Of a stretch of DNA of 64,000 bases, positions 1-64,000 are shown piece by piece. A program made the position numbers and the translations under genes. Source of the DNA: a bacterium. Lineage in GTDB: Bacteria > Electryoneota > RPQS01 > DYHQ01. Within the stretch, counting starts at the first letter, position 1; every line of letters begins with the position of its first letter. The notes beneath the pieces were generated by a model. The model searched no databases. It saw nothing but the letters and a program-made list of their open reading frames with translations, and was not told where the DNA came from. The DNA lies in NCBI GenBank assembly GCA_030622545.1, contig JAUXGA010000001.1, forward strand, positions 434,001 through 498,000. Direction: 5' to 3'.

Positions 1-38
1 TTGCGGGCAATTCCCCCTGTATGAGCTTCCGTAACGAC

Positions 39-148
39 AACTCGCCGAGGTAGATCACGACGGACAAGGCAGGCCTTGTCCCTACGAATCCTCGCCGAGG
101 AGAGTTGCGGATAACTCGCCGAGCAGGGTCCCCGACCCTGCCGCAACT
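39..148. repeat. Cluster of short palindromic repeats upstream of nrdR
   Basis: The first 205 bases hold no gene. The 9-base palindrome CTCGCCGAG occurs three times (41, 91, 115). Between the copies are two hairpins: arms GGACAAGGC (62-70) and GCCTTGTCC (73-81), and arms GCAGGGTC (123-130) and GACCCTGC (134-141). An outer pair, AGTTGCGG (103-110) and CCGCAACT (141-148), encloses the second one. An AT-rich stretch follows (150-180) and may hold a weak promoter for nrdR, but I see no convincing -35 box. The organisation resembles the palindromic intergenic repeats found elsewhere in this window. Confidence 0.6.
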
Positions 149-205
149 TAAAAATTATTTTCCCACTTATTATAAATTTAAGCCGCAAGGCAAGAGGGGC
201 ATCGT

Positions 206-679
206 ATGAAATGCCCATTTTGTGGAAGTGAAGAGGATCGAGTCATCGATTCACGACCGGCGAGAGAAGGAAGCGCGATTCGCCGACGCCGGGAATGCGT
301 CCAATGCTCACAACGGTTCACCACCTACGAATTTATTGAAGAAGTGGGAACCTTTGTTCTGAAAGCCAACGGCTCGCGTGAACCCTTCGACCGCACGAAG
401 GTATTGAAAGGCATAAAGATAGCCTGCACGAAGCGTCCGGTCGGTTTGGAGCTTATTGAACAGGTTGTCGCAGCGGTCGAGGCGAAAGTTCAGTCCGCTG
501 AGACCCGGGAAATACCGTCCAGCCAGATAGGTGAGTGGGTGATGGGAGAGCTGCGGGGAGTCGATGAAGTCGCGTATGTCCGCTTTGCTTCCGTTTACCG
601 CCGGTTCGAGAATGTAGATGAATTCGTACGGGAACTTCAAACGCTTCGGCCTGTGAGGGATTCTTCACAAAGTAATTGA
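206..679 (+). CDS. nrdR: Transcriptional repressor NrdR
   Basis: NrdR is the zinc-finger/ATP-cone repressor of ribonucleotide reductase genes and senses dATP/ATP. The 157-residue protein has the usual family length. The N-terminal zinc ribbon shows MKCPFCGS and ECVQCSQRF (four Cys), with the RRRREC basic stretch that contacts DNA. An ATP-cone follows at about residues 49-139, starting VLKANGSREPFDRTKVLKGI. The ATG is preceded by GAGGGG, a strong ribosome site. No ribonucleotide reductase gene is in the window, so its targets lie elsewhere. The TGA stop lies inside the -35 box of the next promoter, so nrdR ends exactly where the nuo transcription unit begins. Confidence 0.96.
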   Translation: MKCPFCGSEEDRVIDSRPAREGSAIRRRRECVQCSQRFTTYEFIEEVGTFVLKANGSREPFDRTKVLKGIKIACTKRPVGLELIEQVVAAVEAKVQSAETREIPSSQIGEWVMGELRGVDEVAYVRFASVYRRFENVDEFVRELQTLRPVRDSSQSN

Positions 680-704
680 CTTTTTCCTTTTATTTCTATA
701 TATT
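676..704 (+). promoter_or_regulatory. Sigma-70-type promoter of nuoJKLMN
   Basis: TTGACT (676-681), a 17-base spacer and TATATT (699-704) form a near-consensus promoter. The -35 box contains the nrdR stop codon. Transcription would start near 711, giving a leader of about 30 bases before nuoJ. Confidence 0.7.
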
Positions 705-741
705 TCGGTCAATCTTAAGTAAATGATAAGCTCCAATCTGA

Positions 742-1242
742 ATGGAAACTGTCCTCTTCATTCTGTTCGCCCTCGGATCCATTATTTCCGCCATTCTGGT
801 TATCACGACTCCCGCCCCGATTAACAGCGCCCTTTATTTAGTTGTGACCTTTTTCTGTCTGGCCGGGTTTTATGTCCTCTTAGCGGCACCTCTCTTGGCG
901 GCGTTGCAGATTATTGTCTATGCCGGGGCTGTGCTTGTCCTGATTATTTTCGTAATTATGTTATTAAATTTACAGAAAATAGAAGAAAAAACCGCTCCGG
1001 CATGGAAATCCCTTGGTATCATTATCACCCTGCTTTTCTTGGGGATGGGCTTCATGATTGTAGCGATGAGCACATCGCTTCTCGGCCCGATGATGCAGAC
1101 ACCGGCTGGATTCGGCAAGGTTGCGACAATCGGCGAGCTGCTTTTTACTAAATATCTTTATCCTTTTGAAGTCGTTTCCGTCTTGCTGCTGCTGGCGATT
1201 ATTGGAGCGGTGGCGCTGATTCGCAAACAGGAACCCGAATGA
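742..1242 (+). CDS. nuoJ: NADH-quinone oxidoreductase subunit J
   Basis: This is a membrane subunit of respiratory complex I, close to the quinone-site/membrane-arm junction. The 166-residue protein is almost entirely hydrophobic with about five membrane segments. It carries the family signature [18 protein letters not shown] at about residues 58-75, which forms the pi-bulge helix. There is no clear Shine-Dalgarno site before the ATG. The gene overlaps nuoK by four bases (ATGA), implying coupled translation. It is the first gene of a J-K-L-M-N unit; the peripheral arm and nuoA/H are not in this window. Confidence 0.95.
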
Positions 1243-1544
1243 CGATACAGCTTTCGCATTACCTCTTACTATCGGCAGTCCTCTTCAGCATCGGGGTTGC
1301 GGGGGTGCTGACGCGCAAAAACCTCATCGTGATTTTTATGGCGCTTGAGCTCATGATGAATGCGGTCAATCTCAGTTTCGTGGCGTTGGCGCGCTATATG
1401 GGAGATTCGGCGGGGCAGGTCATCGTCTTTTTCGTAATTTGCGTTGCGGCGGCGGAGGTTGCCGTTGGCCTGGCGATTTTAATCGCTTTATGGCGGCACA
1501 AGGGCTCGATGCACACCGATGCGCTCGCCGTAATGAAATGGTAG
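1239..1544 (+). CDS. nuoK: NADH-quinone oxidoreductase subunit K
   Basis: Small complex I membrane subunit, an MrpC homologue, that contributes to the proton channel. At 101 residues with three predicted membrane helices it has the family's normal size. The two conserved membrane glutamates are visible in [17 protein letters not shown] and in [17 protein letters not shown]. The start codon overlaps the nuoJ stop (ATGA), and the gap to nuoL is 10 bases. Confidence 0.95.
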
Positions 1545-1554
1545 AATAACCGGA

Positions 1555-3480
1555 ATGTCCCACCTGATTTTCCTGATTATCCTCTTCCCCCTGATTGGTG
1601 TCATCACCAATACGTTTTTCACTCGCCGCTGGAGTGAAGCCGCTATCGGCATCTTCAGTTCGGCGATGGTGGGAGCGTCGTTTGTGCTCTCTGTGGCGGC
1701 GTTTATCTCGCTATTGGGTATGGAAGCCTCGGCGCGTCACATCGAGCAGGTTCTCTTCGATTGGATTCGTGTCGGGAGTTTTCATGCTCCCGCGGCGCTC
1801 CTCGTCGATACGCTCTCCTGCGTCATGATTCTTACCGTCAGCGCCGTTTCTTTCCTGATTCACATCTATTCCATCGGTTATATGCACGGCGATACGGGAT
1901 TCCGGCGCTATTTTATTTTCCTGAATCTCTTCGTCTTTTTCATGCTGCTGCTGGTACTCGGCAGTAACTTCCTAGTGATGTTCATCGGCTGGGAAGGCGT
2001 GGGACTTTGTTCATATTTGCTGATTGGTTTCTGGTACACAGATGAAGTTAAAGCAACCGCGGGAAAGAAAGCGTTTATCGTCAATCGTATTGGCGATTTC
2101 GGATTTATGCTGGCGATTTTTCTCATCTGGACCACGTTCGGAACGATTCAATTCGATGAAATTATTCCTCGAATGGCTTCGTTCCCCATCGGGTCGAGCG
2201 TTATCACGGCGATTTGCCTGCTGTTATTCGTGGGGGCAATAGGAAAATCGGCGCAGTTCCCGCTCTATGTGTGGCTGCCGGATGCGATGGCAGGCCCGAC
2301 ACCGGTTTCGGCTCTGATTCACGCGGCGACGATGGTTACGGCGGGGGTGTACATGGTCGCGCGCTCGCATTTCCTCTATTCGATGGCACCGGCTGCACTG
2401 GAGGTTGTCGCCATTGTTGGAGCGGGGACGGCGATTTTTGCCGCAACCATTGGATTGGTACAGAATGATATCAAGAAAGTGCTGGCGTACTCGACCGTCA
2501 GTCAGCTTGGCTATATGTTTTTGGCGTGCGGCGTTGGCGCTTATGGGGTAGCCATTTTTCATCTGATGACGCACGCGTTTTTCAAGGCGCTCTTATTCTT
2601 AGGTTCTGGCAGCGTTATTCACGGGATGTCCGGCGAACAGGATATTCGTCAAATGGGCGGCTTAAAAACGAAAATGCCGAAAACCTACTGGACGTTTTTG
2701 GTCGCAACACTGGCGATTGCGGGGATTCCCGGTTTTTCGGGTTTCTTCAGCAAAGATGAAATCCTGTGGAAAACATTTGAAGGCCACCACTATGTTCTCT
2801 GGGTAGTCGGAGTCGTCGCGGCGTTCTTTACGGCTTTCTATATGTTCCGGCTACTCTATCTGACGTTCCACGGAAAATTCCGCGGCTCAAAATCGCAGGA
2901 ACAGCATGTGCATGAATCGCCATCGTCGATGACTGTCCCGCTGATTATTCTTGCGGTATTGGCAGCGATTGGCGGTTATGTGGGTTTACCGGCGGCTCTG
3001 GGCGGTTCCAATCACTTTGAACATTTTCTTCATCCGGTTTTTGCAGGCGGTCACGCTCATCTCTTACTGGGGGGAGCACATCATGGTGTGGAGCCGGTCG
3101 AGTACATCGTGATGTTGATTTCGGTTATCGTCGCGCTGCTTGGAATCTGGCTGGCAAGGTCCGGTTATTTCCGCATGGCAAGCTGGCCGGGCAAACTTTC
3201 CAAAGGAATGATTTATACGACGGTTTTGAACAAATACTATGTGGACCAGATTTATGATGTGGGAATCTCCCGTCCCACCGTGAAGTTCTCCGAGATAATG
3301 GCCGAGTGGTTCGACCTCGGAGTGATTGATGGTCTGGTAAACGGTGTCGCTGCGTTCTTCAATTGGGTGGCTGGATGGCTACGGCGATTGCAGACGGGTT
3401 TTGTTCAGAATTACGCGATTCTTATGGGTGCGGGTATTATTCTGGTTCTGGCAAGTCTTTTCTATAAGATGTTCTTCTGA
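1555..3480 (+). CDS. nuoL: NADH-quinone oxidoreductase subunit L
   Basis: Antiporter-like proton-pumping subunit at the distal end of the complex I membrane arm. The 641-residue length fits NuoL, including the C-terminal lateral helix region. Visible motifs are GWEGVGLCSYLLIGFW (helix 5 glutamate), GAIGKSAQFPLYVWLPDAM (helix 7 lysine) and ALIHAATMVTAGVY. An extra histidine-rich loop at about residues 484-508 (NHFEHFLHP, GGHAH, GAHHG) is notable. The stop overlaps the nuoM start by one base (TGATG). Confidence 0.96.
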   Translation: MSHLIFLIILFPLIGVITNTFFTRRWSEAAIGIFSSAMVGASFVLSVAAFISLLGMEASARHIEQVLFDWIRVGSFHAPAALLVDTLSCVMILTVSAVSFLIHIYSIGYMHGDTGFRRYFIFLNLFVFFMLLLVLGSNFLVMFIGWEGVGLCSYLLIGFWYTDEVKATAGKKAFIVNRIGDFGFMLAIFLIWTTFGTIQFDEIIPRMASFPIGSSVITAICLLLFVGAIGKSAQFPLYVWLPDAMAGPTPVSALIHAATMVTAGVYMVARSHFLYSMAPAALEVVAIVGAGTAIFAATIGLVQNDIKKVLAYSTVSQLGYMFLACGVGAYGVAIFHLMTHAFFKALLFLGSGSVIHGMSGEQDIRQMGGLKTKMPKTYWTFLVATLAIAGIPGFSGFFSKDEILWKTFEGHHYVLWVVGVVAAFFTAFYMFRLLYLTFHGKFRGSKSQEQHVHESPSSMTVPLIILAVLAAIGGYVGLPAALGGSNHFEHFLHPVFAGGHAHLLLGGAHHGVEPVEYIVMLISVIVALLGIWLARSGYFRMASWPGKLSKGMIYTTVLNKYYVDQIYDVGISRPTVKFSEIMAEWFDLGVIDGLVNGVAAFFNWVAGWLRRLQTGFVQNYAILMGAGIILVLASLFYKMFF

Positions 3481-4976
3481 TGCTTCTGACCTTCAGCATA
3501 TTTATTCCCACCCTTGCGGGACTCATTATTCTTTTCGTACCGCGGAAGATGGAGATCCTTCAGCGCTCGATAGCTTTGATAGGCACAGCAGTCGCGTTCG
3601 CGTTGACGGTCGTTGTCTTTATCGGCTTTGACGGAAGCACGTCAAACTATCAGTTTGAAGAAAACTGGACGTGGATTTCATCACTGGGTGTCAACTATCA
3701 TTTAGCGGTTGATGGGATTTCTCTCTTTCTGGTTCTGCTGACGACATTTTTATCGATGTTGTGCATCATCAGTTCCTGGGGCTCGGTCAAAGAACGCATC
3801 AAAGAATATCATTTCTTCCTGCTTTTGCTGGAGACAGGAATCGTCGGCGTGTTCTGCGCGATGGATTTCTTCCTCTTCTATGTCTTCTGGGAATTGATGT
3901 TGATTCCGATGTATTTTCTCATCGGTGTCTGGGGAGGGCCTCGGAGAATTTACGCGGCGGTCAAGTTCTTCCTTTATACCATGACTGGTTCGGTCTTGAT
4001 GCTGGTCGGGATTCTGTATCTCTATTTCCAGAGCATTGACCCGATTACAGGCGGCCATACGTTTGACATTTTGACGATTACGAACCAATGCAACTTCCCT
4101 ATGGGAACGCAGATATGGCTGTTCCTGGCGTTTGGGATTGCCTTCGCTATCAAAGTTCCGATGTTCCCTTTCCATACATGGTTGCCGGATGCTCACGTCG
4201 AAGCGCCGACAGCCGGTTCGGTGATTCTTGCCGGAGTCTTGTTGAAAATGGGAACCTACGGTTTCCTGCGCTTCTGCCTGCCGATGTTTCCGGGAGCATC
4301 CCTGAAATTCGTCCCGGTGATTTCCGTCTTGGCGCTCATCGGCATCCTCTACGGCGCTCTGGTGTCGATGGTGCAGAAAGATATCAAAAGGCTCGTCGCC
4401 TATTCGTCGGTAGCTCATCTGGGCTTCGTGATGCTGGGCATGTTCGCGATGAATCTTCAGGGGATGGCGGGCAGTCTCCTGCAGCAGATTAATCATGGGC
4501 TTTCCACCGGCGCTCTCTTTTTCCTGGTCGGCGTCATCTATGATCGCAGACACACGCGTCTTATCGAGGACTATGGCGGGATTGCGAAAGTGATGCCTCT
4601 GTACGCATCGCTTTTTATGATTGTCATGCTCTCGTCTATCGGTGTGCCGGGCTTAAACGGATTTGTAGGCGAATTTCTGATTCTGCTTGGGACGTTTAAG
4701 GCGAATATGGCGTACGCCGTGTTTGGCGCGGCGGGTGTGATTTTCGCAGCGGTTTATCTGTTGTGGGCATATCAGCGCATCTTTTTCGGAAAGATTGTTC
4801 ATTCGGTAAACGAGAAACTGCGCGATTGTTCCCCGCGTGAAGCGTTCATATTAATCGCGCTCATCATATTTATAGTTTTGATTGGTGTGTATCCTGAGCC
4901 GTTCCTTTCACGAATGGAACCTGCGCTGCAAGCTGTTCTAAATCGCGTGCAAGACGCAAATGCCATGGTACCTTAG
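3480..4976 (+). CDS. nuoM: NADH-quinone oxidoreductase subunit M
   Basis: Second antiporter-like proton-pumping subunit of complex I. The 498 residues and about 14 hydrophobic segments match the family. The helix-5 glutamate lies in FYVFWELMLIPMYFLIG and the helix-7 lysine in KVPMFPFHTWLPDAHVEAP. A further lysine-bearing helix starts MVQKDIKRLVAYSSVAHLG. It is translationally linked to nuoL (1-base overlap) and lies 20 bases before nuoN. A long antisense reading frame covers much of it but is only a codon-bias shadow. Confidence 0.96.
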   Translation: MLLTFSIFIPTLAGLIILFVPRKMEILQRSIALIGTAVAFALTVVVFIGFDGSTSNYQFEENWTWISSLGVNYHLAVDGISLFLVLLTTFLSMLCIISSWGSVKERIKEYHFFLLLLETGIVGVFCAMDFFLFYVFWELMLIPMYFLIGVWGGPRRIYAAVKFFLYTMTGSVLMLVGILYLYFQSIDPITGGHTFDILTITNQCNFPMGTQIWLFLAFGIAFAIKVPMFPFHTWLPDAHVEAPTAGSVILAGVLLKMGTYGFLRFCLPMFPGASLKFVPVISVLALIGILYGALVSMVQKDIKRLVAYSSVAHLGFVMLGMFAMNLQGMAGSLLQQINHGLSTGALFFLVGVIYDRRHTRLIEDYGGIAKVMPLYASLFMIVMLSSIGVPGLNGFVGEFLILLGTFKANMAYAVFGAAGVIFAAVYLLWAYQRIFFGKIVHSVNEKLRDCSPREAFILIALIIFIVLIGVYPEPFLSRMEPALQAVLNRVQDANAMVP

Positions 4977-4996
4977 TCCGGTAAAAAGGTGAAACG

Positions 4997-6430
4997 TTGG
5001 ATTCATACGCTGCACAAATAGTTGGTATTTTGCCTGAGATTTTGCTGATAGTCACGGCAATCTTTGCGATTCTTCTCGATTTGCTCAGCAAGAAAGAAGA
5101 GCGGTCGTGGGTCGCAACGATTTCGCTGGTGGGATTTATCGGCTCAGGAATTGTCAGCGTATTTCTCTGGAATCGCGTGGGATTTGTCTTTTCCGGCATG
5201 GTCGCGGCGGATAATTTCACGGCGGTTTTCAGGATTCTCTTCTGTTTCATCGGTGCGATTACCGTGCTGGTTTCGCCGGAGTATTTGCGCGAAAGAAAAA
5301 TACGCCTCGGCGAGTATTATCCGATTCTGCTGATTACGGTTTTTGCCATGATGGTGATGGTATCGGCGGCGGATTTACTGCTCTTCTTCCTCGGGCTTGA
5401 AACAATGAGCATCGCTCTGTATGTTCTGGCTTGCCTCGACCGTCGGGACAGTCGTTCGACAGAAGCGGCTTTGAAATATTTCATTCTTGGAGCTTTCTCG
5501 ACCGCGTTCCTACTCTATGGAATCGCATTGATTTACGCTCAAACAGGTTCGACGTCCTACGCGGAAATCATGACAGCCTTAATTGTACTGCCTCTCGAAG
5601 TAGTCACCGTTGCAGGTGTCGGACTTTTGCTCATCGGATTTGCTTTCAAGGTAGCGGCGGTGCCGTTTCATTTCTGGTCGCCGGATGTCTATCAGGGAGC
5701 TCCCACGCCCATCACGGCTTTTATGTCGGTCGGGCCAAAAGCAGCCGCGTTCGTGGCGCTGATTCGCGTGTTCACAATTTCATTGGAAAGCCTCGCAGAC
5801 ATCTGGACGGGAGCGGTATTTGTCATAGCGGTGCTGACGATGACACTGGGCAATGTCGTGGCTTTGCGCCAGCAGAATATCAAACGCATGCTGGCGTATT
5901 CGTCGATTGCTCATGCTGGGTATCTGCTGGTCGGAATTGTAGCGGGCGGGCCGCGCGCGATTGCCGCGACAAGCTTCTATCTGGTGGCTTATGCGCTGAT
6001 GAATTTGGGTGCGTTTACGGTGGCCATGCTTATGAACCGCCGCGGTGAGGGAGATTACCAGCTCGATGATTATCGAGGTGCGGGATTTGCTCATCCTCTG
6101 TTGGGGGTGACGATGGCGATTTTCATGTTTTCACTGGCGGGAATTCCCCCCACAGCCGGTTTCTTCGGAAAACTCTACCTGTTCTCGGCAGCGGTGGAAA
6201 AGGGCTATATTCTGTTAGTTGTCATCGCCGTTTTGAATAGCGCGGTGGCGGCTTACTATTATTTGCGCATCATTGTCCTGATGTATATGACGCGTGCGGA
6301 ACATGAAATGGCGGCGGTGCCGAGTTTTGGCGGATACACACTGACATTGGTGGTGACGTCCGTGCTTGTGCTGCTCATCGGTTCGCTTCCCGGCGGGCTT
6401 CTGAATCTGCTTTTAGCCGCATTGCCTTAA
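4997..6430 (+). CDS. nuoN: NADH-quinone oxidoreductase subunit N
   Basis: Third antiporter-like complex I subunit, next to NuoK in the assembled arm. The 477-residue protein carries LETMSIALYVLACLDRRD (helix-5 glutamate) and KVAAVPFHFWSPDVYQGAP (helix-7 lysine). I start it at TTG (4997) because AGGTGA lies 5-10 bases upstream and no ATG or GTG is suitably placed. It is the last gene of the nuo unit and is followed by a possible terminator hairpin. Confidence 0.95.
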   Translation: MDSYAAQIVGILPEILLIVTAIFAILLDLLSKKEERSWVATISLVGFIGSGIVSVFLWNRVGFVFSGMVAADNFTAVFRILFCFIGAITVLVSPEYLRERKIRLGEYYPILLITVFAMMVMVSAADLLLFFLGLETMSIALYVLACLDRRDSRSTEAALKYFILGAFSTAFLLYGIALIYAQTGSTSYAEIMTALIVLPLEVVTVAGVGLLLIGFAFKVAAVPFHFWSPDVYQGAPTPITAFMSVGPKAAAFVALIRVFTISLESLADIWTGAVFVIAVLTMTLGNVVALRQQNIKRMLAYSSIAHAGYLLVGIVAGGPRAIAATSFYLVAYALMNLGAFTVAMLMNRRGEGDYQLDDYRGAGFAHPLLGVTMAIFMFSLAGIPPTAGFFGKLYLFSAAVEKGYILLVVIAVLNSAVAAYYYLRIIVLMYMTRAEHEMAAVPSFGGYTLTLVVTSVLVLLIGSLPGGLLNLLLAALP

Positions 6431-6460
6431 CGCGCATTATCGGATTTCATGTATAGAAAA

Positions 6461-6492
6461 ACCCTGGCTGTTTTGGTCGGGGTATTCTTTTT
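6461..6492 (+). terminator. Possible rho-independent terminator of the nuo operon
   Basis: A stem of about nine pairs (6461-6469 with 6475-6483), including three G-U pairs, closes a GTTTT loop and is followed by ATTCTTTTT. It lies 30 bases after the nuoN stop, where a terminator is expected ahead of convergent genes. The wobble pairs make it only moderately convincing. Confidence 0.5.
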
Positions 6493-6518
6493 AGAATTAT
6501 TCTTGTTTAAGAGGGGAA

Positions 6519-6575
6519 GGCAGGCGGAGCCAGCCTTTAGGATTCCATCCCTACGGGCGGGCTCTGTCCCGCCCG
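6519..6575. repeat. Palindromic intergenic repeat, copy 1
   Basis: The element reads GGCAGGCGGAGCCAGCC, then TTTAGGATT, and ends in a GC-rich hairpin with arms CGGGCGGG (6554-6561) and CCCGCCCG (6568-6575). It shares the 16-mer GCCAGCCTTTAGGATT and the core CCTACGGGC with the copy at 12733-12799. It sits between two convergent genes, nuoN and the HEAT-repeat gene. Confidence 0.6.
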
Positions 6576-6603
6576 CACCGGCAAGATAGTGAACGCACAA
6601 ATC

Positions 6604-6909
6604 TCACTCTTCGCTTTGTATTCTTACAATCGAGTCTCCGGCGGTCCAGCGAACAGCGCCGTTTTTGTCCTTCAGGAGTTTTTCCAGCGCTGGGACAGCG
6701 TCCGCAGCTTCCGATCCGATTCGACCGAGAGCCCAGGCGGCAGCTTCCCTCACACGATCATTCTCGTCCTCAAGCACTTGAATCAGAGGTTCGAGCGCTT
6801 CCTTCGCTTGACTGCCAAAGCCTCCCAGAGCGAAAGCGGCTTCCCGGCGCACTTTGCTCGTCTCGTTTTGCAAATCTGCGATAAGGGTTTCGATATTCTT
6901 TTCGGTCAT
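6604..6909 (-). CDS. Small HEAT-repeat protein
   Basis: The 101-residue protein consists of about three HEAT (PBS-lyase type) repeats of about 30 residues. Each shows the pattern VRREAAFALGGFG, VREAAAWALGRIG and VRWTAGDSIVRIQ. Such repeats form a helical solenoid that binds other proteins; no catalytic residues are visible. It lies 29 bases downstream of the outer-membrane-type gene on the same strand, with an AAAGGAAA ribosome site, so the two are probably cotranscribed. There is no signal peptide, so it should be cytoplasmic. The partner is unknown. Confidence 0.85.
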   Translation of the reverse strand: MTEKNIETLIADLQNETSKVRREAAFALGGFGSQAKEALEPLIQVLEDENDRVREAAAWALGRIGSEAADAVPALEKLLKDKNGAVRWTAGDSIVRIQSEE

Positions 6910-6938
6910 TTATTTTCCTTTCGAGTGAAAAAACACGT

Positions 6939-8369
6939 TTAGAACGTCATCATCGTTTCGATTCGCACGCTGCGATGCGCTTCCCCGTTCCAATAAGTAA
7001 TCCGGTGATCATAGACGAGAGTGACGTTGGAAGCCAGACCAAGATAAACTTTCGTGCCGTAAATTGTTCCGTCCGTGTTGGTTTCGAAGAGCCGTTCGAC
7101 ATTGGGCTGCATAAAGTAGCCTGAAACCTTGCGCACCTTCGGCACAAAAGCAGGCGTGATTCCCGCTTCACCGTAGAAAGTCTTGGCGGCGGAATAGTTT
7201 TCTCCATGCATGTCGAGGTACCACGCGTTGACATAGGCAAGCGTCCCGATATACAGCATGATGTCGGCGTAGTGTCCGTCGGCGCGCGAAAGCCCCTTCA
7301 GCATGGCCTCTTTGGGGACATACGTCGAATCTCCCACCAGACGTACGCGCTCGATTTCATAGACGAAATTGAAATAATCACCCAGGAATTGGCTGTCATA
7401 GTGCCGGAATTCATACCCGACTTTCAGAGGGCCGATTCCGACCGTGACACCGGGAAATGCGAATCCCCATCCATAATCAAGAATCTGCGCCGCCTGAGTG
7501 TACAGCCAAATCGAGAGCGGTCGTTTGCGCCAGATAGGCAAACCTGCGTCTGCACCGATGATGGCAATACCGTCTTTCAAATCCTTATAATTTTGTGGCG
7601 GCGATGTGATATCCGGTAGATGTCCCCATTCAATTAGCTGCCGAATCTCAGCGTCAGACAACAGGTTATAGAGTTCATCGCGTCGCCGGAAATCGTTCAC
7701 GCCATCGAACCAATCCAGTCCATCCGGTACTCCATCGTTGTCAGCATCGCGCGCTCCCGCGTACTGGTTTCCGTCGTAACCGATAGTTCCTCCGAATGTC
7801 AATCCCGCGACCGGCGAACGGTAAGACAGCCTACATCCGACAAGCCCCGGTTCGTCGATTTCACGCAAATTATTCAGCATCGCCTGCCAGCCAATACGGT
7901 CGCGCTCTCCCTCTGTGTAGATGCCAAGTCGTTTCACAGCCGGATATTGAATCGCATTCGAGTAATGCCGCATGATGATGCCATAACCGAGTGTCACACC
8001 ATCGAGTGCGCCTACTCGCGCATAAAAGGGATCCCCCGGCAAGCCATAGCGGATATAGTAAATTTTTTCGACGATATCGAAGGGTTCGTCCCAATCCTCT
8101 TCGCGTAGTTGTCCGTCTTCGTCAAAGTAAAACGTTAAATCCAGACCGATTCCGAATTTCCCCAGTGGAATATCGGGGCGCAGACTGAACTGCTGATAGA
8201 CTTTGCCGTCAATAATCACTGCTCCAATAGCGCCGTTCCAGCGAATGCCGCCGGTCGGACTGCCGACTCCCGGCGGAGGAGGATCAAAAGCAGGGTCGTA
8301 GGTTTCCTGCGCAAATGCCGGAATAAATGTGAACAAACAGATGATGATGACAGCAACGAGAGGCCGCAT
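6939..8369 (-). CDS. Exported beta-rich protein, probably outer-membrane barrel
   Basis: I do not recognise a named family. I start at 8369 because GGAG lies five bases upstream and the product then begins with a signal peptide (MRPLVAVIIICLFTFIPAFA, cut before QE). A longer frame from 8402 adds 11 residues that spoil it. The 476-residue product is rich in alternating aromatic/hydrophobic strands and ends in phenylalanine (IETMMTF), as barrel proteins recognised by BamA do. Around residue 210 it has DADNDGVPDG, an Asp-rich calcium-binding motif of the thrombospondin type-3 kind. It heads a two-gene unit with a HEAT protein and has its own promoter. Confidence 0.75.
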   Translation of the reverse strand: MRPLVAVIIICLFTFIPAFAQETYDPAFDPPPPGVGSPTGGIRWNGAIGAVIIDGKVYQQFSLRPDIPLGKFGIGLDLTFYFDEDGQLREEDWDEPFDIVEKIYYIRYGLPGDPFYARVGALDGVTLGYGIIMRHYSNAIQYPAVKRLGIYTEGERDRIGWQAMLNNLREIDEPGLVGCRLSYRSPVAGLTFGGTIGYDGNQYAGARDADNDGVPDGLDWFDGVNDFRRRDELYNLLSDAEIRQLIEWGHLPDITSPPQNYKDLKDGIAIIGADAGLPIWRKRPLSIWLYTQAAQILDYGWGFAFPGVTVGIGPLKVGYEFRHYDSQFLGDYFNFVYEIERVRLVGDSTYVPKEAMLKGLSRADGHYADIMLYIGTLAYVNAWYLDMHGENYSAAKTFYGEAGITPAFVPKVRKVSGYFMQPNVERLFETNTDGTIYGTKVYLGLASNVTLVYDHRITYWNGEAHRSVRIETMMTF

Positions 8370-8447
8370 AATAACTCCGCAAATTCGATATTCTATCCAC
8401 ATACGAATTCAAAGTCTCAGATCATAGTCTTTTTGCGCATTTCCTTA

Positions 8448-8476
8448 AATGTAGCAATGGAAGAGCAAAAAGTCAA
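8448..8476 (-). promoter_or_regulatory. Sigma-70-type promoter of the minus-strand pair
   Basis: On the minus strand TTGACT (8476-8471), 17 bases and TACATT (8453-8448) form a good promoter. The leader to the start at 8369 would be about 70 bases. It diverges from the cysteine desulfurase promoter. Confidence 0.65.
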
Positions 8477-8538
8477 TCACGCGCCATAATCCACGGCCAG
8501 CCTAAACGCGGGCGGATTGCAGGGAAAGAAATTTCCCC

Positions 8539-8567
8539 TTGATTTTCAGGGCATTTAAATGTATATT
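8539..8567 (+). promoter_or_regulatory. Promoter of the iscS-like gene with candidate operator
   Basis: TTGATT (8539-8544), 17 bases and TATATT (8562-8567) form a promoter with a leader of only about 16 bases. The palindrome CATTTAAATG (8552-8561) occupies the spacer, and ATTTAAATG recurs at 8565-8573 over the -10 box. Upstream, GGGAAA/TTTCCC (8522-8537) is another dyad. Repressor binding here is plausible but unproven. Confidence 0.6.
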
Positions 8568-8589
8568 TAAATGAGATATTGGAGTATTT

Positions 8590-9753
8590 ATGCCGCCGAA
8601 ATCTGTCTATTTGGATAATGCAGCAACAACCCGGCCAGAGCAGGAGGTTATTGCCGCGATGATGGACGCCCTTGAGCAACGCTGGGGAAATCCTTCCAGC
8701 ATTCACGAAGCCGGTCGGAAAGCGCGAGTGCGTGTGGAAGAAGCGCGCCGTCAGGTGACAGACCTTATGCGCTGCAGGCCGGAGGAAATTGTCTTCACGT
8801 CCGGAGGAACGGAAGCGAACAATCTCGCGATTTTAGGCACGCTCGGGCGTGTCCAAGGGCAAAAGACGCACATTATCACCGCAGCGACAGAACATCGGGC
8901 GGTCTTGGACACGGTCAAATGGTGTGGCGAGCATGGTTTCGAAACAACCGTGCTTCCCGTCGGGTCCGATGGACGTTTGGATCCAGCGGATGTAAAAAAA
9001 GCCATCCGCCCATCGACAGCGCTCGTTTCCGTAATGTTTGTCAATAACGAAATCGGGACGATTCATGATATTGCTGAAATCGGTCGAATCACTCGAGAAG
9101 CCGGAGTCATTTTTCATACGGACGCTGTGCAGGGATTTGGAATGATTCCGTTCACGTCTGCGGAGTTGAATGCTGATTTGGTGAGCGTGTCAAGTCATAA
9201 GATTTATGGTCCGAAAGGTATTGGCGCGCTTTATGTACGGCAAGGAATTCGTCTCGAACCGCGCATACACGGCGGGCATCAGGAGCGAGGTCTTCGCACG
9301 GGAACGGAAAACACAGTGGGTATCGTCGGTTTCGGCAAAGCGTGTGAACTCTGCCGGGAAAAAATCGACAGCGAACCTGCTCGAATTCGTAGCTTGCGTG
9401 ACCGTTTGGAAACTGAAATTATCGAATCCATAGATGACGTTGAAATTCTTGGTTCGCGAGAGCACCGTGCTCCGGGAATTTTGAATTGCTCGTTCAAAGG
9501 ATGCGAGGGGGAGGCGCTCTTAGTCGGTCTGGATATGCAGGGAATCTATATTGCGACCGGTTCCGCCTGTGAGTCGGGAGAAGCGGGAGCGTCGCATGTC
9601 CCGATGGCTTTGGGACTCTCTCGCGCAGATGCTCAGGCGTCATTGCGTTTTTCATTTGGCCGTTACAATACGAATGAAGACATCGATACCGTCATGGCGG
9701 TTTTGCCGGGGATTGTAAAACGCTTGCGTCAAATGTCACCGATTATGCCGTGA
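8590..9753 (+). CDS. iscS: Cysteine desulfurase (NifS/IscS family)
   Basis: PLP-dependent enzyme that converts cysteine to alanine and passes sulfur to Fe-S scaffolds or tRNA-thiolating enzymes. The 387-residue length fits the family. The PLP lysine is K204 in SSHKIYGPKG and the persulfide cysteine is C327 in TGSACESGE. The short sequence around C327 is NifS/IscS-like (group I). No iscU, iscR or iscA is adjacent. The next but one gene is mnmA, so supplying sulfur for 2-thiouridine is a likely job here; iron-sulfur work is equally possible. Which of nifS and iscS is the best name is not decided by the sequence. Confidence 0.93.
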   Translation: MPPKSVYLDNAATTRPEQEVIAAMMDALEQRWGNPSSIHEAGRKARVRVEEARRQVTDLMRCRPEEIVFTSGGTEANNLAILGTLGRVQGQKTHIITAATEHRAVLDTVKWCGEHGFETTVLPVGSDGRLDPADVKKAIRPSTALVSVMFVNNEIGTIHDIAEIGRITREAGVIFHTDAVQGFGMIPFTSAELNADLVSVSSHKIYGPKGIGALYVRQGIRLEPRIHGGHQERGLRTGTENTVGIVGFGKACELCREKIDSEPARIRSLRDRLETEIIESIDDVEILGSREHRAPGILNCSFKGCEGEALLVGLDMQGIYIATGSACESGEAGASHVPMALGLSRADAQASLRFSFGRYNTNEDIDTVMAVLPGIVKRLRQMSPIMP

Positions 9754-10736
9754 TGATGAATCGAACCAAAGTGTTATGGGGAATTGTTCTAACAATCAGC
9801 AGCCTCCTGATAGCTGCTTTCGCACTTCTTTATGTTTTCCTGATTCCCCCCGATGATGAGGTTCAATTTTTTCAGGAGCGTCGCCAAACACTTGTAAATC
9901 ACAAAATCGAGTACCTGAAGCGTGATGCAAATGCAATTCGTTACCGCGTAGAGCTTCATGGCGACAGCGGGTTATCGGTAACTGGTTTCCTGCGGCTGCC
10001 GGTTTCGCGCAGAACTCGATTTCCCGCGGTGCTGCTCCTCGGAGGCTTGCGAACCGGCAAGGATGCGATGTGGTTGCTTGATGATTTACCAGAGAGCAAC
10101 GATTATGTTTTCCTGACGCTGGATTATCCCTGGGATGGCCCGCCAAAAATGTCGGCCTTCGAGTTCTTATGGTATCTAAGGGATATTCGCGAAAGCGTGT
10201 GGAACGGTGTACCCGCGATGCTTTTGGCTTACGATTTCCTGTGGAATTATTCAGCCGTGGATACGCAGCAAATCATCTTCGTCGGTGTTTCTCTTGGGTC
10301 GTTCTTTGCGCTTCCCGCGGCGTGCATCGCTTCGCCGCGTGCTCCATTGGCTCTTCATTTCACTGGTGCGGATATTCGAAAGCTCTTGAAAAGCGATTTG
10401 CAGGTTCAGGATTGTCCCGGATGGCTTGCAAGTATCGTCGCGCGCCCGGTGGCTTCCGTGCTCAAACCTGTCGAACCGGCGAGGTGGGCTCCGCGCTGCG
10501 GCTCCCGCTCTGTTTTGCTTGTGAATGGAAAACAAGACCGGCGAGTCCCTACGGAGTGTGCTGAGCAACTTGCGGAAGCTTTCCCTCGGCAACCCACTCG
10601 CGTGTGGCTGGAAGAAGATCATATCTTGACATCAAATGATGATTTGATCAAGGAACTCGTTGCGATAACGGGGGAATGGGTGCAGACGAATCTGGATTCC
10701 GCGCAAGCTTTGTCACGCGAAGATTCGGTTCCTTGA
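9750..10736 (+). CDS. Membrane-anchored alpha/beta hydrolase
   Basis: The 328-residue protein has one N-terminal membrane segment (about residues 9-31) and then an alpha/beta-hydrolase fold. The probable catalytic triad is S181 in GVSLGSF, D263 in NGKQDRRVP and H291 in EEDHIL. The anchor is followed directly by the catalytic domain, which probably faces the periplasm. The start is uncertain: GTG at 9750 overlaps the previous stop, and ATG codons follow at 9753 and 9756. It lies in tight order between the cysteine desulfurase and mnmA. Substrate unknown; the fold covers esterases and peptidases. Confidence 0.8.
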   Translation: MMMNRTKVLWGIVLTISSLLIAAFALLYVFLIPPDDEVQFFQERRQTLVNHKIEYLKRDANAIRYRVELHGDSGLSVTGFLRLPVSRRTRFPAVLLLGGLRTGKDAMWLLDDLPESNDYVFLTLDYPWDGPPKMSAFEFLWYLRDIRESVWNGVPAMLLAYDFLWNYSAVDTQQIIFVGVSLGSFFALPAACIASPRAPLALHFTGADIRKLLKSDLQVQDCPGWLASIVARPVASVLKPVEPARWAPRCGSRSVLLVNGKQDRRVPTECAEQLAEAFPRQPTRVWLEEDHILTSNDDLIKELVAITGEWVQTNLDSAQALSREDSVP

Positions 10737-10746
10737 CGGCGTTGCC

Positions 10747-11835
10747 ATGAAACAGGATAGAGGACTTGTTGCTGTCGCGATGAGCGGCGGCGTGGACAGT
10801 TCGGTCGCAGCGGCACTACTGATGGAAAAGGGGTACCGCGTTATCGGACTGACGATGCGGCTGAGAGCGGACGCAGAAGGAAGACGAGCTTCCTGCTGCT
10901 CGCTCAGCAGTGAACATGATGCTACAGCGGTCGCGGTCCGACTGGGTTTCCCTCACTATACGCTCGATGTTTCTCAGGAATTCCTTGCTGAGGTTATTCA
11001 GGACTTTGTCCGCGAATATCTGCTCGGGCGGACGCCGAATCCCTGCGAGCGATGCAATGCGTTTATGAAATGGCAGGTGCTGTGGGACAAAGCACAAACG
11101 TATGGCGCCGATTACTTTGCGACAGGTCACTATGCCCGCGTGCAAAGGGGAGGGGCGCGAGTGCAGATGCGGCGCGCGGCGTTTCGTCCCAAAGACCAAT
11201 CCTATGCGCTGTGGAGAATTTCGCAGGAACATCTAAAACATACGCTCTTTCCCTTGGGGGAACTCAGTAAGACTGAGGTGCGACAAAAAGCGAACGAGCT
11301 TGGGCTCATAAATGCTGACGCCGCGGACAGTCAGGAAATTTGTTTCATTCCCGAAGGAGACTATCGAGAATTCCTGCTCAAGCAAAATCCCGAAGCGCTG
11401 CACAAAATCGGAAGCGGCGAGATTGTCGGTCCCGGTGGAAAAGTTCTGGGAACTCATAACGGTTTTCCTTACTATACCATTGGTCAACGCAAGGGTTTGG
11501 GATTGACGTGGCCGCGCCCACTTTATGTGCGGCAAATTGACGCCGAAACGAACCGGATTTTCGTCGATGAAGAAGAGGGGTGTTACGGCAGCGTCATGCG
11601 CGTCGAGCAGGTGAATTGGGTATCATGGACAGCCCCGACCGAACCTTTCGACGCTGATGTGCAGATTCGGTATCGGGATCCGAGTGCGCCCGCGCGTGTC
11701 ATTCCTCAGAATGACGGGACGCTTCAAATAGAATTCGTTTCTCCGGCTTTTGCGATAACACCGGGACAGTCCGCCGTTTTCTACCAAGGGGATATGCTTC
11801 TCGGAGGCGGCATCATTTTATCCAACACATCGTGA
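10747..11835 (+). CDS. mnmA: tRNA-specific 2-thiouridylase MnmA
   Basis: MnmA makes 2-thiouridine at the wobble base of Lys, Glu and Gln tRNAs using ATP and a sulfur donor. The 362-residue protein shows the PP-loop AMSGGVDSSVAAALL near the N terminus. The catalytic cysteines are probably C103 in NPCERCNAF and C199 in DSQEICFIP. It also has the family's TGHYARV and YTIGQRKGLG motifs. A cysteine desulfurase two genes upstream can supply the sulfur. It ends one base before the panB start. Confidence 0.96.
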   Translation: MKQDRGLVAVAMSGGVDSSVAAALLMEKGYRVIGLTMRLRADAEGRRASCCSLSSEHDATAVAVRLGFPHYTLDVSQEFLAEVIQDFVREYLLGRTPNPCERCNAFMKWQVLWDKAQTYGADYFATGHYARVQRGGARVQMRRAAFRPKDQSYALWRISQEHLKHTLFPLGELSKTEVRQKANELGLINADAADSQEICFIPEGDYREFLLKQNPEALHKIGSGEIVGPGGKVLGTHNGFPYYTIGQRKGLGLTWPRPLYVRQIDAETNRIFVDEEEGCYGSVMRVEQVNWVSWTAPTEPFDADVQIRYRDPSAPARVIPQNDGTLQIEFVSPAFAITPGQSAVFYQGDMLLGGGIILSNTS

Positions 11836-11836
11836 G

Positions 11837-12661
11837 GTGAACGTGTCAACAGCAACAAAAACTTTTCCACGCGTAACCGCGAAAACGCTGTTCAAGTACA
11901 AATCGGAAGGTCGAAAGATTGTCTGTCTGACGGCCTATGATGCTATCTACGCGGCAATTGAAGAGAACGCCGGCGTGGATTTGCTGCTCGTCGGTGATTC
12001 CGCGGGGAATGTTATCGCGGGGCATACAACGACGATTCCGATGACAATGGATTCCATGCTCTTCTTGACGCGCTGCGTCGCCCGTGGGAGCAGCAAGGCG
12101 ATGGTCGTCGCGGATATGCCCTTTGGGACGTTTCAGATTTCAACTGAAAACACGATTCAAAACGCCGTTCGTTTTCTGAAAGAAGGCGGAGCGCAGGGTG
12201 TGAAAGTGGAAGGCGCTGGGTATCTGCTGAGCACAATCAAGCGGCTGGTCGAGATGGGGATTCCTGTCATGGGACATTTAGGTTTGACTCCCCAGCGGGT
12301 CAATATTTATGGTGGCTATCCGGTTCAGGGTCGGAAGGAAAAGGATGCCAAACAAATCGAAGCGGACGCTCTTGCTCTACAGGACGCCGGAATTTTTTCT
12401 CTTGTTCTGGAGAAAATGGACAGCTCTCTGGCGGCGAAAATTACAAAACAGCTCACCATTCCCACTATCGGAATCGGCTCTGGAGCGGATTGCGACGGAC
12501 AGATTTTAGTGAATTATGATCTCCTGGGGATGATAGAGGATTTCAAACCGAAGTTTGTGCGCCGCTATGTGGAGGGCGCGCAGCTCATTCGAGATGCTGT
12601 ATCGAGGTGGGCGGAAGACGTCCGCGAAGGCCGCTATCCCACCAAAGACGAGAGCTGGTAA
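11837..12661 (+). CDS. panB: 3-methyl-2-oxobutanoate hydroxymethyltransferase PanB
   Basis: First committed step of pantothenate synthesis: it transfers a hydroxymethyl group from methylene-tetrahydrofolate to 2-oxoisovalerate. The 274-residue protein shows LLLVGDSAGNVIAGH, VVADMPFGTF (metal-binding Asp), GHLGLTPQRVN and the catalytic Glu in LVLEKMDSS. GTG at 11837 is the called start; a second GTG at 11843 is possible, since GAGGTGA overlaps the first one. panC follows after 170 bases of repeat-bearing sequence. No panD is in the window. Confidence 0.95.
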   Translation: MNVSTATKTFPRVTAKTLFKYKSEGRKIVCLTAYDAIYAAIEENAGVDLLLVGDSAGNVIAGHTTTIPMTMDSMLFLTRCVARGSSKAMVVADMPFGTFQISTENTIQNAVRFLKEGGAQGVKVEGAGYLLSTIKRLVEMGIPVMGHLGLTPQRVNIYGGYPVQGRKEKDAKQIEADALALQDAGIFSLVLEKMDSSLAAKITKQLTIPTIGIGSGADCDGQILVNYDLLGMIEDFKPKFVRRYVEGAQLIRDAVSRWAEDVREGRYPTKDESW

Positions 12662-12682
12662 TATCTTTCCCCGGTACTATCC

Positions 12683-12700
12683 CCCACCGTCCCCGGTGGG
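12683..12700 (+). other. GC-rich hairpin after panB
   Basis: CCCACCG (12683-12689) pairs with CGGTGGG (12694-12700) around a four-base loop, 21 bases after the panB stop. Only three T residues follow, so it is a poor intrinsic terminator and may instead stabilise the 3' end or belong to the repeat that follows. Confidence 0.4.
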
Positions 12701-12732
12701 TGGGGTTTCGCGCAAACATTGTGAGAAGGTAA

Positions 12733-12799
12733 GGTAGGCAGAGCCAGCCTTTAGGATTAATATTAAATCTCTCACTCCTACGGGCTGGCTCTGCCTACC
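12733..12799. repeat. Palindromic intergenic repeat, copy 2
   Basis: A perfect 17-base inverted repeat: left arm GGTAGGCAGAGCCAGCC (12733-12749), right arm 12783-12799, with a 33-base loop. The loop contains TTTAGGATT and CTCCTACG, shared with the copy at 6519-6575. It lies between panB and panC on the same strand, so transcripts reading into panC would carry a long hairpin. Confidence 0.75.
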
Positions 12800-12831
12800 C
12801 GGCATCGGACAACAATTCATAGAAGCGAAAT

Positions 12832-13692
12832 ATGCAAAAAATCCAGACGATTCGTACGATTGCTCAAATGCAATCCCTTTCAAAGGACTGGAAGCGGGAG
12901 GGAAAACGAATTGGTTTTGTGCCGACGATGGGAGCGTTGCATGAAGGACATCTCTCGCTTGTCGAGCTTGTCCGTCCGCAATGTGAGCGTCTGGTCGTTT
13001 CTGTTTTCGTCAATCCAACACAATTCGGCCCCAAGGAAGACCTCGAACGATATCCCCGGAATCTCGAAGGTGATTTGTCCCGGCTTGCCGAGCGAAAGGT
13101 TGATGTTGTCTTCGCTCCGGAAAAAGGGGAGATTTACAAAAAAGAACATGCTACCTACGTCGAGGTGGAAGGCTTGAGTTCGGTTTATGAAGGAGCTATC
13201 AGACCGGGGCATTTTCGGGGCGTCTGCACGGTTGTTGCCATGCTCTTTAATATTATCATGCCGGATGTCGCCGCTTTCGGGCAAAAGGACGCGCAGCAGG
13301 CCGCGGTTCTCCGGCATCTGACACAGGATTTGCACTTTCCCATCCGCTTTCTTGTTGGCCTGACCATTCGAGAAAGCGACGGTCTGGCCATGTCATCCCG
13401 TAATGCGTATCTGACCTCTGCCGAACGGCGAAAAGCGACCGTTCTTTTTCGAGCGTTGAAAGCGGGAGAGGCGCGAATTCAAGCCGGAGAGAGGGACGGA
13501 GGCAACGTGCGGGAAGCTATGAAGGACGTGTTGAGCGGAGTTCCCGAGTTCAAGCCCGATTATAACGACATCGTGCACCCGGAATCGTTTGAGAAAGTCA
13601 ATGAGATTTGTGGGGATGTTTTGCTGATTATTGCAGGAAAGATAGGTTCTGTTCGGCTTATTGATAATTTGCTGGTTCAACAAAAGACCTAA
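12832..13692 (+). CDS. panC: Pantothenate synthetase PanC
   Basis: Ligates pantoate and beta-alanine with ATP through a pantoyl-adenylate. The 286-residue length is typical. The HIGH-like motif is in FVPTMGALHEGHLSLV (residues about 28-43), FGQKDAQQ and the KMSKS-like LAMSSRN follow. It completes, with panB, two of the three known steps leading to pantothenate; the third (beta-alanine supply) is not encoded here. The start ATG follows AGAAGCGA. The 170 bases before it contain a palindromic repeat and no clear promoter. Confidence 0.96.
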   Translation: MQKIQTIRTIAQMQSLSKDWKREGKRIGFVPTMGALHEGHLSLVELVRPQCERLVVSVFVNPTQFGPKEDLERYPRNLEGDLSRLAERKVDVVFAPEKGEIYKKEHATYVEVEGLSSVYEGAIRPGHFRGVCTVVAMLFNIIMPDVAAFGQKDAQQAAVLRHLTQDLHFPIRFLVGLTIRESDGLAMSSRNAYLTSAERRKATVLFRALKAGEARIQAGERDGGNVREAMKDVLSGVPEFKPDYNDIVHPESFEKVNEICGDVLLIIAGKIGSVRLIDNLLVQQKT

Positions 13693-13761
13693 TCTCGGTA
13701 AGTGAATAGCCGATATGGAACTACTTTTCTGTTTTTTTGTTCTAACAGGTGAGGCAACGAT

Positions 13762-14511
13762 TTGCTGGCAACGATTATCTTGGCAGCGGGGAAGGGCAAG
13801 CGGATGGATTCCGACTTGCCAAAAGTACTGCATCCACTGGCAGGGAAACCGCTCATTGAGCATGTCCTAAACGCCGCGGAATATTTACAGCCTGACAAGA
13901 CAATTATCGTCACAGGACATAAACGCGAGCAAGTTGAGGCGTGTCTAAGGGAAAGAGCATGTCACTTCGTCGTGCAAGAACCACCGAAAGGAACCGGGCA
14001 CGCTGTCTTGCAGGCGGAACCTGTTCTGCGGAGAATTAATGGTGATGTTGTTGTTCTTTCTGGAGATGTGCCGCTCCTTCGCGGCGAAACATTAGCGCGG
14101 TTGCTCGAGATTCACCGGCAGAACCAAAATGCGGCATCGGTTCTTTCGACAATACTGCAAAATCCGAAGGGTTACGGTAGAATCGTAAGGGATACGAGCG
14201 GCAATTTTCAGGCGATCATTGAAGAGAAAGAGGCATCGTCTGATATAAAGCAAATAAGAGAGATAAATTCTGGAATATATGCGTTCAATATTCAAGGTTT
14301 ATTTGAATATCTTCAACATATACGGCCAGACAATCGGAAAGGCGAATATTACCTGACCGATGTGATTGGTCTGATGGTGGAAGCAAAAAAGCGTGTAGAA
14401 GCCCATGCCATCGCGGATTTCCGGGAGGTTAGGGGTATTAACACGCAACAGGAGCTCAAAGACGCGGAAAATGAGTACAGCTCCCGGTCAGAAAGCCTAA
14501 AAAAGTGTTGA
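13762..14511 (+). CDS. GlmU-type N-acetylglucosamine-1-phosphate uridylyltransferase, single domain
   Basis: The 249-residue protein matches only the N-terminal pyrophosphorylase half of GlmU, which makes UDP-GlcNAc from UTP and GlcNAc-1-P. The signature LAAGKGKRMDSDLPKVLHP, the QAEPVL/LSGDVPLL region and YYLTDVIGLMVE are clear. It ends just after the linker (VRGINTQQELKDAEN), where full-length GlmU (about 450 residues) continues into a left-handed beta-helix acetyltransferase. The following bases do not encode that domain in any frame, so this is not a recent frameshift. TTG start with AGGTGAGG upstream. A related sugar-phosphate specificity is possible. Acetylation would need another enzyme. 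Confidence 0.85.
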   Translation: MLATIILAAGKGKRMDSDLPKVLHPLAGKPLIEHVLNAAEYLQPDKTIIVTGHKREQVEACLRERACHFVVQEPPKGTGHAVLQAEPVLRRINGDVVVLSGDVPLLRGETLARLLEIHRQNQNAASVLSTILQNPKGYGRIVRDTSGNFQAIIEEKEASSDIKQIREINSGIYAFNIQGLFEYLQHIRPDNRKGEYYLTDVIGLMVEAKKRVEAHAIADFREVRGINTQQELKDAENEYSSRSESLKKC

Positions 14512-14536
14512 CTTTTTTCGGAAAAATTTATATAAT
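14508..14536 (+). promoter_or_regulatory. Near-consensus promoter of the 14571 gene
   Basis: TTGACT (14508-14513), exactly 17 bases, then a perfect TATAAT (14531-14536). The stop codon of the preceding gene lies inside the -35 box, as at nrdR/nuoJ. The leader would be about 28 bases. It is the best-matching promoter I found in the window. Confidence 0.82.
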
Positions 14537-14570
14537 AAGTAATTAAGGTAGAATCTCCCGAGGCCTGTTT

Positions 14571-15071
14571 ATGCGTTACTTTCTTGTTTCACTTTTAATC
14601 CTTTCCGCAGCGGTTTCTGTCGCAGAAGCTCAGTTCCGCCAGAACAATGGCCCGGGGGATACGGGGAGCTATCTTCGGTCTTATCAACCACTTGGCATCC
14701 CTGTGAACACGGTTTCACTTTTGGATCCTTCACGGTTGCATATGTCCCATTCTGTCCAGATGGGTTATTATTCGGCGGGAGGAGTCAGTGCTTCCCGGGG
14801 GATGTATTTAAATTCACTGACGTACGATATATCCCGCCCTCTTTCGGTGACCACTCACCTTGGGATTCAGTTCCAACCTTCCGGTCCGGCGGAATGGAAT
14901 CCTGCGAACTATGGAAACCAGTTTGTGGGAGGAGCCGAGTTGAACTGGCGCCCTGCGCGGAATTTTTTCCTGCAAGTCAGCGCCTTCCGTGGGATGGTTC
15001 CCGATTACAATCGCTATGGGTACTACGGTTGGGGAACGCAAGGGATTTTTCCTTATGGGCTTCGGCCGTAA
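14571..15071 (+). CDS. Small exported protein of unknown function
   Basis: I do not recognise this 166-residue protein. It has a clear signal peptide (residues 1-20, ending VAEAQ). The mature part is rich in Tyr, Gly, Asn, Ser and Pro, with alternating hydrophobic residues suggesting beta strands (VTTHLGIQFQP, FVGGAELNWRP, FFLQVSAF). No Cys and no lipobox are visible. It has a near-consensus promoter and a strong terminator of its own, so it should be a separately and strongly expressed periplasmic or outer-membrane component. ATG start, preceded by CCCGAGGCC. Confidence 0.8.
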   Translation: MRYFLVSLLILSAAVSVAEAQFRQNNGPGDTGSYLRSYQPLGIPVNTVSLLDPSRLHMSHSVQMGYYSAGGVSASRGMYLNSLTYDISRPLSVTTHLGIQFQPSGPAEWNPANYGNQFVGGAELNWRPARNFFLQVSAFRGMVPDYNRYGYYGWGTQGIFPYGLRP

Positions 15072-15113
15072 GGGCGCACATGCCCTATGCTGCTCCCCCG
15101 TCGTGTTGTTCTG

Positions 15114-15142
15114 AGACCGAGACTCTCTGCTCGGTCTTTTTT
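15114..15142 (+). terminator. Strong rho-independent terminator
   Basis: AGACCGAG (15114-15121) pairs with CTCGGTCT (15130-15137) around an eight-base loop, directly followed by a run of T (15137-15142). It is 43 bases after the stop of the 14571 gene and 16 bases before the next start codon. Confidence 0.9.
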
Positions 15143-15157
15143 GTGAGGGCTTAAAGA

Positions 15158-15763
15158 TTGGCACGCCGTTTCTATCCTTCTTCCAAACCGACAAAGCGAA
15201 CTCCGTCTGATCCGGCGCATAAGCGACTCTACAGCTTATTGATTCTTTTAATCGCGCTGCAGCTCTTTACCATCGGGCTGTTAGTTATGCGAACCGGCGG
15301 CGTTCCGGAAACAACCTCAGAATCCATGACGGTTGATCAGACTCTTTCGCAGATGGAAACCTTTATCAAACCTGCACTGGAAGATACGGGGCAAAAAGTT
15401 GAGACGGATACGCTGCTGAGTGATGACAGCCGTGAAGCGACTCCTCCGGTATGGGACACACCGACGAGAGTTCAGCTTTTGAATGGCTGTGGAGTGCGAG
15501 GTCTTGGGCAAATGCTTTCATCCGCCCTACGAGAAAGCGGTTTTGATGTGCGTGAAATCGGCAACGCCGACCGTTTTGGCTATGAACAAACGCTCGTGCT
15601 TGATCGAGTCGGAGAACGTGGTCGAGCGTTGGCGTTAGCCGACAGTTTCGGTATTCATCCGGACAAGGTACGCACCGAGCGCGATGAAAAACTGGTCGAT
15701 ATCGATGTAACGCTTATCGTCGGTGGGGATTACAAAAACCTGAAGTTCAGTACGGAAAGGTAA
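15158..15763 (+). CDS. Membrane-anchored LytR C-terminal domain protein
   Basis: The 201-residue protein has a basic N terminus, one membrane helix (about residues 24-44), an acidic linker and a LytR_C domain (about residues 108-195; VQLLNGCGVRG, YEQTLVLDR, VDIDVTLIVGGDY). That domain is found on LytR-CpsA-Psr proteins and alone in proteins upstream of rsfS; its function is not established. The catalytic LytR-CpsA-Psr domain is absent. TTG start, with GAGGGC upstream. It lies just past a strong terminator, so it needs read-through or an unseen promoter. Confidence 0.8.
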   Translation: MARRFYPSSKPTKRTPSDPAHKRLYSLLILLIALQLFTIGLLVMRTGGVPETTSESMTVDQTLSQMETFIKPALEDTGQKVETDTLLSDDSREATPPVWDTPTRVQLLNGCGVRGLGQMLSSALRESGFDVREIGNADRFGYEQTLVLDRVGERGRALALADSFGIHPDKVRTERDEKLVDIDVTLIVGGDYKNLKFSTER

Positions 15764-15822
15764 ACCGCTGATTATCACATTTGATTTCGAGCGTTAAAAA
15801 GGAAATAGAAACGAGGTAACAT

Positions 15823-16296
15823 CTGACACTAAGTCATGTAGAACGTTTCGCCGTCAGTCTGGGCGAGCGAGCTTTGGAAAAGAATGCTGAAGATGTTGTG
15901 CTGATGGATTTGCGCAAGCTCAACGCCATGACCGATTTCTTTGTCATTTGCACCGGAAGTGTTGAGCAGCACGTGAAAGCAATCGCTGACCATATCACAC
16001 GGGATATGGCCAAGGAGGGCATTAAAGTCTATCATCAGGAAGGCTACGGAAATTGGCGCTGGATATTGCTCGACTATTCTGATGTTGTCGTGCATGTTTT
16101 TCAACCGGCTTGGCGCGATTACTACCGTTTGGAAGATTTATGGGGGGACGCGCGGATGCGAGTCCTCGATGAAGCCTATTTGAAAAGAAAAGCCGCACGG
16201 GCAAAGAAGAAGAGCAAAGCTCCTAAAAAGAAGGCCGCTTCCCGAACAAAATCCAAAACGCAGCGCACCAAGAGTCGCGGCGCCCGGAAAGCATGA
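15823..16296 (+). CDS. rsfS: Ribosomal silencing factor RsfS
   Basis: RsfS binds ribosomal protein L14 and blocks subunit joining when nutrients are scarce. I place the start at CTG 15823, behind GAGGTAA (15813-15819). The extra 17 residues (TLSHVERFAVSLGERA) then supply the N-terminal helix that RsfS proteins normally have. A TTG at 15874 is the only standard alternative and would cut that helix off. The core (DFFVICTGSVEQHVKAIADH; WILLDYSDVVVHVFQP; YYRLEDLWGDA) is typical. The last 35 residues are a Lys/Arg-rich tail (KKKSKAPKKKA) not in usual RsfS. It overlaps argS by four bases. Confidence 0.88.
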   Translation: MTLSHVERFAVSLGERALEKNAEDVVLMDLRKLNAMTDFFVICTGSVEQHVKAIADHITRDMAKEGIKVYHQEGYGNWRWILLDYSDVVVHVFQPAWRDYYRLEDLWGDARMRVLDEAYLKRKAARAKKKSKAPKKKAASRTKSKTQRTKSRGARKA

Positions 16297-17933
16297 AGGA
16301 GCCTATTCAACATCTGCATGACAGCGTCCTTCAGGCTTTAAAGACGCTCGCGCTTCCCGAAGTGGACGTGCGCTTCGAGAAGCCGAAGGATCCTTCTCAT
16401 GGAGATATTGCGACGAACGTAGCTTTTCTGTTGGCAAAACTGGCTCGAAAAGCTCCGCGCGATATCGCTGCTCTTATTTCCGAAAAGCTATCGCTCGATT
16501 CTACTATTATCAGTTCCCACAGCGTTGCGGGTGCGGGATTTATCAATTTTGTTTTTGCACCGGCGTATCTCCAAGAAGTCGGGCGTTGGATTCTCGAAAA
16601 AGGAGCTGCTTACGCGGATTCGCAGGACCTTGCCGGGGAGAGAATTCTGCTTGAATTCGTCAGCGCGAATCCCAGCGGCCCTCTGAATGTTGTCAGTGCA
16701 CGCGCGGCGGCGGTGGGGGATAGCCTGCGCCGAATCTTCGAAGCGCGTGGGGCGCACATTGACAGCGAATACTATGTGAATGATTCCGGCAATCAGGTGC
16801 GTCTTTTGGGGGAATCATATCGTGCACGATATGAAACGGAATTGGGATATCCTATCGATGTACCAGCAGGAGGATACCTCGGTAGATACTTGGATGATTT
16901 AGCTATTGATACTGTATCCAGGGAAAGATCTATATATCATGAAATGTCGCCCGATAAAGCCATTGAGAAACTGGGACAAAAGGCAATCGAGATTTATGTT
17001 CAGCAACATCGCACAACATTAGAGAAGTTCCGTGTTCCGTTTTCGCGGTGGTTCCGCGAAAGCGAACTGCATGATGAAAATGCTTCACAAGCTGCATTGG
17101 ATCGGTTGGAAAAAGCCGGGGCGGTGTATCAGGAAGATGGAGCGACGTATCTTCGCACGGAGGATTACGGCGACAATAAAAACTGGGTGGTAAAAACGAG
17201 TGACGGGCGATGGACGTATTTCTTGCCGGATATTGCCTATCATGTGAATAAATTCGAGCGCGGCTATAACAGGCTCATTGACATTCTCGGGCCTGATCAC
17301 CATACCTTTCCATTGAAGATGGGCGCGGCGATGCGCATTTTGAAATTGCCTGCGGACAAGCTCCATGTGATTATTCTCCAGCAGGTGAATCTGCTGCGCG
17401 ACGGCGTGACGGTGAAGATGTCGAAGCGCGCCGGTGAAATCGTCGAGATGAAAGAACTGCTCGATGAAGTCGGAGTGGACGCGGCGCGATTCTTCTTCGT
17501 GCTCCGGCGAACAACGACGCCGCTCGATTTCGATATTGAATTGGCGAAGTCGCACTCGGAGGAAAATCCGGTTTACTATGTGCAATACGCGCATGCTCGC
17601 ATCGCGTCGATTTTCCGGAAGGGACAGCTTGAACCGCCGGATGCTTCGGTGAGTTTGGAACCGTTGAAACATACCGAAGAATTGAATTTGCTTCGGCGCT
17701 TGCGTGAATTGCCGGAAGTAATTGAAGAGGCGGGAAGAGTAATGGATCCGCACGGTTTGACCACATGGCTCCGGGAAGTTGCGGCTCAATTCCATAGATT
17801 TTATCATCACTGTCGGGTGTTAGGGGAACAACCGGATTTGCAATCGGCACGTTTGGCGCTCTGCCGCGCAACTCAAATTGCGCTGGCACGCGGACTGGAT
17901 TTATTGGGAGTCAGCGCTTCCGACACAATGTAA
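16293..17933 (+). CDS. argS: Arginine--tRNA ligase with atypical HIGH motif
   Basis: Class I synthetase charging tRNA-Arg. The 546-residue protein has the N-terminal Add-1 domain, Rossmann fold, KMSKR (375-379) and the DALR anticodon-binding domain (YYVQYAHARI and the C-terminal GLDLLGVSASDTM). The HIGH signature, normally GPLHVGHAR, reads GPLNVVSAR here (residues 129-137), so both histidines are replaced (N132, S135). The rest of the enzyme looks intact. ATG 16293 overlaps rsfS by four bases. Whether the variant is a lineage trait or affects activity cannot be told from this sequence alone. Confidence 0.95.
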   Translation: MKEPIQHLHDSVLQALKTLALPEVDVRFEKPKDPSHGDIATNVAFLLAKLARKAPRDIAALISEKLSLDSTIISSHSVAGAGFINFVFAPAYLQEVGRWILEKGAAYADSQDLAGERILLEFVSANPSGPLNVVSARAAAVGDSLRRIFEARGAHIDSEYYVNDSGNQVRLLGESYRARYETELGYPIDVPAGGYLGRYLDDLAIDTVSRERSIYHEMSPDKAIEKLGQKAIEIYVQQHRTTLEKFRVPFSRWFRESELHDENASQAALDRLEKAGAVYQEDGATYLRTEDYGDNKNWVVKTSDGRWTYFLPDIAYHVNKFERGYNRLIDILGPDHHTFPLKMGAAMRILKLPADKLHVIILQQVNLLRDGVTVKMSKRAGEIVEMKELLDEVGVDAARFFFVLRRTTTPLDFDIELAKSHSEENPVYYVQYAHARIASIFRKGQLEPPDASVSLEPLKHTEELNLLRRLRELPEVIEEAGRVMDPHGLTTWLREVAAQFHRFYHHCRVLGEQPDLQSARLALCRATQIALARGLDLLGVSASDTM

Positions 17934-17974
17934 TAAGAACACAGCTGTCAAAATGTAAGTTATCGGAAATATGA

Positions 17975-18134
17975 TCTGGTAGTGCCGCACGGCAGTGCGC
18001 TTGAGTAGCCGATACGACAGGGAAGAACCCTTTTCACTGGTGTAAAAACCTTACGACAGTTGTGGTCTATGATCCATCCAACTCTTTTATGACCATTACG
18101 GTTTGGGAGCGCACTGCCGTGCGGCACTACCAGA
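17975..18134. repeat. 160-bp element with 27-bp perfect terminal inverted repeats
   Basis: The 327 bases between argS and the kinase gene hold no gene. Arms at 17975-18001 and 18108-18134 are exact reverse complements over 27 bases (outermost bases TCTGGTAGTG). Each arm contains a small palindrome of its own (TGCCG-CA-CGGCA). The interior has no reading frame of note. Outside and inside the element GACAGTTGTGGT recurs as a direct repeat (18055-18066, 18179-18190). No target-site duplication is visible. It could be a MITE-like remnant or a REP-type element. Confidence 0.75.
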
Positions 18135-18201
18135 CCCTAAAAGGGGAAATCCCGTTATCACAAGTGCATAAACATTGAGACAGTTGTGGTAATAAGAAAC
18201 A

Positions 18202-18231
18202 TTGTGCATCCTTTCAAAAGAGACATATAGA
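18202..18231 (+). promoter_or_regulatory. Possible promoter of the kinase-mtnA unit
   Basis: TTGTGC (18202-18207) and TATAGA (18226-18231) are separated by 18 bases and lie 30 bases before the TTG start. The -35 box is a weak match, so this is tentative. Confidence 0.35.
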
Positions 18232-18260
18232 CATAAAGTAATTTAGCGTTTGGGGTAACC

Positions 18261-19220
18261 TTGCCAAGGAAAACCATAATCAAAAAAATCACGCCGGACC
18301 TGGTTGCCGTAGGTTCGGTGGCTCTCGATATCCTGCACACAGCGACGGTGACCACTCGAAAGATTCTCGGTGGCTCCGCGATTCATTTTTCGAACGCGGC
18401 GTCCCTGTTCTGCTCCGTTGGGATTGTTGGGACGGTTGGGGAGGACTATCCCCACGAGAGAATTCGATTTCTTCATGAACGTGGGGTGGACTTTTCCGGG
18501 TTGGAAGTTGGAGCGGGGAAGACGTTCCTCTGGGAAGGACGGTATTCCGATGATTTCAGTTCACGGGAAACCATCCGCACGGAGCTTGGAGTCTTTGCTG
18601 AATTCAATCCCAAGATTCCATCGCATTTCCGCAAACCCAGAGTCCTTTTCCTCGCCGCTATTGCTCCGCAGCTTCAGCTTTCCGTTTTGAATCAGGTGGA
18701 CGATGTCCGGCTGGTGGCTTTGGATACCTTCAAACTGTGGATAGACACCCGGCAGGATACCCTTATCGAGATTCTCGAATCTAAAACGACATCAGGAACT
18801 CCAAAAGTCCATCTCGTCTTCGTCAATGATGACGAAGTGCGTTGGCTGACCGGCGAGCGCAACCTCTTAAAAGGCGCTCGCATCATTCAGGAAATGGGTC
18901 CGAAGTGGGTCGTTGTAAAGAAAGGCGAACACGGGTCTTTCCTCCTGAGTGAAAAGGGCTTATTCATGGTACCGCCTTATCCCGTAGAGGAAGTTGTGGA
19001 TCCGACCGGAGCCGGAGATGCCTTTGCAGGAGGGATGCTGGGTTATCTGGCCTCTCAGTCCCGGTTTTATGATTCGACATTCCGCCGTGCGCTGGGTTGG
19101 GGTAGTGTGATCGGGTCGTTCTACGTAGAAGGCTTTGGTCCCGACGGATTGAAGAACATCTCGAAAACGGCGCTCAGTGCTCGCTACCGCGAGTATCAGA
19201 AGATGACTCAAGTGCCGTGA
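18261..19220 (+). CDS. PfkB-family carbohydrate kinase
   Basis: ATP-dependent kinase of the ribokinase/PfkB fold. The 319-residue protein has the substrate-binding GGSAIHFSNAASLF near residue 38 and the second PfkB signature DPTGAGDAFAGGMLGYL, with the catalytic base D253. Its N terminus starts the fold after about 13 residues (VAVGSVALDIL). It overlaps mtnA by four bases (GTGA), so the two are translated together. That pairing suggests a substrate in methylthioadenosine or deoxyadenosine salvage, but the substrate is not identifiable from sequence. TTG start with GGGGTAA upstream. Confidence 0.87.
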   Translation: MPRKTIIKKITPDLVAVGSVALDILHTATVTTRKILGGSAIHFSNAASLFCSVGIVGTVGEDYPHERIRFLHERGVDFSGLEVGAGKTFLWEGRYSDDFSSRETIRTELGVFAEFNPKIPSHFRKPRVLFLAAIAPQLQLSVLNQVDDVRLVALDTFKLWIDTRQDTLIEILESKTTSGTPKVHLVFVNDDEVRWLTGERNLLKGARIIQEMGPKWVVVKKGEHGSFLLSEKGLFMVPPYPVEEVVDPTGAGDAFAGGMLGYLASQSRFYDSTFRRALGWGSVIGSFYVEGFGPDGLKNISKTALSARYREYQKMTQVP

Positions 19221-20215
19221 AAAAACAGCGGCCGCCTTTAGAGTGGGAAAAAGGGGAACTCTGGATTCTCGATCAGCGCAAGCTTCCCGCTCGGGAAGTC
19301 TGGATTCGCGCTCGCAGTGTCGAAACAGTTGCCAAAGCGATTGAATCTCTGGCGGTGCGAGGAGCCCCTTTAATTGGGATTGCAGCCGCCTATGGTGTTG
19401 CGCTAGCCGCGAAAGAAAAAGGTGCGGCGGAAAGTATTCTGAACGCTATCGAACGACTGCGGCATACTCGACGTACCGGCTATAACCTTTTTCACGCCTT
19501 GGACTGCATGCGAGAGGTTGTTCAAAGACGCCGGGGAAAACTTGCCGAACATACGTTAGTCGAAGCTCGCCGCATTCATGCGACTGAAAGTGCGCGATGT
19601 CAGACGATGAGTCATCATGGCGCCGGTTTGATGGAAGAAGGCGAGCAGGTTCTGACTTACTGCAACACGGGAACTCTGGCAACCGGCGGCATCGGCACGG
19701 CGCTCGGAGTGATTCGCACAGGTTTCTTGGAGAAAAAAGTCTCCCATGTCTTTGTATGCGAAACGCGACCTCTGACGCAAGGCGCTCGGCTGACGCTTTG
19801 GGAACTCGTACAATCAGGAATCCCCTGCACGCTTATTTGTGACAATATGGTTGCGGCGCTCATGGCTACCGGCGAGGTTCAACGAGTGTTCGTCGGCGCG
19901 GATAGAATTGCCCGCAACGGAGATACCGCCAATAAAATCGGCACCTATATGCTGGCGTTGTTGGCAGCTTACTATGAAATTCCATTCCATATCGTTGCTC
20001 CTTCGACGACGATTGATGCCTCCATCAAAGACGGCAGCGAAATGGAAATCGAAGAGCGTGATTCGAAAGAATTGACGCGGAGTATTCCGGGTTTGGCAAA
20101 GTTGCAAGGGTATGATGTCTGGAATCCTGCTTTCGATATTACGCCGGCAGGTCTGATTCACAGTTTCGTTACAGAATATGGTATCGAGGAACCGCCGTTT
20201 CTTGAAAGCGACTGA
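19217..20215 (+). CDS. mtnA: S-methyl-5-thioribose-1-phosphate isomerase
   Basis: Isomerises 5-methylthioribose-1-phosphate to the ribulose form in the methionine salvage pathway. The 332-residue protein is an eIF2B-like isomerase of normal length. It shows VRGAPLIGIAAAYGVALAA, the catalytic cysteine in YCNTGTLATGGIGTALG, TRPLTQGARLT and the catalytic aspartate in VGADRIARNGDTANKIGTY. Those fit MtnA better than ribose-1,5-bisphosphate isomerase. GTG start overlapping the kinase stop. No mtnP, mtnK or other salvage gene is in the window. Confidence 0.92.
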   Translation: MKKQRPPLEWEKGELWILDQRKLPAREVWIRARSVETVAKAIESLAVRGAPLIGIAAAYGVALAAKEKGAAESILNAIERLRHTRRTGYNLFHALDCMREVVQRRRGKLAEHTLVEARRIHATESARCQTMSHHGAGLMEEGEQVLTYCNTGTLATGGIGTALGVIRTGFLEKKVSHVFVCETRPLTQGARLTLWELVQSGIPCTLICDNMVAALMATGEVQRVFVGADRIARNGDTANKIGTYMLALLAAYYEIPFHIVAPSTTIDASIKDGSEMEIEERDSKELTRSIPGLAKLQGYDVWNPAFDITPAGLIHSFVTEYGIEEPPFLESD

Positions 20216-20273
20216 CATTCGACGGCATGAACAAGTAAAGTTTCCTTCGATATTTTAATCAGTTTATCCAGTC

Positions 20274-20346
20274 TTCCGCCGAGCCGGGTTCAGCGCAGGT
20301 CTCCGTTGCCCAACCGATAAACTTCTCGCGCGTAACCCGGCCGGAA
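20274..20346 (+). other. Candidate structured RNA element in the mtnA-TPR gap
   Basis: In the 225-base gap before the TPR gene, TTCCG (20274-20278) pairs with CGGAA (20342-20346), and after a four-base bulge GCCGGGTT (20283-20290) pairs with AACCCGGC (20334-20341). That gives a 13-pair stem enclosing 43 bases, with a further GCGC/GCGC pairing inside. No T run follows, so it is not a terminator. It does not match a riboswitch I know. Confidence 0.4.
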
Positions 20347-20440
20347 TAGGGCTGTTTCTTGAGATATGTACTCGAAAGCATTTTGCTGTTTTGATATTTT
20401 GATGATTCATTCTTCTAAATAAGGGATTTGAGGGTCCACC

Positions 20441-21667
20441 ATGAAGAAACAAACGTTTTACCTCGTCATTTTCTTACTGGGAACAATGGTTGCCCAGGCC
20501 GGAATGGAACTCACCTCGGCTCGAGTGTATCGGAAACAGGGCGATTATAAGCAGGCGTTGGAATGGTATAGCCGGGCAATTGAAGCGGATCTGGATAATA
20601 TCGTCGCACATTATGAGAAGGGAGAACTCTTAGGCGAGATGGCCGATGAGGGCAACAAGCCGGAACTGTATGTGGAAATGCGCAAGGAATTCGATGCGGT
20701 TCTGAATGCGACCGGCAAGAAGGCGCAGAAAAAAATCAGGAAATATCGACCAAAGATTGAAGAGCAGGTCGAAAGGTACTGGATATTCCAATACAATGAT
20801 GCGGTTGAGCAGTTTCGGTTGGCGGACAATGACAGCGCGTTGAATGCGAGCGCGAGTCAACTAACGGGCGGTGATTTCGCAACACTGTCGAGTTCGGATC
20901 AAGACTCTCTGAAGCAGGTCGCGAAGGAAGGTTACTGGAAACAGACGCAGGGAACACTCGAACTGGCTCGAACCATCAACCCGGCTCGCTGGGAAACCTA
21001 TGCTCTCTTATCGAATATCAGTTCGGCTGCGGAGCAGTGGGATGCAGCAGGAGAAACGCTGCAGCAAGCAATTGAAAGACATCAGCGACCGGAAGAGACA
21101 TCGGGAGCTGATGTTCAGCAGTCGGAAATAGAATGGAAACGAACTCATCTGGATATGCTGGAGAATTTAGCGCAGATTTACTATGAGCAGGAACACTATG
21201 AAGAAACGATTAGTACCTGCAATGAGATTCTCACGCTGGATCCTCAGAATCCGCTGGCCGTGAAATTCATCGCCTTTTCCTGGAATCTGCTTGACCAGAA
21301 TGAGAAAGCGATTGAAGCCTATCAGACAGCGATTAACGCTCAGCCGGATAATACGAATCTGCTTTACAACGCGGCGCAGCTTTACATGCAGATGGCGGAT
21401 ACCGCTGGGGCGATGAAGTACTTGGCGGATTTCTTTGCGATTGATCCAACCGATTTCGAAGTCGTCTTCCAATTGAGCGTTATCTATTTGGAAGGAGGAA
21501 GCTATGCCGATGATGAAAAAGCCAAAGAGCTTTTAGGGAATGCAATAGAGCACTTTCCCGATAATCCGGTTATCTGGACGAATTACGGAGTGGCGTTAAT
21601 CCGGACGGGAGAAACCGAAGAAGGAAAGAAAGCGATTGAAAAGGCGAAAGCCTTAAAGGGAGAATAA
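20441..21667 (+). CDS. Exported TPR-repeat protein
   Basis: The 408-residue protein has a signal peptide (residues 1-20, ending VAQAG) and about six tetratricopeptide repeats. Examples are RKQGDYKQALEWYSRAI near the N terminus, EHYEETISTCNEILTLDPQNP and IEAYQTAINAQPDNTNLLYN. Such arrays bind protein partners; no enzymatic domain is visible, and the product should be periplasmic or membrane-attached. It precedes uppS by eight bases, at the head of the envelope-biogenesis run, behind a weak promoter-like sequence (TTGATA at 20391) and a structured leader. Ribosome site: GAGGG before ATG. Confidence 0.82.
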   Translation: MKKQTFYLVIFLLGTMVAQAGMELTSARVYRKQGDYKQALEWYSRAIEADLDNIVAHYEKGELLGEMADEGNKPELYVEMRKEFDAVLNATGKKAQKKIRKYRPKIEEQVERYWIFQYNDAVEQFRLADNDSALNASASQLTGGDFATLSSSDQDSLKQVAKEGYWKQTQGTLELARTINPARWETYALLSNISSAAEQWDAAGETLQQAIERHQRPEETSGADVQQSEIEWKRTHLDMLENLAQIYYEQEHYEETISTCNEILTLDPQNPLAVKFIAFSWNLLDQNEKAIEAYQTAINAQPDNTNLLYNAAQLYMQMADTAGAMKYLADFFAIDPTDFEVVFQLSVIYLEGGSYADDEKAKELLGNAIEHFPDNPVIWTNYGVALIRTGETEEGKKAIEKAKALKGE

Positions 21668-21675
21668 AGGAATCC

Positions 21676-22410
21676 GTGGGTTCATCAGAGGATACTCTGC
21701 AGCAGCAGCGACTGAAAGAAAGCGGTGAACTTCCCAGACACATCGCGATGATCATGGACGGCAACGGTCGCTGGGCCCGGCAGCGGGGACTTCCACGCGT
21801 CGCCGGACATCGCGCGGGGATAAAAACCGTCCGGGATATCGTTGCCGCCTGTGGTGAATTGGGAGTTCAGGTTTTAACACTCTACACCTTCTCTCGCGAA
21901 AACTGGGAGCGCCCCCGCATGGAAGTGGCGGCTTTGATGCGACTTCTCCTGCAAACGATTGAACGCGAAGTTGATGACCTGATTGCCAAGAACGTGCATT
22001 TGAAAGCAATCGGTCGGTTGGAGGATTTGCCGGCGGCTCCCCGTGAAGCGTTTGAGCGGGCCGTGAAGCGAACAGCATCCAATACCGGTTTGACGCTGAA
22101 TCTTGCGCTTTCCTATGGCGGACGGCAAGAAATCCTCGATGCCGTCGTGACGTTTATGGAAAATCCTGCGTTGCCGTTAACGGAAGAAACGTTCGGAAAT
22201 TGTCTCTATACAGCAGGTTTGCCTGATCCCGATTTACTCGTGCGCACGTCGGGAGAACTTCGACTCTCAAATTTTTTGCTCTGGCAATTGGCTTATACCG
22301 AATTGTATATCACGGATGTGCGGTGGCCGGATTTCAGCCGCCGCGAACTCTACCGGGCTATCGAAGCCTATCAAAAACGCGAACGACGCTACGGTCGGCT
22401 GCAAAGGTGA
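21676..22410 (+). CDS. uppS: Undecaprenyl diphosphate synthase
   Basis: Cis-prenyltransferase that extends farnesyl diphosphate to the C55 carrier lipid of peptidoglycan and O-antigen synthesis. The 244-residue protein shows the catalytic MIMDGNGRWA, FSRENWERP, ALSYGGRQEILDA and the C-terminal RTSGELRLSNFLLWQLAYTE. GTG start behind AAAGGAA. It overlaps the following gene by four bases (GTGA). Dxr, which feeds isoprenoid precursor synthesis, is in the same run 12 kb downstream. Confidence 0.96.
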   Translation: MGSSEDTLQQQRLKESGELPRHIAMIMDGNGRWARQRGLPRVAGHRAGIKTVRDIVAACGELGVQVLTLYTFSRENWERPRMEVAALMRLLLQTIEREVDDLIAKNVHLKAIGRLEDLPAAPREAFERAVKRTASNTGLTLNLALSYGGRQEILDAVVTFMENPALPLTEETFGNCLYTAGLPDPDLLVRTSGELRLSNFLLWQLAYTELYITDVRWPDFSRRELYRAIEAYQKRERRYGRLQR

Positions 22411-23129
22411 AGACTGTGGAAGTATCTCGAGAAATCTATACGTCACTGCGAAGACGCTTTGGCAATCAGCTTCTTCAGGAGCAGCCACGGACGGTGATTG
22501 CTCCGGCGAGCCTGCAGGCTGTCAAAGATGCTGTGGAAATGGCAAGGCATGAACATCTGAAGCTGCTTCCTCTTGGAACCGGCAGTTCTTTTCCATCGGA
22601 TTTTTCTCGATTGCATATCCGAACCCTAACATTGCTTTTAGGAACTCTCAAAGGAGAATGCGGGGGAGATACCTTTTCCAGTTGGTATTGGGCGGGGACG
22701 CGGCTTTCGCAGTTGTCAGCGGACTATCCCGGCTTTTTTAACGGCGAATCTCAGAGGGCGACTCTCGGAGGGCTTATCGCGGACGGAACGCTCTCGTCTC
22801 TCGACGCGACCCGGCGTCTTATCCAGCGGCTTATGCTCTCGATGGAAGTTTTCACGGCGGCGGGAAATATCGAAACCTTTGCCGGAGGAAGCACCGGAAC
22901 GGTGTATCAACTTCCTGCGAGTTCCCTGTTCTTCGGTTCAAAGGGTCGTCTGGGAATTATTCTGCGAGTAAACCTGCGACGTATCGTCCCACCCAAATTA
23001 GACCTGCCATCTTTGAATGAGCCCGAGAGTACTTCAATGACGGGAGGCGGCAATCATGCTCTCTCTTGGAATCAGAAACAAGAGCTCCTTGATCCCGGCG
23101 GACTTTTCGCCTGGGAAGGTGATCGATAG
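22407..23129 (+). CDS. Miniature FAD-binding (glycolate oxidase GlcE-like) protein
   Basis: I start it at GTG 22407, overlapping the uppS stop; a longer frame (22323) would run far into uppS. The 240-residue product looks like a FAD_binding_4 (PCMH) domain: PRTVIAPASLQAVKDAVEMA, the flavin loop LLPLGTGSS, and GGLIADG. It then has a short tail, KQELLDPGGLFAWEGD, resembling the end of full FAD-linked oxidases such as GlcE. The substrate cap domain between the two is missing. It sits between uppS and a tamB-like gene. Activity and substrate are unknown; it may bind flavin only, or act with another protein. Confidence 0.7.
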   Translation: MKTVEVSREIYTSLRRRFGNQLLQEQPRTVIAPASLQAVKDAVEMARHEHLKLLPLGTGSSFPSDFSRLHIRTLTLLLGTLKGECGGDTFSSWYWAGTRLSQLSADYPGFFNGESQRATLGGLIADGTLSSLDATRRLIQRLMLSMEVFTAAGNIETFAGGSTGTVYQLPASSLFFGSKGRLGIILRVNLRRIVPPKLDLPSLNEPESTSMTGGGNHALSWNQKQELLDPGGLFAWEGDR

Positions 23130-23140
23130 ACATAGAAGAG

Positions 23141-26100
23141 ATGCGGTGGTCTAAGCGAAAGACAGTTCTCGCGATTTTTTTATTGGCGGTTGCCGTCGCG
23201 GTGGTGATACTATCGTTGGTGGTGCCGCGCTCGTTTATCAATGAAACATCGCGACGGACGCTGGTGACGTATTTGCAGCGACATCTGGGCCCGAATGCGC
23301 AGGTCGAAAATGTCAGCGTCAGTTGGAGGAGCGTTCGCTTCACTGGCGTATCGCTGCCTCTGAGTGTAACAGGCAGTCATCTCGAGATTGAACACGCGAC
23401 CGCGAGCATTCGTCCTTGGCGTGCTCTGACCTCACCCACCCGGCTCGAACGCGCGCTCGGGGCAATCGACTGTCACCATCCACGATTGTTCATTGCGGCC
23501 GACACTCTCAAAGAGAAACCGGATACGACAACAGCGCTGCTGCCTGATTTGTTTCTGCCTGCAGGGTTTTACGGAGTGCTGGCTCGACTCGACAGTCTGT
23601 GCTCCATCTCGTTTCGAAGTGCGGAAGTTTTTCTTGTCGATTCGCAGGACACACTAACTCTGCTTTCGGATTTTAACGGAAAGATTTTTCAAGACCGCAC
23701 CCGTTCCTTCCACCTTAAAGCTCAAGGTTGTTTTTTGGGGCAGCTCAAAGGTACAGTGCAACTTTCGGCGGTTGTGAAGACAGAAGAGAAACACCTTGAT
23801 GCCGTTGCGCAATTTTCTTTTGGGGGCGCGCAGATTGCGTCGTTATTCGCGTTGCCGGACAGCCTTAAAATCCTCGGTGGGAATGGACTTGCGCGCCTGC
23901 GGTTGTCAGCGCAGGATACGGTTCTTCAAGCCGAAGGCGATTTAGACCTTACCGGCTTGCGGGCGGACATCCCGGGTTTTGGGTCGATTAATTTTGCCCG
24001 AGCTCAATTGGATTTCTTCGCAGATACCCTTCGTTTTTCTCAATTAAATATCGCATCGCACGGCTGCAGCCTAAAAGCGGATGGTCAGGTTTGCCTGCGT
24101 CGCGGATCAGCTTGGGATATTCAAGGCGAATTCTGTTCTTTGAAAGGTGAGAATTTTGCAAATCTTCTTCTGGGGAATGCGGATTTGCTTTCCGGAGAAC
24201 TATCGGTCGCTTTTGATGTGCGCGGAGACCTGTTCGATCCTCAACTCTATCTCAAGATAGAAAGCGATGTTGTTCGATTAGGGCCGCTTCAACTTCATGA
24301 TATTTCCTCGCGGATTTCCCTGTCGCGCTCGCTTGTAGAATTAGAGCGGTTTGTCGCTGAAAGCGATGTGGGAAAGCTTGTCGCTGCTGGAAACGTTTCA
24401 CTGCAGCAGCCCGATTTTCCTATTTCATTTGAAGGTGCCCTTTCCCTGAACTCCAGCAAACCTCAGGGAGCACTGCGAGCTTCGAGTCTCAAGGTGCGTG
24501 TTCGTGGAACACGAAAAGAGCCGAAAACAACGATTGTCGTCGTGGACAGCTCAAACGAAACGATTCTTTCAGGACACGTACGAAAAAAGCTTGGGAAATG
24601 GCAGTTTGTTGCCGATGGAACTGGCCAAGTTCCTCGTATGGATTTTGCTTTTGTTCCCGAAGGCATATCAGCAAAAGTTACGCACGCTCAGCAACTTTGG
24701 ATGGCTCTGACGTACCCGACCGCACTTCATGAGCATCTGCCTTTTCTCGACGTCTATGCGGATTTTGAGGGGGGAAGTCTTTCGGGACGCTTCAATCTCG
24801 AGGCGACGGTTGACAGCGCTGCCGAGTTTCCAACAGTGCTGTCTCACATTCGGAAAGCCGCGCTTCGAGGCAGCTATGTTTGCCCCGTACAAGCTCCTCT
24901 TGTGCTCTTAGGGGGATGGGAAATCGCGGCGGACAAAGATTGGGCGGGAACGTTCGATCTTTCCGTGAGACCTGATCGTATTGACGTCCATGAAATGCGC
25001 TTTGCGGATTTTGCGACGATGACGGGTGTCGTGTGGCCGGAGGATTCCGAAATGGATCTCGATTTGGAGATTCACGGCATTCCGCTATCACAGTTTCCGA
25101 TTCATATCCCAATTCTGGAAAAAGCAAGAATACATGGAACCATTGCCGGTTATATTCATGCATGTGGAACTTTCGATACTCCAATATGGACGGCAGACCT
25201 CAGCATTGTGGAAGGTGAAGCTTTTGGTGTCAGCGATTACTGGAGCACGGTTGAGTTAGAGGGTTTCGGGAGTCGTTGTGATGTGCGTCAATTTATTTTC
25301 GGGCGAGATATTGGTCGTGTTTTTTCGGCGACAGGTCATCTGGATTGGGAAACGGATTCGGTTGAACTGATTGCCTCGAGTGGGGAGCGAGTTGCCGACG
25401 AGATTCTGCAAACATTGACGGGTCACGGAGGCTGGCTCGATGGACTTCTCAATACACGCGCCGTTATCAGTGGGCGGCTTTCGGATCCGACGATTAGCGC
25501 GATGCTCTCCGTCTATCAGGGACACGTTCTGCGAGATATCTCCTTTGATACACTGACCGCACTCGTGAATTGGGATTTCGACAGCGACGGCCAACGGCGA
25601 ATTCGTATTCCGAGGGCTCGGATGGAACGGGTCGGTCGCTACAGTCTGCAAGGCTTCCTTGAAACGAATCCCTTTCCGGGAGGGCGGTTCGCGGGAGAGA
25701 TTACCGGAGAGGGTGAATTCCTTTGTATTCTTGAAGATCTTGCGCGAGGTTTCCGTTCACATAAGGGGGACGGGACAATGCGGGCTCGAATCGGAGGCAC
25801 CTGGGATCACCCGCAATTTTTAGGAGCGGAACTTTCTCTGACCGATGGGAAGTTTACCTTTACGGATATTACTCCGAATTCCGTCGAAACAAGTCTGAAA
25901 ATGCGTCTCTCTCCCGGCGGAGTGCTTGAATATGGGCAGGCGAATTTTCACAGCGGTTCTCATCAGCTTACGATTCGTTCGCTGACGGATTCGGTGTCAA
26001 CGATGGCGGCAAATCTGACACCGATTCAAATCGAAAATCCAGCCGTAAATCTGGGCGTCATCGAAATCTCCAGTGGTGAAAATGGAATGCCGCTCCGTTT

Positions 26101-27298
26101 TCCGGGATTTATGGCTCCCGATTGGGCAGGCGACTTCACGTTTGGGCCTCCCGAAGCTCGTTCGGTTACTCTTTCATGGGAAGAGGATCATCTACTGATT
26201 CGTGGGGATGTTGCTCTCCACAACGCGATGATAACATATCCCTTTCTACAGGGTTCAGGCAAGCCATCCCGTTTCGCCCGCTGGCTTCTGAATCTGCTTA
26301 CGCAGGCTCGGTGGGACTTGCGACTTATCCCGGAAGAAGGGAATCATTACTACGCTGAGTTCACGGGGCTAAAAGATTCCGACCTCTTTACCGATTGGCA
26401 GGATTCGCCGCTCTGGCGGAATTTTGCTGAGCTGGTGGACAGGCTCGATGTAGATGCTCAAATTACTCCTTCGCGCAAGGGCGTGCTTTTAGAAGGCAGG
26501 ATTTCCGAAGAAAGTTTTCACGGTATCGGACGTTTGACATCCTTTCGAGGGAATGTCGATTATCTGGATCAAACCTTTCATATTGAAGAAGTCGTCGCTG
26601 AGTTTGACGCGTCGGATCCACGACCGGTTCTGCGCGGGCGCGCCGAAACAACAGGACAGGACACACTGGGACGGCAGGTTCCCGCCTATTTAACGCTCTA
26701 CGTCATTGACAGGGAGACCGGCATTCGGGTTCGTGAAGGCAGACTCGATGATTTGACGGTCGTGCTGGAAGGCGATTATGAAACCAGTCCGGAACAAGTC
26801 CTCGCTTTGCTGGGTTATTCTGTTGAAGACATGGGCGGCCAGGCGTGGCGTGTGGGCGGAGCGATTATGGAACGTGCTCTGCGGGCTCGAGTGCTGCGAC
26901 CTTTTGAACGCCGTATCGAAAGATGGACAGGACTCGATGTACTCTCCGTCGCGCCGACGCTTCAGGGCCGTTATCGTTCGAGACGCAGCGGCAGCACGAC
27001 TCCCGCGGATACACTCGAACAATCCTTCGGATTTCGTTACTTCACAGGCTCGCAACTCACTGTTGGAAAATTTCTGACGCGTGACCTGTTCTTTTCATAC
27101 ACGGGCGAGCTTGCGGAAGCGGAAGAAGTCGGTCTGGAAGGAAAACGATTGGGACTGGTGCATTTCTGGACGATGGAATTTCGCATGCGGCCAATCTCCC
27201 GCGATCTGGTGATGGATTTTTCTATCGAATATGATGATTTGGAACGGAAACAGGATGAATCGATTTCCCTGAAATATGTGTTTGCTCTGGAACCCTGA
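23141..27298 (+). CDS. tamB: TamB-like translocation/assembly protein (DUF490)
   Basis: Large inner-membrane-anchored, periplasm-spanning protein of the AsmA-like/TamB group, which helps insert outer-membrane proteins or carries phospholipid to the outer membrane. The 1385-residue protein has one N-terminal membrane helix (residues 7-27), then a long series of beta-rich repeats. The C-terminal DUF490 domain (about 1000-1385) includes VVLEGDYETSPEQVLALLGYS and ends EYDDLERKQDESISLKYVF. The BamA homologue follows 45 bases later, which fits a shared role; proteobacterial tamB pairs with tamA. The symbol is by domain, not by proven function. Confidence 0.88.
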   Translation: MRWSKRKTVLAIFLLAVAVAVVILSLVVPRSFINETSRRTLVTYLQRHLGPNAQVENVSVSWRSVRFTGVSLPLSVTGSHLEIEHATASIRPWRALTSPTRLERALGAIDCHHPRLFIAADTLKEKPDTTTALLPDLFLPAGFYGVLARLDSLCSISFRSAEVFLVDSQDTLTLLSDFNGKIFQDRTRSFHLKAQGCFLGQLKGTVQLSAVVKTEEKHLDAVAQFSFGGAQIASLFALPDSLKILGGNGLARLRLSAQDTVLQAEGDLDLTGLRADIPGFGSINFARAQLDFFADTLRFSQLNIASHGCSLKADGQVCLRRGSAWDIQGEFCSLKGENFANLLLGNADLLSGELSVAFDVRGDLFDPQLYLKIESDVVRLGPLQLHDISSRISLSRSLVELERFVAESDVGKLVAAGNVSLQQPDFPISFEGALSLNSSKPQGALRASSLKVRVRGTRKEPKTTIVVVDSSNETILSGHVRKKLGKWQFVADGTGQVPRMDFAFVPEGISAKVTHAQQLWMALTYPTALHEHLPFLDVYADFEGGSLSGRFNLEATVDSAAEFPTVLSHIRKAALRGSYVCPVQAPLVLLGGWEIAADKDWAGTFDLSVRPDRIDVHEMRFADFATMTGVVWPEDSEMDLDLEIHGIPLSQFPIHIPILEKARIHGTIAGYIHACGTFDTPIWTADLSIVEGEAFGVSDYWSTVELEGFGSRCDVRQFIFGRDIGRVFSATGHLDWETDSVELIASSGERVADEILQTLTGHGGWLDGLLNTRAVISGRLSDPTISAMLSVYQGHVLRDISFDTLTALVNWDFDSDGQRRIRIPRARMERVGRYSLQGFLETNPFPGGRFAGEITGEGEFLCILEDLARGFRSHKGDGTMRARIGGTWDHPQFLGAELSLTDGKFTFTDITPNSVETSLKMRLSPGGVLEYGQANFHSGSHQLTIRSLTDSVSTMAANLTPIQIENPAVNLGVIEISSGENGMPLRFPGFMAPDWAGDFTFGPPEARSVTLSWEEDHLLIRGDVALHNAMITYPFLQGSGKPSRFARWLLNLLTQARWDLRLIPEEGNHYYAEFTGLKDSDLFTDWQDSPLWRNFAELVDRLDVDAQITPSRKGVLLEGRISEESFHGIGRLTSFRGNVDYLDQTFHIEEVVAEFDASDPRPVLRGRAETTGQDTLGRQVPAYLTLYVIDRETGIRVREGRLDDLTVVLEGDYETSPEQVLALLGYSVEDMGGQAWRVGGAIMERALRARVLRPFERRIERWTGLDVLSVAPTLQGRYRSRRSGSTTPADTLEQSFGFRYFTGSQLTVGKFLTRDLFFSYTGELAEAEEVGLEGKRLGLVHFWTMEFRMRPISRDLVMDFSIEYDDLERKQDESISLKYVFALEP

Positions 27299-27343
27299 CG
27301 AACACCGATATAAAATGATCTAACAGCTTATTGGAATACATTC

Positions 27344-29650
27344 ATGCGACGGATACACGGATTTCTTATCCTTTCATTTCTTGTTTTCACTCTGCTTTGT
27401 CATGCTGCGGAACCGCCCAAACTTCGCATCTTGGGGATTTCCATCGAAGGGAACCAGACAACCGACGCCGGGCTGATTCGAGCCTATTCGGGACTGGCCG
27501 TCGGCAAGGAAGTCAGCGGCGATGATATTCAGGGAGCTGTCCGGCAACTCTGGCGCTTGGATTTGTTCTCGGATATTCAAATCTTAGAAGATCGAGAAGT
27601 CGCCGAGGGAATCTATCTGATTATTCGCGTGGAAGAATATCCGCGGTTGGAAGAAGTTCAGGTTTCAGGGAATCGAAAGCTGAAAGGCGATGACCTGGAC
27701 GCTGCGCTTGGTTTGACACCCGGACAGGTCTTGCATCCTCGAGATATCGTGCGCCTGAAAAATCGTCTGGAAGAGAAGTACGCTTCGAAAGGGTATCTGC
27801 TGGCGGAAGTGGAAACGGAAACCTATGAGTCAACGAGCACCGGACGGCAGGTCGTGAACGTCGCGATAACCGAAGGCAAGAAAGTAAAGATTAAACGAAT
27901 CGATTTCGTCGGAAACGAAGCTTTTTCAGATAAGACACTGCGCAAGCGCTTGAAGAAAACGCGCCGGAAAACACTTTTCCGCTCCGGGGAATTCAATGAA
28001 GAGAAATTCAGCGAAGACCTGAAGCGGCTGGGAGAATTCTATCGCGCGGAAGGCTACCGGGATTTCGAAGTTGTTTCAGACAGTATTTCTTACACCTCTG
28101 ATTTTCGCCGGATGATTGTCTCCATCACAGTGAAGGAGGGGCCGGTTTACCATTACGGAGAAATCACTTGGTCTGGTCAGGAGCTGTTTTCTCAGAGTTT
28201 CCTCGAGGAACATCTCTTAGTGGCTCGCGGCGATCGCTACAACGAGAATAAATTCCAACAGGGCTTGCAGGAAATCGGAGCGAAGTATTACGACCGCGGT
28301 TACATCTATGCCGGACTTCAACCGGCGGAAACACCGCGCGGCGCAGATACTGTCGATGTTCATATTGCCGTCAGTGAAGGCAATGAGTTTAAAGTTCATC
28401 GCATTCACATCGAAGGAAATACGAAGACAAAAGAAAAAGTCATCCGCCGCGAACTGGTGCTTTATCCCGGAGAGACATTCGATGTCTCCCGCCTGCGGCG
28501 TTCGATTCGTGAAGTTACCATTCTCAATTATTTCGCCAACATTGTCCCGGACGTTGTTCCGGTTTCCGATAATGAAGTGGATCTCTATATTAACGTCGAG
28601 GAAAAATCCACGGATCAAGCGATGGTATCGGCAGGCTATTCCCAGCGAGACGGCTTTATCGGTACGCTTGGGTTTCAGATGAACAACCTGCTTGGGAATG
28701 GACATCAGTTTTCGCTCGACTGGAATTTCGGTAAAGTCTATCGCTCTTTCTCGATTTCGTTCACGGAGCCGTGGCTTTTCGATACGCGAACTCTAATCGG
28801 TGTCTCTTTCTTTGATACTCATCGCGGCGGAAGCTATTACGGTTTCGATGAAGATATTATTGGTGGCACCGTCCGTCTGGGAAGACGTTTGAAATGGCCG
28901 GATGATTATTTTCGCCTCGACTATATTTACCGGCTTGATCGCACGGAGTATTCCAATTTCACCGAGAGTTTTCGTACGTCGAATCCGAGGAGTTTGGTGG
29001 AAGACAAACCGCGCTTTTCATCGAGTCTGACGCAAATCGTCACGCGCGACAGTCGTGATGATCCGGAATTTCCTTCCAGCGGTTCGGTAAACCTGCTTCG
29101 AACTGAATTGACGGGTGGAGTTTTAGGCGGCCATGATCAGTTTGTGAAGGCGAATTTCTCATCGAAATGGTACTTACCTTTTCCGGCGGGTTTTGTGTTG
29201 GTTTCGCTCACCGAGGCGGGAGCGCTGGATGGGCTGACGAGTGATCCGGGAGATATTCCTTACTTCGACTATTTCTTTATGGGAGGTAGTGGTCTTTCTC
29301 TGGGAACGAGCCTGCGCGGATATGATGAACGCGCAGTAGGTCCACAATACGCTGGGTATGCGGTTGGAGGGAAGGCGCTTTTCAAGCAGAGTCTTGAATT
29401 GCGTTTTCCGATTCTACGCAACCCGACGGTTTTCCTGCTCACGTTTGCGGAAGCAGGAAATGTATGGCGCAATTTCGAGGAAACCAATCCTTCGGACTTA
29501 AAACGCTCTGTCGGTTTTGGGATTCGACTCTTTATGCCTTTTGTTGGCATGATTGGTCTCGACTATGGTATGGGGCTGGATTACTTGGACAGCAATGGAC
29601 TTCGCACAACGAGGTGGGAACCCCATTTCCAATTCGGGCGCGGATTCTAA
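27344..29650 (+). CDS. bamA: Outer membrane protein assembly factor BamA
   Basis: Central insertase for outer-membrane beta-barrels. The 768-residue protein has a signal peptide (1-21, ending CHAAE), five POTRA domains (about 28-375) and a 16-strand barrel of the Omp85 family. The substrate-interacting LRGYDE motif is in LGTSLRGYDERAVGP, and the protein ends in phenylalanine (FQFGRGF). The order tamB - bamA - skp - lpxD is an envelope-biogenesis cluster. No bamB-E genes are recognised here. Confidence 0.95.
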   Translation: MRRIHGFLILSFLVFTLLCHAAEPPKLRILGISIEGNQTTDAGLIRAYSGLAVGKEVSGDDIQGAVRQLWRLDLFSDIQILEDREVAEGIYLIIRVEEYPRLEEVQVSGNRKLKGDDLDAALGLTPGQVLHPRDIVRLKNRLEEKYASKGYLLAEVETETYESTSTGRQVVNVAITEGKKVKIKRIDFVGNEAFSDKTLRKRLKKTRRKTLFRSGEFNEEKFSEDLKRLGEFYRAEGYRDFEVVSDSISYTSDFRRMIVSITVKEGPVYHYGEITWSGQELFSQSFLEEHLLVARGDRYNENKFQQGLQEIGAKYYDRGYIYAGLQPAETPRGADTVDVHIAVSEGNEFKVHRIHIEGNTKTKEKVIRRELVLYPGETFDVSRLRRSIREVTILNYFANIVPDVVPVSDNEVDLYINVEEKSTDQAMVSAGYSQRDGFIGTLGFQMNNLLGNGHQFSLDWNFGKVYRSFSISFTEPWLFDTRTLIGVSFFDTHRGGSYYGFDEDIIGGTVRLGRRLKWPDDYFRLDYIYRLDRTEYSNFTESFRTSNPRSLVEDKPRFSSSLTQIVTRDSRDDPEFPSSGSVNLLRTELTGGVLGGHDQFVKANFSSKWYLPFPAGFVLVSLTEAGALDGLTSDPGDIPYFDYFFMGGSGLSLGTSLRGYDERAVGPQYAGYAVGGKALFKQSLELRFPILRNPTVFLLTFAEAGNVWRNFEETNPSDLKRSVGFGIRLFMPFVGMIGLDYGMGLDYLDSNGLRTTRWEPHFQFGRGF

Positions 29651-29714
29651 GCCGTTCTTTGCAACGCAAGGTTTTAAAAATTCAGATTATCAAAATAGCT
29701 GATGGGAGTCAGTC

Positions 29715-30239
29715 ATGAAACGCTTATCGTTTACCGTCCTTTTTCTCCTGATTTTACCGGGCATGCTCTCGATTTGTTGGGCACGCGATTTGAAAATCGG
29801 GTATATTGATTCCGAACGCATTTTAACAGAGTTCCCTGATTCGCAGGAAGCTCAGGCAAAACTTGCTGAGGAAAATCGGGAATGGGAGACGCAGGCCGGC
29901 AGTATGCGTCAGCAGGTTGTGGATATGGAGAACGAATTGGAACAACAAGCTCTTCTCCTTTCCGATGAGAAAAAGGCTGAGAAGATGGAGGAACTGCAAG
30001 TTCTCTATCTTCAGGCTCAACAATTTCAGCAGGAAATCTGGGGACAGGATGGCAAGCTCTTTCAGAGGAATCTGGAATTAACACGTCCCGTGGTGGAAAA
30101 AATAAACGCCGTCATTTCGAAAATCGGCGACGAAGAAAACTACGACTTCATTTTCGATACGACGCAGGGAAACATCGTCCATGCGAAGGCGGAATACGAA
30201 ATAACGGATCGAGTGCTGGAACTTCTGCAGAAGGAGTAA
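29715..30239 (+). CDS. skp: Periplasmic chaperone Skp/OmpH
   Basis: Holds unfolded outer-membrane proteins in the periplasm until BamA takes them. The 174-residue protein has a signal peptide (1-23, ending CWARD) and the family's IGYIDSERILTEFPDSQEA. A long charged coiled coil (about 45-120; ENELEQQALLLSDEKKAEKM) forms the tentacle-like arms. It lies 64 bases after bamA, and lpxD starts three bases after its stop. Confidence 0.92.
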   Translation: MKRLSFTVLFLLILPGMLSICWARDLKIGYIDSERILTEFPDSQEAQAKLAEENREWETQAGSMRQQVVDMENELEQQALLLSDEKKAEKMEELQVLYLQAQQFQQEIWGQDGKLFQRNLELTRPVVEKINAVISKIGDEENYDFIFDTTQGNIVHAKAEYEITDRVLELLQKE

Positions 30240-30242
30240 TTC

Positions 30243-31283
30243 GTGGCGGTTAAGCTCACTGTAAATGAATTGGCTGCCCTCGTCGGTGGAAAAGTTATCG
30301 GCGATGGAGACTGTCTTATCGAAGGCCTCGGCAAGATTGAATCCGCGCGCCCGACGGAAGTGACGTTTCTGGCAAATCCAAGATATGCGCACTATCTTTC
30401 CCAATCGAAAGCGGGCGCCGTTTTAGTTTCCGCAGGGACGTCGGCTTCCGGTACGACATTGATCGAAGTCGAAAATCCCTACATGGCATTTCTAACCTTA
30501 CTCGAAGGCTTTTTTCCACAGGAGCCTTGGGTAAATGTTGGAGTTCATCCCACAGCCGTTTTGGAAGAGGGGGTGGACGTGGATAAGAGCGCGGCCATCG
30601 GAGCTTTTTGTTTTGTCGGCCGCGGGACACGAATCGGCGAACGGACGATTTTATTTCCTCATGTGATTATCGGTCCCGATTGTCATCTTGGAAACGATTG
30701 CAAAATCTACTCACATACGGCGATTCGAGAACGTGTGCATATCGGCAATCATGTCGTTCTTCAACCTGGAGTTGTTTTGGGTTCCGACGGATTCGGATTT
30801 GTTCCGGATTCGGATCGCTATCGAAAAATTCCTCAGGTGGGAACGGTGGTCATTGAAGACAACGTAGAGATTGGAGCGAATACGACGATTGACCGAGCTA
30901 CGCTGGGTGAAACGCGCATCCGTTCAGGTACGAAACTGGATAACTTAATTCAGGTCGCGCACAATGTCGATATCGGAAGCAACAGCGTTATCGCAGCGCA
31001 AACGGGAATCTCCGGCAGTACGCGCATTGGCAAGGGAGCGCGTATCGCAGGGCAAGTGGGTTTTGTGGGACACATTTCTATCGGAGACGACGTGCAAATC
31101 GGAGCTCAATCCGGAGTGGGACAAAGTGTTCCGGATAAAACGGTTGTTTCCGGGACTCCTGCGAGGTCACACAATCTTTGGCGCCGCATCGAAGCATCGC
31201 TTACTCGTTTACCTGATTTATTCCGCAGAGTTCGCGCAATTGAAAAGCAATTGAAGGAAGAGTTACCGGAGAATAAAAAATGA
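30243..31283 (+). CDS. lpxD: UDP-3-O-acylglucosamine N-acyltransferase LpxD
   Basis: Third step of lipid A synthesis: N-acylation of UDP-3-O-acyl-glucosamine. The 346-residue protein has an N-terminal uridine-binding domain and a left-handed beta-helix of hexapeptide repeats. The catalytic histidine is in IQVAHNVDIGSN. GTG start, with AAGGAG in the skp coding end. Its stop overlaps the lpxC-fabZ start (ATGA). The order lpxD, lpxC/fabZ, lpxA matches the FCB group. Confidence 0.95.
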   Translation: MAVKLTVNELAALVGGKVIGDGDCLIEGLGKIESARPTEVTFLANPRYAHYLSQSKAGAVLVSAGTSASGTTLIEVENPYMAFLTLLEGFFPQEPWVNVGVHPTAVLEEGVDVDKSAAIGAFCFVGRGTRIGERTILFPHVIIGPDCHLGNDCKIYSHTAIRERVHIGNHVVLQPGVVLGSDGFGFVPDSDRYRKIPQVGTVVIEDNVEIGANTTIDRATLGETRIRSGTKLDNLIQVAHNVDIGSNSVIAAQTGISGSTRIGKGARIAGQVGFVGHISIGDDVQIGAQSGVGQSVPDKTVVSGTPARSHNLWRRIEASLTRLPDLFRRVRAIEKQLKEELPENKK

Positions 31284-32674
31284 CCGGCACCAAACAAAGA
31301 ACCATTGCGAAATCTGTTTCTCTAAGCGGTGTTGGACTCCATACCGGTCATGCGTCGAAATTGACATTCCAGCCGGCGGAAATCAATACGGGCATCCGTT
31401 TTGTCAGGACGGATTTGCCTGAGAAGCCGGTGGTTCCCGCTCTGGTCACTGAAGTTGTTCTCGTGGATCGCGGAACGACATTAGGGCGGAATGGAGTAGA
31501 AATTCGCACCGTCGAACACATTTTGGCTGCCGTCACTGGTCTGGGAATCGATAACCTCACAATTGAAGTGAATGGAGATGAACCTCCTGCTGCGGACGGA
31601 AGTGCAAAGGACTTTGTGGATGCGTTGATTTCAGCCGAAGTGATTGAGCAGGATGCAGCTCGCGAATATCTGGCTATCGAGAAAACGCTGGTCTATCACA
31701 ATGAAGAACAGGGTGTGGATCTGGTTATTGTCCCTTCCAATGAATTTCGAGTGACGTATATGATTGACTATCCCAATCGGTCACTGGGAACGCAATATAC
31801 ATCGTTGTATTCTATGGATGAATTCGTCAAGGACTTTGCCCCCGCGCGTACATTCTGTTTGCTTTCCGAAGCGAAATCATTAAAGGAGAGCGGTCTTATC
31901 CAAGGGGGAAATCTTGATAATGCGATTGTGTTCGTTGATCAGGAATTGGATATGTCCGAACTCAAAAATCTGGCGCAGCTTTTTCATCTGCGCAAAGAAG
32001 ATCTTGTCCTTGGCGAGGAAACGCTTGGCAATCGCCCGCTGCGATTTCCGAACGAGCCCGCGCGGCATAAAGTCGTGGATCTTTTAGGGGATCTCGCGCT
32101 TGTGGGATTACCGATTCGCGGCCATGTTTTGGCGGCTCGTTCCGGGCATGGAGCTCATATTGAACTGGCGAAGCTCTTGCGAAAAGAGTACGAGAAAACT
32201 CTAATCACTCGCAAGTACGGCAGCAAATCGGGAACGGGCTATGTATTCGATGCCCAGGCCATCGAACGATTGATTCCCCATCGCTACCCTATGCTCTTCG
32301 TGGACAGAATTCTCGAATTAACTCCGGCGGAGAAAGTCGTTGGCTTGAAGAATGTCACTCGCAATGAACCGTTTTTCGATGGCCATTTTCCGGGGCATTC
32401 CATCATGCCGGGAGTGCTGCTGATTGAAGCGATGGGTCAGACAGGGGGAGTGTTGCTGCTGAATTCGGTCGAAAATCCGGAAAGCAAGGTGGTTTATTTT
32501 ACGGGATTGGACAACGTACGATTCCGCAAGCCTGTTATTCCCGGTGATCAAATTATATTTACTGTTGAAATGTCGATGTTTCGACGCAATATTTGCAAGA
32601 TGCGTGGAACCGCCCGTGTGGAAGATGTGGTCGTGGCGGAAGCTGATATGTCCGCTGTTGTTGTCGACCGCTGA
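31280..32674 (+). CDS. lpxC/fabZ: Fused LpxC deacetylase and FabZ dehydratase
   Basis: A single 464-residue protein combines two enzymes. Residues 1-310 are LpxC, the zinc deacetylase of lipid A synthesis: ligands H80 (TVEHILAAV), H263 and D267 (HKVVDLLGD), plus H290. Residues 320-464 are FabZ, the 3-hydroxyacyl-ACP dehydratase: [15 protein letters not shown]369 (FDGHFPGH) and E383 ([10 protein letters not shown]). The link is only about ten residues. The fusion may balance fatty-acid and lipid A flux, since both use hydroxyacyl-ACP. It is known in Bacteroidetes and related phyla. Confidence 0.96.
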
Positions 32675-32695
32675 TAAAAATTTGGTTTAAAGATC

Positions 32696-33517
32696 ATGCC
32701 AAATATTCATTCAAATGCTCTTGTCGATCCCGGAGCTTCGATTGCCGAAGGTGCTTGTATTGATGCCTTTGCTATTATAGAAGAGAACGTCACCGTAGGT
32801 CCCGGATGCAAAATCGGCAGTTGTACTCGACTCAAATCCGGAACGCATCTGGGAAAAGATATCATTATCGCTCACGGAGCTATTTTAGGCTCGGAACCGC
32901 AAGATTTAAAATTCAAAGGTGAGAAGACGGAGCTCTTCGTCGGTGACCGAACGAATATCCGTGAGTTCTGTACGTTGAATCGCGGAACCGGCGAGAAGGG
33001 GCAGACTCGAATCGGGAAAGATTGTCTCCTGATGACCTATGTTCATGTCGCACATGACTGCATTCTTGGAGATAACGTGATTCTCGCGAACTCGGTCAAT
33101 ATGGCGGGTCACGTCGTGATAGAGGATTTCGTTATCGTCGGAGGCATCGTACCAATACATCAGTTTGTGCGCATCGGCTGTCATGCGATGGTTGGCGGAG
33201 GATTCCGTGTGCCGAAGGATGTGCCTCCTTATATTCTTGCGGGTGGGGAGCCACTTAGTTTCAGCGGCATGAATTCGGTCGGTCTCCGCCGACGAGGCTT
33301 CTCTAATGAAACGCGCAAAGCTTTGCAGCAAGCCTACCGGATTCTATATCGCGCAGGATTGAATGTGAAAGACGCACTGCAGAAGATTGAAGCAGAGTGC
33401 GAGCAAACACCCGAAGTGAAATACTTGGTCGCTTTTGTGCGGGAAACCAAACGAGGAATTCTTCCCGCACCAAAACGCGGTCGTTCCCGGCCGGATGAAG
33501 CGGCTGTGCTGGAATAG
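32696..33517 (+). CDS. lpxA: UDP-N-acetylglucosamine acyltransferase LpxA
   Basis: First enzyme of lipid A synthesis, moving a hydroxyacyl chain from ACP to UDP-GlcNAc. The 273-residue protein has hexapeptide repeats (left-handed beta-helix) and the catalytic histidine in VHVAHDCILGDN. A C-terminal helical domain follows, with FSNETRKALQQAYRILYR. It has a basic tail of about 20 residues (KRGRSRPDEAA) slightly longer than in E. coli LpxA. It starts 21 bases after lpxC-fabZ. Confidence 0.95.
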   Translation: MPNIHSNALVDPGASIAEGACIDAFAIIEENVTVGPGCKIGSCTRLKSGTHLGKDIIIAHGAILGSEPQDLKFKGEKTELFVGDRTNIREFCTLNRGTGEKGQTRIGKDCLLMTYVHVAHDCILGDNVILANSVNMAGHVVIEDFVIVGGIVPIHQFVRIGCHAMVGGGFRVPKDVPPYILAGGEPLSFSGMNSVGLRRRGFSNETRKALQQAYRILYRAGLNVKDALQKIEAECEQTPEVKYLVAFVRETKRGILPAPKRGRSRPDEAAVLE

Positions 33518-33547
33518 ATGTTGTCATAATTTCTCAGAATAATTTTC

Positions 33548-34315
33548 GTGTGCAAGAATAGCTTCAGCATTGAGCAAGAACCCGCGCAGGCGGGACATAT
33601 TTTAATGGCGCGCGATGCAGACCTTCTGAAACGCGCTTCGCAAGGTCTGCAGGAACCGGTCGTGCGTTTCTATGAATGGGCGCAGCCGACAGTGTCTCTC
33701 GGATTTCATCAGCCGGAAACGATTCTTGATGCCGAAGCATTAGAGCGAGAACAGATTCCGTGGGTTCGCAGACCCACCGGCGGCGCGGCGGTTTTGCATT
33801 CGCGTGAGTTGACTTACGCTATTGCTCTGCCTCCGGAGCATCCGTGGCAAAAGAACAAATCTGCATCGGAACATATTGGAAGAGCTCTTGCGCGAGGGTT
33901 ACGCGCCCTCGGAGTGGAGGCAGATGTGCTCCAGCGAGGTCGCCCTTTGGGAAAACTGCCCGATCGTGCGTCCTGTTTTGTTCGCGCGTCGCGCTGGGAA
34001 GTCTGTGTGCAAGGGAAAAAGATTATCGGAAGCGCACAGCGGATGTTCCAAGGTGCTCTGCTTCAACACGGTTCGATTCTGTGTACGCCTGCTCATCTTC
34101 GTCTCGTCTCACTCCTGAACTTGCCTTCACAAAAAGTTAGGGATGAGCTCTTCTTCCGCTTGAAAACCGCTTCCACGTCTATCGAAGAAGAGCTGAATCG
34201 TCCGGTAAATATGACGCACCTCCGTCAGAAAATGGAAGAAGCCTTTCGAGAGGAATTCACCGAGTCGTGTGAAGAGCAATTCGCGGAGACCTTGGAAAGC
34301 CAACAGACTCCATGA
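33548..34315 (+). CDS. Lipoate/octanoate transferase, LipM-like
   Basis: Member of the BPL/LplA/LipB fold. The 255-residue protein has the signature WVRRPTGGAAVLH (residues about 75-87) and the lysine region GKKIIGSAQRMFQGALLQHG. C143 in ASCFVRASRWEV lies where LipM-type octanoyltransferases have their catalytic cysteine, which favours transfer of octanoate to lipoyl domains over ATP-dependent lipoate ligation. LplA-like function remains possible. The C terminus overlaps dxr by four bases. A lipoyl enzyme in an LPS/isoprenoid run is not functionally obvious. Confidence 0.75.
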   Translation: MCKNSFSIEQEPAQAGHILMARDADLLKRASQGLQEPVVRFYEWAQPTVSLGFHQPETILDAEALEREQIPWVRRPTGGAAVLHSRELTYAIALPPEHPWQKNKSASEHIGRALARGLRALGVEADVLQRGRPLGKLPDRASCFVRASRWEVCVQGKKIIGSAQRMFQGALLQHGSILCTPAHLRLVSLLNLPSQKVRDELFFRLKTASTSIEEELNRPVNMTHLRQKMEEAFREEFTESCEEQFAETLESQQTP

Positions 34316-35493
34316 GCGAAAAGAAAACGATAATTTTACTTGGCGCAACGGGTTCTATCGGAAAAAGCACTCTTGATATTGTGCGCTCGTTGCCGGATAA
34401 ATTCCGAGTTCGGGGACTTTCAACTCATCGCAATGTTTCCCAGTTAGCTTCTCTTTCAGCGGAATTCAAGCCGGAAGTGGTTGCTGTTTCGGATGAAGCG
34501 GCTTTCAAGAGCGCGAAAGCGGAGCTTTTCGGAACCGGCGTTAGAGTATTCGGTGGTGACGAAGGCCTATGTCGCTTGGCGGCATGGGAAGGAACCGAGC
34601 GCGTCATCAATGCTGTCGTCGGAGCGGCGGGAATTCGTCCGACATTCGCGGCCGTTGAAGCGGGCAACAGTGTCGCCATTGCTAATAAGGAAACACTGGT
34701 TGCGGCGGGCCCATTGATTCTAAATTTGGCTCGCGAAAGACACGTGCCGATACTTCCTATTGACTCCGAGCACAGTGCAATTTTCCAATGTCTGCAAGGT
34801 GAATCTTCTGAGAATATTCGAACTATCTGGCTGACGACTTCGGGCGGTTCTGTTTTCGATACCCAACTCGAGGATTTGGATAAGGTGACGCCGGCTGTCG
34901 CGCTCGCTCATCCCACATGGCAAATGGGGCCGAAAATAACGGTTGATTCGGCGACACTGATGAATAAGGGTCTGGAAGTTATCGAAGCGCAACGATTGTT
35001 TTCGGTATCTCCTTCGCAAATAAAAGTCGTTGTGCACCGGCAGTCCATCATTCATTCCGCCGTCGAATTCTGTGATGGTTCTTTCAAGGCTCAATTGTCA
35101 ACGCCGGACATGAGATTGCCGATTCTTTACGCCCTGAGCTACCCGGAACGTATCGAATCAACACTGGTGCCGACTCGTTTAACCGACATCGGAACCTTAA
35201 CCTTTGAAGACGTGCCGCCCCGGAAATTCCCCGCCCTTGAGCTTGCCTATCGTGCGCTCGAAAAAGGAGGAACAGCGCCGGCGGCGCTCTCGGCGGCTGA
35301 TGAAGTCGTCGTACAGGGATTTTTGGAGAATAAAATATCATTCTTGCAAATCAGCCGGATTCTCGGCAATGTTCTTGATGCATGGCCGGATGAACCTTTG
35401 CAGTCTCTCGATGGCGTCTTAAAAGCGGATCAGCGCGCGCGCCAAATGGCTGAAGAAGCATTGAAGCATACAGGAAGTGTTGTAGTCGGATGA
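34312..35493 (+). CDS. dxr: 1-deoxy-D-xylulose 5-phosphate reductoisomerase
   Basis: Second step of the MEP isoprenoid pathway, making MEP with NADPH. The 393-residue protein has LLGATGSIGKSTLDIV (NADPH-binding), IANKETLVAAG, IDSEHSAIFQCL, SGGSVFD and VDSATLMNKGLEVIEA (metal and substrate ligands). The start overlaps the previous stop by four bases, and its own stop overlaps rseP the same way. It provides the building blocks that UppS later uses. Confidence 0.96.
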   Translation: MSEKKTIILLGATGSIGKSTLDIVRSLPDKFRVRGLSTHRNVSQLASLSAEFKPEVVAVSDEAAFKSAKAELFGTGVRVFGGDEGLCRLAAWEGTERVINAVVGAAGIRPTFAAVEAGNSVAIANKETLVAAGPLILNLARERHVPILPIDSEHSAIFQCLQGESSENIRTIWLTTSGGSVFDTQLEDLDKVTPAVALAHPTWQMGPKITVDSATLMNKGLEVIEAQRLFSVSPSQIKVVVHRQSIIHSAVEFCDGSFKAQLSTPDMRLPILYALSYPERIESTLVPTRLTDIGTLTFEDVPPRKFPALELAYRALEKGGTAPAALSAADEVVVQGFLENKISFLQISRILGNVLDAWPDEPLQSLDGVLKADQRARQMAEEALKHTGSVVVG

Positions 35494-36542
35494 TTTTTAC
35501 ACTGCTTGCATTTATTGTTGTTCTCGGAGTGATTATCCTCGTTCATGAAACCGGGCATTTCATCGCAGCCCGACTGACGGGGATGCGTGTCGAACGGTTT
35601 TCCATTGGATTTCCTCCGCGCATCGCAAGTAAAACAATCGGAGATACTGAATTTGTTCTTGCATGGATTCCGCTGGGCGGCTATGTCAAAATTGCGGGAA
35701 TGATCGATGAGTCGATGGACAAGAAATCGATTACGGGCGCGCCGGACGAATTCATGTCCAAGAATCCACTGCAGAAAATTTTCGTGCTGAGCGCCGGTGT
35801 GTTGATGAATTACATCATGGCCGCAGTGATTATCACCGGATTGACATTGACGATGGGTATCGCTCACGTGGGTGAACCTATCATTGGCGAAGTGACGCCG
35901 GACTATCCTGCGGAGGCCGCCGGATTGCTGCCGGGTGATAGAATTGTGAGCGTCGGCGACAGCAGCGTTTCCGATTGGACGGATGTTGTGGGCTTTATTT
36001 CGCACGGCGCGGATACCGTCCACTTGACACTCGCTCGCGAAGATTCCCTGTGGTCGCTGGCTATCCCGACGATAGAAATAGAAGACAAAGGCGGAACGAG
36101 ACGCGTTATCGGAATCGTTACAGCGGTAACTTTCGAAAAAGCTTCTGTCGGCGAAAGTCTGGGACAGGGAATCCGATTCTGCACCATGACAACCGGGAGC
36201 ATTTTAGGTTTCTTTAAGCAACTTGCGTTTGGGCAAGCGAGCGTTCAGGATCTTGCCGGGCCTGTGGGAGTCGCGAAACTCTCCGGAGAAAGTGCACGTC
36301 AAGGACTGGGGACGTTTCTTTTCTTTTTGGCATTTGTCAGTGTTTCTATCGGTTTTCTGAATATTTTGCCTCTTCCCGTATTGGATGGAGGTCACATCGT
36401 TTTCGTCCTCGTTGAAGCGGTGATTCGCCGTCCGATTTCGACGAAAGTAAAACTCATCATTCAGCAGACAGGATTTGTGCTGCTAATTCTCCTCATTCTA
36501 ATTGTAACGTATCATGATATTTTACGCCTTCTCGGACGATAA
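35490..36542 (+). CDS. rseP: RIP metalloprotease RseP
   Basis: Site-2 zinc protease in the inner membrane that cleaves anti-sigma factors and remnant signal peptides. The 350-residue protein has the zinc motif HETGH near the N terminus and the second motif NILPLPVLDGGH. One PDZ domain lies between (GDRIVSVGDSSV); proteobacterial RseP has two. It follows dxr, the usual position in many bacteria. The next gene overlaps its C terminus in one reading, but I take the later start. Confidence 0.92.
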   Translation: MIFTLLAFIVVLGVIILVHETGHFIAARLTGMRVERFSIGFPPRIASKTIGDTEFVLAWIPLGGYVKIAGMIDESMDKKSITGAPDEFMSKNPLQKIFVLSAGVLMNYIMAAVIITGLTLTMGIAHVGEPIIGEVTPDYPAEAAGLLPGDRIVSVGDSSVSDWTDVVGFISHGADTVHLTLAREDSLWSLAIPTIEIEDKGGTRRVIGIVTAVTFEKASVGESLGQGIRFCTMTTGSILGFFKQLAFGQASVQDLAGPVGVAKLSGESARQGLGTFLFFLAFVSVSIGFLNILPLPVLDGGHIVFVLVEAVIRRPISTKVKLIIQQTGFVLLILLILIVTYHDILRLLGR

Positions 36543-36555
36543 ACAGCGACAACGG

Positions 36556-37953
36556 ATGCCCGCAGGTTATTGCAGAGTATTTCGCGGTTTGTTTCTCGCC
36601 GTTGCGATACTTTTGCTGACGGCGGTTGCACCCGGAGATACGGCTCGTGCTCGGGAAGTAGAGCTGACGAGCAAACAAATCGCGAACAATATGAAAGCGA
36701 TGGATCACTTTATCCGCGGAGTCATCGCGGACAAAGTGGATGATTACTACCGCGCTGTCTTTGAATATCAAGAAGCGCTCGAATCTGATCCGGATTCACC
36801 TTTCATCTATGTAGCGCTCGCGCAAGACTACATCATTCTAAGCAAAGTATCTCAAGCGCTCGAATTGCTCGAAAAGGCGCTGGAAATAAATCCCGACTAC
36901 GTTCCCGCTCTCGAACTCTATGCCGGACTTCTACTCAACACTGAACAGTTGCCCAAAGCGCTTGAACTCTTCGAGCATCTGGCACGGCTTGACACAAGCG
37001 AAGTAGATTATTCGTTTCAGCTTCTGCGTCTCTATCTGCGAAAGGGAGATTTCGACCGGGCGGATACGATGTACCAGAGAATGGTTGCGGTCAATGGTGA
37101 ATCACAAGAACTCCTGCTGCAGGTGGCGACCGTTCTCCTCATGGGTGACAGTACTCAGCGCGCCACGCCTTATCTGGAGCGATTGGCAGAGCTCGATTCA
37201 ACCGATGCAGCCGTCGTTTATACTCTGGGAACCCTCTGTCTTCAGCGTGGAGACACTCCTTCAGCGGAGAACCATTTCCAAAAAGCCGTCGGGCTTCACC
37301 CTGAAGTCGCTCGCTATTGGATGGGATTGGCGATTTTGCAGATGGACTTAGATGATTATGCCGCCGCGTGCCGGACTCTCGAGCAGGCAGTCGATACGAT
37401 TCCCGATGCCGCTGGTCTTTGGAGTCTGCTGGGGACTTGTCAGAGTCAGGAAGGGGATACGGCAGAGGCTATTGTCTCACTGAAGAAAACCATAGAACTC
37501 GACACCACAAATTTTACGGCGCTGGGTGTATTGGCGCTGATTTACGAACGGCAGGACAATATCCCAAAGGTCTGCGAACTCTACGAGCGTGCGATTCAGC
37601 TTTCCGACAGCGCCGCCGTGTTCTTGAATAACTATGCTTATACGCTCGCGGAACGAGGATTGGATTTGGAGCACGCGAAGGAAATGTCCGAGAAAGCGTG
37701 TGCCGCCGACCCCGAGAATTCAGCCTATCTGGATACGATGGCATGGATTTTATTCCAGCAGGGAGACCATCCGTCGGCTGTTCGCTGGCTGCGCAAAGCT
37801 TTGAAAATCGATCCGCACAGTGCGCCGGTATGGGAACATTTAGGGGATGTTTATCAAAGTAGCGGCTCTTCTTCAAAGGCTCGGAAATATTACCGAAAAG
37901 CCTTGAAAGCAGATCCGGAAAGCGAGACAGTAAGGAGTAAACTTGGCTTATAG
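36556..37953 (+). CDS. Exported TPR-repeat protein
   Basis: About 465 residues from ATG 36556. A reading from 36514 would overlap rseP and place 14 charged residues before the signal peptide, so I prefer the later start. The signal peptide (AVAILLLTAVAPGDTARA) is followed by roughly 11 tetratricopeptide repeats in tandem (VSQALELLEKALEINPDY; IQLSDSAAVFLNNYAYTLAE; YRKALKADPES). It should be a periplasmic scaffold. It precedes a lipoprotein gene overlapping by 11 bases, and both may act together in outer-membrane lipoprotein traffic, though the sequence alone does not show it. Confidence 0.8.
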   Translation: MPAGYCRVFRGLFLAVAILLLTAVAPGDTARAREVELTSKQIANNMKAMDHFIRGVIADKVDDYYRAVFEYQEALESDPDSPFIYVALAQDYIILSKVSQALELLEKALEINPDYVPALELYAGLLLNTEQLPKALELFEHLARLDTSEVDYSFQLLRLYLRKGDFDRADTMYQRMVAVNGESQELLLQVATVLLMGDSTQRATPYLERLAELDSTDAAVVYTLGTLCLQRGDTPSAENHFQKAVGLHPEVARYWMGLAILQMDLDDYAAACRTLEQAVDTIPDAAGLWSLLGTCQSQEGDTAEAIVSLKKTIELDTTNFTALGVLALIYERQDNIPKVCELYERAIQLSDSAAVFLNNYAYTLAERGLDLEHAKEMSEKACAADPENSAYLDTMAWILFQQGDHPSAVRWLRKALKIDPHSAPVWEHLGDVYQSSGSSSKARKYYRKALKADPESETVRSKLGL

Positions 37954-38680
37954 ATTTTTAGGTTTGCTTCTTCCTCTTTTTTTTCTGACCGGTTGCGCAA
38001 GCCGCGCTGTTCTGCAAGCGCCCGATGGAAATCGCTGGACGGCTGAAGATGTGATTCATTTGCACATTGATCGCTCTTCAGCTTGGGAATCTCTCTTTGC
38101 AGCGATGAAGGTGAAACTGGAAGTGGGAGACAATCGGTGGAGCGCTTCCGGGAGTCTCCAGTACCAAGTGGGAGAGCAGATTAGTTTCCAATTCCGGAAA
38201 CCTTATCGGCTTGTCTTGGGAGATGTTTTCCTGACACCGACGCGTCTTGTCTATTGGCCGCCGTTTTCGACACCTCAGGTCTTCGAGGAGTTTGATTCCC
38301 TATCTTTGGTGGATTTTTTTCCTCTCGAACTGCCCGACTGGGACGTGCGAGATATTATGCCGTTTCCTTTTGGTGCGCGGTCGAGTGGGTTTCAACTGGA
38401 TACGGTGATAACCTCCGGGGAAACGTATCTGCTGAATGGCAGGTCGGCAAATGCTCGGCATTTTCTGGTCGCGTCGGCGATTCGCGGAGAGATACTGACG
38501 GAAAGAATCGAACGGGAGGGACGCGAACCTCTTCTGAAAACATACCGAAAATATGTGATTCGCGAAGACTGGCTGGTTCCGACAGAAGTTCAGTGTGAAA
38601 CGGAAGAGAGTGGCATTTCCCTGACGTGGAAACTCATCAAACCCGCTCTGCGTGCAGCGCCTCGAAATTCAAAATTCTAA
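37943..38680 (+). CDS. Outer-membrane-type lipoprotein (DUF4292/LolB-like)
   Basis: A 245-residue lipoprotein: signal LGLLLPLFFLTGC with lipid-modified C18, followed by a beta-rich body. The early segment (VKLEVGDNRWSASGSLQYQ) and the long alternating strands resemble the LolB/DUF4292 half-barrel fold. The assignment is by fold impression only. No lolA is near. TTG start inside the end of the preceding TPR gene. LolB would insert lipoproteins into the outer membrane; other half-barrel lipoproteins carry lipids. Confidence 0.65.
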   Translation: MAYRFLGLLLPLFFLTGCASRAVLQAPDGNRWTAEDVIHLHIDRSSAWESLFAAMKVKLEVGDNRWSASGSLQYQVGEQISFQFRKPYRLVLGDVFLTPTRLVYWPPFSTPQVFEEFDSLSLVDFFPLELPDWDVRDIMPFPFGARSSGFQLDTVITSGETYLLNGRSANARHFLVASAIRGEILTERIEREGREPLLKTYRKYVIREDWLVPTEVQCETEESGISLTWKLIKPALRAAPRNSKF

Positions 38681-38707
38681 AACCATTTTATCATTCAAGT
38701 GGTCATC

Positions 38708-39655
38708 ATGTCTGACAGACCGAAAGTTTCCATAGTTATCCCGCTCTACAATGAAGAAGAGTCCTTACGAGAACTCCACACTCGCATCGCCGATGTCTGC
38801 GATAAAGAGAATCTATCGCGCGAAATTCTTTTTGTGGATGATGGCTCTACGGACAAATCCCTGCGAGTGCTCAGGGAACTCCGCGAGAAAGATTCGACGA
38901 TTCGCATCTTCTCATTTCGCAGAAACAATGGCAAATCGGCAGCGCTCCAAACCGCTTTTTCCAGAGTGCGAGGTGATTTTATCATTACGATGGATGCGGA
39001 TCTTCAGGACGACCCTCAAGAAATTCCGGCGCTTATCGCAAAGTTGGAAGAAGGCAATGATTTGGTATCGGGTTGGAAACGCAAACGTCACGATCCGATT
39101 TCGAAAACGTTGCCGTCGAAATTCTTCAATTTTGTGACTGGATTTCTTTCAGGCCTGCGTCTCCATGATTTCAATTGCGGTCTTAAAGGCTATCGCCGGG
39201 AAGTTGTCGAAAATTTAGATGTTTATGGAGAGCTTCATCGGTTTCTTCCGGTCTTGGCTCACAAACAAGGATTTCGTGTTAGCGAGATTCCCGTTCAACA
39301 CCACGCTCGAAAATACGGAAAGACGAAATTCGGTATCGAGCGATTCCTGAGTGGTTTTCTTGATTTGATTACCGTGATTTATCTGACGGGCTACCTCCGC
39401 AAGCCGCTCCATCTATTCGGTTCCCTCGGCCTTATGGCCATTTTACTCGGATTGGCTATCAATGTGTATCTGGTCGTTGGTTGGATCCAACGGATTTGGA
39501 TTGGGAATCGACCGCTGCTTTTCCTGGGGGTTTTACTGATGGTCGTGGGAGTTCAATTCTTCTCTTTCGGCCTGCTCGCTGAAATGCTGACGCGACAGGA
39601 AGAAAAGAGTCGTGAATATAGTCTGAAACTCGACACCGACGTCGAAAAGGATTAG
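38708..39655 (+). CDS. Family 2 glycosyltransferase, polyprenyl-phosphate type
   Basis: A 315-residue enzyme with the GT-A fold (VSIVIPLYNEEESL, ILFVDDGSTD, and the metal motif DADLQDDPQ). Two membrane helices at the C terminus (about 238-262 and 275-300) follow the fold. The layout is that of ArnC/GtrB/dolichol-phosphate-mannose-synthase enzymes, which put a sugar on undecaprenyl phosphate. An ATG at 38708 is used; an in-frame GTG is at 38699. The sugar is not identifiable. It starts the run that includes mltG and the glycogen genes. Confidence 0.85.
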   Translation: MSDRPKVSIVIPLYNEEESLRELHTRIADVCDKENLSREILFVDDGSTDKSLRVLRELREKDSTIRIFSFRRNNGKSAALQTAFSRVRGDFIITMDADLQDDPQEIPALIAKLEEGNDLVSGWKRKRHDPISKTLPSKFFNFVTGFLSGLRLHDFNCGLKGYRREVVENLDVYGELHRFLPVLAHKQGFRVSEIPVQHHARKYGKTKFGIERFLSGFLDLITVIYLTGYLRKPLHLFGSLGLMAILLGLAINVYLVVGWIQRIWIGNRPLLFLGVLLMVVGVQFFSFGLLAEMLTRQEEKSREYSLKLDTDVEKD

Positions 39656-39687
39656 AAGTTGTCGATGGATTCTGCCTCGAGGACGGC

Positions 39688-40878
39688 GTGAGACACCGAC
39701 CAAGTTATCATCGCTTCGGAACCTTCAAGGGCTTGCTCTTCCTCGGAGCGGTTGTGCTTATTGTTTCCGTGCTGGTGTACACACAGGTCTTGATTGAAGA
39801 ACTGCGTGGGAATGCGCGTCGCTCTTTGGCGCGAACGGTCGAACGCTATAAAGAATTCATCAAGAGCGAGAATGAATTACTGACGACCATCGCTCTGCAG
39901 CAGATTCAAGAAGTCGATTTCCCTATTATTGTAACGGATGCCAACGGCATTCCAAAGAACTGGAAGAATGTCGGGGTTGAATCCGGAGATACATCCCCGG
40001 AAGCACTCGCGAAACTGAAACAGCTCATTTCCATCATGGACCGCCGCGGAAATGAACCACTGAGTATCGAGGTTGCAGAGGGGCAGGTGGACTGGTTTCA
40101 CTATGGCGATTCAGCAGTCATCCGGCAGTTGCGCTGGCTCCCGTGGATTGAAATTGTCGCGGCTGCACTCTTTATCATTGTCGGCTATACAGGATTCCGA
40201 AATATTCAGCGCAGCGAAGAGCGGATGGTCTGGGTAGGACTCGCCAAAGAAACCGCGCATCAGCTTGGCACACCTCTGACCTCAATGCTCGGGTGGCTTG
40301 AATTGCTGCGAGGTGAAGGAGTCCAGTCGCGCGCATTGGGGGAAATGACGCGTGATATCCGTCGGCTGGAGAAAGTAACGGCGCGCTTTTCTCAAATTGG
40401 TTCTGCGGAAGTTCTGACGCTTTATTCAATCGAGAAGGTCGTTAAAGATACCATAGATTATTTCCGCTCGCGCCTTCCGAAAACAGGATTTCCGATTGAA
40501 ATTGTCGAAAGGGTGCATTGTGATGTTCCCGTTCCACTGAATCGCGAACTCTTTGGCTGGGTACTCGAAAATCTTATCAAGAATAGTCTGGACTCGCTCG
40601 ATGAGGTGAATGGGAAGATATCGATACACTGTTTTTGCCGGGGACCCAAGGTCATTATCGATGTTACGGATAATGGCAGAGGAATTGAACCTCGAAATCG
40701 AAAACATATTTTCCGACCGGGTTTTTCAACGAAAAAACGAGGCTGGGGATTGGGACTATCTCTGGCGAGACGCATTGTCGAAGAGAATCATGGCGGACGT
40801 CTTATCCTGAAGGAATCCACGCCCGAGCAAGGAACCACCATGCGAATTGTTTTAAAGGCTTCCCTTGATGTCACGTAG
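39688..40878 (+). CDS. Membrane sensor histidine kinase
   Basis: A 396-residue kinase. An N-terminal membrane helix (about 15-33) and a second (about 147-163) bracket a small extracytoplasmic sensor domain. The dimerisation box has H191 in AKETAHQLGTPLTSM. The ATPase domain shows the N box ENLIKNSLDS, G1 DNGRGIEP and G2 GWGLGLSLARRIV. GTG start behind GAGGA. No regulator with a DNA-binding domain is adjacent; a bare receiver is encoded 4.1 kb downstream in the same run. The overlap with mltG is 14 bases. Confidence 0.9.
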   Translation: MRHRPSYHRFGTFKGLLFLGAVVLIVSVLVYTQVLIEELRGNARRSLARTVERYKEFIKSENELLTTIALQQIQEVDFPIIVTDANGIPKNWKNVGVESGDTSPEALAKLKQLISIMDRRGNEPLSIEVAEGQVDWFHYGDSAVIRQLRWLPWIEIVAAALFIIVGYTGFRNIQRSEERMVWVGLAKETAHQLGTPLTSMLGWLELLRGEGVQSRALGEMTRDIRRLEKVTARFSQIGSAEVLTLYSIEKVVKDTIDYFRSRLPKTGFPIEIVERVHCDVPVPLNRELFGWVLENLIKNSLDSLDEVNGKISIHCFCRGPKVIIDVTDNGRGIEPRNRKHIFRPGFSTKKRGWGLGLSLARRIVEENHGGRLILKESTPEQGTTMRIVLKASLDVT

Positions 40879-41926
40879 GTCGAAATCGGGTTGGTTGCCT
40901 GTTTCCCGGCTCGCGTTGCTGTTGGTTTTGGGAGTGCTGCTTCTATTTTTAGAAGCGTTTGCCTACTACTATATCGGAGAACCGCCTCGAAGCCAATCAT
41001 CGGAACCGGTGACCGTTATCATTCCTTCGGGAGTGAGTGTCGCGCGAATCGGTGGAATTCTGGGTGAAGCCGGACTCGTGGCGCATCCGAAAATCTTTCA
41101 ACTCGGAGTGCGTCTCGCTGGCGCGGAATATCGTCTGCAGGCGGGGCAGGTGAATCTGACGCCCGGACTTTCGCTGTCGGAACTTATTAATCGCTTAACG
41201 CACGTGCGAGCGATGGAAGTGCGTGTGGCTATTCGTGAAGGATTGACCGCTGCTCAGGTTGCCGGGCTGCTTCAATCGAAAGCTGGTATCGATTCGTCAG
41301 ACTTTCTTGCAGCGGTCTTTGACACGGCTTTTGCGGAATCTTTGGGTTTTAAAGATGCCAGTCTTGAAGGGTATCTTTTCCCGGATACGTACAGGCTTTA
41401 TCGAGGGATGAGCGCTCGCCGAGCGGCGATGCGCATGGCATGGAATTTTCGCCGCAAGGTACCCGACTCGATTTTTCGAGACGCGAAGAAGTGGAACATG
41501 ACTCCTCATCAGGTCGTAACGATGGCATCGATTGTGCAATGGGAAGTGCTGCGGCGGGACGAATGGAAAATTGTCTCATCCGTCTATCATAATCGTTTGC
41601 GGCGCAGGATGCTCCTGCAGGCGGATCCCACAGTGAATTACGCTTTAGGTCAGGGACCAAGTCGGCTAACCTATCGGGACTTGAAAATCGACAGTCCTTT
41701 CAATACGTACAAATATAAAGGGCTGCCTCCCGGCCCGATTAACAATCCCGGACTCCGGGCGATTCGAGCCGTGTTGCAGCCGGAAAAAACAGACTATCTC
41801 TTCTTTGTGGCGCGCGGGGATGGCTCGCATGCTTTTTCCCGTACCGGAGAAGAACATAATAGAGCAAAAGCCGAAGCCAAGGCGGCGCGCGAGAAAGCTC
41901 GCGAGGATACCACTCGAATCGGATGA
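40865..41926 (+). CDS. mltG: Endolytic murein transglycosylase MltG
   Basis: Inner-membrane enzyme that cleaves nascent glycan strands and sets their length. The 353-residue protein has a membrane helix (about 14-36), a LysM-like/YceG N-terminal region and the catalytic segment MASIVQWE with E227. In E. coli this segment reads MASIIEKE and the second Glu is catalytic; here the first Glu is replaced by Gln while the catalytic one is kept. LQADPTVNYALG and GLPPGPINNPG are typical. It overlaps the helicase gene (ATGA). Confidence 0.93.
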   Translation: MMSRRSKSGWLPVSRLALLLVLGVLLLFLEAFAYYYIGEPPRSQSSEPVTVIIPSGVSVARIGGILGEAGLVAHPKIFQLGVRLAGAEYRLQAGQVNLTPGLSLSELINRLTHVRAMEVRVAIREGLTAAQVAGLLQSKAGIDSSDFLAAVFDTAFAESLGFKDASLEGYLFPDTYRLYRGMSARRAAMRMAWNFRRKVPDSIFRDAKKWNMTPHQVVTMASIVQWEVLRRDEWKIVSSVYHNRLRRRMLLQADPTVNYALGQGPSRLTYRDLKIDSPFNTYKYKGLPPGPINNPGLRAIRAVLQPEKTDYLFFVARGDGSHAFSRTGEEHNRAKAEAKAAREKAREDTTRIG

Positions 41927-44142
41927 AATCGAAAACAACCCGAGTTTCCTCTTTCTTGAACGAAGCGCAACAACGCGCCGCGACCGCACCGCTGGGGCCG
42001 GTATTGGTTCTGGCGGGAGCCGGAACAGGGAAGACGCGAGCACTCATCGCGCGTGTAGCGTATTTGATTGAGGAAGCGGGCGCCGCACCGGAAAGCATTC
42101 TGATCGTCACGTTCACGAATAAAGCCGCCGACGAATTACGCGAGCGTCTAACGGACATGCTCGGACAAACCCAGACGCTGCCCTGGGCGGGAACGTTTCA
42201 TTCTTTTTGCGCCAGGCTTCTCAGACAAGAGGGTCATCTGCTTGGATTTCAGCGGGATTTTACGATCTATGACACGGATGACAGCAAAAGGCTGCTCGCC
42301 GAAATCCTCAGGGAGAAAGGCATTCCACGAGAAGAACTTCCCCCGGCACTTCTGCAGAATTGGATAAGCGCTTGGAAAAATGGTCGTCAGGAATTGCCAC
42401 CGAAACGAGATTCACGGCGCCGTTTATTGCCGGAGTTGTTGAAACTCTATCAAACCAACCTCCGGCAGTCGCAGTCGATGGACTTCGACGATCTTCTACT
42501 GTACCCTGTCGAACTTTTTCGAGCCGCTCCAAAAGTTCTATCGCGTATTCAAGAGAAATATCGTCACATTCTTATTGACGAATATCAGGATACGAATCGC
42601 CCGCAGTACGAATTGGCAAGTATGCTGGCATCGAAATATCGCAGCCTCTTCGCTGTGGGAGATGATGATCAATCGATTTACCAGTGGCGGGGCGCTGACC
42701 TGAGGAACATTCTCGAGTTCGAACAGGATTACCCCGACGCGGTGGTTTGCCGGCTGGAGCAGAACTATCGTTCGACGGAAGCGATTCTCCGCGTCGCCAA
42801 TGACGTTATCGCTCGCAATCGTGCGCGCAAAGCGAAAGAGATTTGGACGGCGCTGAAAGGCGGAGAGAAGGCGGTGCTTCGTCCCTGTCGAACCGACCTC
42901 GACGAAGCGCAGGAAGTGGTGGGAGAGATTTTTCATCGGGCGCGTCGCCTTAAAATCCCATGGAAATCCTTCGCGATTCTGTATCGAACGAACGCGCAGT
43001 CTCGTCCCTTCGAAGAAATTCTCATTTCGCAGACGATACCTTACAGTTTGGTCGGAGCGATTCGGTTCTATGACAGGAAAGAAATTAAAGATGCGCTGAG
43101 TTATCTGCGGGTGATTATCAATCCAGCCGATGAACTTTCCTTGCGCCGTGCATTTTCCGTACCGACACGAGGGATTGGGCTGAAGTCTGTTCAGCGACTC
43201 GATGAAGCGGCGCGGGAATGGAAATGCACTCTTTCGGAAGCGATGGCGAGAGTCGATGAGATTCCAAAAATGACCGCCGTTGCGAAGATTCGCCTGAAAG
43301 CGACGCACGATTTGCTGTGTTCCTGCCGCGAAAAAGCCGAGAAATTGCCGTTGCCGAAACTGATTTCGGAGGTGATAATCGAGTCAGGTTTGCGGCCGCG
43401 CCTGGAAGAAGAAGGAACGGACGAAGCGCGAAATCGTTTGGAGAATCTTGAGCAGCTAATCGCCGCCGCACAGCAGCGATGTCGCAGTAATCCAGCGATG
43501 ACACTCGGTGATTTCCTTCAGGAAGTGGCGCTGATTGCCGATGTCGATGACTGGCAGGATAAAGATGATACCGTGACGCTGATGACGCTGCATGCGGCAA
43601 AGGGTCTCGAATTCCCCACTGTTTTTATCGTTGGACTTGAAGAAGGGCTTTTCCCCCACGAGCGCAGCAGTGCTTCTGAAGCTGACATTGAAGAAGAACG
43701 GCGACTTTTTTATGTCGGAGTGACGCGTGCTCGAGAGAACCTGTATCTGACATATGCCGGTCAGAGATGGCAGGGAGGGTCTATTTCCAAGAGCGAACCG
43801 TCCCGATTTCTGCGAGAAATCCATCCGGAAAACCTGCAAGGATGGACGCTCCCCAAAGGTAAAAAGGATGCCGAACCTCCGTGGTGGAGTGATGACGAGA
43901 GAGGGGTTATGCCAGTCCGTTCGCGAGGGCGGACAACCGACAGGCGAAAAACACGATTGCCTGCAGAGGCGAGTTTGCTGTACCGCATCGGAGACTGGGT
44001 GGAACATCCCAAGTTCGGGCGGGGTGTGGTCACAGCTAAATCAGGAGACTTGTCGAATCTAAAAGTGCGCGTTGCTTTCGAAGGTATCGGCTCTAAATTG
44101 CTCGCTGTAAAATTCGCTTCACTCAAAAAGATTGATCGATGA
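41923..44142 (+). CDS. pcrA: UvrD/PcrA-type DNA helicase
   Basis: Superfamily 1 3'-5' helicase used in excision repair and replication restart. The 739-residue protein has motif I LAGAGTGKTRAL, II LIDEYQDTNR, III GDDDQSIYQWRGAD, IV/V MTLHAAKGLEF and VI YVGVTRARENL. The C-terminal Tudor-like domain (YRIGDWVEHPKFGRGVV) is the PcrA type that contacts RNA polymerase. The start overlaps mltG by four bases and the end overlaps nadC by four. UvrD is an equally valid name. Confidence 0.93.
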   Translation: MKSKTTRVSSFLNEAQQRAATAPLGPVLVLAGAGTGKTRALIARVAYLIEEAGAAPESILIVTFTNKAADELRERLTDMLGQTQTLPWAGTFHSFCARLLRQEGHLLGFQRDFTIYDTDDSKRLLAEILREKGIPREELPPALLQNWISAWKNGRQELPPKRDSRRRLLPELLKLYQTNLRQSQSMDFDDLLLYPVELFRAAPKVLSRIQEKYRHILIDEYQDTNRPQYELASMLASKYRSLFAVGDDDQSIYQWRGADLRNILEFEQDYPDAVVCRLEQNYRSTEAILRVANDVIARNRARKAKEIWTALKGGEKAVLRPCRTDLDEAQEVVGEIFHRARRLKIPWKSFAILYRTNAQSRPFEEILISQTIPYSLVGAIRFYDRKEIKDALSYLRVIINPADELSLRRAFSVPTRGIGLKSVQRLDEAAREWKCTLSEAMARVDEIPKMTAVAKIRLKATHDLLCSCREKAEKLPLPKLISEVIIESGLRPRLEEEGTDEARNRLENLEQLIAAAQQRCRSNPAMTLGDFLQEVALIADVDDWQDKDDTVTLMTLHAAKGLEFPTVFIVGLEEGLFPHERSSASEADIEEERRLFYVGVTRARENLYLTYAGQRWQGGSISKSEPSRFLREIHPENLQGWTLPKGKKDAEPPWWSDDERGVMPVRSRGRTTDRRKTRLPAEASLLYRIGDWVEHPKFGRGVVTAKSGDLSNLKVRVAFEGIGSKLLAVKFASLKKIDR

Positions 44143-44996
44143 TAAATGAAATCGTCAGAAAAGCGCTTGACGAGGATCTCCCCACCGGCGTTGATGTCAC
44201 GACAGATCCCCTCTTAGGAGAGGAACATATTGCTATAGGCATCATACAGGCGAAAGCTGAAGGAATTCTGGCGGGAACAAAACCCGCCGCGGAAGTCTTT
44301 CGAGTGCTGAATTCCGGACTTCAAATCGAGGTTTTCAAAAAAGACGGTGACGCTTTGAAACCGGGCGATAAAATTATGCGCACTACCGGAAATCTTAGAG
44401 CAATCCTCCGGGGAGAACGTACCGCGCTGAATTTTCTCTGCCACCTCTCGGGCATCGCCACATTAACAGCCGAGTTCGTCCGAGCAACCGAGGGACGTTC
44501 CGTCGAGATACTCGGAACACGGAAAACGTCTCCGGGACTGCGAGCACTCGAAGTCGAAGCGATTCGAAGCGGAGGAGGGGACTGTTACCGCGACAACCTG
44601 CAATCAGCCGTATTGATTAAAGATAATCATCTTGCTGCTCTCGGAGGACTACCTGGATTGGCCGAGAGATTAAGCGAGCTCGCAAGAGAAGCCTCGGATA
44701 CCTATCGAGATATTATCGAGCGAGGCAAGCTTGAAGTCACGTCCATTAAAGAATTGAAAGAGGGAATTCGGCTGGGCTTTACGAGTTTCCTGCTGGATAA
44801 TTTTCAGGTTCCACAGGTCGAACAGGCGGTGAAGACAGCCCCGAAAAACATACAACTTGAAGTATCGGGTGGAGTCAATCTGCAGAATGTTCAAGCCTAT
44901 GCGCGAACAGGTGTCCAAGCGATTTCGATTGGAGCGCTGACGCATTCAGCACCGGCTTTGGATTTATCCCTTGAAATAGACAAGAGGCAATCATGA
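44139..44996 (+). CDS. nadC: Nicotinate-nucleotide pyrophosphorylase (carboxylating)
   Basis: Makes nicotinate mononucleotide from quinolinate and PRPP, for NAD. The 285-residue protein has LNFLCHLSGIAT, ILGTRKTSPGLRALE and AVLIKDNHLAALGG. The family usually has HR in GGGxxHR; here it reads GGGDCYRDN, with Tyr for His. ATG overlaps the helicase stop, and its own stop overlaps the receiver gene. No nadA or nadB is in the window. Confidence 0.95.
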   Translation: MINEIVRKALDEDLPTGVDVTTDPLLGEEHIAIGIIQAKAEGILAGTKPAAEVFRVLNSGLQIEVFKKDGDALKPGDKIMRTTGNLRAILRGERTALNFLCHLSGIATLTAEFVRATEGRSVEILGTRKTSPGLRALEVEAIRSGGGDCYRDNLQSAVLIKDNHLAALGGLPGLAERLSELAREASDTYRDIIERGKLEVTSIKELKEGIRLGFTSFLLDNFQVPQVEQAVKTAPKNIQLEVSGGVNLQNVQAYARTGVQAISIGALTHSAPALDLSLEIDKRQS

Positions 44997-45361
44997 AAAA
45001 GAAACTACTGGTCGCCGACGACGAGAAAAACCTGCGACTGCTCTATCAAACCGAGCTGGAGGATGAAGGCTACGATGTAACGGTAGCTGAGAACGCGCAG
45101 GAAGTCCTCGACCTTTTGAAAACAAAACAGTATGACCTGATCATTCTCGATATTCAGATGCCGGGAATGAACGGAATCGAGCTGATGGAAAAGATTCTCG
45201 CGAAAGACAAACGACAGCTTGTGATTCTGAATACGGCCTACTCTGTTTACAAAGACAACTTCATGACGTGGTCGGCGGATGCTTATGTCGTCAAGTCAGG
45301 GGATTTGACGGAACTGAAAACGCGCGTGAAAGAATTACTCACGTCTCAGCAGGTAAAATAA
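44993..45361 (+). CDS. Single-domain response regulator (receiver only)
   Basis: A 122-residue CheY-like receiver without output domain. The phosphorylated aspartate is D53 (ILDIQMPGMNG), with the acidic pair in LLVADDEKN near the N terminus, the switch threonine in ILNTAYS and the conserved lysine in YVVKSGD. It must act through protein contact. The membrane histidine kinase at 39.7 kb is the only kinase in the run and a possible partner, though three unrelated genes lie between. It starts four bases before the end of nadC. Confidence 0.9.
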   Translation: MKKKLLVADDEKNLRLLYQTELEDEGYDVTVAENAQEVLDLLKTKQYDLIILDIQMPGMNGIELMEKILAKDKRQLVILNTAYSVYKDNFMTWSADAYVVKSGDLTELKTRVKELLTSQQVK

Positions 45362-45371
45362 GAGACAAACG

Positions 45372-46601
45372 ATGAATACGCTTACGGTGATTATGGCGGG
45401 GGGGCGTGGAGAACGGCTTTATCCGTTGACGAAGGATAAGGCGAAACCCGCTGTGCCATTCGGTGGGATTTACCGGATTATCGATTTCACATTGTCGAAC
45501 TGTTTGAACTCCGGAGTTCGCCAGTTGTATTTGCTGACACAATACAGTTCGGTTAGTCTCGACCGTCATATTCGGATGGGATGGAATCCGTTGTTCAAAC
45601 AAGAACTCGGCGAATTCATCGAATCCGTTCCGCCTCAACACCGCTCGGCTGAGGGCTGGTATGTCGGGAATGTTGATGCGGTGTACCAGAATATCAATTT
45701 GTTCGAACGTCACAAACCTGCGCATGTCTTGCTGCTCTCCGGTGACCATGTCTATAAGATGGATTACCATGAAATGATTGCCTCTCATCAGCAGAGCGGT
45801 GCGGAAGTGACCGTAGCGGCTGTCGAGCTGGAAAAGGAAAGCGCGAAGCAGATGGGTGTGATGAATATCGAATCGGATTTTAGGATTCGAGAATTCCTTG
45901 AAAAAGTTCCTGATCCTCCGACGATACCCGGTGACCCGAACAAATGCCTTGTTTCAATGGGAGTTTATATTTTTAATACACCGAAACTCGTTCGTGAAAC
46001 GATTCGAGACGCGAAACAAAAAGTCTCTGCCCACGACTTTGGACGTAACATCCTGACGCATCTGATTGAACGGAAAGAAAAAGTTTTTGCGCATGTCTTC
46101 CGAGATAAAAATCGAGAAGCTTATCAGTACTGGCGGGATATCGGAACCATCGATTCGTACTATGATGCGAATATGGACCTCGTCAATGTGGAGCCTCTTT
46201 TCAATCTCTACGATGAGAAGTGGCCGATTCGAACTTATCAGGGACAGTATCCTCCCGCGAAGTCGGTTTTTTCATTCGAACATGAAGGCCGCGTCGGTGC
46301 AGCCTATGATTCGATTGTTTCTCCCGGATGTATCATATCCGGAGGGCGCGTCTATCGCTCCGTATTATCGCCGCGAGTAAGGATGAATAGCTATTCTCTC
46401 GTCACGGATTCGATTTTGATGGAAGGAGTTCAAATCGGTCGGGGGGCGCGTGTCCACCGGGCGATTATCGGGGAAGGAGTCGACATTCCTTCCGGCATGC
46501 AAATCGGCGTGAATCCAAGTGACGATGCTGCAAAATTCAAAGTGACATCTCGCGGGATTACCGTCGTCCCCGAAGGGATGATGTTCGCTTCTTCATTATG
46601 A
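45372..46601 (+). CDS. glgC: Glucose-1-phosphate adenylyltransferase
   Basis: Makes ADP-glucose for glycogen synthesis. The 409-residue protein has MAGGRGERLYPLTKDKAKPA (nucleotide-binding loop), FGGIYRIIDFTLSNC, RHIRMGW and the C-terminal beta-helix. The start is 10 bases after the receiver gene and the stop overlaps the GH57 gene (ATGA). No glycogen synthase (glgA) is in the window, so the glucose polymerising step must be encoded elsewhere. It begins a cluster with two GH57 enzymes and a galT-like gene. Confidence 0.95.
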   Translation: MNTLTVIMAGGRGERLYPLTKDKAKPAVPFGGIYRIIDFTLSNCLNSGVRQLYLLTQYSSVSLDRHIRMGWNPLFKQELGEFIESVPPQHRSAEGWYVGNVDAVYQNINLFERHKPAHVLLLSGDHVYKMDYHEMIASHQQSGAEVTVAAVELEKESAKQMGVMNIESDFRIREFLEKVPDPPTIPGDPNKCLVSMGVYIFNTPKLVRETIRDAKQKVSAHDFGRNILTHLIERKEKVFAHVFRDKNREAYQYWRDIGTIDSYYDANMDLVNVEPLFNLYDEKWPIRTYQGQYPPAKSVFSFEHEGRVGAAYDSIVSPGCIISGGRVYRSVLSPRVRMNSYSLVTDSILMEGVQIGRGARVHRAIIGEGVDIPSGMQIGVNPSDDAAKFKVTSRGITVVPEGMMFASSL

Positions 46602-48736
46602 CCAAACCACAATCGCTTCCTATCCTGTTTCTTTGGCACCATCATCAGCCCTGCTACCGTTTGCCGAGTTCCGAGTGTGCCTTAATGCCGTGGGTGCGAC
46701 TGCATGCCGCGCGCGGTTATACGGATATGGCGGCGGTCTGTGAAGACGAAAACGCTCAGGTGACATTCAATTTCTCTCCCGTTTTGTTGGAGCAGATTGC
46801 TGAGCAATCCGAAGCTCCCATCGCGGATGAATTTGAACGCGTGTCCCGAATTCCCGCTGCTGACCTGACCGAAGATGAGCGTTTGTTCATTGTCGAACAC
46901 TTTTTCTCCGCCAATCGGGAAACGCTCATCAATCCGATTCCGCGGTATGCGAAGTTGCTTGAGCTTCGCGGGGAAAACAGCGATAACACAGAAAAGTTTT
47001 CTGATAAAGACATTCGGGATTTAGTCGTTCTTTTCCATTTAGCTTGGTTGGGATTTACAGCAAGGAAGCTACCCGAAGTCCGCGAGCTGTTCCAAAAGGG
47101 GCGCGGCTATTCAAGCGAAGATTTGGATGTGGTGTTGGATGTGCATCGCCGACTCCTTCGCGATGTGATACCGACTTACCGGCGGCTATGGGAAGCAGAC
47201 ATCATTGAACTATGCACATCCCCGTTCGCGCATCCGATTCTTCCGCTGCTTTGCGACAGCGCGGTAGCGTCTGTTGATTTGCCGAAAGTGACGCTTCCGC
47301 AAATTCCTTTTCAGTATCCGGACGATACGAAAGGACAGCTTGCGTGGGCGCGTGAGGTATTCAAAAAGCATTTTGGAAAAACTCCGTCCGGAATCTGGCC
47401 GTCGGAAGGTTCTGTCTCACCGGAAGCTTTGAGTCTCATCAGCGATGCGGGTTTTCAGTGGGCGGCCAGTGATGAAGAAATATTATTTCGCTCGCAGATA
47501 AAAGAACGCGCTCCTTCCGATGCCTTCGAGTCATTTCAATTTCATGGCAGCGCGCGCGATGTTTCCCTTTTCTTTCGGGACAAGAAACTTGCCGACGCGA
47601 TTGGTTTTCAATATTCTCGTAATCCCGCTGAGGATTCTGTTTCGGATTTTTTGGGGAACCTTCGCCATATTGAAAAACTGACTCGCGATAGACCAAATCG
47701 CTGCGTACCGGTGATTCTGGACGGCGAAAATCCGTGGGAGTATTTTTCGGACGGTGGAGAAGCTTTCCTGCATAGTTTGTATCGAACTCTGAGTGATGAG
47801 CCTTCGCTTAATCTCTCAACGTTCTCAGAGTGTCTGAGGAAAGCGAAAAATCCAGCGGTCATTTCCAAGTTGCATTCTGGCTCATGGATAGATTCTAACT
47901 TCCGCATCTGGATTGGTGATCCGGAAAAAAATCGTGCGTGGAACCTGCTTCGCAATATGAGAAAGCGGTTGGAAGCGAAGAAAGCGCTCGACAATAAAGA
48001 CGTCCGGCGAGCTCTTTACTTGGCAGAAGGTTCGGATTGGTTCTGGTGGTTTGGAGAGCCGTTTCATTCCCCTTACGAGCCTGCGTTTGATGCGCTTTTT
48101 CGGGGATTCCTAAAAGAGGCTTTCAAGGCGGCGGATTTGGAGACGCCTGCAATTCTCGATGCGCCGATTGCGGCCGCTCTCTTGCCTGCGATAAATCTTC
48201 AACCGTCGTTTGAGATGACGCCCGTGTTAGATGGCCGGGTGACATCCTTTTACGAATGGGTTGGTGCCGTTTCGCTCGATACGCGGAAGTTCGGCGCGAC
48301 TATGGGGCAAACGGAAAGAATCCTCCGGCAACTTTGCTACGGATTCGATGAGGAGACATTGCATTTGCGTGTTGATTTTTCGGATAGAGACTGGCAGAAT
48401 CGTGAAACACCCTTCCGGTTAATGGTCGAACTTTTCGGTGAAATAACCGCGCGGTTTGTTTGGTCGCTTGAAAAAGGGCAAGACCAGAAGCCGCTTAGTG
48501 TTGAAAGGGAACGAAAAGGGATGAAGAAACGTTTATCACAGACACGATGCGCGCTGGATGAAATCGCTGAGATTTCGATTCCTCTTCGCGAAGCCGGTTT
48601 GGAACCGGGACAGGAATGTTCGTTTGCCGTCGCGGTTTTTGAAGACGATTTTCTTCGCGAGAGAATTCCTCGTGAAGGGACTCTCCGTTTTAAAATTCTT
48701 GACGCGAAGGAACTGGCCGTACACTGGATGACATAG
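46598..48736 (+). CDS. GH57 alpha-amylase/glucan-modifying enzyme
   Basis: A 712-residue glycoside hydrolase family 57 protein of the COG1449 kind. The start is FLWHHHQPCYRLP, a family hallmark. The proposed nucleophile is E270 in GIWPSEGS and the acid/base D375 in VILDGENPW. After the catalytic barrel (to about residue 410) come a helical region and a beta-rich C-terminal domain (about 560-700). It should trim or transfer glucan chains; amylase, pullulanase and glucanotransferase activities cannot be told apart by sequence. Cytoplasmic, as there is no signal peptide. Confidence 0.85.
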   Translation: MTKPQSLPILFLWHHHQPCYRLPSSECALMPWVRLHAARGYTDMAAVCEDENAQVTFNFSPVLLEQIAEQSEAPIADEFERVSRIPAADLTEDERLFIVEHFFSANRETLINPIPRYAKLLELRGENSDNTEKFSDKDIRDLVVLFHLAWLGFTARKLPEVRELFQKGRGYSSEDLDVVLDVHRRLLRDVIPTYRRLWEADIIELCTSPFAHPILPLLCDSAVASVDLPKVTLPQIPFQYPDDTKGQLAWAREVFKKHFGKTPSGIWPSEGSVSPEALSLISDAGFQWAASDEEILFRSQIKERAPSDAFESFQFHGSARDVSLFFRDKKLADAIGFQYSRNPAEDSVSDFLGNLRHIEKLTRDRPNRCVPVILDGENPWEYFSDGGEAFLHSLYRTLSDEPSLNLSTFSECLRKAKNPAVISKLHSGSWIDSNFRIWIGDPEKNRAWNLLRNMRKRLEAKKALDNKDVRRALYLAEGSDWFWWFGEPFHSPYEPAFDALFRGFLKEAFKAADLETPAILDAPIAAALLPAINLQPSFEMTPVLDGRVTSFYEWVGAVSLDTRKFGATMGQTERILRQLCYGFDEETLHLRVDFSDRDWQNRETPFRLMVELFGEITARFVWSLEKGQDQKPLSVERERKGMKKRLSQTRCALDEIAEISIPLREAGLEPGQECSFAVAVFEDDFLRERIPREGTLRFKILDAKELAVHWMT

Positions 48737-48760
48737 AGTCGGAGTTGATAAGAGGTTCGC

Positions 48761-50482
48761 ATGGCAAAACACGGAGCATTTACTTTCATTCTTCATTCCC
48801 ACCTTCCCTATGTGTTGTCGCATGGCCGATGGCCGCATGGGATGGATTGGCTGAGTGAAGCGGCGACAGAATGCTACATTCCTATTCTGAGGATGCTGGA
48901 GGAATTGGTAGCCGCCGGCATACGCCCGAAACTGACACTCGGGTTGACACCGGTTCTCTGCGAGCAGCTTTCCGACCCGGTTTTCGTTGAGGAGTTTACG
49001 GACTACCTCGAAATGAAAATCGAGACGGCTCAGTTGAACGTCGCTCAGTTCGCTCAGCGGGGAGACGAGCATCTATCTTCACTGGCGCAAATGTGGGTCA
49101 AATTCTATCGCGATGTCGCTCGCGATTTTGTCGAGCGTTGGAATCAGGATTTAATAACCGCTTTCAAAAAGCTCCAGGATGCGGGACATATCGAGGTCAT
49201 TACCTGCGCCGCTACGCATGGTTACCTTCCTCTGCTATCGCGGGACACTGCCGTGAACGCTCAAATCCGACAAGGTGTCGCCAGTTACCGCCGTCATTTC
49301 GGAAAAGATCCCGTCGGAATTTGGTTGCCGGAATGCGCCTATCGGCCTGCCTATAATTGGGCGAATCCTATAGAGCCGAATGCTCCGGTGGTGCCGCGAA
49401 AAGGATTGGAAGAGTTCCTTGCTCACTATGGTTTACGTTTCTTTGTCATTGATTCACATCTGCTGTCAGGTGGGAAAGCGATAGGTGTTTATCTGGCGAG
49501 ATTCGAGGGACTTCAGAGGATTTGGGATCAGTATCAGGAAAGCCGCCCATCCGGCAAAATCGAGCGAACGGATCATTCGGCCTACACTCTTCACTGGGTT
49601 TCTTCCAAACAGCCGGAGGCGCAGCCCGTCGCCGCGCTGCCGCGGGATCCCCGCACCGGTCTGCAAGTCTGGTCGGGCGAATGGGGATACCCCGGTGATG
49701 GCAACTATCTGGACTTTCATAAGAAACACTTTCCCGGTGGTCATCGTTATTGGAGAGTGACCAGTCCGAAAGCGGATTTGGGAGAAAAGCTTGAGTATTA
49801 TCCGGAAACGATTGAAGACCGCATCCATGAAAATGCTATGCACTTTGCTGGGCTCGTTCGGCAAATTATCCATGAGGAAAAAGGGAACTCCCCGACGATT
49901 TTCGCACCCTTCGATACGGAGCTTTTCGGGCACTGGTGGTTTGAAGGACCGCTGTGGCTTCGGGAAGTGCTGAAAGAAATTGATCGCGCTCCAGAAGTGG
50001 ATCTTATGACAGGCGCGGATTATGTTCGCTCTATTGAAGAAGCAAAAGTCGTGCAATTGCCGGAAGGCTCCTGGGGAGAAGGCGGGTTTCATTATATCTG
50101 GCTCAATGACGCAACGCGCTGGACGTGGCCGTATGTCTATGACGCCGAGGAAAAAATGGAAACCGCTGTCGTGAATCTTGGAGAGAATCGCGATTCATCT
50201 ATTCAGAGACTGCTCAGGCAATTGGGGCGGGAATTGCTGCTTTTGGAAAGTTCTGATTGGCAATTTCTGATTAGTACTTTGAGCGCAGCGGATTATGCCG
50301 AGAAGCGTATCTTGGGTCATGCGCACGATTTTGAATTTTTACATGATATTCTGCAGAGAGTCGCCCATGGAGACGAAGTGGGTGATGATGCATGGATGCG
50401 TGTTGAAGAGATAGAGAAACGGGATGTCCTGTTTCCGGATATTAATCCACTTTGGTGGCATCCCCGCGAGTTGAAATTCTAA
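48761..50482 (+). CDS. GH57 1,4-alpha-glucan branching enzyme
   Basis: A 573-residue GH57 protein of the branching-enzyme group (COG1543) with a C-terminal DUF1957 domain. It opens with FTFILHSHLPYV. The nucleophile is E191 in IWLPECAYRP and the acid/base D385 in FAPFDTELFGHWW. The length and C-terminal helices (about 475-570) match thermophile-type branching enzymes. It would make the alpha-1,6 branches of glycogen. The ribosome site is GAGGTTCGC before ATG; the gene is 24 bases after the first GH57 gene. No GH13 glgB is needed. Confidence 0.87.
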   Translation: MAKHGAFTFILHSHLPYVLSHGRWPHGMDWLSEAATECYIPILRMLEELVAAGIRPKLTLGLTPVLCEQLSDPVFVEEFTDYLEMKIETAQLNVAQFAQRGDEHLSSLAQMWVKFYRDVARDFVERWNQDLITAFKKLQDAGHIEVITCAATHGYLPLLSRDTAVNAQIRQGVASYRRHFGKDPVGIWLPECAYRPAYNWANPIEPNAPVVPRKGLEEFLAHYGLRFFVIDSHLLSGGKAIGVYLARFEGLQRIWDQYQESRPSGKIERTDHSAYTLHWVSSKQPEAQPVAALPRDPRTGLQVWSGEWGYPGDGNYLDFHKKHFPGGHRYWRVTSPKADLGEKLEYYPETIEDRIHENAMHFAGLVRQIIHEEKGNSPTIFAPFDTELFGHWWFEGPLWLREVLKEIDRAPEVDLMTGADYVRSIEEAKVVQLPEGSWGEGGFHYIWLNDATRWTWPYVYDAEEKMETAVVNLGENRDSSIQRLLRQLGRELLLLESSDWQFLISTLSAADYAEKRILGHAHDFEFLHDILQRVAHGDEVGDDAWMRVEEIEKRDVLFPDINPLWWHPRELKF

Positions 50483-50508
50483 CATGATAAAAATAGAGGT
50501 GGAATTCC

Positions 50509-51546
50509 ATGCCCGAACTTCGGCATGACCCGATTCAAAAACGATGGGTAATTATTGCGACGGAACGCGGACGCCGTCCGTCGGATTTTCTGGTGAACAA
50601 CGAAAAGCCGCAGATGAGTTTCTGTCCGTTTTGCGAAGGAAACGAGGAAAAAACTCCCCCGGAAGTCTGGGCGATACGTTCAAACAACAGCGCTCCCAAT
50701 ACTCCCGGATGGGAGGTTCGCGTTGTGTCAAACAAATTCCCGGCGCTGGTTATCGAAGGGGATCTCAATCGCCAGGGACTTGGTATCTATGACCAGATGA
50801 ATGGCGTGGGTGCGCATGAAGTCGTGATTGAAAGTCCTGAGCACGATGTGGATCTCGCGGATCAATCCGTAGAACACCTTGCAAAAATCTTTAAAGTCTA
50901 TCGGGAGCGATTGGTGGACCTGCAGCGCGATTTGCGATTCCGGTATGTTCTGATTTTCAAAAATTACGGGTTGATCGCAGGAGCATCTCTGAGTCATCCT
51001 CATACGCAATTGATTGCCACACCGATTACGCCGCGCACCGTTGCGATTGAGCTTGATTCGGCGCGAGAGCATTACGCGATTAAGGAACGATGTCTCTTCT
51101 GCGACATTATCAATCAAGAACTCGACCAAGGATGTCGTGTGGTCAGTTCCGAAGAGGGGTATCTCGTCGGAACTCCGTATGCGTCTCGCTTTCCTTTCGA
51201 GCTTATGGTAACACCGATTGAACATCATCACGATTTCGGTCAGTTATCCGACGAGGATCTTGATCGCTTGGCTGTCGTCATGAAAAAGACATTGTTGCGT
51301 CTGAAGCAAGCCCTCAACGATCCGCCGTATAATTTTATTGTTCACACATCACCGAATTTGCTCGCGCGAGGGCGCCGGGCGGGGCATTGGCAGACGATAG
51401 CTTATGACTATCACTGGCACATCGAAATCATTCCGCGTCTAACCAAAATGGCGGGATTCGAGTGGGGAACCGGATTTTATATCAATCCGACTCCTCCCGA
51501 AGACGCGGCTCGTTTCCTGCGAGAGATCGAAGTTCCTGTTTCATAA
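50509..51546 (+). CDS. galT: Galactose-1-phosphate uridylyltransferase family protein
   Basis: A 345-residue HIT-superfamily nucleotidyl transferase. The active-site triad is in SHPHTQ (H163 and H165), and zinc ligands in MSFCPFCEG. GalT exchanges UDP between glucose- and galactose-1-phosphate. No galK or galE is nearby; the gene is embedded in a glycogen cluster after glgC. Plant GalT homologues can act as ADP-glucose phosphorylase, so an adenylyl role here is a reasonable alternative. ATG start with AGAGGTGG upstream. Confidence 0.85.
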   Translation: MPELRHDPIQKRWVIIATERGRRPSDFLVNNEKPQMSFCPFCEGNEEKTPPEVWAIRSNNSAPNTPGWEVRVVSNKFPALVIEGDLNRQGLGIYDQMNGVGAHEVVIESPEHDVDLADQSVEHLAKIFKVYRERLVDLQRDLRFRYVLIFKNYGLIAGASLSHPHTQLIATPITPRTVAIELDSAREHYAIKERCLFCDIINQELDQGCRVVSSEEGYLVGTPYASRFPFELMVTPIEHHHDFGQLSDEDLDRLAVVMKKTLLRLKQALNDPPYNFIVHTSPNLLARGRRAGHWQTIAYDYHWHIEIIPRLTKMAGFEWGTGFYINPTPPEDAARFLREIEVPVS

Positions 51547-51583
51547 ATCATCAACAAGCCTAATCTGGAGAAAGGAGTATCAT

Positions 51584-51910
51584 ATGTCATCTGTGATACA
51601 CGCAACGGACGAAACTTTTGAAGCTGAGGTATTAAAATCAGATGTGCTGACGGTTGTGGATTTCTGGGCTCCTTGGTGTGCTCCCTGTCGAATGATCTCA
51701 CCAGCGCTGGAGGAAATTGCCATGGAGCACGAAGGACGTCTGCGTCTCGTGAAAGTCAATGTGGATGAACATACGCGTTATGCCGCCTCGTATGGCATTC
51801 AGGCAATTCCGAACTTACTCTTTTTCAAAGATGGTAAAGTCGTGGATCAAGCGATTGGAGCATTGCCGAAGCCCGTCCTTGCAGAGCGCATTAAAGGACT
51901 CTTAGCATGA
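51584..51910 (+). CDS. trxA: Thioredoxin
   Basis: Small cytoplasmic dithiol carrier. The 108-residue protein has FWAPWCAPCRMISPALEEIA with the redox pair C32/C35, the cis-proline segment YGIQAIPNLLFF, and the usual Asp-Phe core (VVDFWAPW). The start ATG has a strong ribosome site (GGAGAAAGGAG). It overlaps the peptidase gene by four bases. No thioredoxin reductase is in the window. Confidence 0.95.
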   Translation: MSSVIHATDETFEAEVLKSDVLTVVDFWAPWCAPCRMISPALEEIAMEHEGRLRLVKVNVDEHTRYAASYGIQAIPNLLFFKDGKVVDQAIGALPKPVLAERIKGLLA

Positions 51911-53394
51911 GAAAATTTCTTCATGGTATTCTGATTCTATCGATTTGTGTCGCGGTATGGCCCGCGACGGCTGCACCATCGCGGTTTCTGATGTCTTTTC
52001 TGACATCTCCGGAAATCGCAGGCCGGGAAGCCGGAACACCGGAAGCTGAGCGAGTAGCCGATACACTGGCGGCTCGCTTCGCACAAATCGGTCTTCAACC
52101 AGCAGGGACGAACGGCTATTTTCTGCCTTTTCGTGTCGAGGTTCCAAGGATAGATTCCGCACAAACCCGCGCCCGTTTCTATCTCGAAGGGGAAAGAGAC
52201 GAGAGTGGGTCAATTGAAGCTGTCCTTGGAACGAATCTTTTCTTTTTTCCTCGCCACGGGCAAAGCGCTGTTCTCACGGCTCCGCTCTTGGATGGAGGCT
52301 ACGGAATCGTTGCGCCGGAATTCGGGCGGGAAGATTACACGCCTCAGTCCGCCGAAGGGAAAATCCTGCTGATTCGCATCGGTGCTCCTCGCGATTCGAT
52401 GTTCATGCGAGGAAGCGCAGGTTTTCGATACAGCTTAAGACCGGTGAAAGCCCGAATCGCGGAAGAAAATGGAGCTCTGGCTGTTATCTTTGTGCAGGCA
52501 CAGGAGGATTCGACTCGCGTGGAGAAAGAAGTCGAAAGACAGCATGAAAATTTCGATCCTCGCCCGCTTCAACTTCCCGGCACGCATCCGATGCCAGTGC
52601 TCTATTTGGATGTTGCTACCGGCAATAGTTTGCAGCAGAAGTGCCGGGACAATTCAGGCGAATTAATGGCGGATTTGAAGCTGACATTTGCGATGAAAGA
52701 ATCCCTCACGCTTCGCAATGTGGCCGGGATTCTGCCGGGCTCCGACCCCGAAAAAGCCGATGAATATATTCTGGTCGGCGCGCATTATGATCATCTGGGG
52801 AGGAGAGGCGACAAGTACTATCCCGGTGCGGACGACAACGCCAGCGGAGTTGTGGCTCTTTTAAGCGCCGCGGAGGAAATTGCCACCAATCCCCCGGCTC
52901 GTTCGATATTATTCGTCTGCTTTGACGGAGAGGAAAAGGGTCTGTTAGGCTCGAAATGGCTGGTGGACAATTTGCCAGCTATCGACAAAGTCATTACGAT
53001 GGTGAATCTTGATGACGTAGGGCGAAGCCCCAGCGGACATGCCCCGATGGGTTCTCCGTTAAAGATTGACGATAGTGAACTTACGGTCTTCTATAGCCAA
53101 CAATCCCCCTGGATAGAGGAAGCGCTTAGTCCAGTGGCTGAGAAACAATCTCTAAAGGTCGCATGGGATCCGAGGCCTGTTTTCCATGAATTTAGCGATC
53201 ACGCGTCGTTTCATGCCAAAGGGATTCCCACGTTATTCTTCTTCTCCGGGGCGCATGGAGACTATCACAGCCCCACAGACACTCCAGATAAAATCGAATG
53301 GGAGCTTCTGGACAGGCGAGCGATTTTCCTTGCGGAATGCCTGCAGGAGCTTGGAAATCGGGATGCGGTGTTCAGCTTTGAAAGTCCTAAATGA
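51907..53394 (+). CDS. Exported M28-family metallopeptidase
   Basis: Zinc aminopeptidase of family M28, exported. The 495-residue protein has a signal peptide (about 1-22, ending TAAPS) and an M28 domain from about residue 250. The metal ligands are in GAHYDHLG, YPGADDNASG, DGEEKGLLG, NLDDVGR and HGDYHSPTD. A protease-associated-like insert lies before it (about 100-235). Substrate unknown; it likely acts in the periplasm or outside. It overlaps trxA by four bases and ends the glycogen run. Confidence 0.9.
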   Translation: MRKFLHGILILSICVAVWPATAAPSRFLMSFLTSPEIAGREAGTPEAERVADTLAARFAQIGLQPAGTNGYFLPFRVEVPRIDSAQTRARFYLEGERDESGSIEAVLGTNLFFFPRHGQSAVLTAPLLDGGYGIVAPEFGREDYTPQSAEGKILLIRIGAPRDSMFMRGSAGFRYSLRPVKARIAEENGALAVIFVQAQEDSTRVEKEVERQHENFDPRPLQLPGTHPMPVLYLDVATGNSLQQKCRDNSGELMADLKLTFAMKESLTLRNVAGILPGSDPEKADEYILVGAHYDHLGRRGDKYYPGADDNASGVVALLSAAEEIATNPPARSILFVCFDGEEKGLLGSKWLVDNLPAIDKVITMVNLDDVGRSPSGHAPMGSPLKIDDSELTVFYSQQSPWIEEALSPVAEKQSLKVAWDPRPVFHEFSDHASFHAKGIPTLFFFSGAHGDYHSPTDTPDKIEWELLDRRAIFLAECLQELGNRDAVFSFESPK

Positions 53395-53451
53395 CGGAAG
53401 ATGGGAGATAAGAGAGAAGGGTACTGGGGGGGGGCAAGCTCGAAAAGGGTC

Positions 53452-53480
53452 TTGACAAAATACAACTTTTTTCGTAAATT
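53452..53480 (+). promoter_or_regulatory. Strong promoter of rplM-rpsI
   Basis: TTGACA (53452-53457), exactly 17 bases, then TAAATT (53475-53480), 30 bases before the rplM ATG. A run of nine G (53426-53434) lies just upstream. Leader about 23 bases. Confidence 0.8.
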
Positions 53481-53509
53481 ATAAAGATTTACAAAATTTC
53501 TGAAGCCTT

Positions 53510-53941
53510 ATGACCACTACCTATCACGCAAAACCCGGTGAAGTCGAACGAAATTGGATTGTCTTCGACGCTGAAAATCAGATACTCGGACGGCTCTGTT
53601 CGCGTATTGCGACAGTGCTTCGTGGGAAGCACAAACCCCAATACACGCCTCATATTGATGTCGGTGATTTTGTCATCGTTATCAATGCCGAGAAAGTCAA
53701 ATTGACGGGATTGAAGCGTCAGAAGAAGACCTATTTCAAGCATTCGGGGTATCCGGGGGGAGAGAAATATGTCCCTCTGGAGTACATTCTGAAAAAACAT
53801 CCTGAGCGCATCGTTGAGAAAGCTGTTAAGGGGATGATTCCTCGGACGAGGTTGGGACGCAAGCAACTGAAGAAGCTGCACGTTTATGCGGGTCCTGGCC
53901 ATCCTCACGAAGCCCAGCAGCCTGCAACGGCGTCTCTCTAA
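53510..53941 (+). CDS. rplM: 50S ribosomal protein L13
   Basis: Ribosomal protein that binds 23S rRNA early in 50S assembly. The 143-residue protein has [35 protein letters not shown] and the C-terminal [19 protein letters not shown]. Length is normal. It is first in the L13-S9 pair. Confidence 0.97.
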
Positions 53942-53960
53942 ATTTTAAGGACAAGATTCC

Positions 53961-54356
53961 ATGATGAAAGAATCGGCTTTCTATGCGACAGGTCGTCGGA
54001 AGTCGGCTATTGCTCGTGTCTGGATTGCTCCGGGCGACGGGAAATGGACGATTAACGGACAAGAGTTGCTGGATTACTTCAAGCGCGAAGTACTCAAGAT
54101 GGTTATCGAGCAGCCTTTCTTGGTCACCGAAACTTTGAACAAATTCAACGTTCGGGCGACGGTTGTCGGAGGAGGACTTTCCGGACAGGCCGGAGCCGTG
54201 CGTTTGGGGATTACCCGTGCGCTTCTCCTGTCAGACCCGGAACTGCGCTCGAAACTGCGCGAGTACGGGCTTGTCACGCGCGATCCTCGAGAAAAGGAAC
54301 GCAAGAAGTACGGCCAGCCGGGCGCGCGCAAACGCTTCCAGTATTCCAAGCGATAG
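53961..54356 (+). CDS. rpsI: 30S ribosomal protein S9
   Basis: S9 contacts the P-site tRNA with its C-terminal basic tail. The 131-residue protein begins [15 protein letters not shown] and ends in the conserved basic segment [16 protein letters not shown]. Two ATG codons in tandem make the start ambiguous by one residue. It forms a two-gene unit with rplM. Confidence 0.97.
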
Positions 54357-54368
54357 ACCATTCGATAG

Positions 54369-54397
54369 TTGCTGCGCATTCGTGCGTTTTATAAGAT
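54369..54397 (+). promoter_or_regulatory. Possible promoter of the rpsB unit
   Basis: TTGCTG (54369-54374), 17 bases, TAAGAT (54392-54397) lie just after rpsI. The spacer holds CGCA-TTCG-TGCG and TTTT, which could instead be a weak terminator of rplM-rpsI. Confidence 0.5.
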
Positions 54398-54425
54398 GGA
54401 GATTCAGAAAAATCACCTGTTCTGA

Positions 54426-54468
54426 TTATCACTTTAGGTTGTCGGGCATTGGCCTGATGAAGTGATAA
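54426..54468 (+). promoter_or_regulatory. rpsB leader stem-loop
   Basis: In the 158-base gap before rpsB, TTATCACTT (54426-54434) pairs perfectly with AAGTGATAA (54460-54468), with AGG/CCT inside. S2 autogenously controls its mRNA leader in other bacteria, so this is a candidate regulatory structure. Confidence 0.4.
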
Positions 54469-54514
54469 GACGACGGACAGGATCGAACAAACCAACATAA
54501 GAAGGGAATTTCGT

Positions 54515-55420
54515 ATGGCTCGCATTAGTCTTCAGCAGTTGCTTCTATCAGGAGCGCATTTCGGTCATTTGACGCGGCGCTGGCATCCGCGCATGAAGCC
54601 GTATATCCTGATGGAGAAGAACAAAATCCATTTAATTGATTTGAGAAAGACTCAGGAGCTGCTGGAAAAAGCGTGCAACGTCGTCAGTGACATCGCCGCT
54701 CGGGGAGAACAGATTCTGTTCGTGGGGACGAAGAAGCAGGCAAAAGACATTATCCGCATGGAAGCCGAACGGGCGCAGTGTCCCTATGTGACAGAGCGAT
54801 GGTTGGGCGGAATGTTGACGAATTTTACTACCATTCGCAAAGGTCTTAAGACGCTGGCGTCTCTTGAGAAAAAAGTGACGGATGGAACCTACGAAAAGCT
54901 CCGGAAGAAGGAACGCTTGTCGCTGGATCGAGAGCGCGCAAAGCTGACGACTGCGCTCGGAGGCATTCGTGAATTGAAAAGGTTGCCGGGAGCGATTTAC
55001 GTTGTCGATGTGAAGCGAGAGCATATTGCCGTTGCTGAAGCCCGCCGACTGAGCATCCCGGTCATCGCGATTGTGGATACCAATGTTGACCCGGAACCGA
55101 TTCCCTATATCATTCCTGCCAATGATGATGCTTTCAAATCTATCGGGCTTATCACGCGAATGATAACCGATTCGGTCATTGAAGGCCAAGCACGCGCCGC
55201 AGAGACACGACCGGCTCGGGAAATGGAAGCCAAAGAGCAACCCCGCCGCGAATCAGAAGCGCGTCCGTCCCGTCGTCCGCCGCGCGTTCGGAGAAAGCCG
55301 CCGTCTCCCAAACCGGAAGCATCTGCAGCAGACGCCGTGCCAGCTCCGACTCAAGAGCCGGAAAGAAAGGCTCCGAGTGGGGGAGATGCTGAATCGGGGA
55401 AGAAAGAACAAGAGTCATAA
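54515..55420 (+). CDS. rpsB: 30S ribosomal protein S2 with C-terminal extension
   Basis: S2 joins the 30S subunit late near the mRNA exit side. The core (LLLSGAHFGHLTRRWHP; RWLGGMLTNF; PVIAIVDTNVDP) ends near residue 230. A further 70 residues form a low-complexity charged tail rich in Pro, Arg, Glu and Ala (RPSRRPPRVRRKPP). Total 301 residues. A stem-loop lies in its leader. Start ATG after AAGAAGGGAA. It opens the rpsB-tsf-pyrH-frr-ferredoxin unit. Confidence 0.96.
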   Translation: MARISLQQLLLSGAHFGHLTRRWHPRMKPYILMEKNKIHLIDLRKTQELLEKACNVVSDIAARGEQILFVGTKKQAKDIIRMEAERAQCPYVTERWLGGMLTNFTTIRKGLKTLASLEKKVTDGTYEKLRKKERLSLDRERAKLTTALGGIRELKRLPGAIYVVDVKREHIAVAEARRLSIPVIAIVDTNVDPEPIPYIIPANDDAFKSIGLITRMITDSVIEGQARAAETRPAREMEAKEQPRRESEARPSRRPPRVRRKPPSPKPEASAADAVPAPTQEPERKAPSGGDAESGKKEQES

Positions 55421-55447
55421 ACACGAAAGAGGATAGATTTAAACACA

Positions 55448-56329
55448 ATGTCTCAAACGATTACAGCAGCGGTTGTCGCTGATTTGCGCCGCAAAACCGG
55501 CGCGGGAATGATGGATTGTAAAGCGGCTCTTTCAGAGTCCGCCGGTGATGTTGAAAAGGCGATTGAACTCCTTCGTGCAAAAGGAAAGGCGGCAGCGCGG
55601 AAACGCGCAGATCGCAGTGCTAATGAAGGGTTGGTTGTAGCGGTGGTTTCACCGGATGGCCATGAAGCGGCGCTTTTGGAAGTCAACAGCGAGACTGATT
55701 TCGTGGCGCGCAACGCGGACTTTCAAGCCTTTGTAAAAAAAATCGTCAATCGCGTTTTGGGATGGAAAGATGGCGATGAAAAGAACGTCGCCGACCTCCT
55801 CGCTCTTCCTGCGGAAAACGGTGCGGCCAAGACTGTCGGTGATGAACTGACGGATCTGATTGGAACCATCGGAGAAAAGCTCGAGATACGACGCTTCGCT
55901 CGCAGGACAGACAATTCCGGAATTTTTGGAACATACATTCATTCCAACTCCAAGCTTGGCGTGCTACTGAATATCGATGGAGCCGATACGAGCGACGCAG
56001 ACGTGCAGACACTGGCGAAAGACCTTTGCATGCAGGTTGCCGCGGCGTCGCCTCTCTATGTCCACCGACAGGAAGTTCCCGCCGAGAAGCTCGATGTGGA
56101 AAAGAATATCATTGCCGAACAGATTAAGGATCAGGGGAAGCCTCCGCAGGTTGTGGAAAAAATCGTCGCGGGGAAACTGAACAAATATTACGCTGAAGTT
56201 TGTCTGGTTGATCAGGCATTTGTCAAGGACTCCGATCTGAAGATTGGCGATCTTATAAATCAAGTCGCACAGAAAAGCGGCAAATCCTTAGCGGTTCGTT
56301 CGTTTGTCCGGTTCCAAATTGGCGAATAA
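55448..56329 (+). CDS. tsf: Elongation factor Ts
   Basis: EF-Ts releases GDP from EF-Tu. The 293-residue protein has the UBA-like start VVADLRRKTGAGMMDCKAAL, the NSETDFVARN motif and two dimerisation regions. It follows rpsB by 27 bases in the standard order, and pyrH begins within its last 26 bases. Confidence 0.97.
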   Translation: MSQTITAAVVADLRRKTGAGMMDCKAALSESAGDVEKAIELLRAKGKAAARKRADRSANEGLVVAVVSPDGHEAALLEVNSETDFVARNADFQAFVKKIVNRVLGWKDGDEKNVADLLALPAENGAAKTVGDELTDLIGTIGEKLEIRRFARRTDNSGIFGTYIHSNSKLGVLLNIDGADTSDADVQTLAKDLCMQVAAASPLYVHRQEVPAEKLDVEKNIIAEQIKDQGKPPQVVEKIVAGKLNKYYAEVCLVDQAFVKDSDLKIGDLINQVAQKSGKSLAVRSFVRFQIGE

Positions 56330-57059
56330 GCTTTCCCATCAGGAAAAGAAAACCTACCGGCGTATCTTGCTGAAGGTATCCGGAGAAGCCTTGATGGGGG
56401 TCAAGGAGAGCGGTATTGATCCCCCCAGTCTGAAGGCGATGGCCGAAGAAATCGCTGAAGGCTTCAGACTCGGGATTGAAATCGGAATCGTCATTGGGGG
56501 AGGGAATATCTTTCGGGGACTATCGGCTTCTGAATTGGGCGTGGATAGGGTCACGGGCGACCAGATGGGTATGCTGGCGACCATCATTAACGCGCTCGCT
56601 TTTCAAGATACGCTGGAACACATCGGCATCAGGTGTCGAGTTCAAACCGCGCTGACTATGAATCAGGTGGCGGAACCGCTGATTCTCCGAAAAGCGATTC
56701 GCCATCTTGAAAAGGGCAGGGTTGTCATTTTTGCCGGTGGAACTGGGAGTCCTTTTTTCACGACGGATACAGCCGCCTCCCTTAGAGCCCGGCAAATCAA
56801 AGCGGACATCATGCTCAAGGGGACGAAGGTCGACGGAATTTTTTCCGATGATCCTATGAAAAACAAACAGGCGCGGAAGTTTGACAAGCTTTCCTATTTG
56901 GATGTGGTGGATCAACAGTTGAAAGTCATCGACGCGACTGCCGTAACGTTTTGCATGGATCATCAAATTCCCATCCGTGTCTTTAACTTCCGAGAGCGGG
57001 GCAATCTCACTCGTATCCTTCAAGGGGAGCAAATCGGAACCTTGATTACGGGGTCATAG
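56304..57059 (+). CDS. pyrH: Uridylate kinase
   Basis: Phosphorylates UMP to UDP; the bacterial enzyme is of the amino-acid-kinase fold, unlike eukaryotic UMP kinases. The 251-residue protein shows ILLKVSGEALMG, IGIVIGGGNIFRG and VIFAGGTGSPFFTTDT. The start is uncertain: TTG at 56304 or TTG at 56319, both inside tsf. The four bases after its stop include the frr ATG. Essential. Confidence 0.95.
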   Translation: MSGSKLANKLSHQEKKTYRRILLKVSGEALMGVKESGIDPPSLKAMAEEIAEGFRLGIEIGIVIGGGNIFRGLSASELGVDRVTGDQMGMLATIINALAFQDTLEHIGIRCRVQTALTMNQVAEPLILRKAIRHLEKGRVVIFAGGTGSPFFTTDTAASLRARQIKADIMLKGTKVDGIFSDDPMKNKQARKFDKLSYLDVVDQQLKVIDATAVTFCMDHQIPIRVFNFRERGNLTRILQGEQIGTLITGS

Positions 57060-57062
57060 ACC

Positions 57063-57620
57063 ATGATTAAAGAAGCGCTTGCTGATGCAGACCTGCATAT
57101 GAAGAAATCCGTCGAGGCATTTCGTCAGGAATTGCTTCAGATTCGTACGGGTAAAGCTTCATCCGCTTTGGTCGAATCCATTCGAGTCGAATACTACGGC
57201 TCGGAAGTTCCTTTAACGCAGGTTGCCAACATTTCCACCCCGGATCCGAAAACCATCGCGATTCAACCGTGGGACAAGAATGTCCTGAGCGCCATCGAAA
57301 AAGCGATTCAGAAATCCGAGCTTGGCCTGACTCCGATGAACGATGGAACGTTTATCCGGTTGCCGGTTCCTCCACTGACCGAAGAGCGTCGCCGAGAACT
57401 GGTGAAAGTGGTTCGACGGTATCTCGAAGAGGCGAAAATCACCGTGAGAAATATCCGCCGAGACGCGAATGAACATCTGAAGCGGGCGGAAAAGGAAGGG
57501 AAAATTTCGGAAGATCAATCCCATACGACGCAGGATAAAATTCAGGAAATAACCAATAAACATACCAAAGAAATGGATCACCTCCTTGAGCAGAAAGAAA
57601 AGGAAATCATGGAGGTATAG
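57063..57620 (+). CDS. frr: Ribosome recycling factor
   Basis: Splits post-termination ribosomes with EF-G. The 185-residue protein has the family's LLQIRTGKASSALVESI, PLTQVANISTPDPKTIAIQP and the C-terminal coiled coil. It is the fourth gene in the rpsB-tsf-pyrH-frr order. Confidence 0.97.
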   Translation: MIKEALADADLHMKKSVEAFRQELLQIRTGKASSALVESIRVEYYGSEVPLTQVANISTPDPKTIAIQPWDKNVLSAIEKAIQKSELGLTPMNDGTFIRLPVPPLTEERRRELVKVVRRYLEEAKITVRNIRRDANEHLKRAEKEGKISEDQSHTTQDKIQEITNKHTKEMDHLLEQKEKEIMEV

Positions 57621-57669
57621 CGGTTCTTTTTAAGGCGTTTTTCTGTCAGCTTCAATCTGGAGACTCATT

Positions 57670-57864
57670 ATGGCTTTGTACATCGACGAAACTTGCATCA
57701 ACTGTGGTGCGTGTGAACCTGAATGCCCCACTTCTTCGATTACTGAAGGGGACGAAATCTATATCATCGACGCGAATACCTGCCTTGAGTGCGAAGGCAG
57801 CTTTGACGAACCTCGCTGCATCGAAGTTTGCCCGGTTGATTGTATTCATAAGCTTGAGTCCTAA
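57670..57864 (+). CDS. 2[4Fe-4S] ferredoxin, Allochromatium/YfhL type
   Basis: A 64-residue electron carrier. The first cluster motif is CINCGACEPECP; the second is CLEC, a loop (EGSFDEPR), then CIEVCP. The inserted loop between cysteines is typical of the low-potential Allochromatium-type ferredoxins such as YfhL. Cytoplasmic. It lies 49 bases after frr and is followed by a stem-loop and T run. Confidence 0.92.
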   Translation: MALYIDETCINCGACEPECPTSSITEGDEIYIIDANTCLECEGSFDEPRCIEVCPVDCIHKLES

Positions 57865-57900
57865 TCGCGCAGCAATGCCGCGATTTCCTCGGAATCACCC

Positions 57901-57935
57901 CTCGCTGGAGAATTCCCGCGAGTTTCTTATTTTTT
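57901..57935 (+). terminator. Terminator between the ferredoxin gene and hldA
   Basis: CTCGC (57901-57905) pairs with GCGAG (57918-57922), extended inward by GG/CC after one mismatch, then TTTCTTATTTTTT (57923-57935). The hldA ATG comes only three bases after the T run, with no ribosome site between. A second hairpin, AATCGCG (57863-57869) with CGCGATT (57879-57885), precedes it. Confidence 0.7.
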
Positions 57936-57938
57936 AAT

Positions 57939-58934
57939 ATGGATCAAATTTCTCTTCAGCGCTCTCGTGAAATTCTTGATCGTGCCCAAGGGCGGCGCAT
58001 CGCTGTCATCGGTGATTTAATGCTGGATCGCTATCTTTGGGGGCATGTCTCTAGGATTTCGCCGGAAGCACCGGTGCCTGTTGTCGAAGTGGAATCGGAA
58101 ACCATCGGACTGGGTGGAGCAGGGAATGTAATCTATAATCTCCAGACCTTGGGCGCGCTGCCGATTCCCTTTGGCGCGGTGGGCAAGGATTCAGCCGGGG
58201 AAGTGCTCTTTGGCATTCTGCAAAATATCTGCGGGGATACACAGGGAATCTTGAAAGTTTCCACGCGCCCGACATCCGAAAAAACGCGCATCATCGCTAG
58301 CGATCAGCACGTCGTACGAGCCGACCGCGAATCCGTCGTTGATTTGGGGAAGGATGAAGAAGACGTGCTGATTGCCGCCCTTGAACAGGTTATCCCTGAT
58401 GTCGCGGCCATAATCATTCAGGATTATAATAAAGGCATCGTCACTCCGCGAGTCATCGAAGGAACCATCAGCGCGGCCAAGCGGCACAGCATTCCCATAG
58501 CCGTCGATCCGAAATTCGATAACTTTTTTGCGTTCAGAGGTGTCACGGTTTTTAAACCGAATATCAAAGAAATTGAATCGGCGCTGGGAATTCGGATTTC
58601 GAACAACTCTCAGATTGAAAACGCGGGACGTGCTCTGTTTAAAAAACTCGGCTGTGAGCATATTTTAATCACGCGTGGAGAGCAGGGGATGACCATCTTC
58701 CACGATGCTGACCGTATCGAACATATCCGTACCCGTGCGCGAAAAGTTCACGATGTCTCCGGTGCAGGCGATACGGTTGTCAGCACATTGGTTGTCGCGA
58801 TGACGGGAGGAGCTGACCTTAAGGAAAGCGCTGTTCTTGCCAATTATGCTGCGGGTGTCGTCTGTGGAGAAGTCGGTGTGGTTCCTATCGAACGCGACCG
58901 TCTGCTCACCATGATTGAGCGTGACCATGAGTGA
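57939..58934 (+). CDS. hldA: D-glycero-beta-D-manno-heptose-7-phosphate kinase
   Basis: Phosphorylates heptose-7-phosphate at C1 for LPS core heptose. The 331-residue protein is the kinase half of E. coli HldE, a PfkB-type fold with VIGDLMLDRYLWGHVSRISP, GLGGAGNVIYNL and VSGAGDTVVSTL. It is encoded apart from the nucleotidyltransferase half (hldC), with a tRNA gene between. The start ATG has no ribosome site and abuts the preceding terminator, so it may be leaderless or depend on read-through. Confidence 0.92.
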   Translation: MDQISLQRSREILDRAQGRRIAVIGDLMLDRYLWGHVSRISPEAPVPVVEVESETIGLGGAGNVIYNLQTLGALPIPFGAVGKDSAGEVLFGILQNICGDTQGILKVSTRPTSEKTRIIASDQHVVRADRESVVDLGKDEEDVLIAALEQVIPDVAAIIIQDYNKGIVTPRVIEGTISAAKRHSIPIAVDPKFDNFFAFRGVTVFKPNIKEIESALGIRISNNSQIENAGRALFKKLGCEHILITRGEQGMTIFHDADRIEHIRTRARKVHDVSGAGDTVVSTLVVAMTGGADLKESAVLANYAAGVVCGEVGVVPIERDRLLTMIERDHE

Positions 58935-58958
58935 AGCTCTCTCTATTGTTTGGGAAGC

Positions 58959-59032
58959 GGGCGACTAGCTCAGGTGGTTAGAGCGCTGGTCTCACATACC
59001 AGAGGTCATAGGTTCGAGTCCTATGTCGCCCA
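58959..59032 (+). tRNA. tRNA-Val (anticodon CAC)
   Basis: Cloverleaf of 74 bases: acceptor GGGCGAC/GTCGCCC, D-arm GCTC/GAGC, anticodon stem CTGGT/ACCAG with loop CTCACAT and anticodon CAC at 58993-58995, five-base variable loop, T-arm ATAGG-TTCGAGT-CCTAT. CCA is not encoded. It reads GTG codons. It lies between hldA and hldC in the same direction, so processing from a shared transcript is likely. Confidence 0.95.
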
Positions 59033-59053
59033 CATTTCTTTAGGAGAACCCCT

Positions 59054-59533
59054 TTGGGTCGTGTCGTAACATTGCAGGAAGCGCTTCGCCGTCGATTCGT
59101 TGCCCGCAAGCGCGCCGAAAAAGTTGTCTTCACCAACGGAGTCTTCGATATTCTCCATCGCGGTCATATCGAATACTTAACGGCGGCCAGAGAGCTGGGG
59201 AATCTTCTCTTTATCGGTCTGAATTCCGATGAGTCCACGCGCCGTATCAAGGGAGCGGCGAGACCCATCGTCAAAGAAGAGGATCGCGCTTATTGTCTCG
59301 CGGCTCTGGAACCTGTAGATTATGTTGTTCTTTTCGATACAGATACACCCCTGGAACTTATCCAAGCGTTGAAGCCGGATATTCTCGTAAAAGGCGGCGA
59401 CTGGAAGGTCGAGGATATTGTAGGCTCGCAGGACGTACGAGCCAGCGGTGGAGACGTCACGACGATTCCTTATCGCGAAGGCTGTTCGACGACGAGCCTA
59501 TTGGAAAGAATATCCGCAAGTCTGGCGAAGTAG
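59054..59533 (+). CDS. hldC: D-glycero-beta-D-manno-heptose 1-phosphate adenylyltransferase
   Basis: Makes ADP-heptose from heptose-1-phosphate, the second step after HldA (with the phosphatase GmhB, not in the window). The 159-residue protein is the C-terminal half of HldE: FTNGVFDILHRGHIEYL (HxGH motif), FIGLNSDESTRRIKG and DTDTPLELIQALKPDI. TTG start behind TAGGAGAA. The stop overlaps nothing; ffh begins directly after it. Confidence 0.93.
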   Translation: MGRVVTLQEALRRRFVARKRAEKVVFTNGVFDILHRGHIEYLTAARELGNLLFIGLNSDESTRRIKGAARPIVKEEDRAYCLAALEPVDYVVLFDTDTPLELIQALKPDILVKGGDWKVEDIVGSQDVRASGGDVTTIPYREGCSTTSLLERISASLAK

Positions 59534-60856
59534 ATGTTTGATGAACTGACGCAGAAACTGGATAAGGTTTTTCGTCGGCTGCGAGGGATGGGAATCCTTT
59601 CAGAGACAAACATCCATAACGCTCTGAGAGACGTCCGGCGTGTTCTGCTGGAATCTGATGTCAACCTGAAAGTAGCACGGGATTTCCTGGCGCGAGTACA
59701 GGAACGCGCCGTTGGTCAGGAAGTTATCGGTTCGGTCTCACCGGCGCAGCAGGTCATCAAAATCATCTTTGATGAAATGGTCGAGCTTCTGGGAGGAGAA
59801 AGCGCCCGGCTGCTCGTTTCGCCTCGACCACCCACGGTCTATATGGTCGTCGGACTGCAAGGCTCCGGTAAAACGACATTTTGTGCGAAGCTTGGGCTTC
59901 ATCTGAAAACGAAGGGACGACGTCCCCTGCTTGTAGCGGCGGATCTTCAGCGCCCGGCCGCTCAAGAGCAGCTCGAGATTCTCGCGGAATCAATCGGAGT
60001 GACGGTTTTCCGGGAGAAAGCCAATCGTGCTCCCGACGCATGCGAAGCCGCTATGGATTACGCTCGGCGCAACAGTCTGGATCCGGTCATCATAGACACG
60101 GCGGGCAGACTGCATATTGATCAAGTGCTGATGGCCGAGCTTGAAGAGATTCAACAACGTCTTTCTCCGGCGGAAATTCTCTTCGTCGCGGACAGTATGA
60201 CCGGGCAGGATGCCGTCAATTCCGCGAAAGCGTTCTATGATAAACTTCAGTTTTCCGGAGCGATACTGACAAAACTGGATGGAGATGCCCGCGGGGGAGC
60301 GGCGCTGTCCATCCGTGCCGTTACCCAGCAACCTATCAAATTCATTTCGACAGGCGAGAAGCTGGACGCGCTGGAAGTTTTCCATCCCAGTCGGATGGCC
60401 TCACGCATTCTTGGAAAAGGGGATGTCGTTTCGCTGGTCGAAAAGGCGCAGGAAGCGATTGACCAGGAAGAAGCCGAGAAGCTCGAGCAAAAACTTCGCA
60501 AGCGCGAATTTGATTTTGAGGATTTCCTAAGTCAGCTTCGCCAGTTGAAGAAAATGGGGCCTTTGGCGGGAATGCTGGAGATGATTCCCGGAATGGCGGG
60601 GCGTCTGAAGGATGTCAAAGTGGATGAAGGAGCGTTGCGCCGGATCGAGGCCATTATTCTCTCGATGACTCTGGAAGAACGACGAAATCCCAAAGTTTTA
60701 AATGGCTCACGCCGACGCCGTATTGCCCGCGGATCCGGAACGCGCGTACAGGATATCAATCGGCTGGTCGAACAATATCAGCAGATGCGGCGAATGTTGA
60801 AGAATTTCAAAGGCGGCGGACCCGGAATGTTGCGCCGCATGATGAAAGCACCCTAA
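59534..60856 (+). CDS. ffh: Signal recognition particle GTPase Ffh
   Basis: Binds signal sequences with 4.5S RNA and targets ribosomes to SecYEG. The 440-residue protein has the N domain, the G domain (GLQGSGKTTFCAKL, DTAGR, TKLDGDARGG) and a methionine-rich M domain (MGPLAGMLEMIPGMAGRL; SRRRRIARGSGTR). The start is at the base after the hldC stop, with no clear ribosome site, so translation is probably coupled. It heads the standard ffh-rpsP-khpA-rimM-trmD-rplS order. Confidence 0.96.
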   Translation: MFDELTQKLDKVFRRLRGMGILSETNIHNALRDVRRVLLESDVNLKVARDFLARVQERAVGQEVIGSVSPAQQVIKIIFDEMVELLGGESARLLVSPRPPTVYMVVGLQGSGKTTFCAKLGLHLKTKGRRPLLVAADLQRPAAQEQLEILAESIGVTVFREKANRAPDACEAAMDYARRNSLDPVIIDTAGRLHIDQVLMAELEEIQQRLSPAEILFVADSMTGQDAVNSAKAFYDKLQFSGAILTKLDGDARGGAALSIRAVTQQPIKFISTGEKLDALEVFHPSRMASRILGKGDVVSLVEKAQEAIDQEEAEKLEQKLRKREFDFEDFLSQLRQLKKMGPLAGMLEMIPGMAGRLKDVKVDEGALRRIEAIILSMTLEERRNPKVLNGSRRRRIARGSGTRVQDINRLVEQYQQMRRMLKNFKGGGPGMLRRMMKAP

Positions 60857-60877
60857 AAAAATCAGGATGAAGAAGCA

Positions 60878-61291
60878 GTGTCCGTTCGAATTCGACTCAT
60901 GCGCCTGGGACGCAAGAAAAACCCACAATACCGTATTGTAGCCGTGGACTCGCGGCGAAAACGCGATGGAGCCTATCTGGAACTCGTTGGCAGGTATCAC
61001 CCGCGCCTTCGGCCAGCGAAAATTGAAATTTTCGAAAATAAGGCTCTGCGGTGGCTGCAAAAAGGAGCGTTGCCGTCCGATACGGTGCGAAACCTGTTTT
61101 CGCAGGCAGGAATTATGCTGAAGTTTGATCTGCTCAAACGGAATAAATCTGCGGAGGAAATCGCAGAAGAAACCTCCCGCTGGCAGGCACAAGTAAGCGA
61201 CCGTATCGCTCGAAAAGAAGCGCGATCCAAACGTAAAGGCAAAAAGACAGAGGAAGAAAGTGCTCCCGCTGTCGAAAAACAAGAATCATAG
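60878..61291 (+). CDS. rpsP: 30S ribosomal protein S16 with C-terminal tail
   Basis: S16 is a 30S assembly protein. The core (RIRLMRLGRKKNPQYRIV) is about 85 residues; the protein is 137 long because of a charged tail (SKRKGKKTEEESAPAVEK) from about residue 105. GTG start. Lies 21 bases after ffh and one base before the khpA reading frame. Confidence 0.95.
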   Translation: MSVRIRLMRLGRKKNPQYRIVAVDSRRKRDGAYLELVGRYHPRLRPAKIEIFENKALRWLQKGALPSDTVRNLFSQAGIMLKFDLLKRNKSAEEIAEETSRWQAQVSDRIARKEARSKRKGKKTEEESAPAVEKQES

Positions 61292-61306
61292 GTGGTAGAT
61301 ACGCCC

Positions 61307-61567
61307 ATGGAAGAATTCATTAGCTTTATCACCAAGCATCTGGTAACAGATCCGGACGCCGTTTCCGTGGAAAAGGTTGAACGAGATGGACGCAGTGTCT
61401 ATCGGCTCCACGTTGGCGATGGCGATTTAGGTCAGGTCATCGGAAAAGAAGGCCGTACAGCGAAGTCGTTGCGCATCCTTGTGATTGCCGCGGCAGCGCG
61501 AGCCGGAGAACGAGCCGGTCTGGAAATCGTGGATCCGGTCAAAGAGAATGAGTCCGGCGAATCCTGA
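61307..61567 (+). CDS. khpA: KH-domain RNA-binding protein KhpA
   Basis: Small RNA-binding protein that partners with KhpB in bacteria with that pair. I prefer ATG 61307 over GTG 61292 because the sequence from MEEFISFITKHLV matches known KhpA starts. The KH signature GQVIGKEGRTAKSLR is clear. Placed between rpsP and rimM, its normal location. It overlaps rimM by 20 bases. No KhpB was seen here. Confidence 0.92.
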   Translation: MEEFISFITKHLVTDPDAVSVEKVERDGRSVYRLHVGDGDLGQVIGKEGRTAKSLRILVIAAAARAGERAGLEIVDPVKENESGES

Positions 61568-62096
61568 GGATTTCCGCGCCATCGGAAAGGTGGTCGCGGC
61601 TCATGGTCTTCAAGGAACTCTAAAAATCGCCTCCTGGAGCGATTTCGATGAACGATTTGACGCCTTGGAATGGGTGTTCCTTCGGGTGGAAGGACGCGAA
61701 CCTGCGCGATACAAAGTCGTTGACGTGCGTTTCAGCTCTCGATATGTTCTTTTAAAACTCGACGGCCTGACTCGTCGCGAGCAGGCGGAAGAATTACGAG
61801 AAGCCGAGCTCCTTGTTCCGGAATCCGAAAGGTGGCCGCTGCCGCCGAATCGCTATTATATCAGTGAACTTATCGGCTTGCAAGCGGTTGGTCTGGACGA
61901 AACGATGCTCGGGTCTGTAACGGATGTCATCAGCAGTGGGGCACAGGATATCCTTGTGGTGGATGGCCCTCACGGCGAACTGCTGATTCCCATCGTAGAT
62001 GAATGGGTTTCGGAAGTGGATATCGCCGCCGGGAAAGTACGCATCGTAAACTGGCAAGGGCTGGTTTTTCCGGAGAATACGAAAGATGCGGATTGA
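61548..62096 (+). CDS. rimM: Ribosome maturation factor RimM
   Basis: Binds S19 in 30S maturation. From ATG 61548 the protein is 182 residues; a longer reading frame starts deep inside khpA. The N-terminal IGKVVAAHGLQGTLKIASW and the second, PRC-barrel domain (YYISELIGLQAV, LVVDGPHGELLIPIVDEWV) are clear. It overlaps trmD by 11 bases. Confidence 0.95.
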   Translation: MSPANPEDFRAIGKVVAAHGLQGTLKIASWSDFDERFDALEWVFLRVEGREPARYKVVDVRFSSRYVLLKLDGLTRREQAEELREAELLVPESERWPLPPNRYYISELIGLQAVGLDETMLGSVTDVISSGAQDILVVDGPHGELLIPIVDEWVSEVDIAAGKVRIVNWQGLVFPENTKDAD

Positions 62097-62793
62097 TGTT
62101 TTAAGTCCCTTTCCTAAGATGTTTTCAGGTATCCTGCAGGCGTCTATTCTCAAGCGTGCTCTCGAAGCGGATCATCTGCGGCTCTGGATACACAACCTTC
62201 GGCATTTCACGCAGGATCGCCACGGTCAACTCGACGATTATCCCTATGGAGGAGGCGCCGGGATGATTTTGCGAGCTGAGCCCGTGTTCCATGCTCTGGA
62301 TTATCTCCGCAGCCGTAGCAGTGACACACCGAAGTTGATTTACTTCACTCCGCAAGGACAGCTCTTTTCACAAACATCAGCGCGGGAATTCAGCAAAACT
62401 CCTTGGATGATTCTTCTGTGCGGTCATTACAAGGACATCGATGCGCGAATCTTGAAACGCGACCCATGGCAGGAAATATCTCTGGGAGACTACATCCTGA
62501 GCGGAGGTGAAAGTGCGGCGGTTGTTTTTATTGACGCGGTCGTGCGATTGCTGCCGGGTGTTTTAGGTGATGAAGCGTCCGCTTCGAGTGACAGTTTTGA
62601 AGATGGACTTCTGGATGCTTCTTACTATACGCGTCCCGAAGTGATTGATGGACTTGCGGTGCCCGCGGTTCTGCTGAGCGGTCATCACCGGCAGATAGCG
62701 CAGTGGCGTCGGGAAGAAAAAGAAAAACGCACGCAGGAACGCCGCCCCGACCTTTGGCAGATGTATCAGGAAAAAGAAAAAAACAAGACGTAA
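62086..62793 (+). CDS. trmD: tRNA (guanine-N1-)-methyltransferase TrmD
   Basis: Adds N1-methylguanine at position 37 using SAM. The 235-residue SPOUT enzyme has the trefoil-knot motifs [24 protein letters not shown] and [13 protein letters not shown]. It keeps its usual place between rimM and rplS. Confidence 0.96.
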
Positions 62794-62806
62794 TACGGAA
62801 ACAATC

Positions 62807-63220
62807 ATGAATCGAATTCAAAATTGGACCCACGGTGAATTAAGAAAAGACATCCCCGAGTTCAAAGCGGGAGATACCATAAATGTTCACGTTCGAGTTA
62901 TCGAGGGAGATAAAGAACGATTGCAGGTTTTTCAGGGAGTGGTTCTTCAACGCCGAAGTTCCGGAATGGATGAAACGTTTACCGTGCGCAAGATATCCGG
63001 AGGTGTGGGCGTTGAACGTATTTTTCCTCTCCAGTCGCCCAGTGTTGCAAAAATCGAAGTGTTGCGTAAGGGCCGAGTGCGGCGCGCTCGTTTGAATTAC
63101 CTGAAATCTCTCAAAGGCAAAGCCGCCCGCATCCGAGAAAAAACAACGCCTCGCATTAAAAAATCTGCCGCAACGTCAACATCGAATAAAAAAACCGCTG
63201 CTGAGCCTTCGGAAGCTTAA
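62807..63220 (+). CDS. rplS: 50S ribosomal protein L19 with C-terminal tail
   Basis: L19 is at the 30S-50S interface. The core ([33 protein letters not shown]) is about 112 residues; the rest ([16 protein letters not shown]) is a Lys/Ser/Thr tail to 137. It is the last gene of the ffh-rplS run and is followed by a terminator. Confidence 0.96.
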
Positions 63221-63304
63221 GGTGCTCTGACGGTTGCCTTTCAATTGCTTTATCGTCTCCTTTTTTACGAGAGACCTCTTGCTTTCAAACTCAAGTGATA
63301 AAGT

Positions 63305-63338
63305 ACCCCCATTTCCCCTAAAGAAGTGGGGGTCTTTT
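63305..63338 (+). terminator. Rho-independent terminator after rplS
   Basis: ACCCCCATTT (63305-63314) pairs with AAGTGGGGGT (63324-63333), one G-U, around a nine-base loop, followed by CTTTT. The next ATG (63345) is only six bases beyond it. Confidence 0.85.
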
Positions 63339-63344
63339 GCATAG

Positions 63345-63884
63345 ATGAGAGCGCTATCGTCAAACCAGCCGCTCTTCCTAACGCGTGTGGCTTCCTTCGT
63401 TGCGGTGGGCGTCGTGTTGGGTTATGTGTTGATGGCAATTCCGAATGTGGAACTCATCACAGCGACGTGTTTTACAGCAGGCTATTGTCTGGGACCTGTG
63501 GGAGGAATCCTCGTTGGCGCGCTGACAGAATTCCTCTTTGCGGGATTCCATCCCACGGGAAGCAGCTTTGGATTGCTTTTAATCGCACAGATGCTGGGGA
63601 TGTTATTCGTCGGATTTGCAGGAGGCAAGCTCGCGAAGTATCTTGAAAATCCGCAGAAGGCTGCCGCGCGACGCATACTTTTTCTCGCAGGTTTCCTTCT
63701 GACATTCGTCTTTGATCTTCTGACGAATTTAGCTTTTCCCGTGCAGGCCGGTTTTTCCTTCACGCAGACTCTTGTGGCGCTCGTTGCAGGTATCGGGTTT
63801 TCTGTTGTGCACATCATCTGCAATGCGCTTATTTTTTCGATTTTGCTTCCTCCGCTGCTGACTCGACTTAGAAAAATGACTTAA
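63345..63884 (+). CDS. ECF-transporter S-component-like membrane protein
   Basis: A 179-residue protein with about five to six membrane segments and the S-component pattern LITATCFTAGYCLGPVGG, a Gly-rich helix (GALTEFLFAGFHPTG), and FVGFAGGKLAKYL. S-components bind a vitamin or metal and work with the shared EcfT/EcfA module, not encoded here. The ligand is not identifiable. There is no ribosome site, and the ATG lies just after a terminator, so its transcription start must be within or past that hairpin. Confidence 0.72.
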   Translation: MRALSSNQPLFLTRVASFVAVGVVLGYVLMAIPNVELITATCFTAGYCLGPVGGILVGALTEFLFAGFHPTGSSFGLLLIAQMLGMLFVGFAGGKLAKYLENPQKAAARRILFLAGFLLTFVFDLLTNLAFPVQAGFSFTQTLVALVAGIGFSVVHIICNALIFSILLPPLLTRLRKMT

Positions 63885-63890
63885 TAGAAA

Positions 63891-64000
63891 ATGAAGCAAC
63901 TGACAGCACTTATTATTTTAAGCTTCCTTCTAACGTCATCTCTGATGGCTCAGTCCGTCGGGTCGGCGATGAATGCGTACGAGATGGAGAGCTATAACGT
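63891..64000 (+). CDS. Exported protein, N-terminal part (runs off window)
   Basis: Only the first 36 residues are in the window: a signal peptide (MKQLTALIILSFLLTSSLMA) and then QSVGSAMNAYEMESYN. The ATG follows the S-component stop by six bases, so the two may be cotranscribed. Function cannot be judged. Confidence 0.6.
   Translation, partial: MKQLTALIILSFLLTSSLMAQSVGSAMNAYEMESYN

Follow-up and report, generated by a model that had tools for sequence, protein, structure and literature searches.

A near-universal single-copy family of small exported proteins with a preferred LytR_C neighbour in several bacterial phyla

The 64 kb stretch of bacterial DNA analyzed in this study, hereafter the window, carries on its forward strand the gene of a 166-aa exported protein (14571-15071, stop included), which starts with ATG at 14571. 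Judged from profile searches and gene order, this is a near-universal single-copy gene with a fixed address rather than an odd gene among housekeeping genes, and the preliminary description, which located it inside a string of housekeeping genes, therefore understated the case. The point of interest is accordingly the family itself, unnamed, exported, near-universal, single-copy, and provided with a preferred neighbour, rather than the promoter ahead of the gene. As a tentative explanation, which may quite possibly hold, the product is proposed to be a small beta protein of the outer membrane, belonging to an undescribed single-copy family and acting as the partner of a LytR_C protein, with its gene at the head of an operon that has a leaky terminator.

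Distribution and genomic address

Profile searches recovered the family in 38 of the 39 genomes of its own phylum (KSB1-type), including all 27 that have a completeness of 90% or more and contamination of no more than 5%; in a second phylum, 59 of the 60 genomes sampled carry it. With a wider profile, it was found in 38/39, 32/40, and 54/61 sampled genomes of three more phyla, percentages that are not strictly comparable, as the narrower profile A1 was used in two of the six homologue sets and A5 in the rest. Copy number is one nearly everywhere across the five phyla. Two genomes of the phylum with 32/40, both of one genus, carry two strong neighbouring copies (G494:C2:302937-304005 and G514:C19:112969-113922), and two genomes of the phylum with 54/61 show a second, very weak match. 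Among 386 relatives sampled across the domain, the family is present in 85, comprising 38 from its own phylum and 47 from outside it. The named relatives are metagenome-assembled genomes labelled candidate division KSB1, Calditrichaeota, or plain bacterium, with one labelled Candidatus Puniceispirillum, which is probably a mislabel. A phage origin was ruled out, as the search of viral contigs gave no relative. No description of the family was found in the literature searched, the coverage of which left out most subscription journals, so that one may be in print.

Within its own phylum, the gene occupies an order kept almost throughout, namely PanB-PanC-GlmU-like-exported-protein gene-LytR_C-RsfS-ArgS-PfkB-MtnA-TPR-UppS. 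The GlmU-like, LytR_C, and RsfS proteins of the region were assigned by domain scan, and MnmA, PanB, PanC, ArgS, PfkB, MtnA, UppS, and the NifS-like protein were named by eye. The conserved downstream neighbour (15158-15763, forward strand) is a 201-aa protein with a TTG start and an N-terminal hydrophobic segment, in which PF13399 was the only family found, at 49.6 bits against a cut-off of 22.2 and with no LCP domain, making it a solo LytR_C protein. The second conserved downstream gene (15874-16296, forward strand) was identified by domain scan as RsfS.

The preference for this neighbour extends beyond the phylum. Among 46 sampled loci, 41 outside the phylum and 5 inside it, the next gene downstream encodes a solo LytR_C protein in 34 and RsfS lies near in 31, with clustering placing a GlmU-like gene upstream in 20 and PanC being present in 17; within the phylum, LytR_C is found in 27 of 30 short loci. 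Neighbours vary in the 12 of the 46 loci that lack LytR_C next to the gene, and in 10 of these 12 the genome has one solo-sized LytR_C elsewhere. Taking as solo-sized any open frame of at most 285 aa with E <=1.4e-9 among the matches listed, such a protein occurs, in the 347 genomes outside the phylum, in at least 34 of the 47 with the family versus at least 21 of the 300 without it, weaker ones being missed on both sides. Fisher's test gives 3e-22 for this co-occurrence with genomes treated as independent of shared ancestry, for which both the synteny and the co-occurrence counts are uncorrected.

Several further observations concern the surroundings of the gene. The GlmU-like protein directly upstream (13762-14511) has only 249 aa and consists of the nucleotidyltransferase domain alone, without the acetyltransferase part. 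Positions 6939-8402 encode an exported protein of 487 aa for which Pfam gave no match up to E 10, and its gene is kept in divergent orientation to the NifS-like gene in several genomes of the order (loci L032, L033, L034, L036, L037, and L056). In two loci without LytR_C (L082 and L076, of genomes G362 and G226), the gene of the family follows one for a small zinc-ribbon-like protein and precedes one for an exported PorV-like protein, and in genomes G237 and G373, likewise without the LytR_C neighbour, it precedes a prepilin-peptidase-like gene, all of these being named by eye.

The exported protein and its predicted strands

The initial identification of a 166-residue signal-peptide protein of unknown family was borne out, as the frame 14571-15071 was confirmed, signal-peptide columns recur in 70 aligned homologues, and the protein is recognized by no Pfam family up to E 10 and by no NCBIfam model. 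The signal peptide comprises residues 1-20 (14571-14630), with cleavage predicted between A20 and Q21 from the column statistics: K or R stands at position 2 in 51 of the 70 homologues, a small residue at -1 in 62, and Q at +1 in 48. The family thus displays the basic start, hydrophobic core, and AxA-type site that serve as signal peptidase I criteria. Lipoprotein status was ruled out, there being no lipobox cysteine and no Cys at +1 in any of the 70 homologues; the mature window protein is devoid of cysteine, and homologue L020 has a single lipobox string, attributable to chance. The possibility that the protein is a fragment of a longer gene in relatives, named in the preliminary description as a ground for refutation, was also checked and ruled out, since 69 of the 70 homologues have open frames of 128-246 aa and the sole exception, the 339-aa frame of L067, is longer because it extends upstream across the GlmU-like gene.

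Even for 47 diverse relatives, profile matches are weak and scattered, falling mostly on outer-membrane barrels (BBP2_2, OMP_b-brl, TonB barrel, PorG, and EpsL, at E 0.0015 to 0.05), with weak family matches to OmpX/Ail at E about 0.6 to 1.5. Two of the 47 touch PF13505 (best E 0.05), and its curated cut-off was not reached. A match of residues 23-74 to kinesin light chain, obtained in the PDB profile search with A1 (E 0.0066), was judged to be chance because it disappeared with the wider profile A5.

According to the 70-sequence alignment, the homologues have three features in common, namely the signal peptide, some five beta strands of the alternating membrane type, and an aromatic tail. A conserved LDPSR motif (residues 51-55, 14721-14735) stands in the alignment directly before strand 1 (residues 56-68, 14736-14774), which is followed by strand 2 (residues 76-88, 14796-14834) and by strand 3 (residues 91-101, 14841-14873), where alternation is strongest. 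Strand 4 (residues 118-127, 14922-14951), ending in the turn WRPxxN, is predicted from alignment columns and is not separate in the core structure model, whereas strands 1, 2, 3, and 5 (residues 132-141, 14964-14993) are predicted from both. A variable tail rich in aromatic residues, glycine, and proline, with a recurrent [YF]PYG-like end, occupies 14994-15068 in the alignment.

In the five strands, hydrophobic columns alternate with polar or small ones. Summed over the strands and compared with shuffled columns, the alternation of mean hydrophobicity reaches z 3.7 on the Kyte-Doolittle scale and z 4.6 with aromatics counted as hydrophobic, figures flattered by the placing of the strands by eye on the same alignment; inside individual strands it mostly falls short of significance (p 0.01 to 0.35). 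The turns SxPL and RPxxN, which are of the type found in outer-membrane barrels, and the weak barrel-profile matches both favour an outer-membrane beta protein. Against this reading stands H60, a polar residue conserved in 46/70 and situated on the side expected to contact lipid. Only 16 of the 70 homologues end in W, F, or Y, and the window protein ends in P, so that the usual C-terminal aromatic assembly signal of barrels appears from the alignment to be lacking as a rule. Structure prediction was poor for the full mature protein (pLDDT 52) and middling for the core (pLDDT 70.6, pTM 0.49), which was modelled as a four-strand meander as opposed to the five strands suggested by the columns. 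Foldseek against the PDB returned no match at E <= 0.001 (best E 0.84, OmpF), and the best VIA-align match (SilC, Z 6.0) was inside the chance range; both fold searches are taken as uninformative.

Promoter, terminator, and read-through

The near-perfect promoter first noticed ahead of the gene is present as a sigma-70-type sequence, TTGACT-N17-TATAAT, at 14508-14536 on the forward strand. Its -35 box TTGACT (14508-14513) overlaps the stop codon of the upstream GlmU-like gene, the spacer has 17 bases, and the -10 box TATAAT (14531-14536) ends 34 bases before the ATG. No other site in the 64 kb window matches at 11/12, and first-order Markov sequences would yield 0.35 such sites. Across the 2.66 Mb genome, the pattern TTGACW-N16-18-TATAAT occurs at 11 sites versus 0 for the reversed control pattern, which suggests that these sites are probably real promoters, and the one at 14508-14536 very probably so; the other ten precede recognizable genes, one of them a tRNA-Ala gene. 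As six of the 11 sites have the better box TTGACA, this is the best match of the window, as first noticed, though not of the genome, where by sequence match it is one of several strong ones. Within the phylum, TTGAC-type boxes lie at the same upstream place in most relatives. A score of at least 10/12 is reached in 9 of 30 relatives; among shuffled sequences the share is 1%, and among some 200 regions ahead of neighbouring genes 5 reach it. Another 13 of the 30 score only 7 or 8 of 12, the shuffle mean being 7.8. Judged by match count alone, conservation of the promoter across relatives is modest.

Downstream of the gene, a GC-rich hairpin (15113-15138) and a T run (15137-15142) together form, at 15113-15142 on the forward strand, a terminator-like structure with the features of an intrinsic terminator. 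The hairpin with a T run given in the preliminary description is thus confirmed, with a stem of 9 pairs instead of eight. Such sites show no excess as a class in the surrounding 10 kb (14 versus 12.0 in shuffles), and folding of the stretch gives a modest z-score of -1.56. This hairpin, however, is conserved. Among homologous genes, a terminator-like hairpin lies within 150 bases after the stop in 33 of 70, with 5.6 expected; these are divided into 24 of 30 in the first set, which includes one homologue from another phylum without a hairpin, and 9 of 40 in the rest. Nearly all of them belong to the gene's own phylum, which suggests that outside it simple cotranscription of the gene with LytR_C is probable.

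The function of a terminator depends on pairing and not on the sequence ACCGAG/CTCGGT. This stem core is identical in 13 of 13 members of the order, and the pattern ACCGAG-N4-14-CTCGGT has one site in the genome, precisely the hairpin at 15113-15142. In 16 of the 70 homologues, one of them from another phylum (L100), the arms CCGAG/CTCGG are found no more than 200 bases from the stop; the remainder of the loci would predict 0.5. The terminator stem differs in another family of the phylum. An Rfam search of 14400-15300 gave nothing near the gathering score.

The LytR_C start at 15158 follows the hairpin end at 15138 by 19 bases, leaving no room for a promoter between them, and the forward strand inside the 166-aa gene has no promoter-like site of 9/12 or better. 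LytR_C and RsfS are therefore probably transcribed by read-through, in which case the hairpin would determine in what proportions the products are made. The characterization of promoter, gene, and terminator as a complete stand-alone unit is correct as to its parts and overstated as to its independence, because LytR_C begins so soon afterwards with no recognizable promoter of its own; an operon head with a leaky internal terminator is more likely.

Competing explanations and significance

According to the proposed explanation, the product would be made with a cleavable signal peptide, and its approximately five short strands, with their alternating hydrophobic columns and membrane-type turns, would insert in the outer membrane, where the protein would probably act as an oligomer or as the partner of another barrel, five strands being too few for a classical closed barrel. 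The operon would run from the promoter through the exported-protein gene and the leaky terminator to LytR_C and RsfS, the terminator allowing much exported protein and little LytR_C and RsfS. The likely partner would be the membrane-anchored solo LytR_C protein, and the pair would link outer membrane, wall, and inner membrane. It is also conceivable, albeit improbable, that a mini-barrel, necessarily multi-chain with at most five strands per chain, would constitute with the inner-membrane LytR_C a core envelope link, its dose set by the ACCGAG/CTCGGT partial terminator.

The protein could instead be an ordinary abundant small outer-membrane protein unrelated to LytR_C and RsfS, its address reflecting the inertia of an old gene block. 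The whole PanB-to-UppS block is kept in the phylum, so that neighbours would stay together without needing each other, the LytR_C neighbour is absent in 12 of the 46 loci, and a terminator stands between the two genes. Outside the phylum, however, the rest of the block is lost (GlmU-like in 20/46, PanC in 17/46) while LytR_C is kept in 34/46, and the co-occurrence persists with non-adjacent LytR_C in 10 of 12 genomes, leaving this alternative rather unlikely. Clearly less likely still is a soluble protein of the periplasm, perhaps an envelope chaperone or a binding protein, folded as a beta-sandwich or small barrel with the hydrophobic face as its core: the conserved polar H60 and N81 on that face would suit a binding pocket and the C-terminal beta signal is absent, but the strand region has only about 86 residues, with Tyr, Trp, and Phe at the strand ends and turns of outer-membrane-protein type, and the opposite face is made up of Ser and Gly that are conserved, not of charged residues that vary. 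Least probable is a structural subunit of the cell surface or the extracellular space, transported across the outer membrane with its aromatic, glycine-rich tail exposed. The strong promoter and the variable length of a tail rich in Y, G, and P would agree with such a role, which is opposed by the single copy and constant short length in five phyla, fitting a core component better, and by the failure to recognize a sorting domain.

Known systems offer partial parallels. OmpX/Ail/OMP_b-brl (PF13505) barrels have in common with the exported protein a signal peptide, short amphipathic strands, and tight periplasmic-type turns, although the profile similarity to OmpX/Ail is very weak and reaches no curated cut-off. 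Barrels of the OMP_b-brl/OmpX type have eight strands, in contrast to the four to five predicted here, and the exported protein further differs in having no C-terminal aromatic signal as a rule and in occurring once, at a fixed place in the genome, in several phyla. Multi-chain barrels, such as TolC-type factors, trimeric autotransporter anchors, and secretins, contribute four strands per chain, the number seen in the core model where the columns suggest five; the corresponding structural matches (SilC Z 6.0, AtaA anchor Z 4.7, and InvG Z 4.9) are all within chance, and the exported protein, modelled as a single chain only, differs from them in lacking long helices, a coiled coil, and a passenger.

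As for the neighbour, one account describes VirR and Cei, two solo LytR_C proteins of M. tuberculosis, as needed for wall integrity and as restraining vesicle release (PMC11832169). They belong to the same family as the protein at 15158-15763, a solo LytR_C with an N-terminal hydrophobic segment, and by analogy with their wall role an envelope role is plausible for it; the envelope differs, and the exported beta protein has no known counterpart in the VirR/Cei system. In Bacteroidota, the extra BAM subunits BamG, BamH, BamM, and BamP are presented as envelope additions unknown elsewhere (PMC12611786), resembling the exported protein as components particular to the same wider group of phyla. 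In that account they are lipoprotein, SusD-like, or periplasmic subunits, a description that sets them apart from it.

A gene present once in almost every genome of several phyla usually serves a function that the cell cannot spare. The proteins considered here are exported, unnamed in Pfam and NCBIfam, and drawn from phyla with little-studied envelopes. If its product is truly the outer-membrane partner of solo LytR_C, a new envelope module would be defined, and the role of solo LytR_C proteins outside mycobacteria would become testable in any cultured member.
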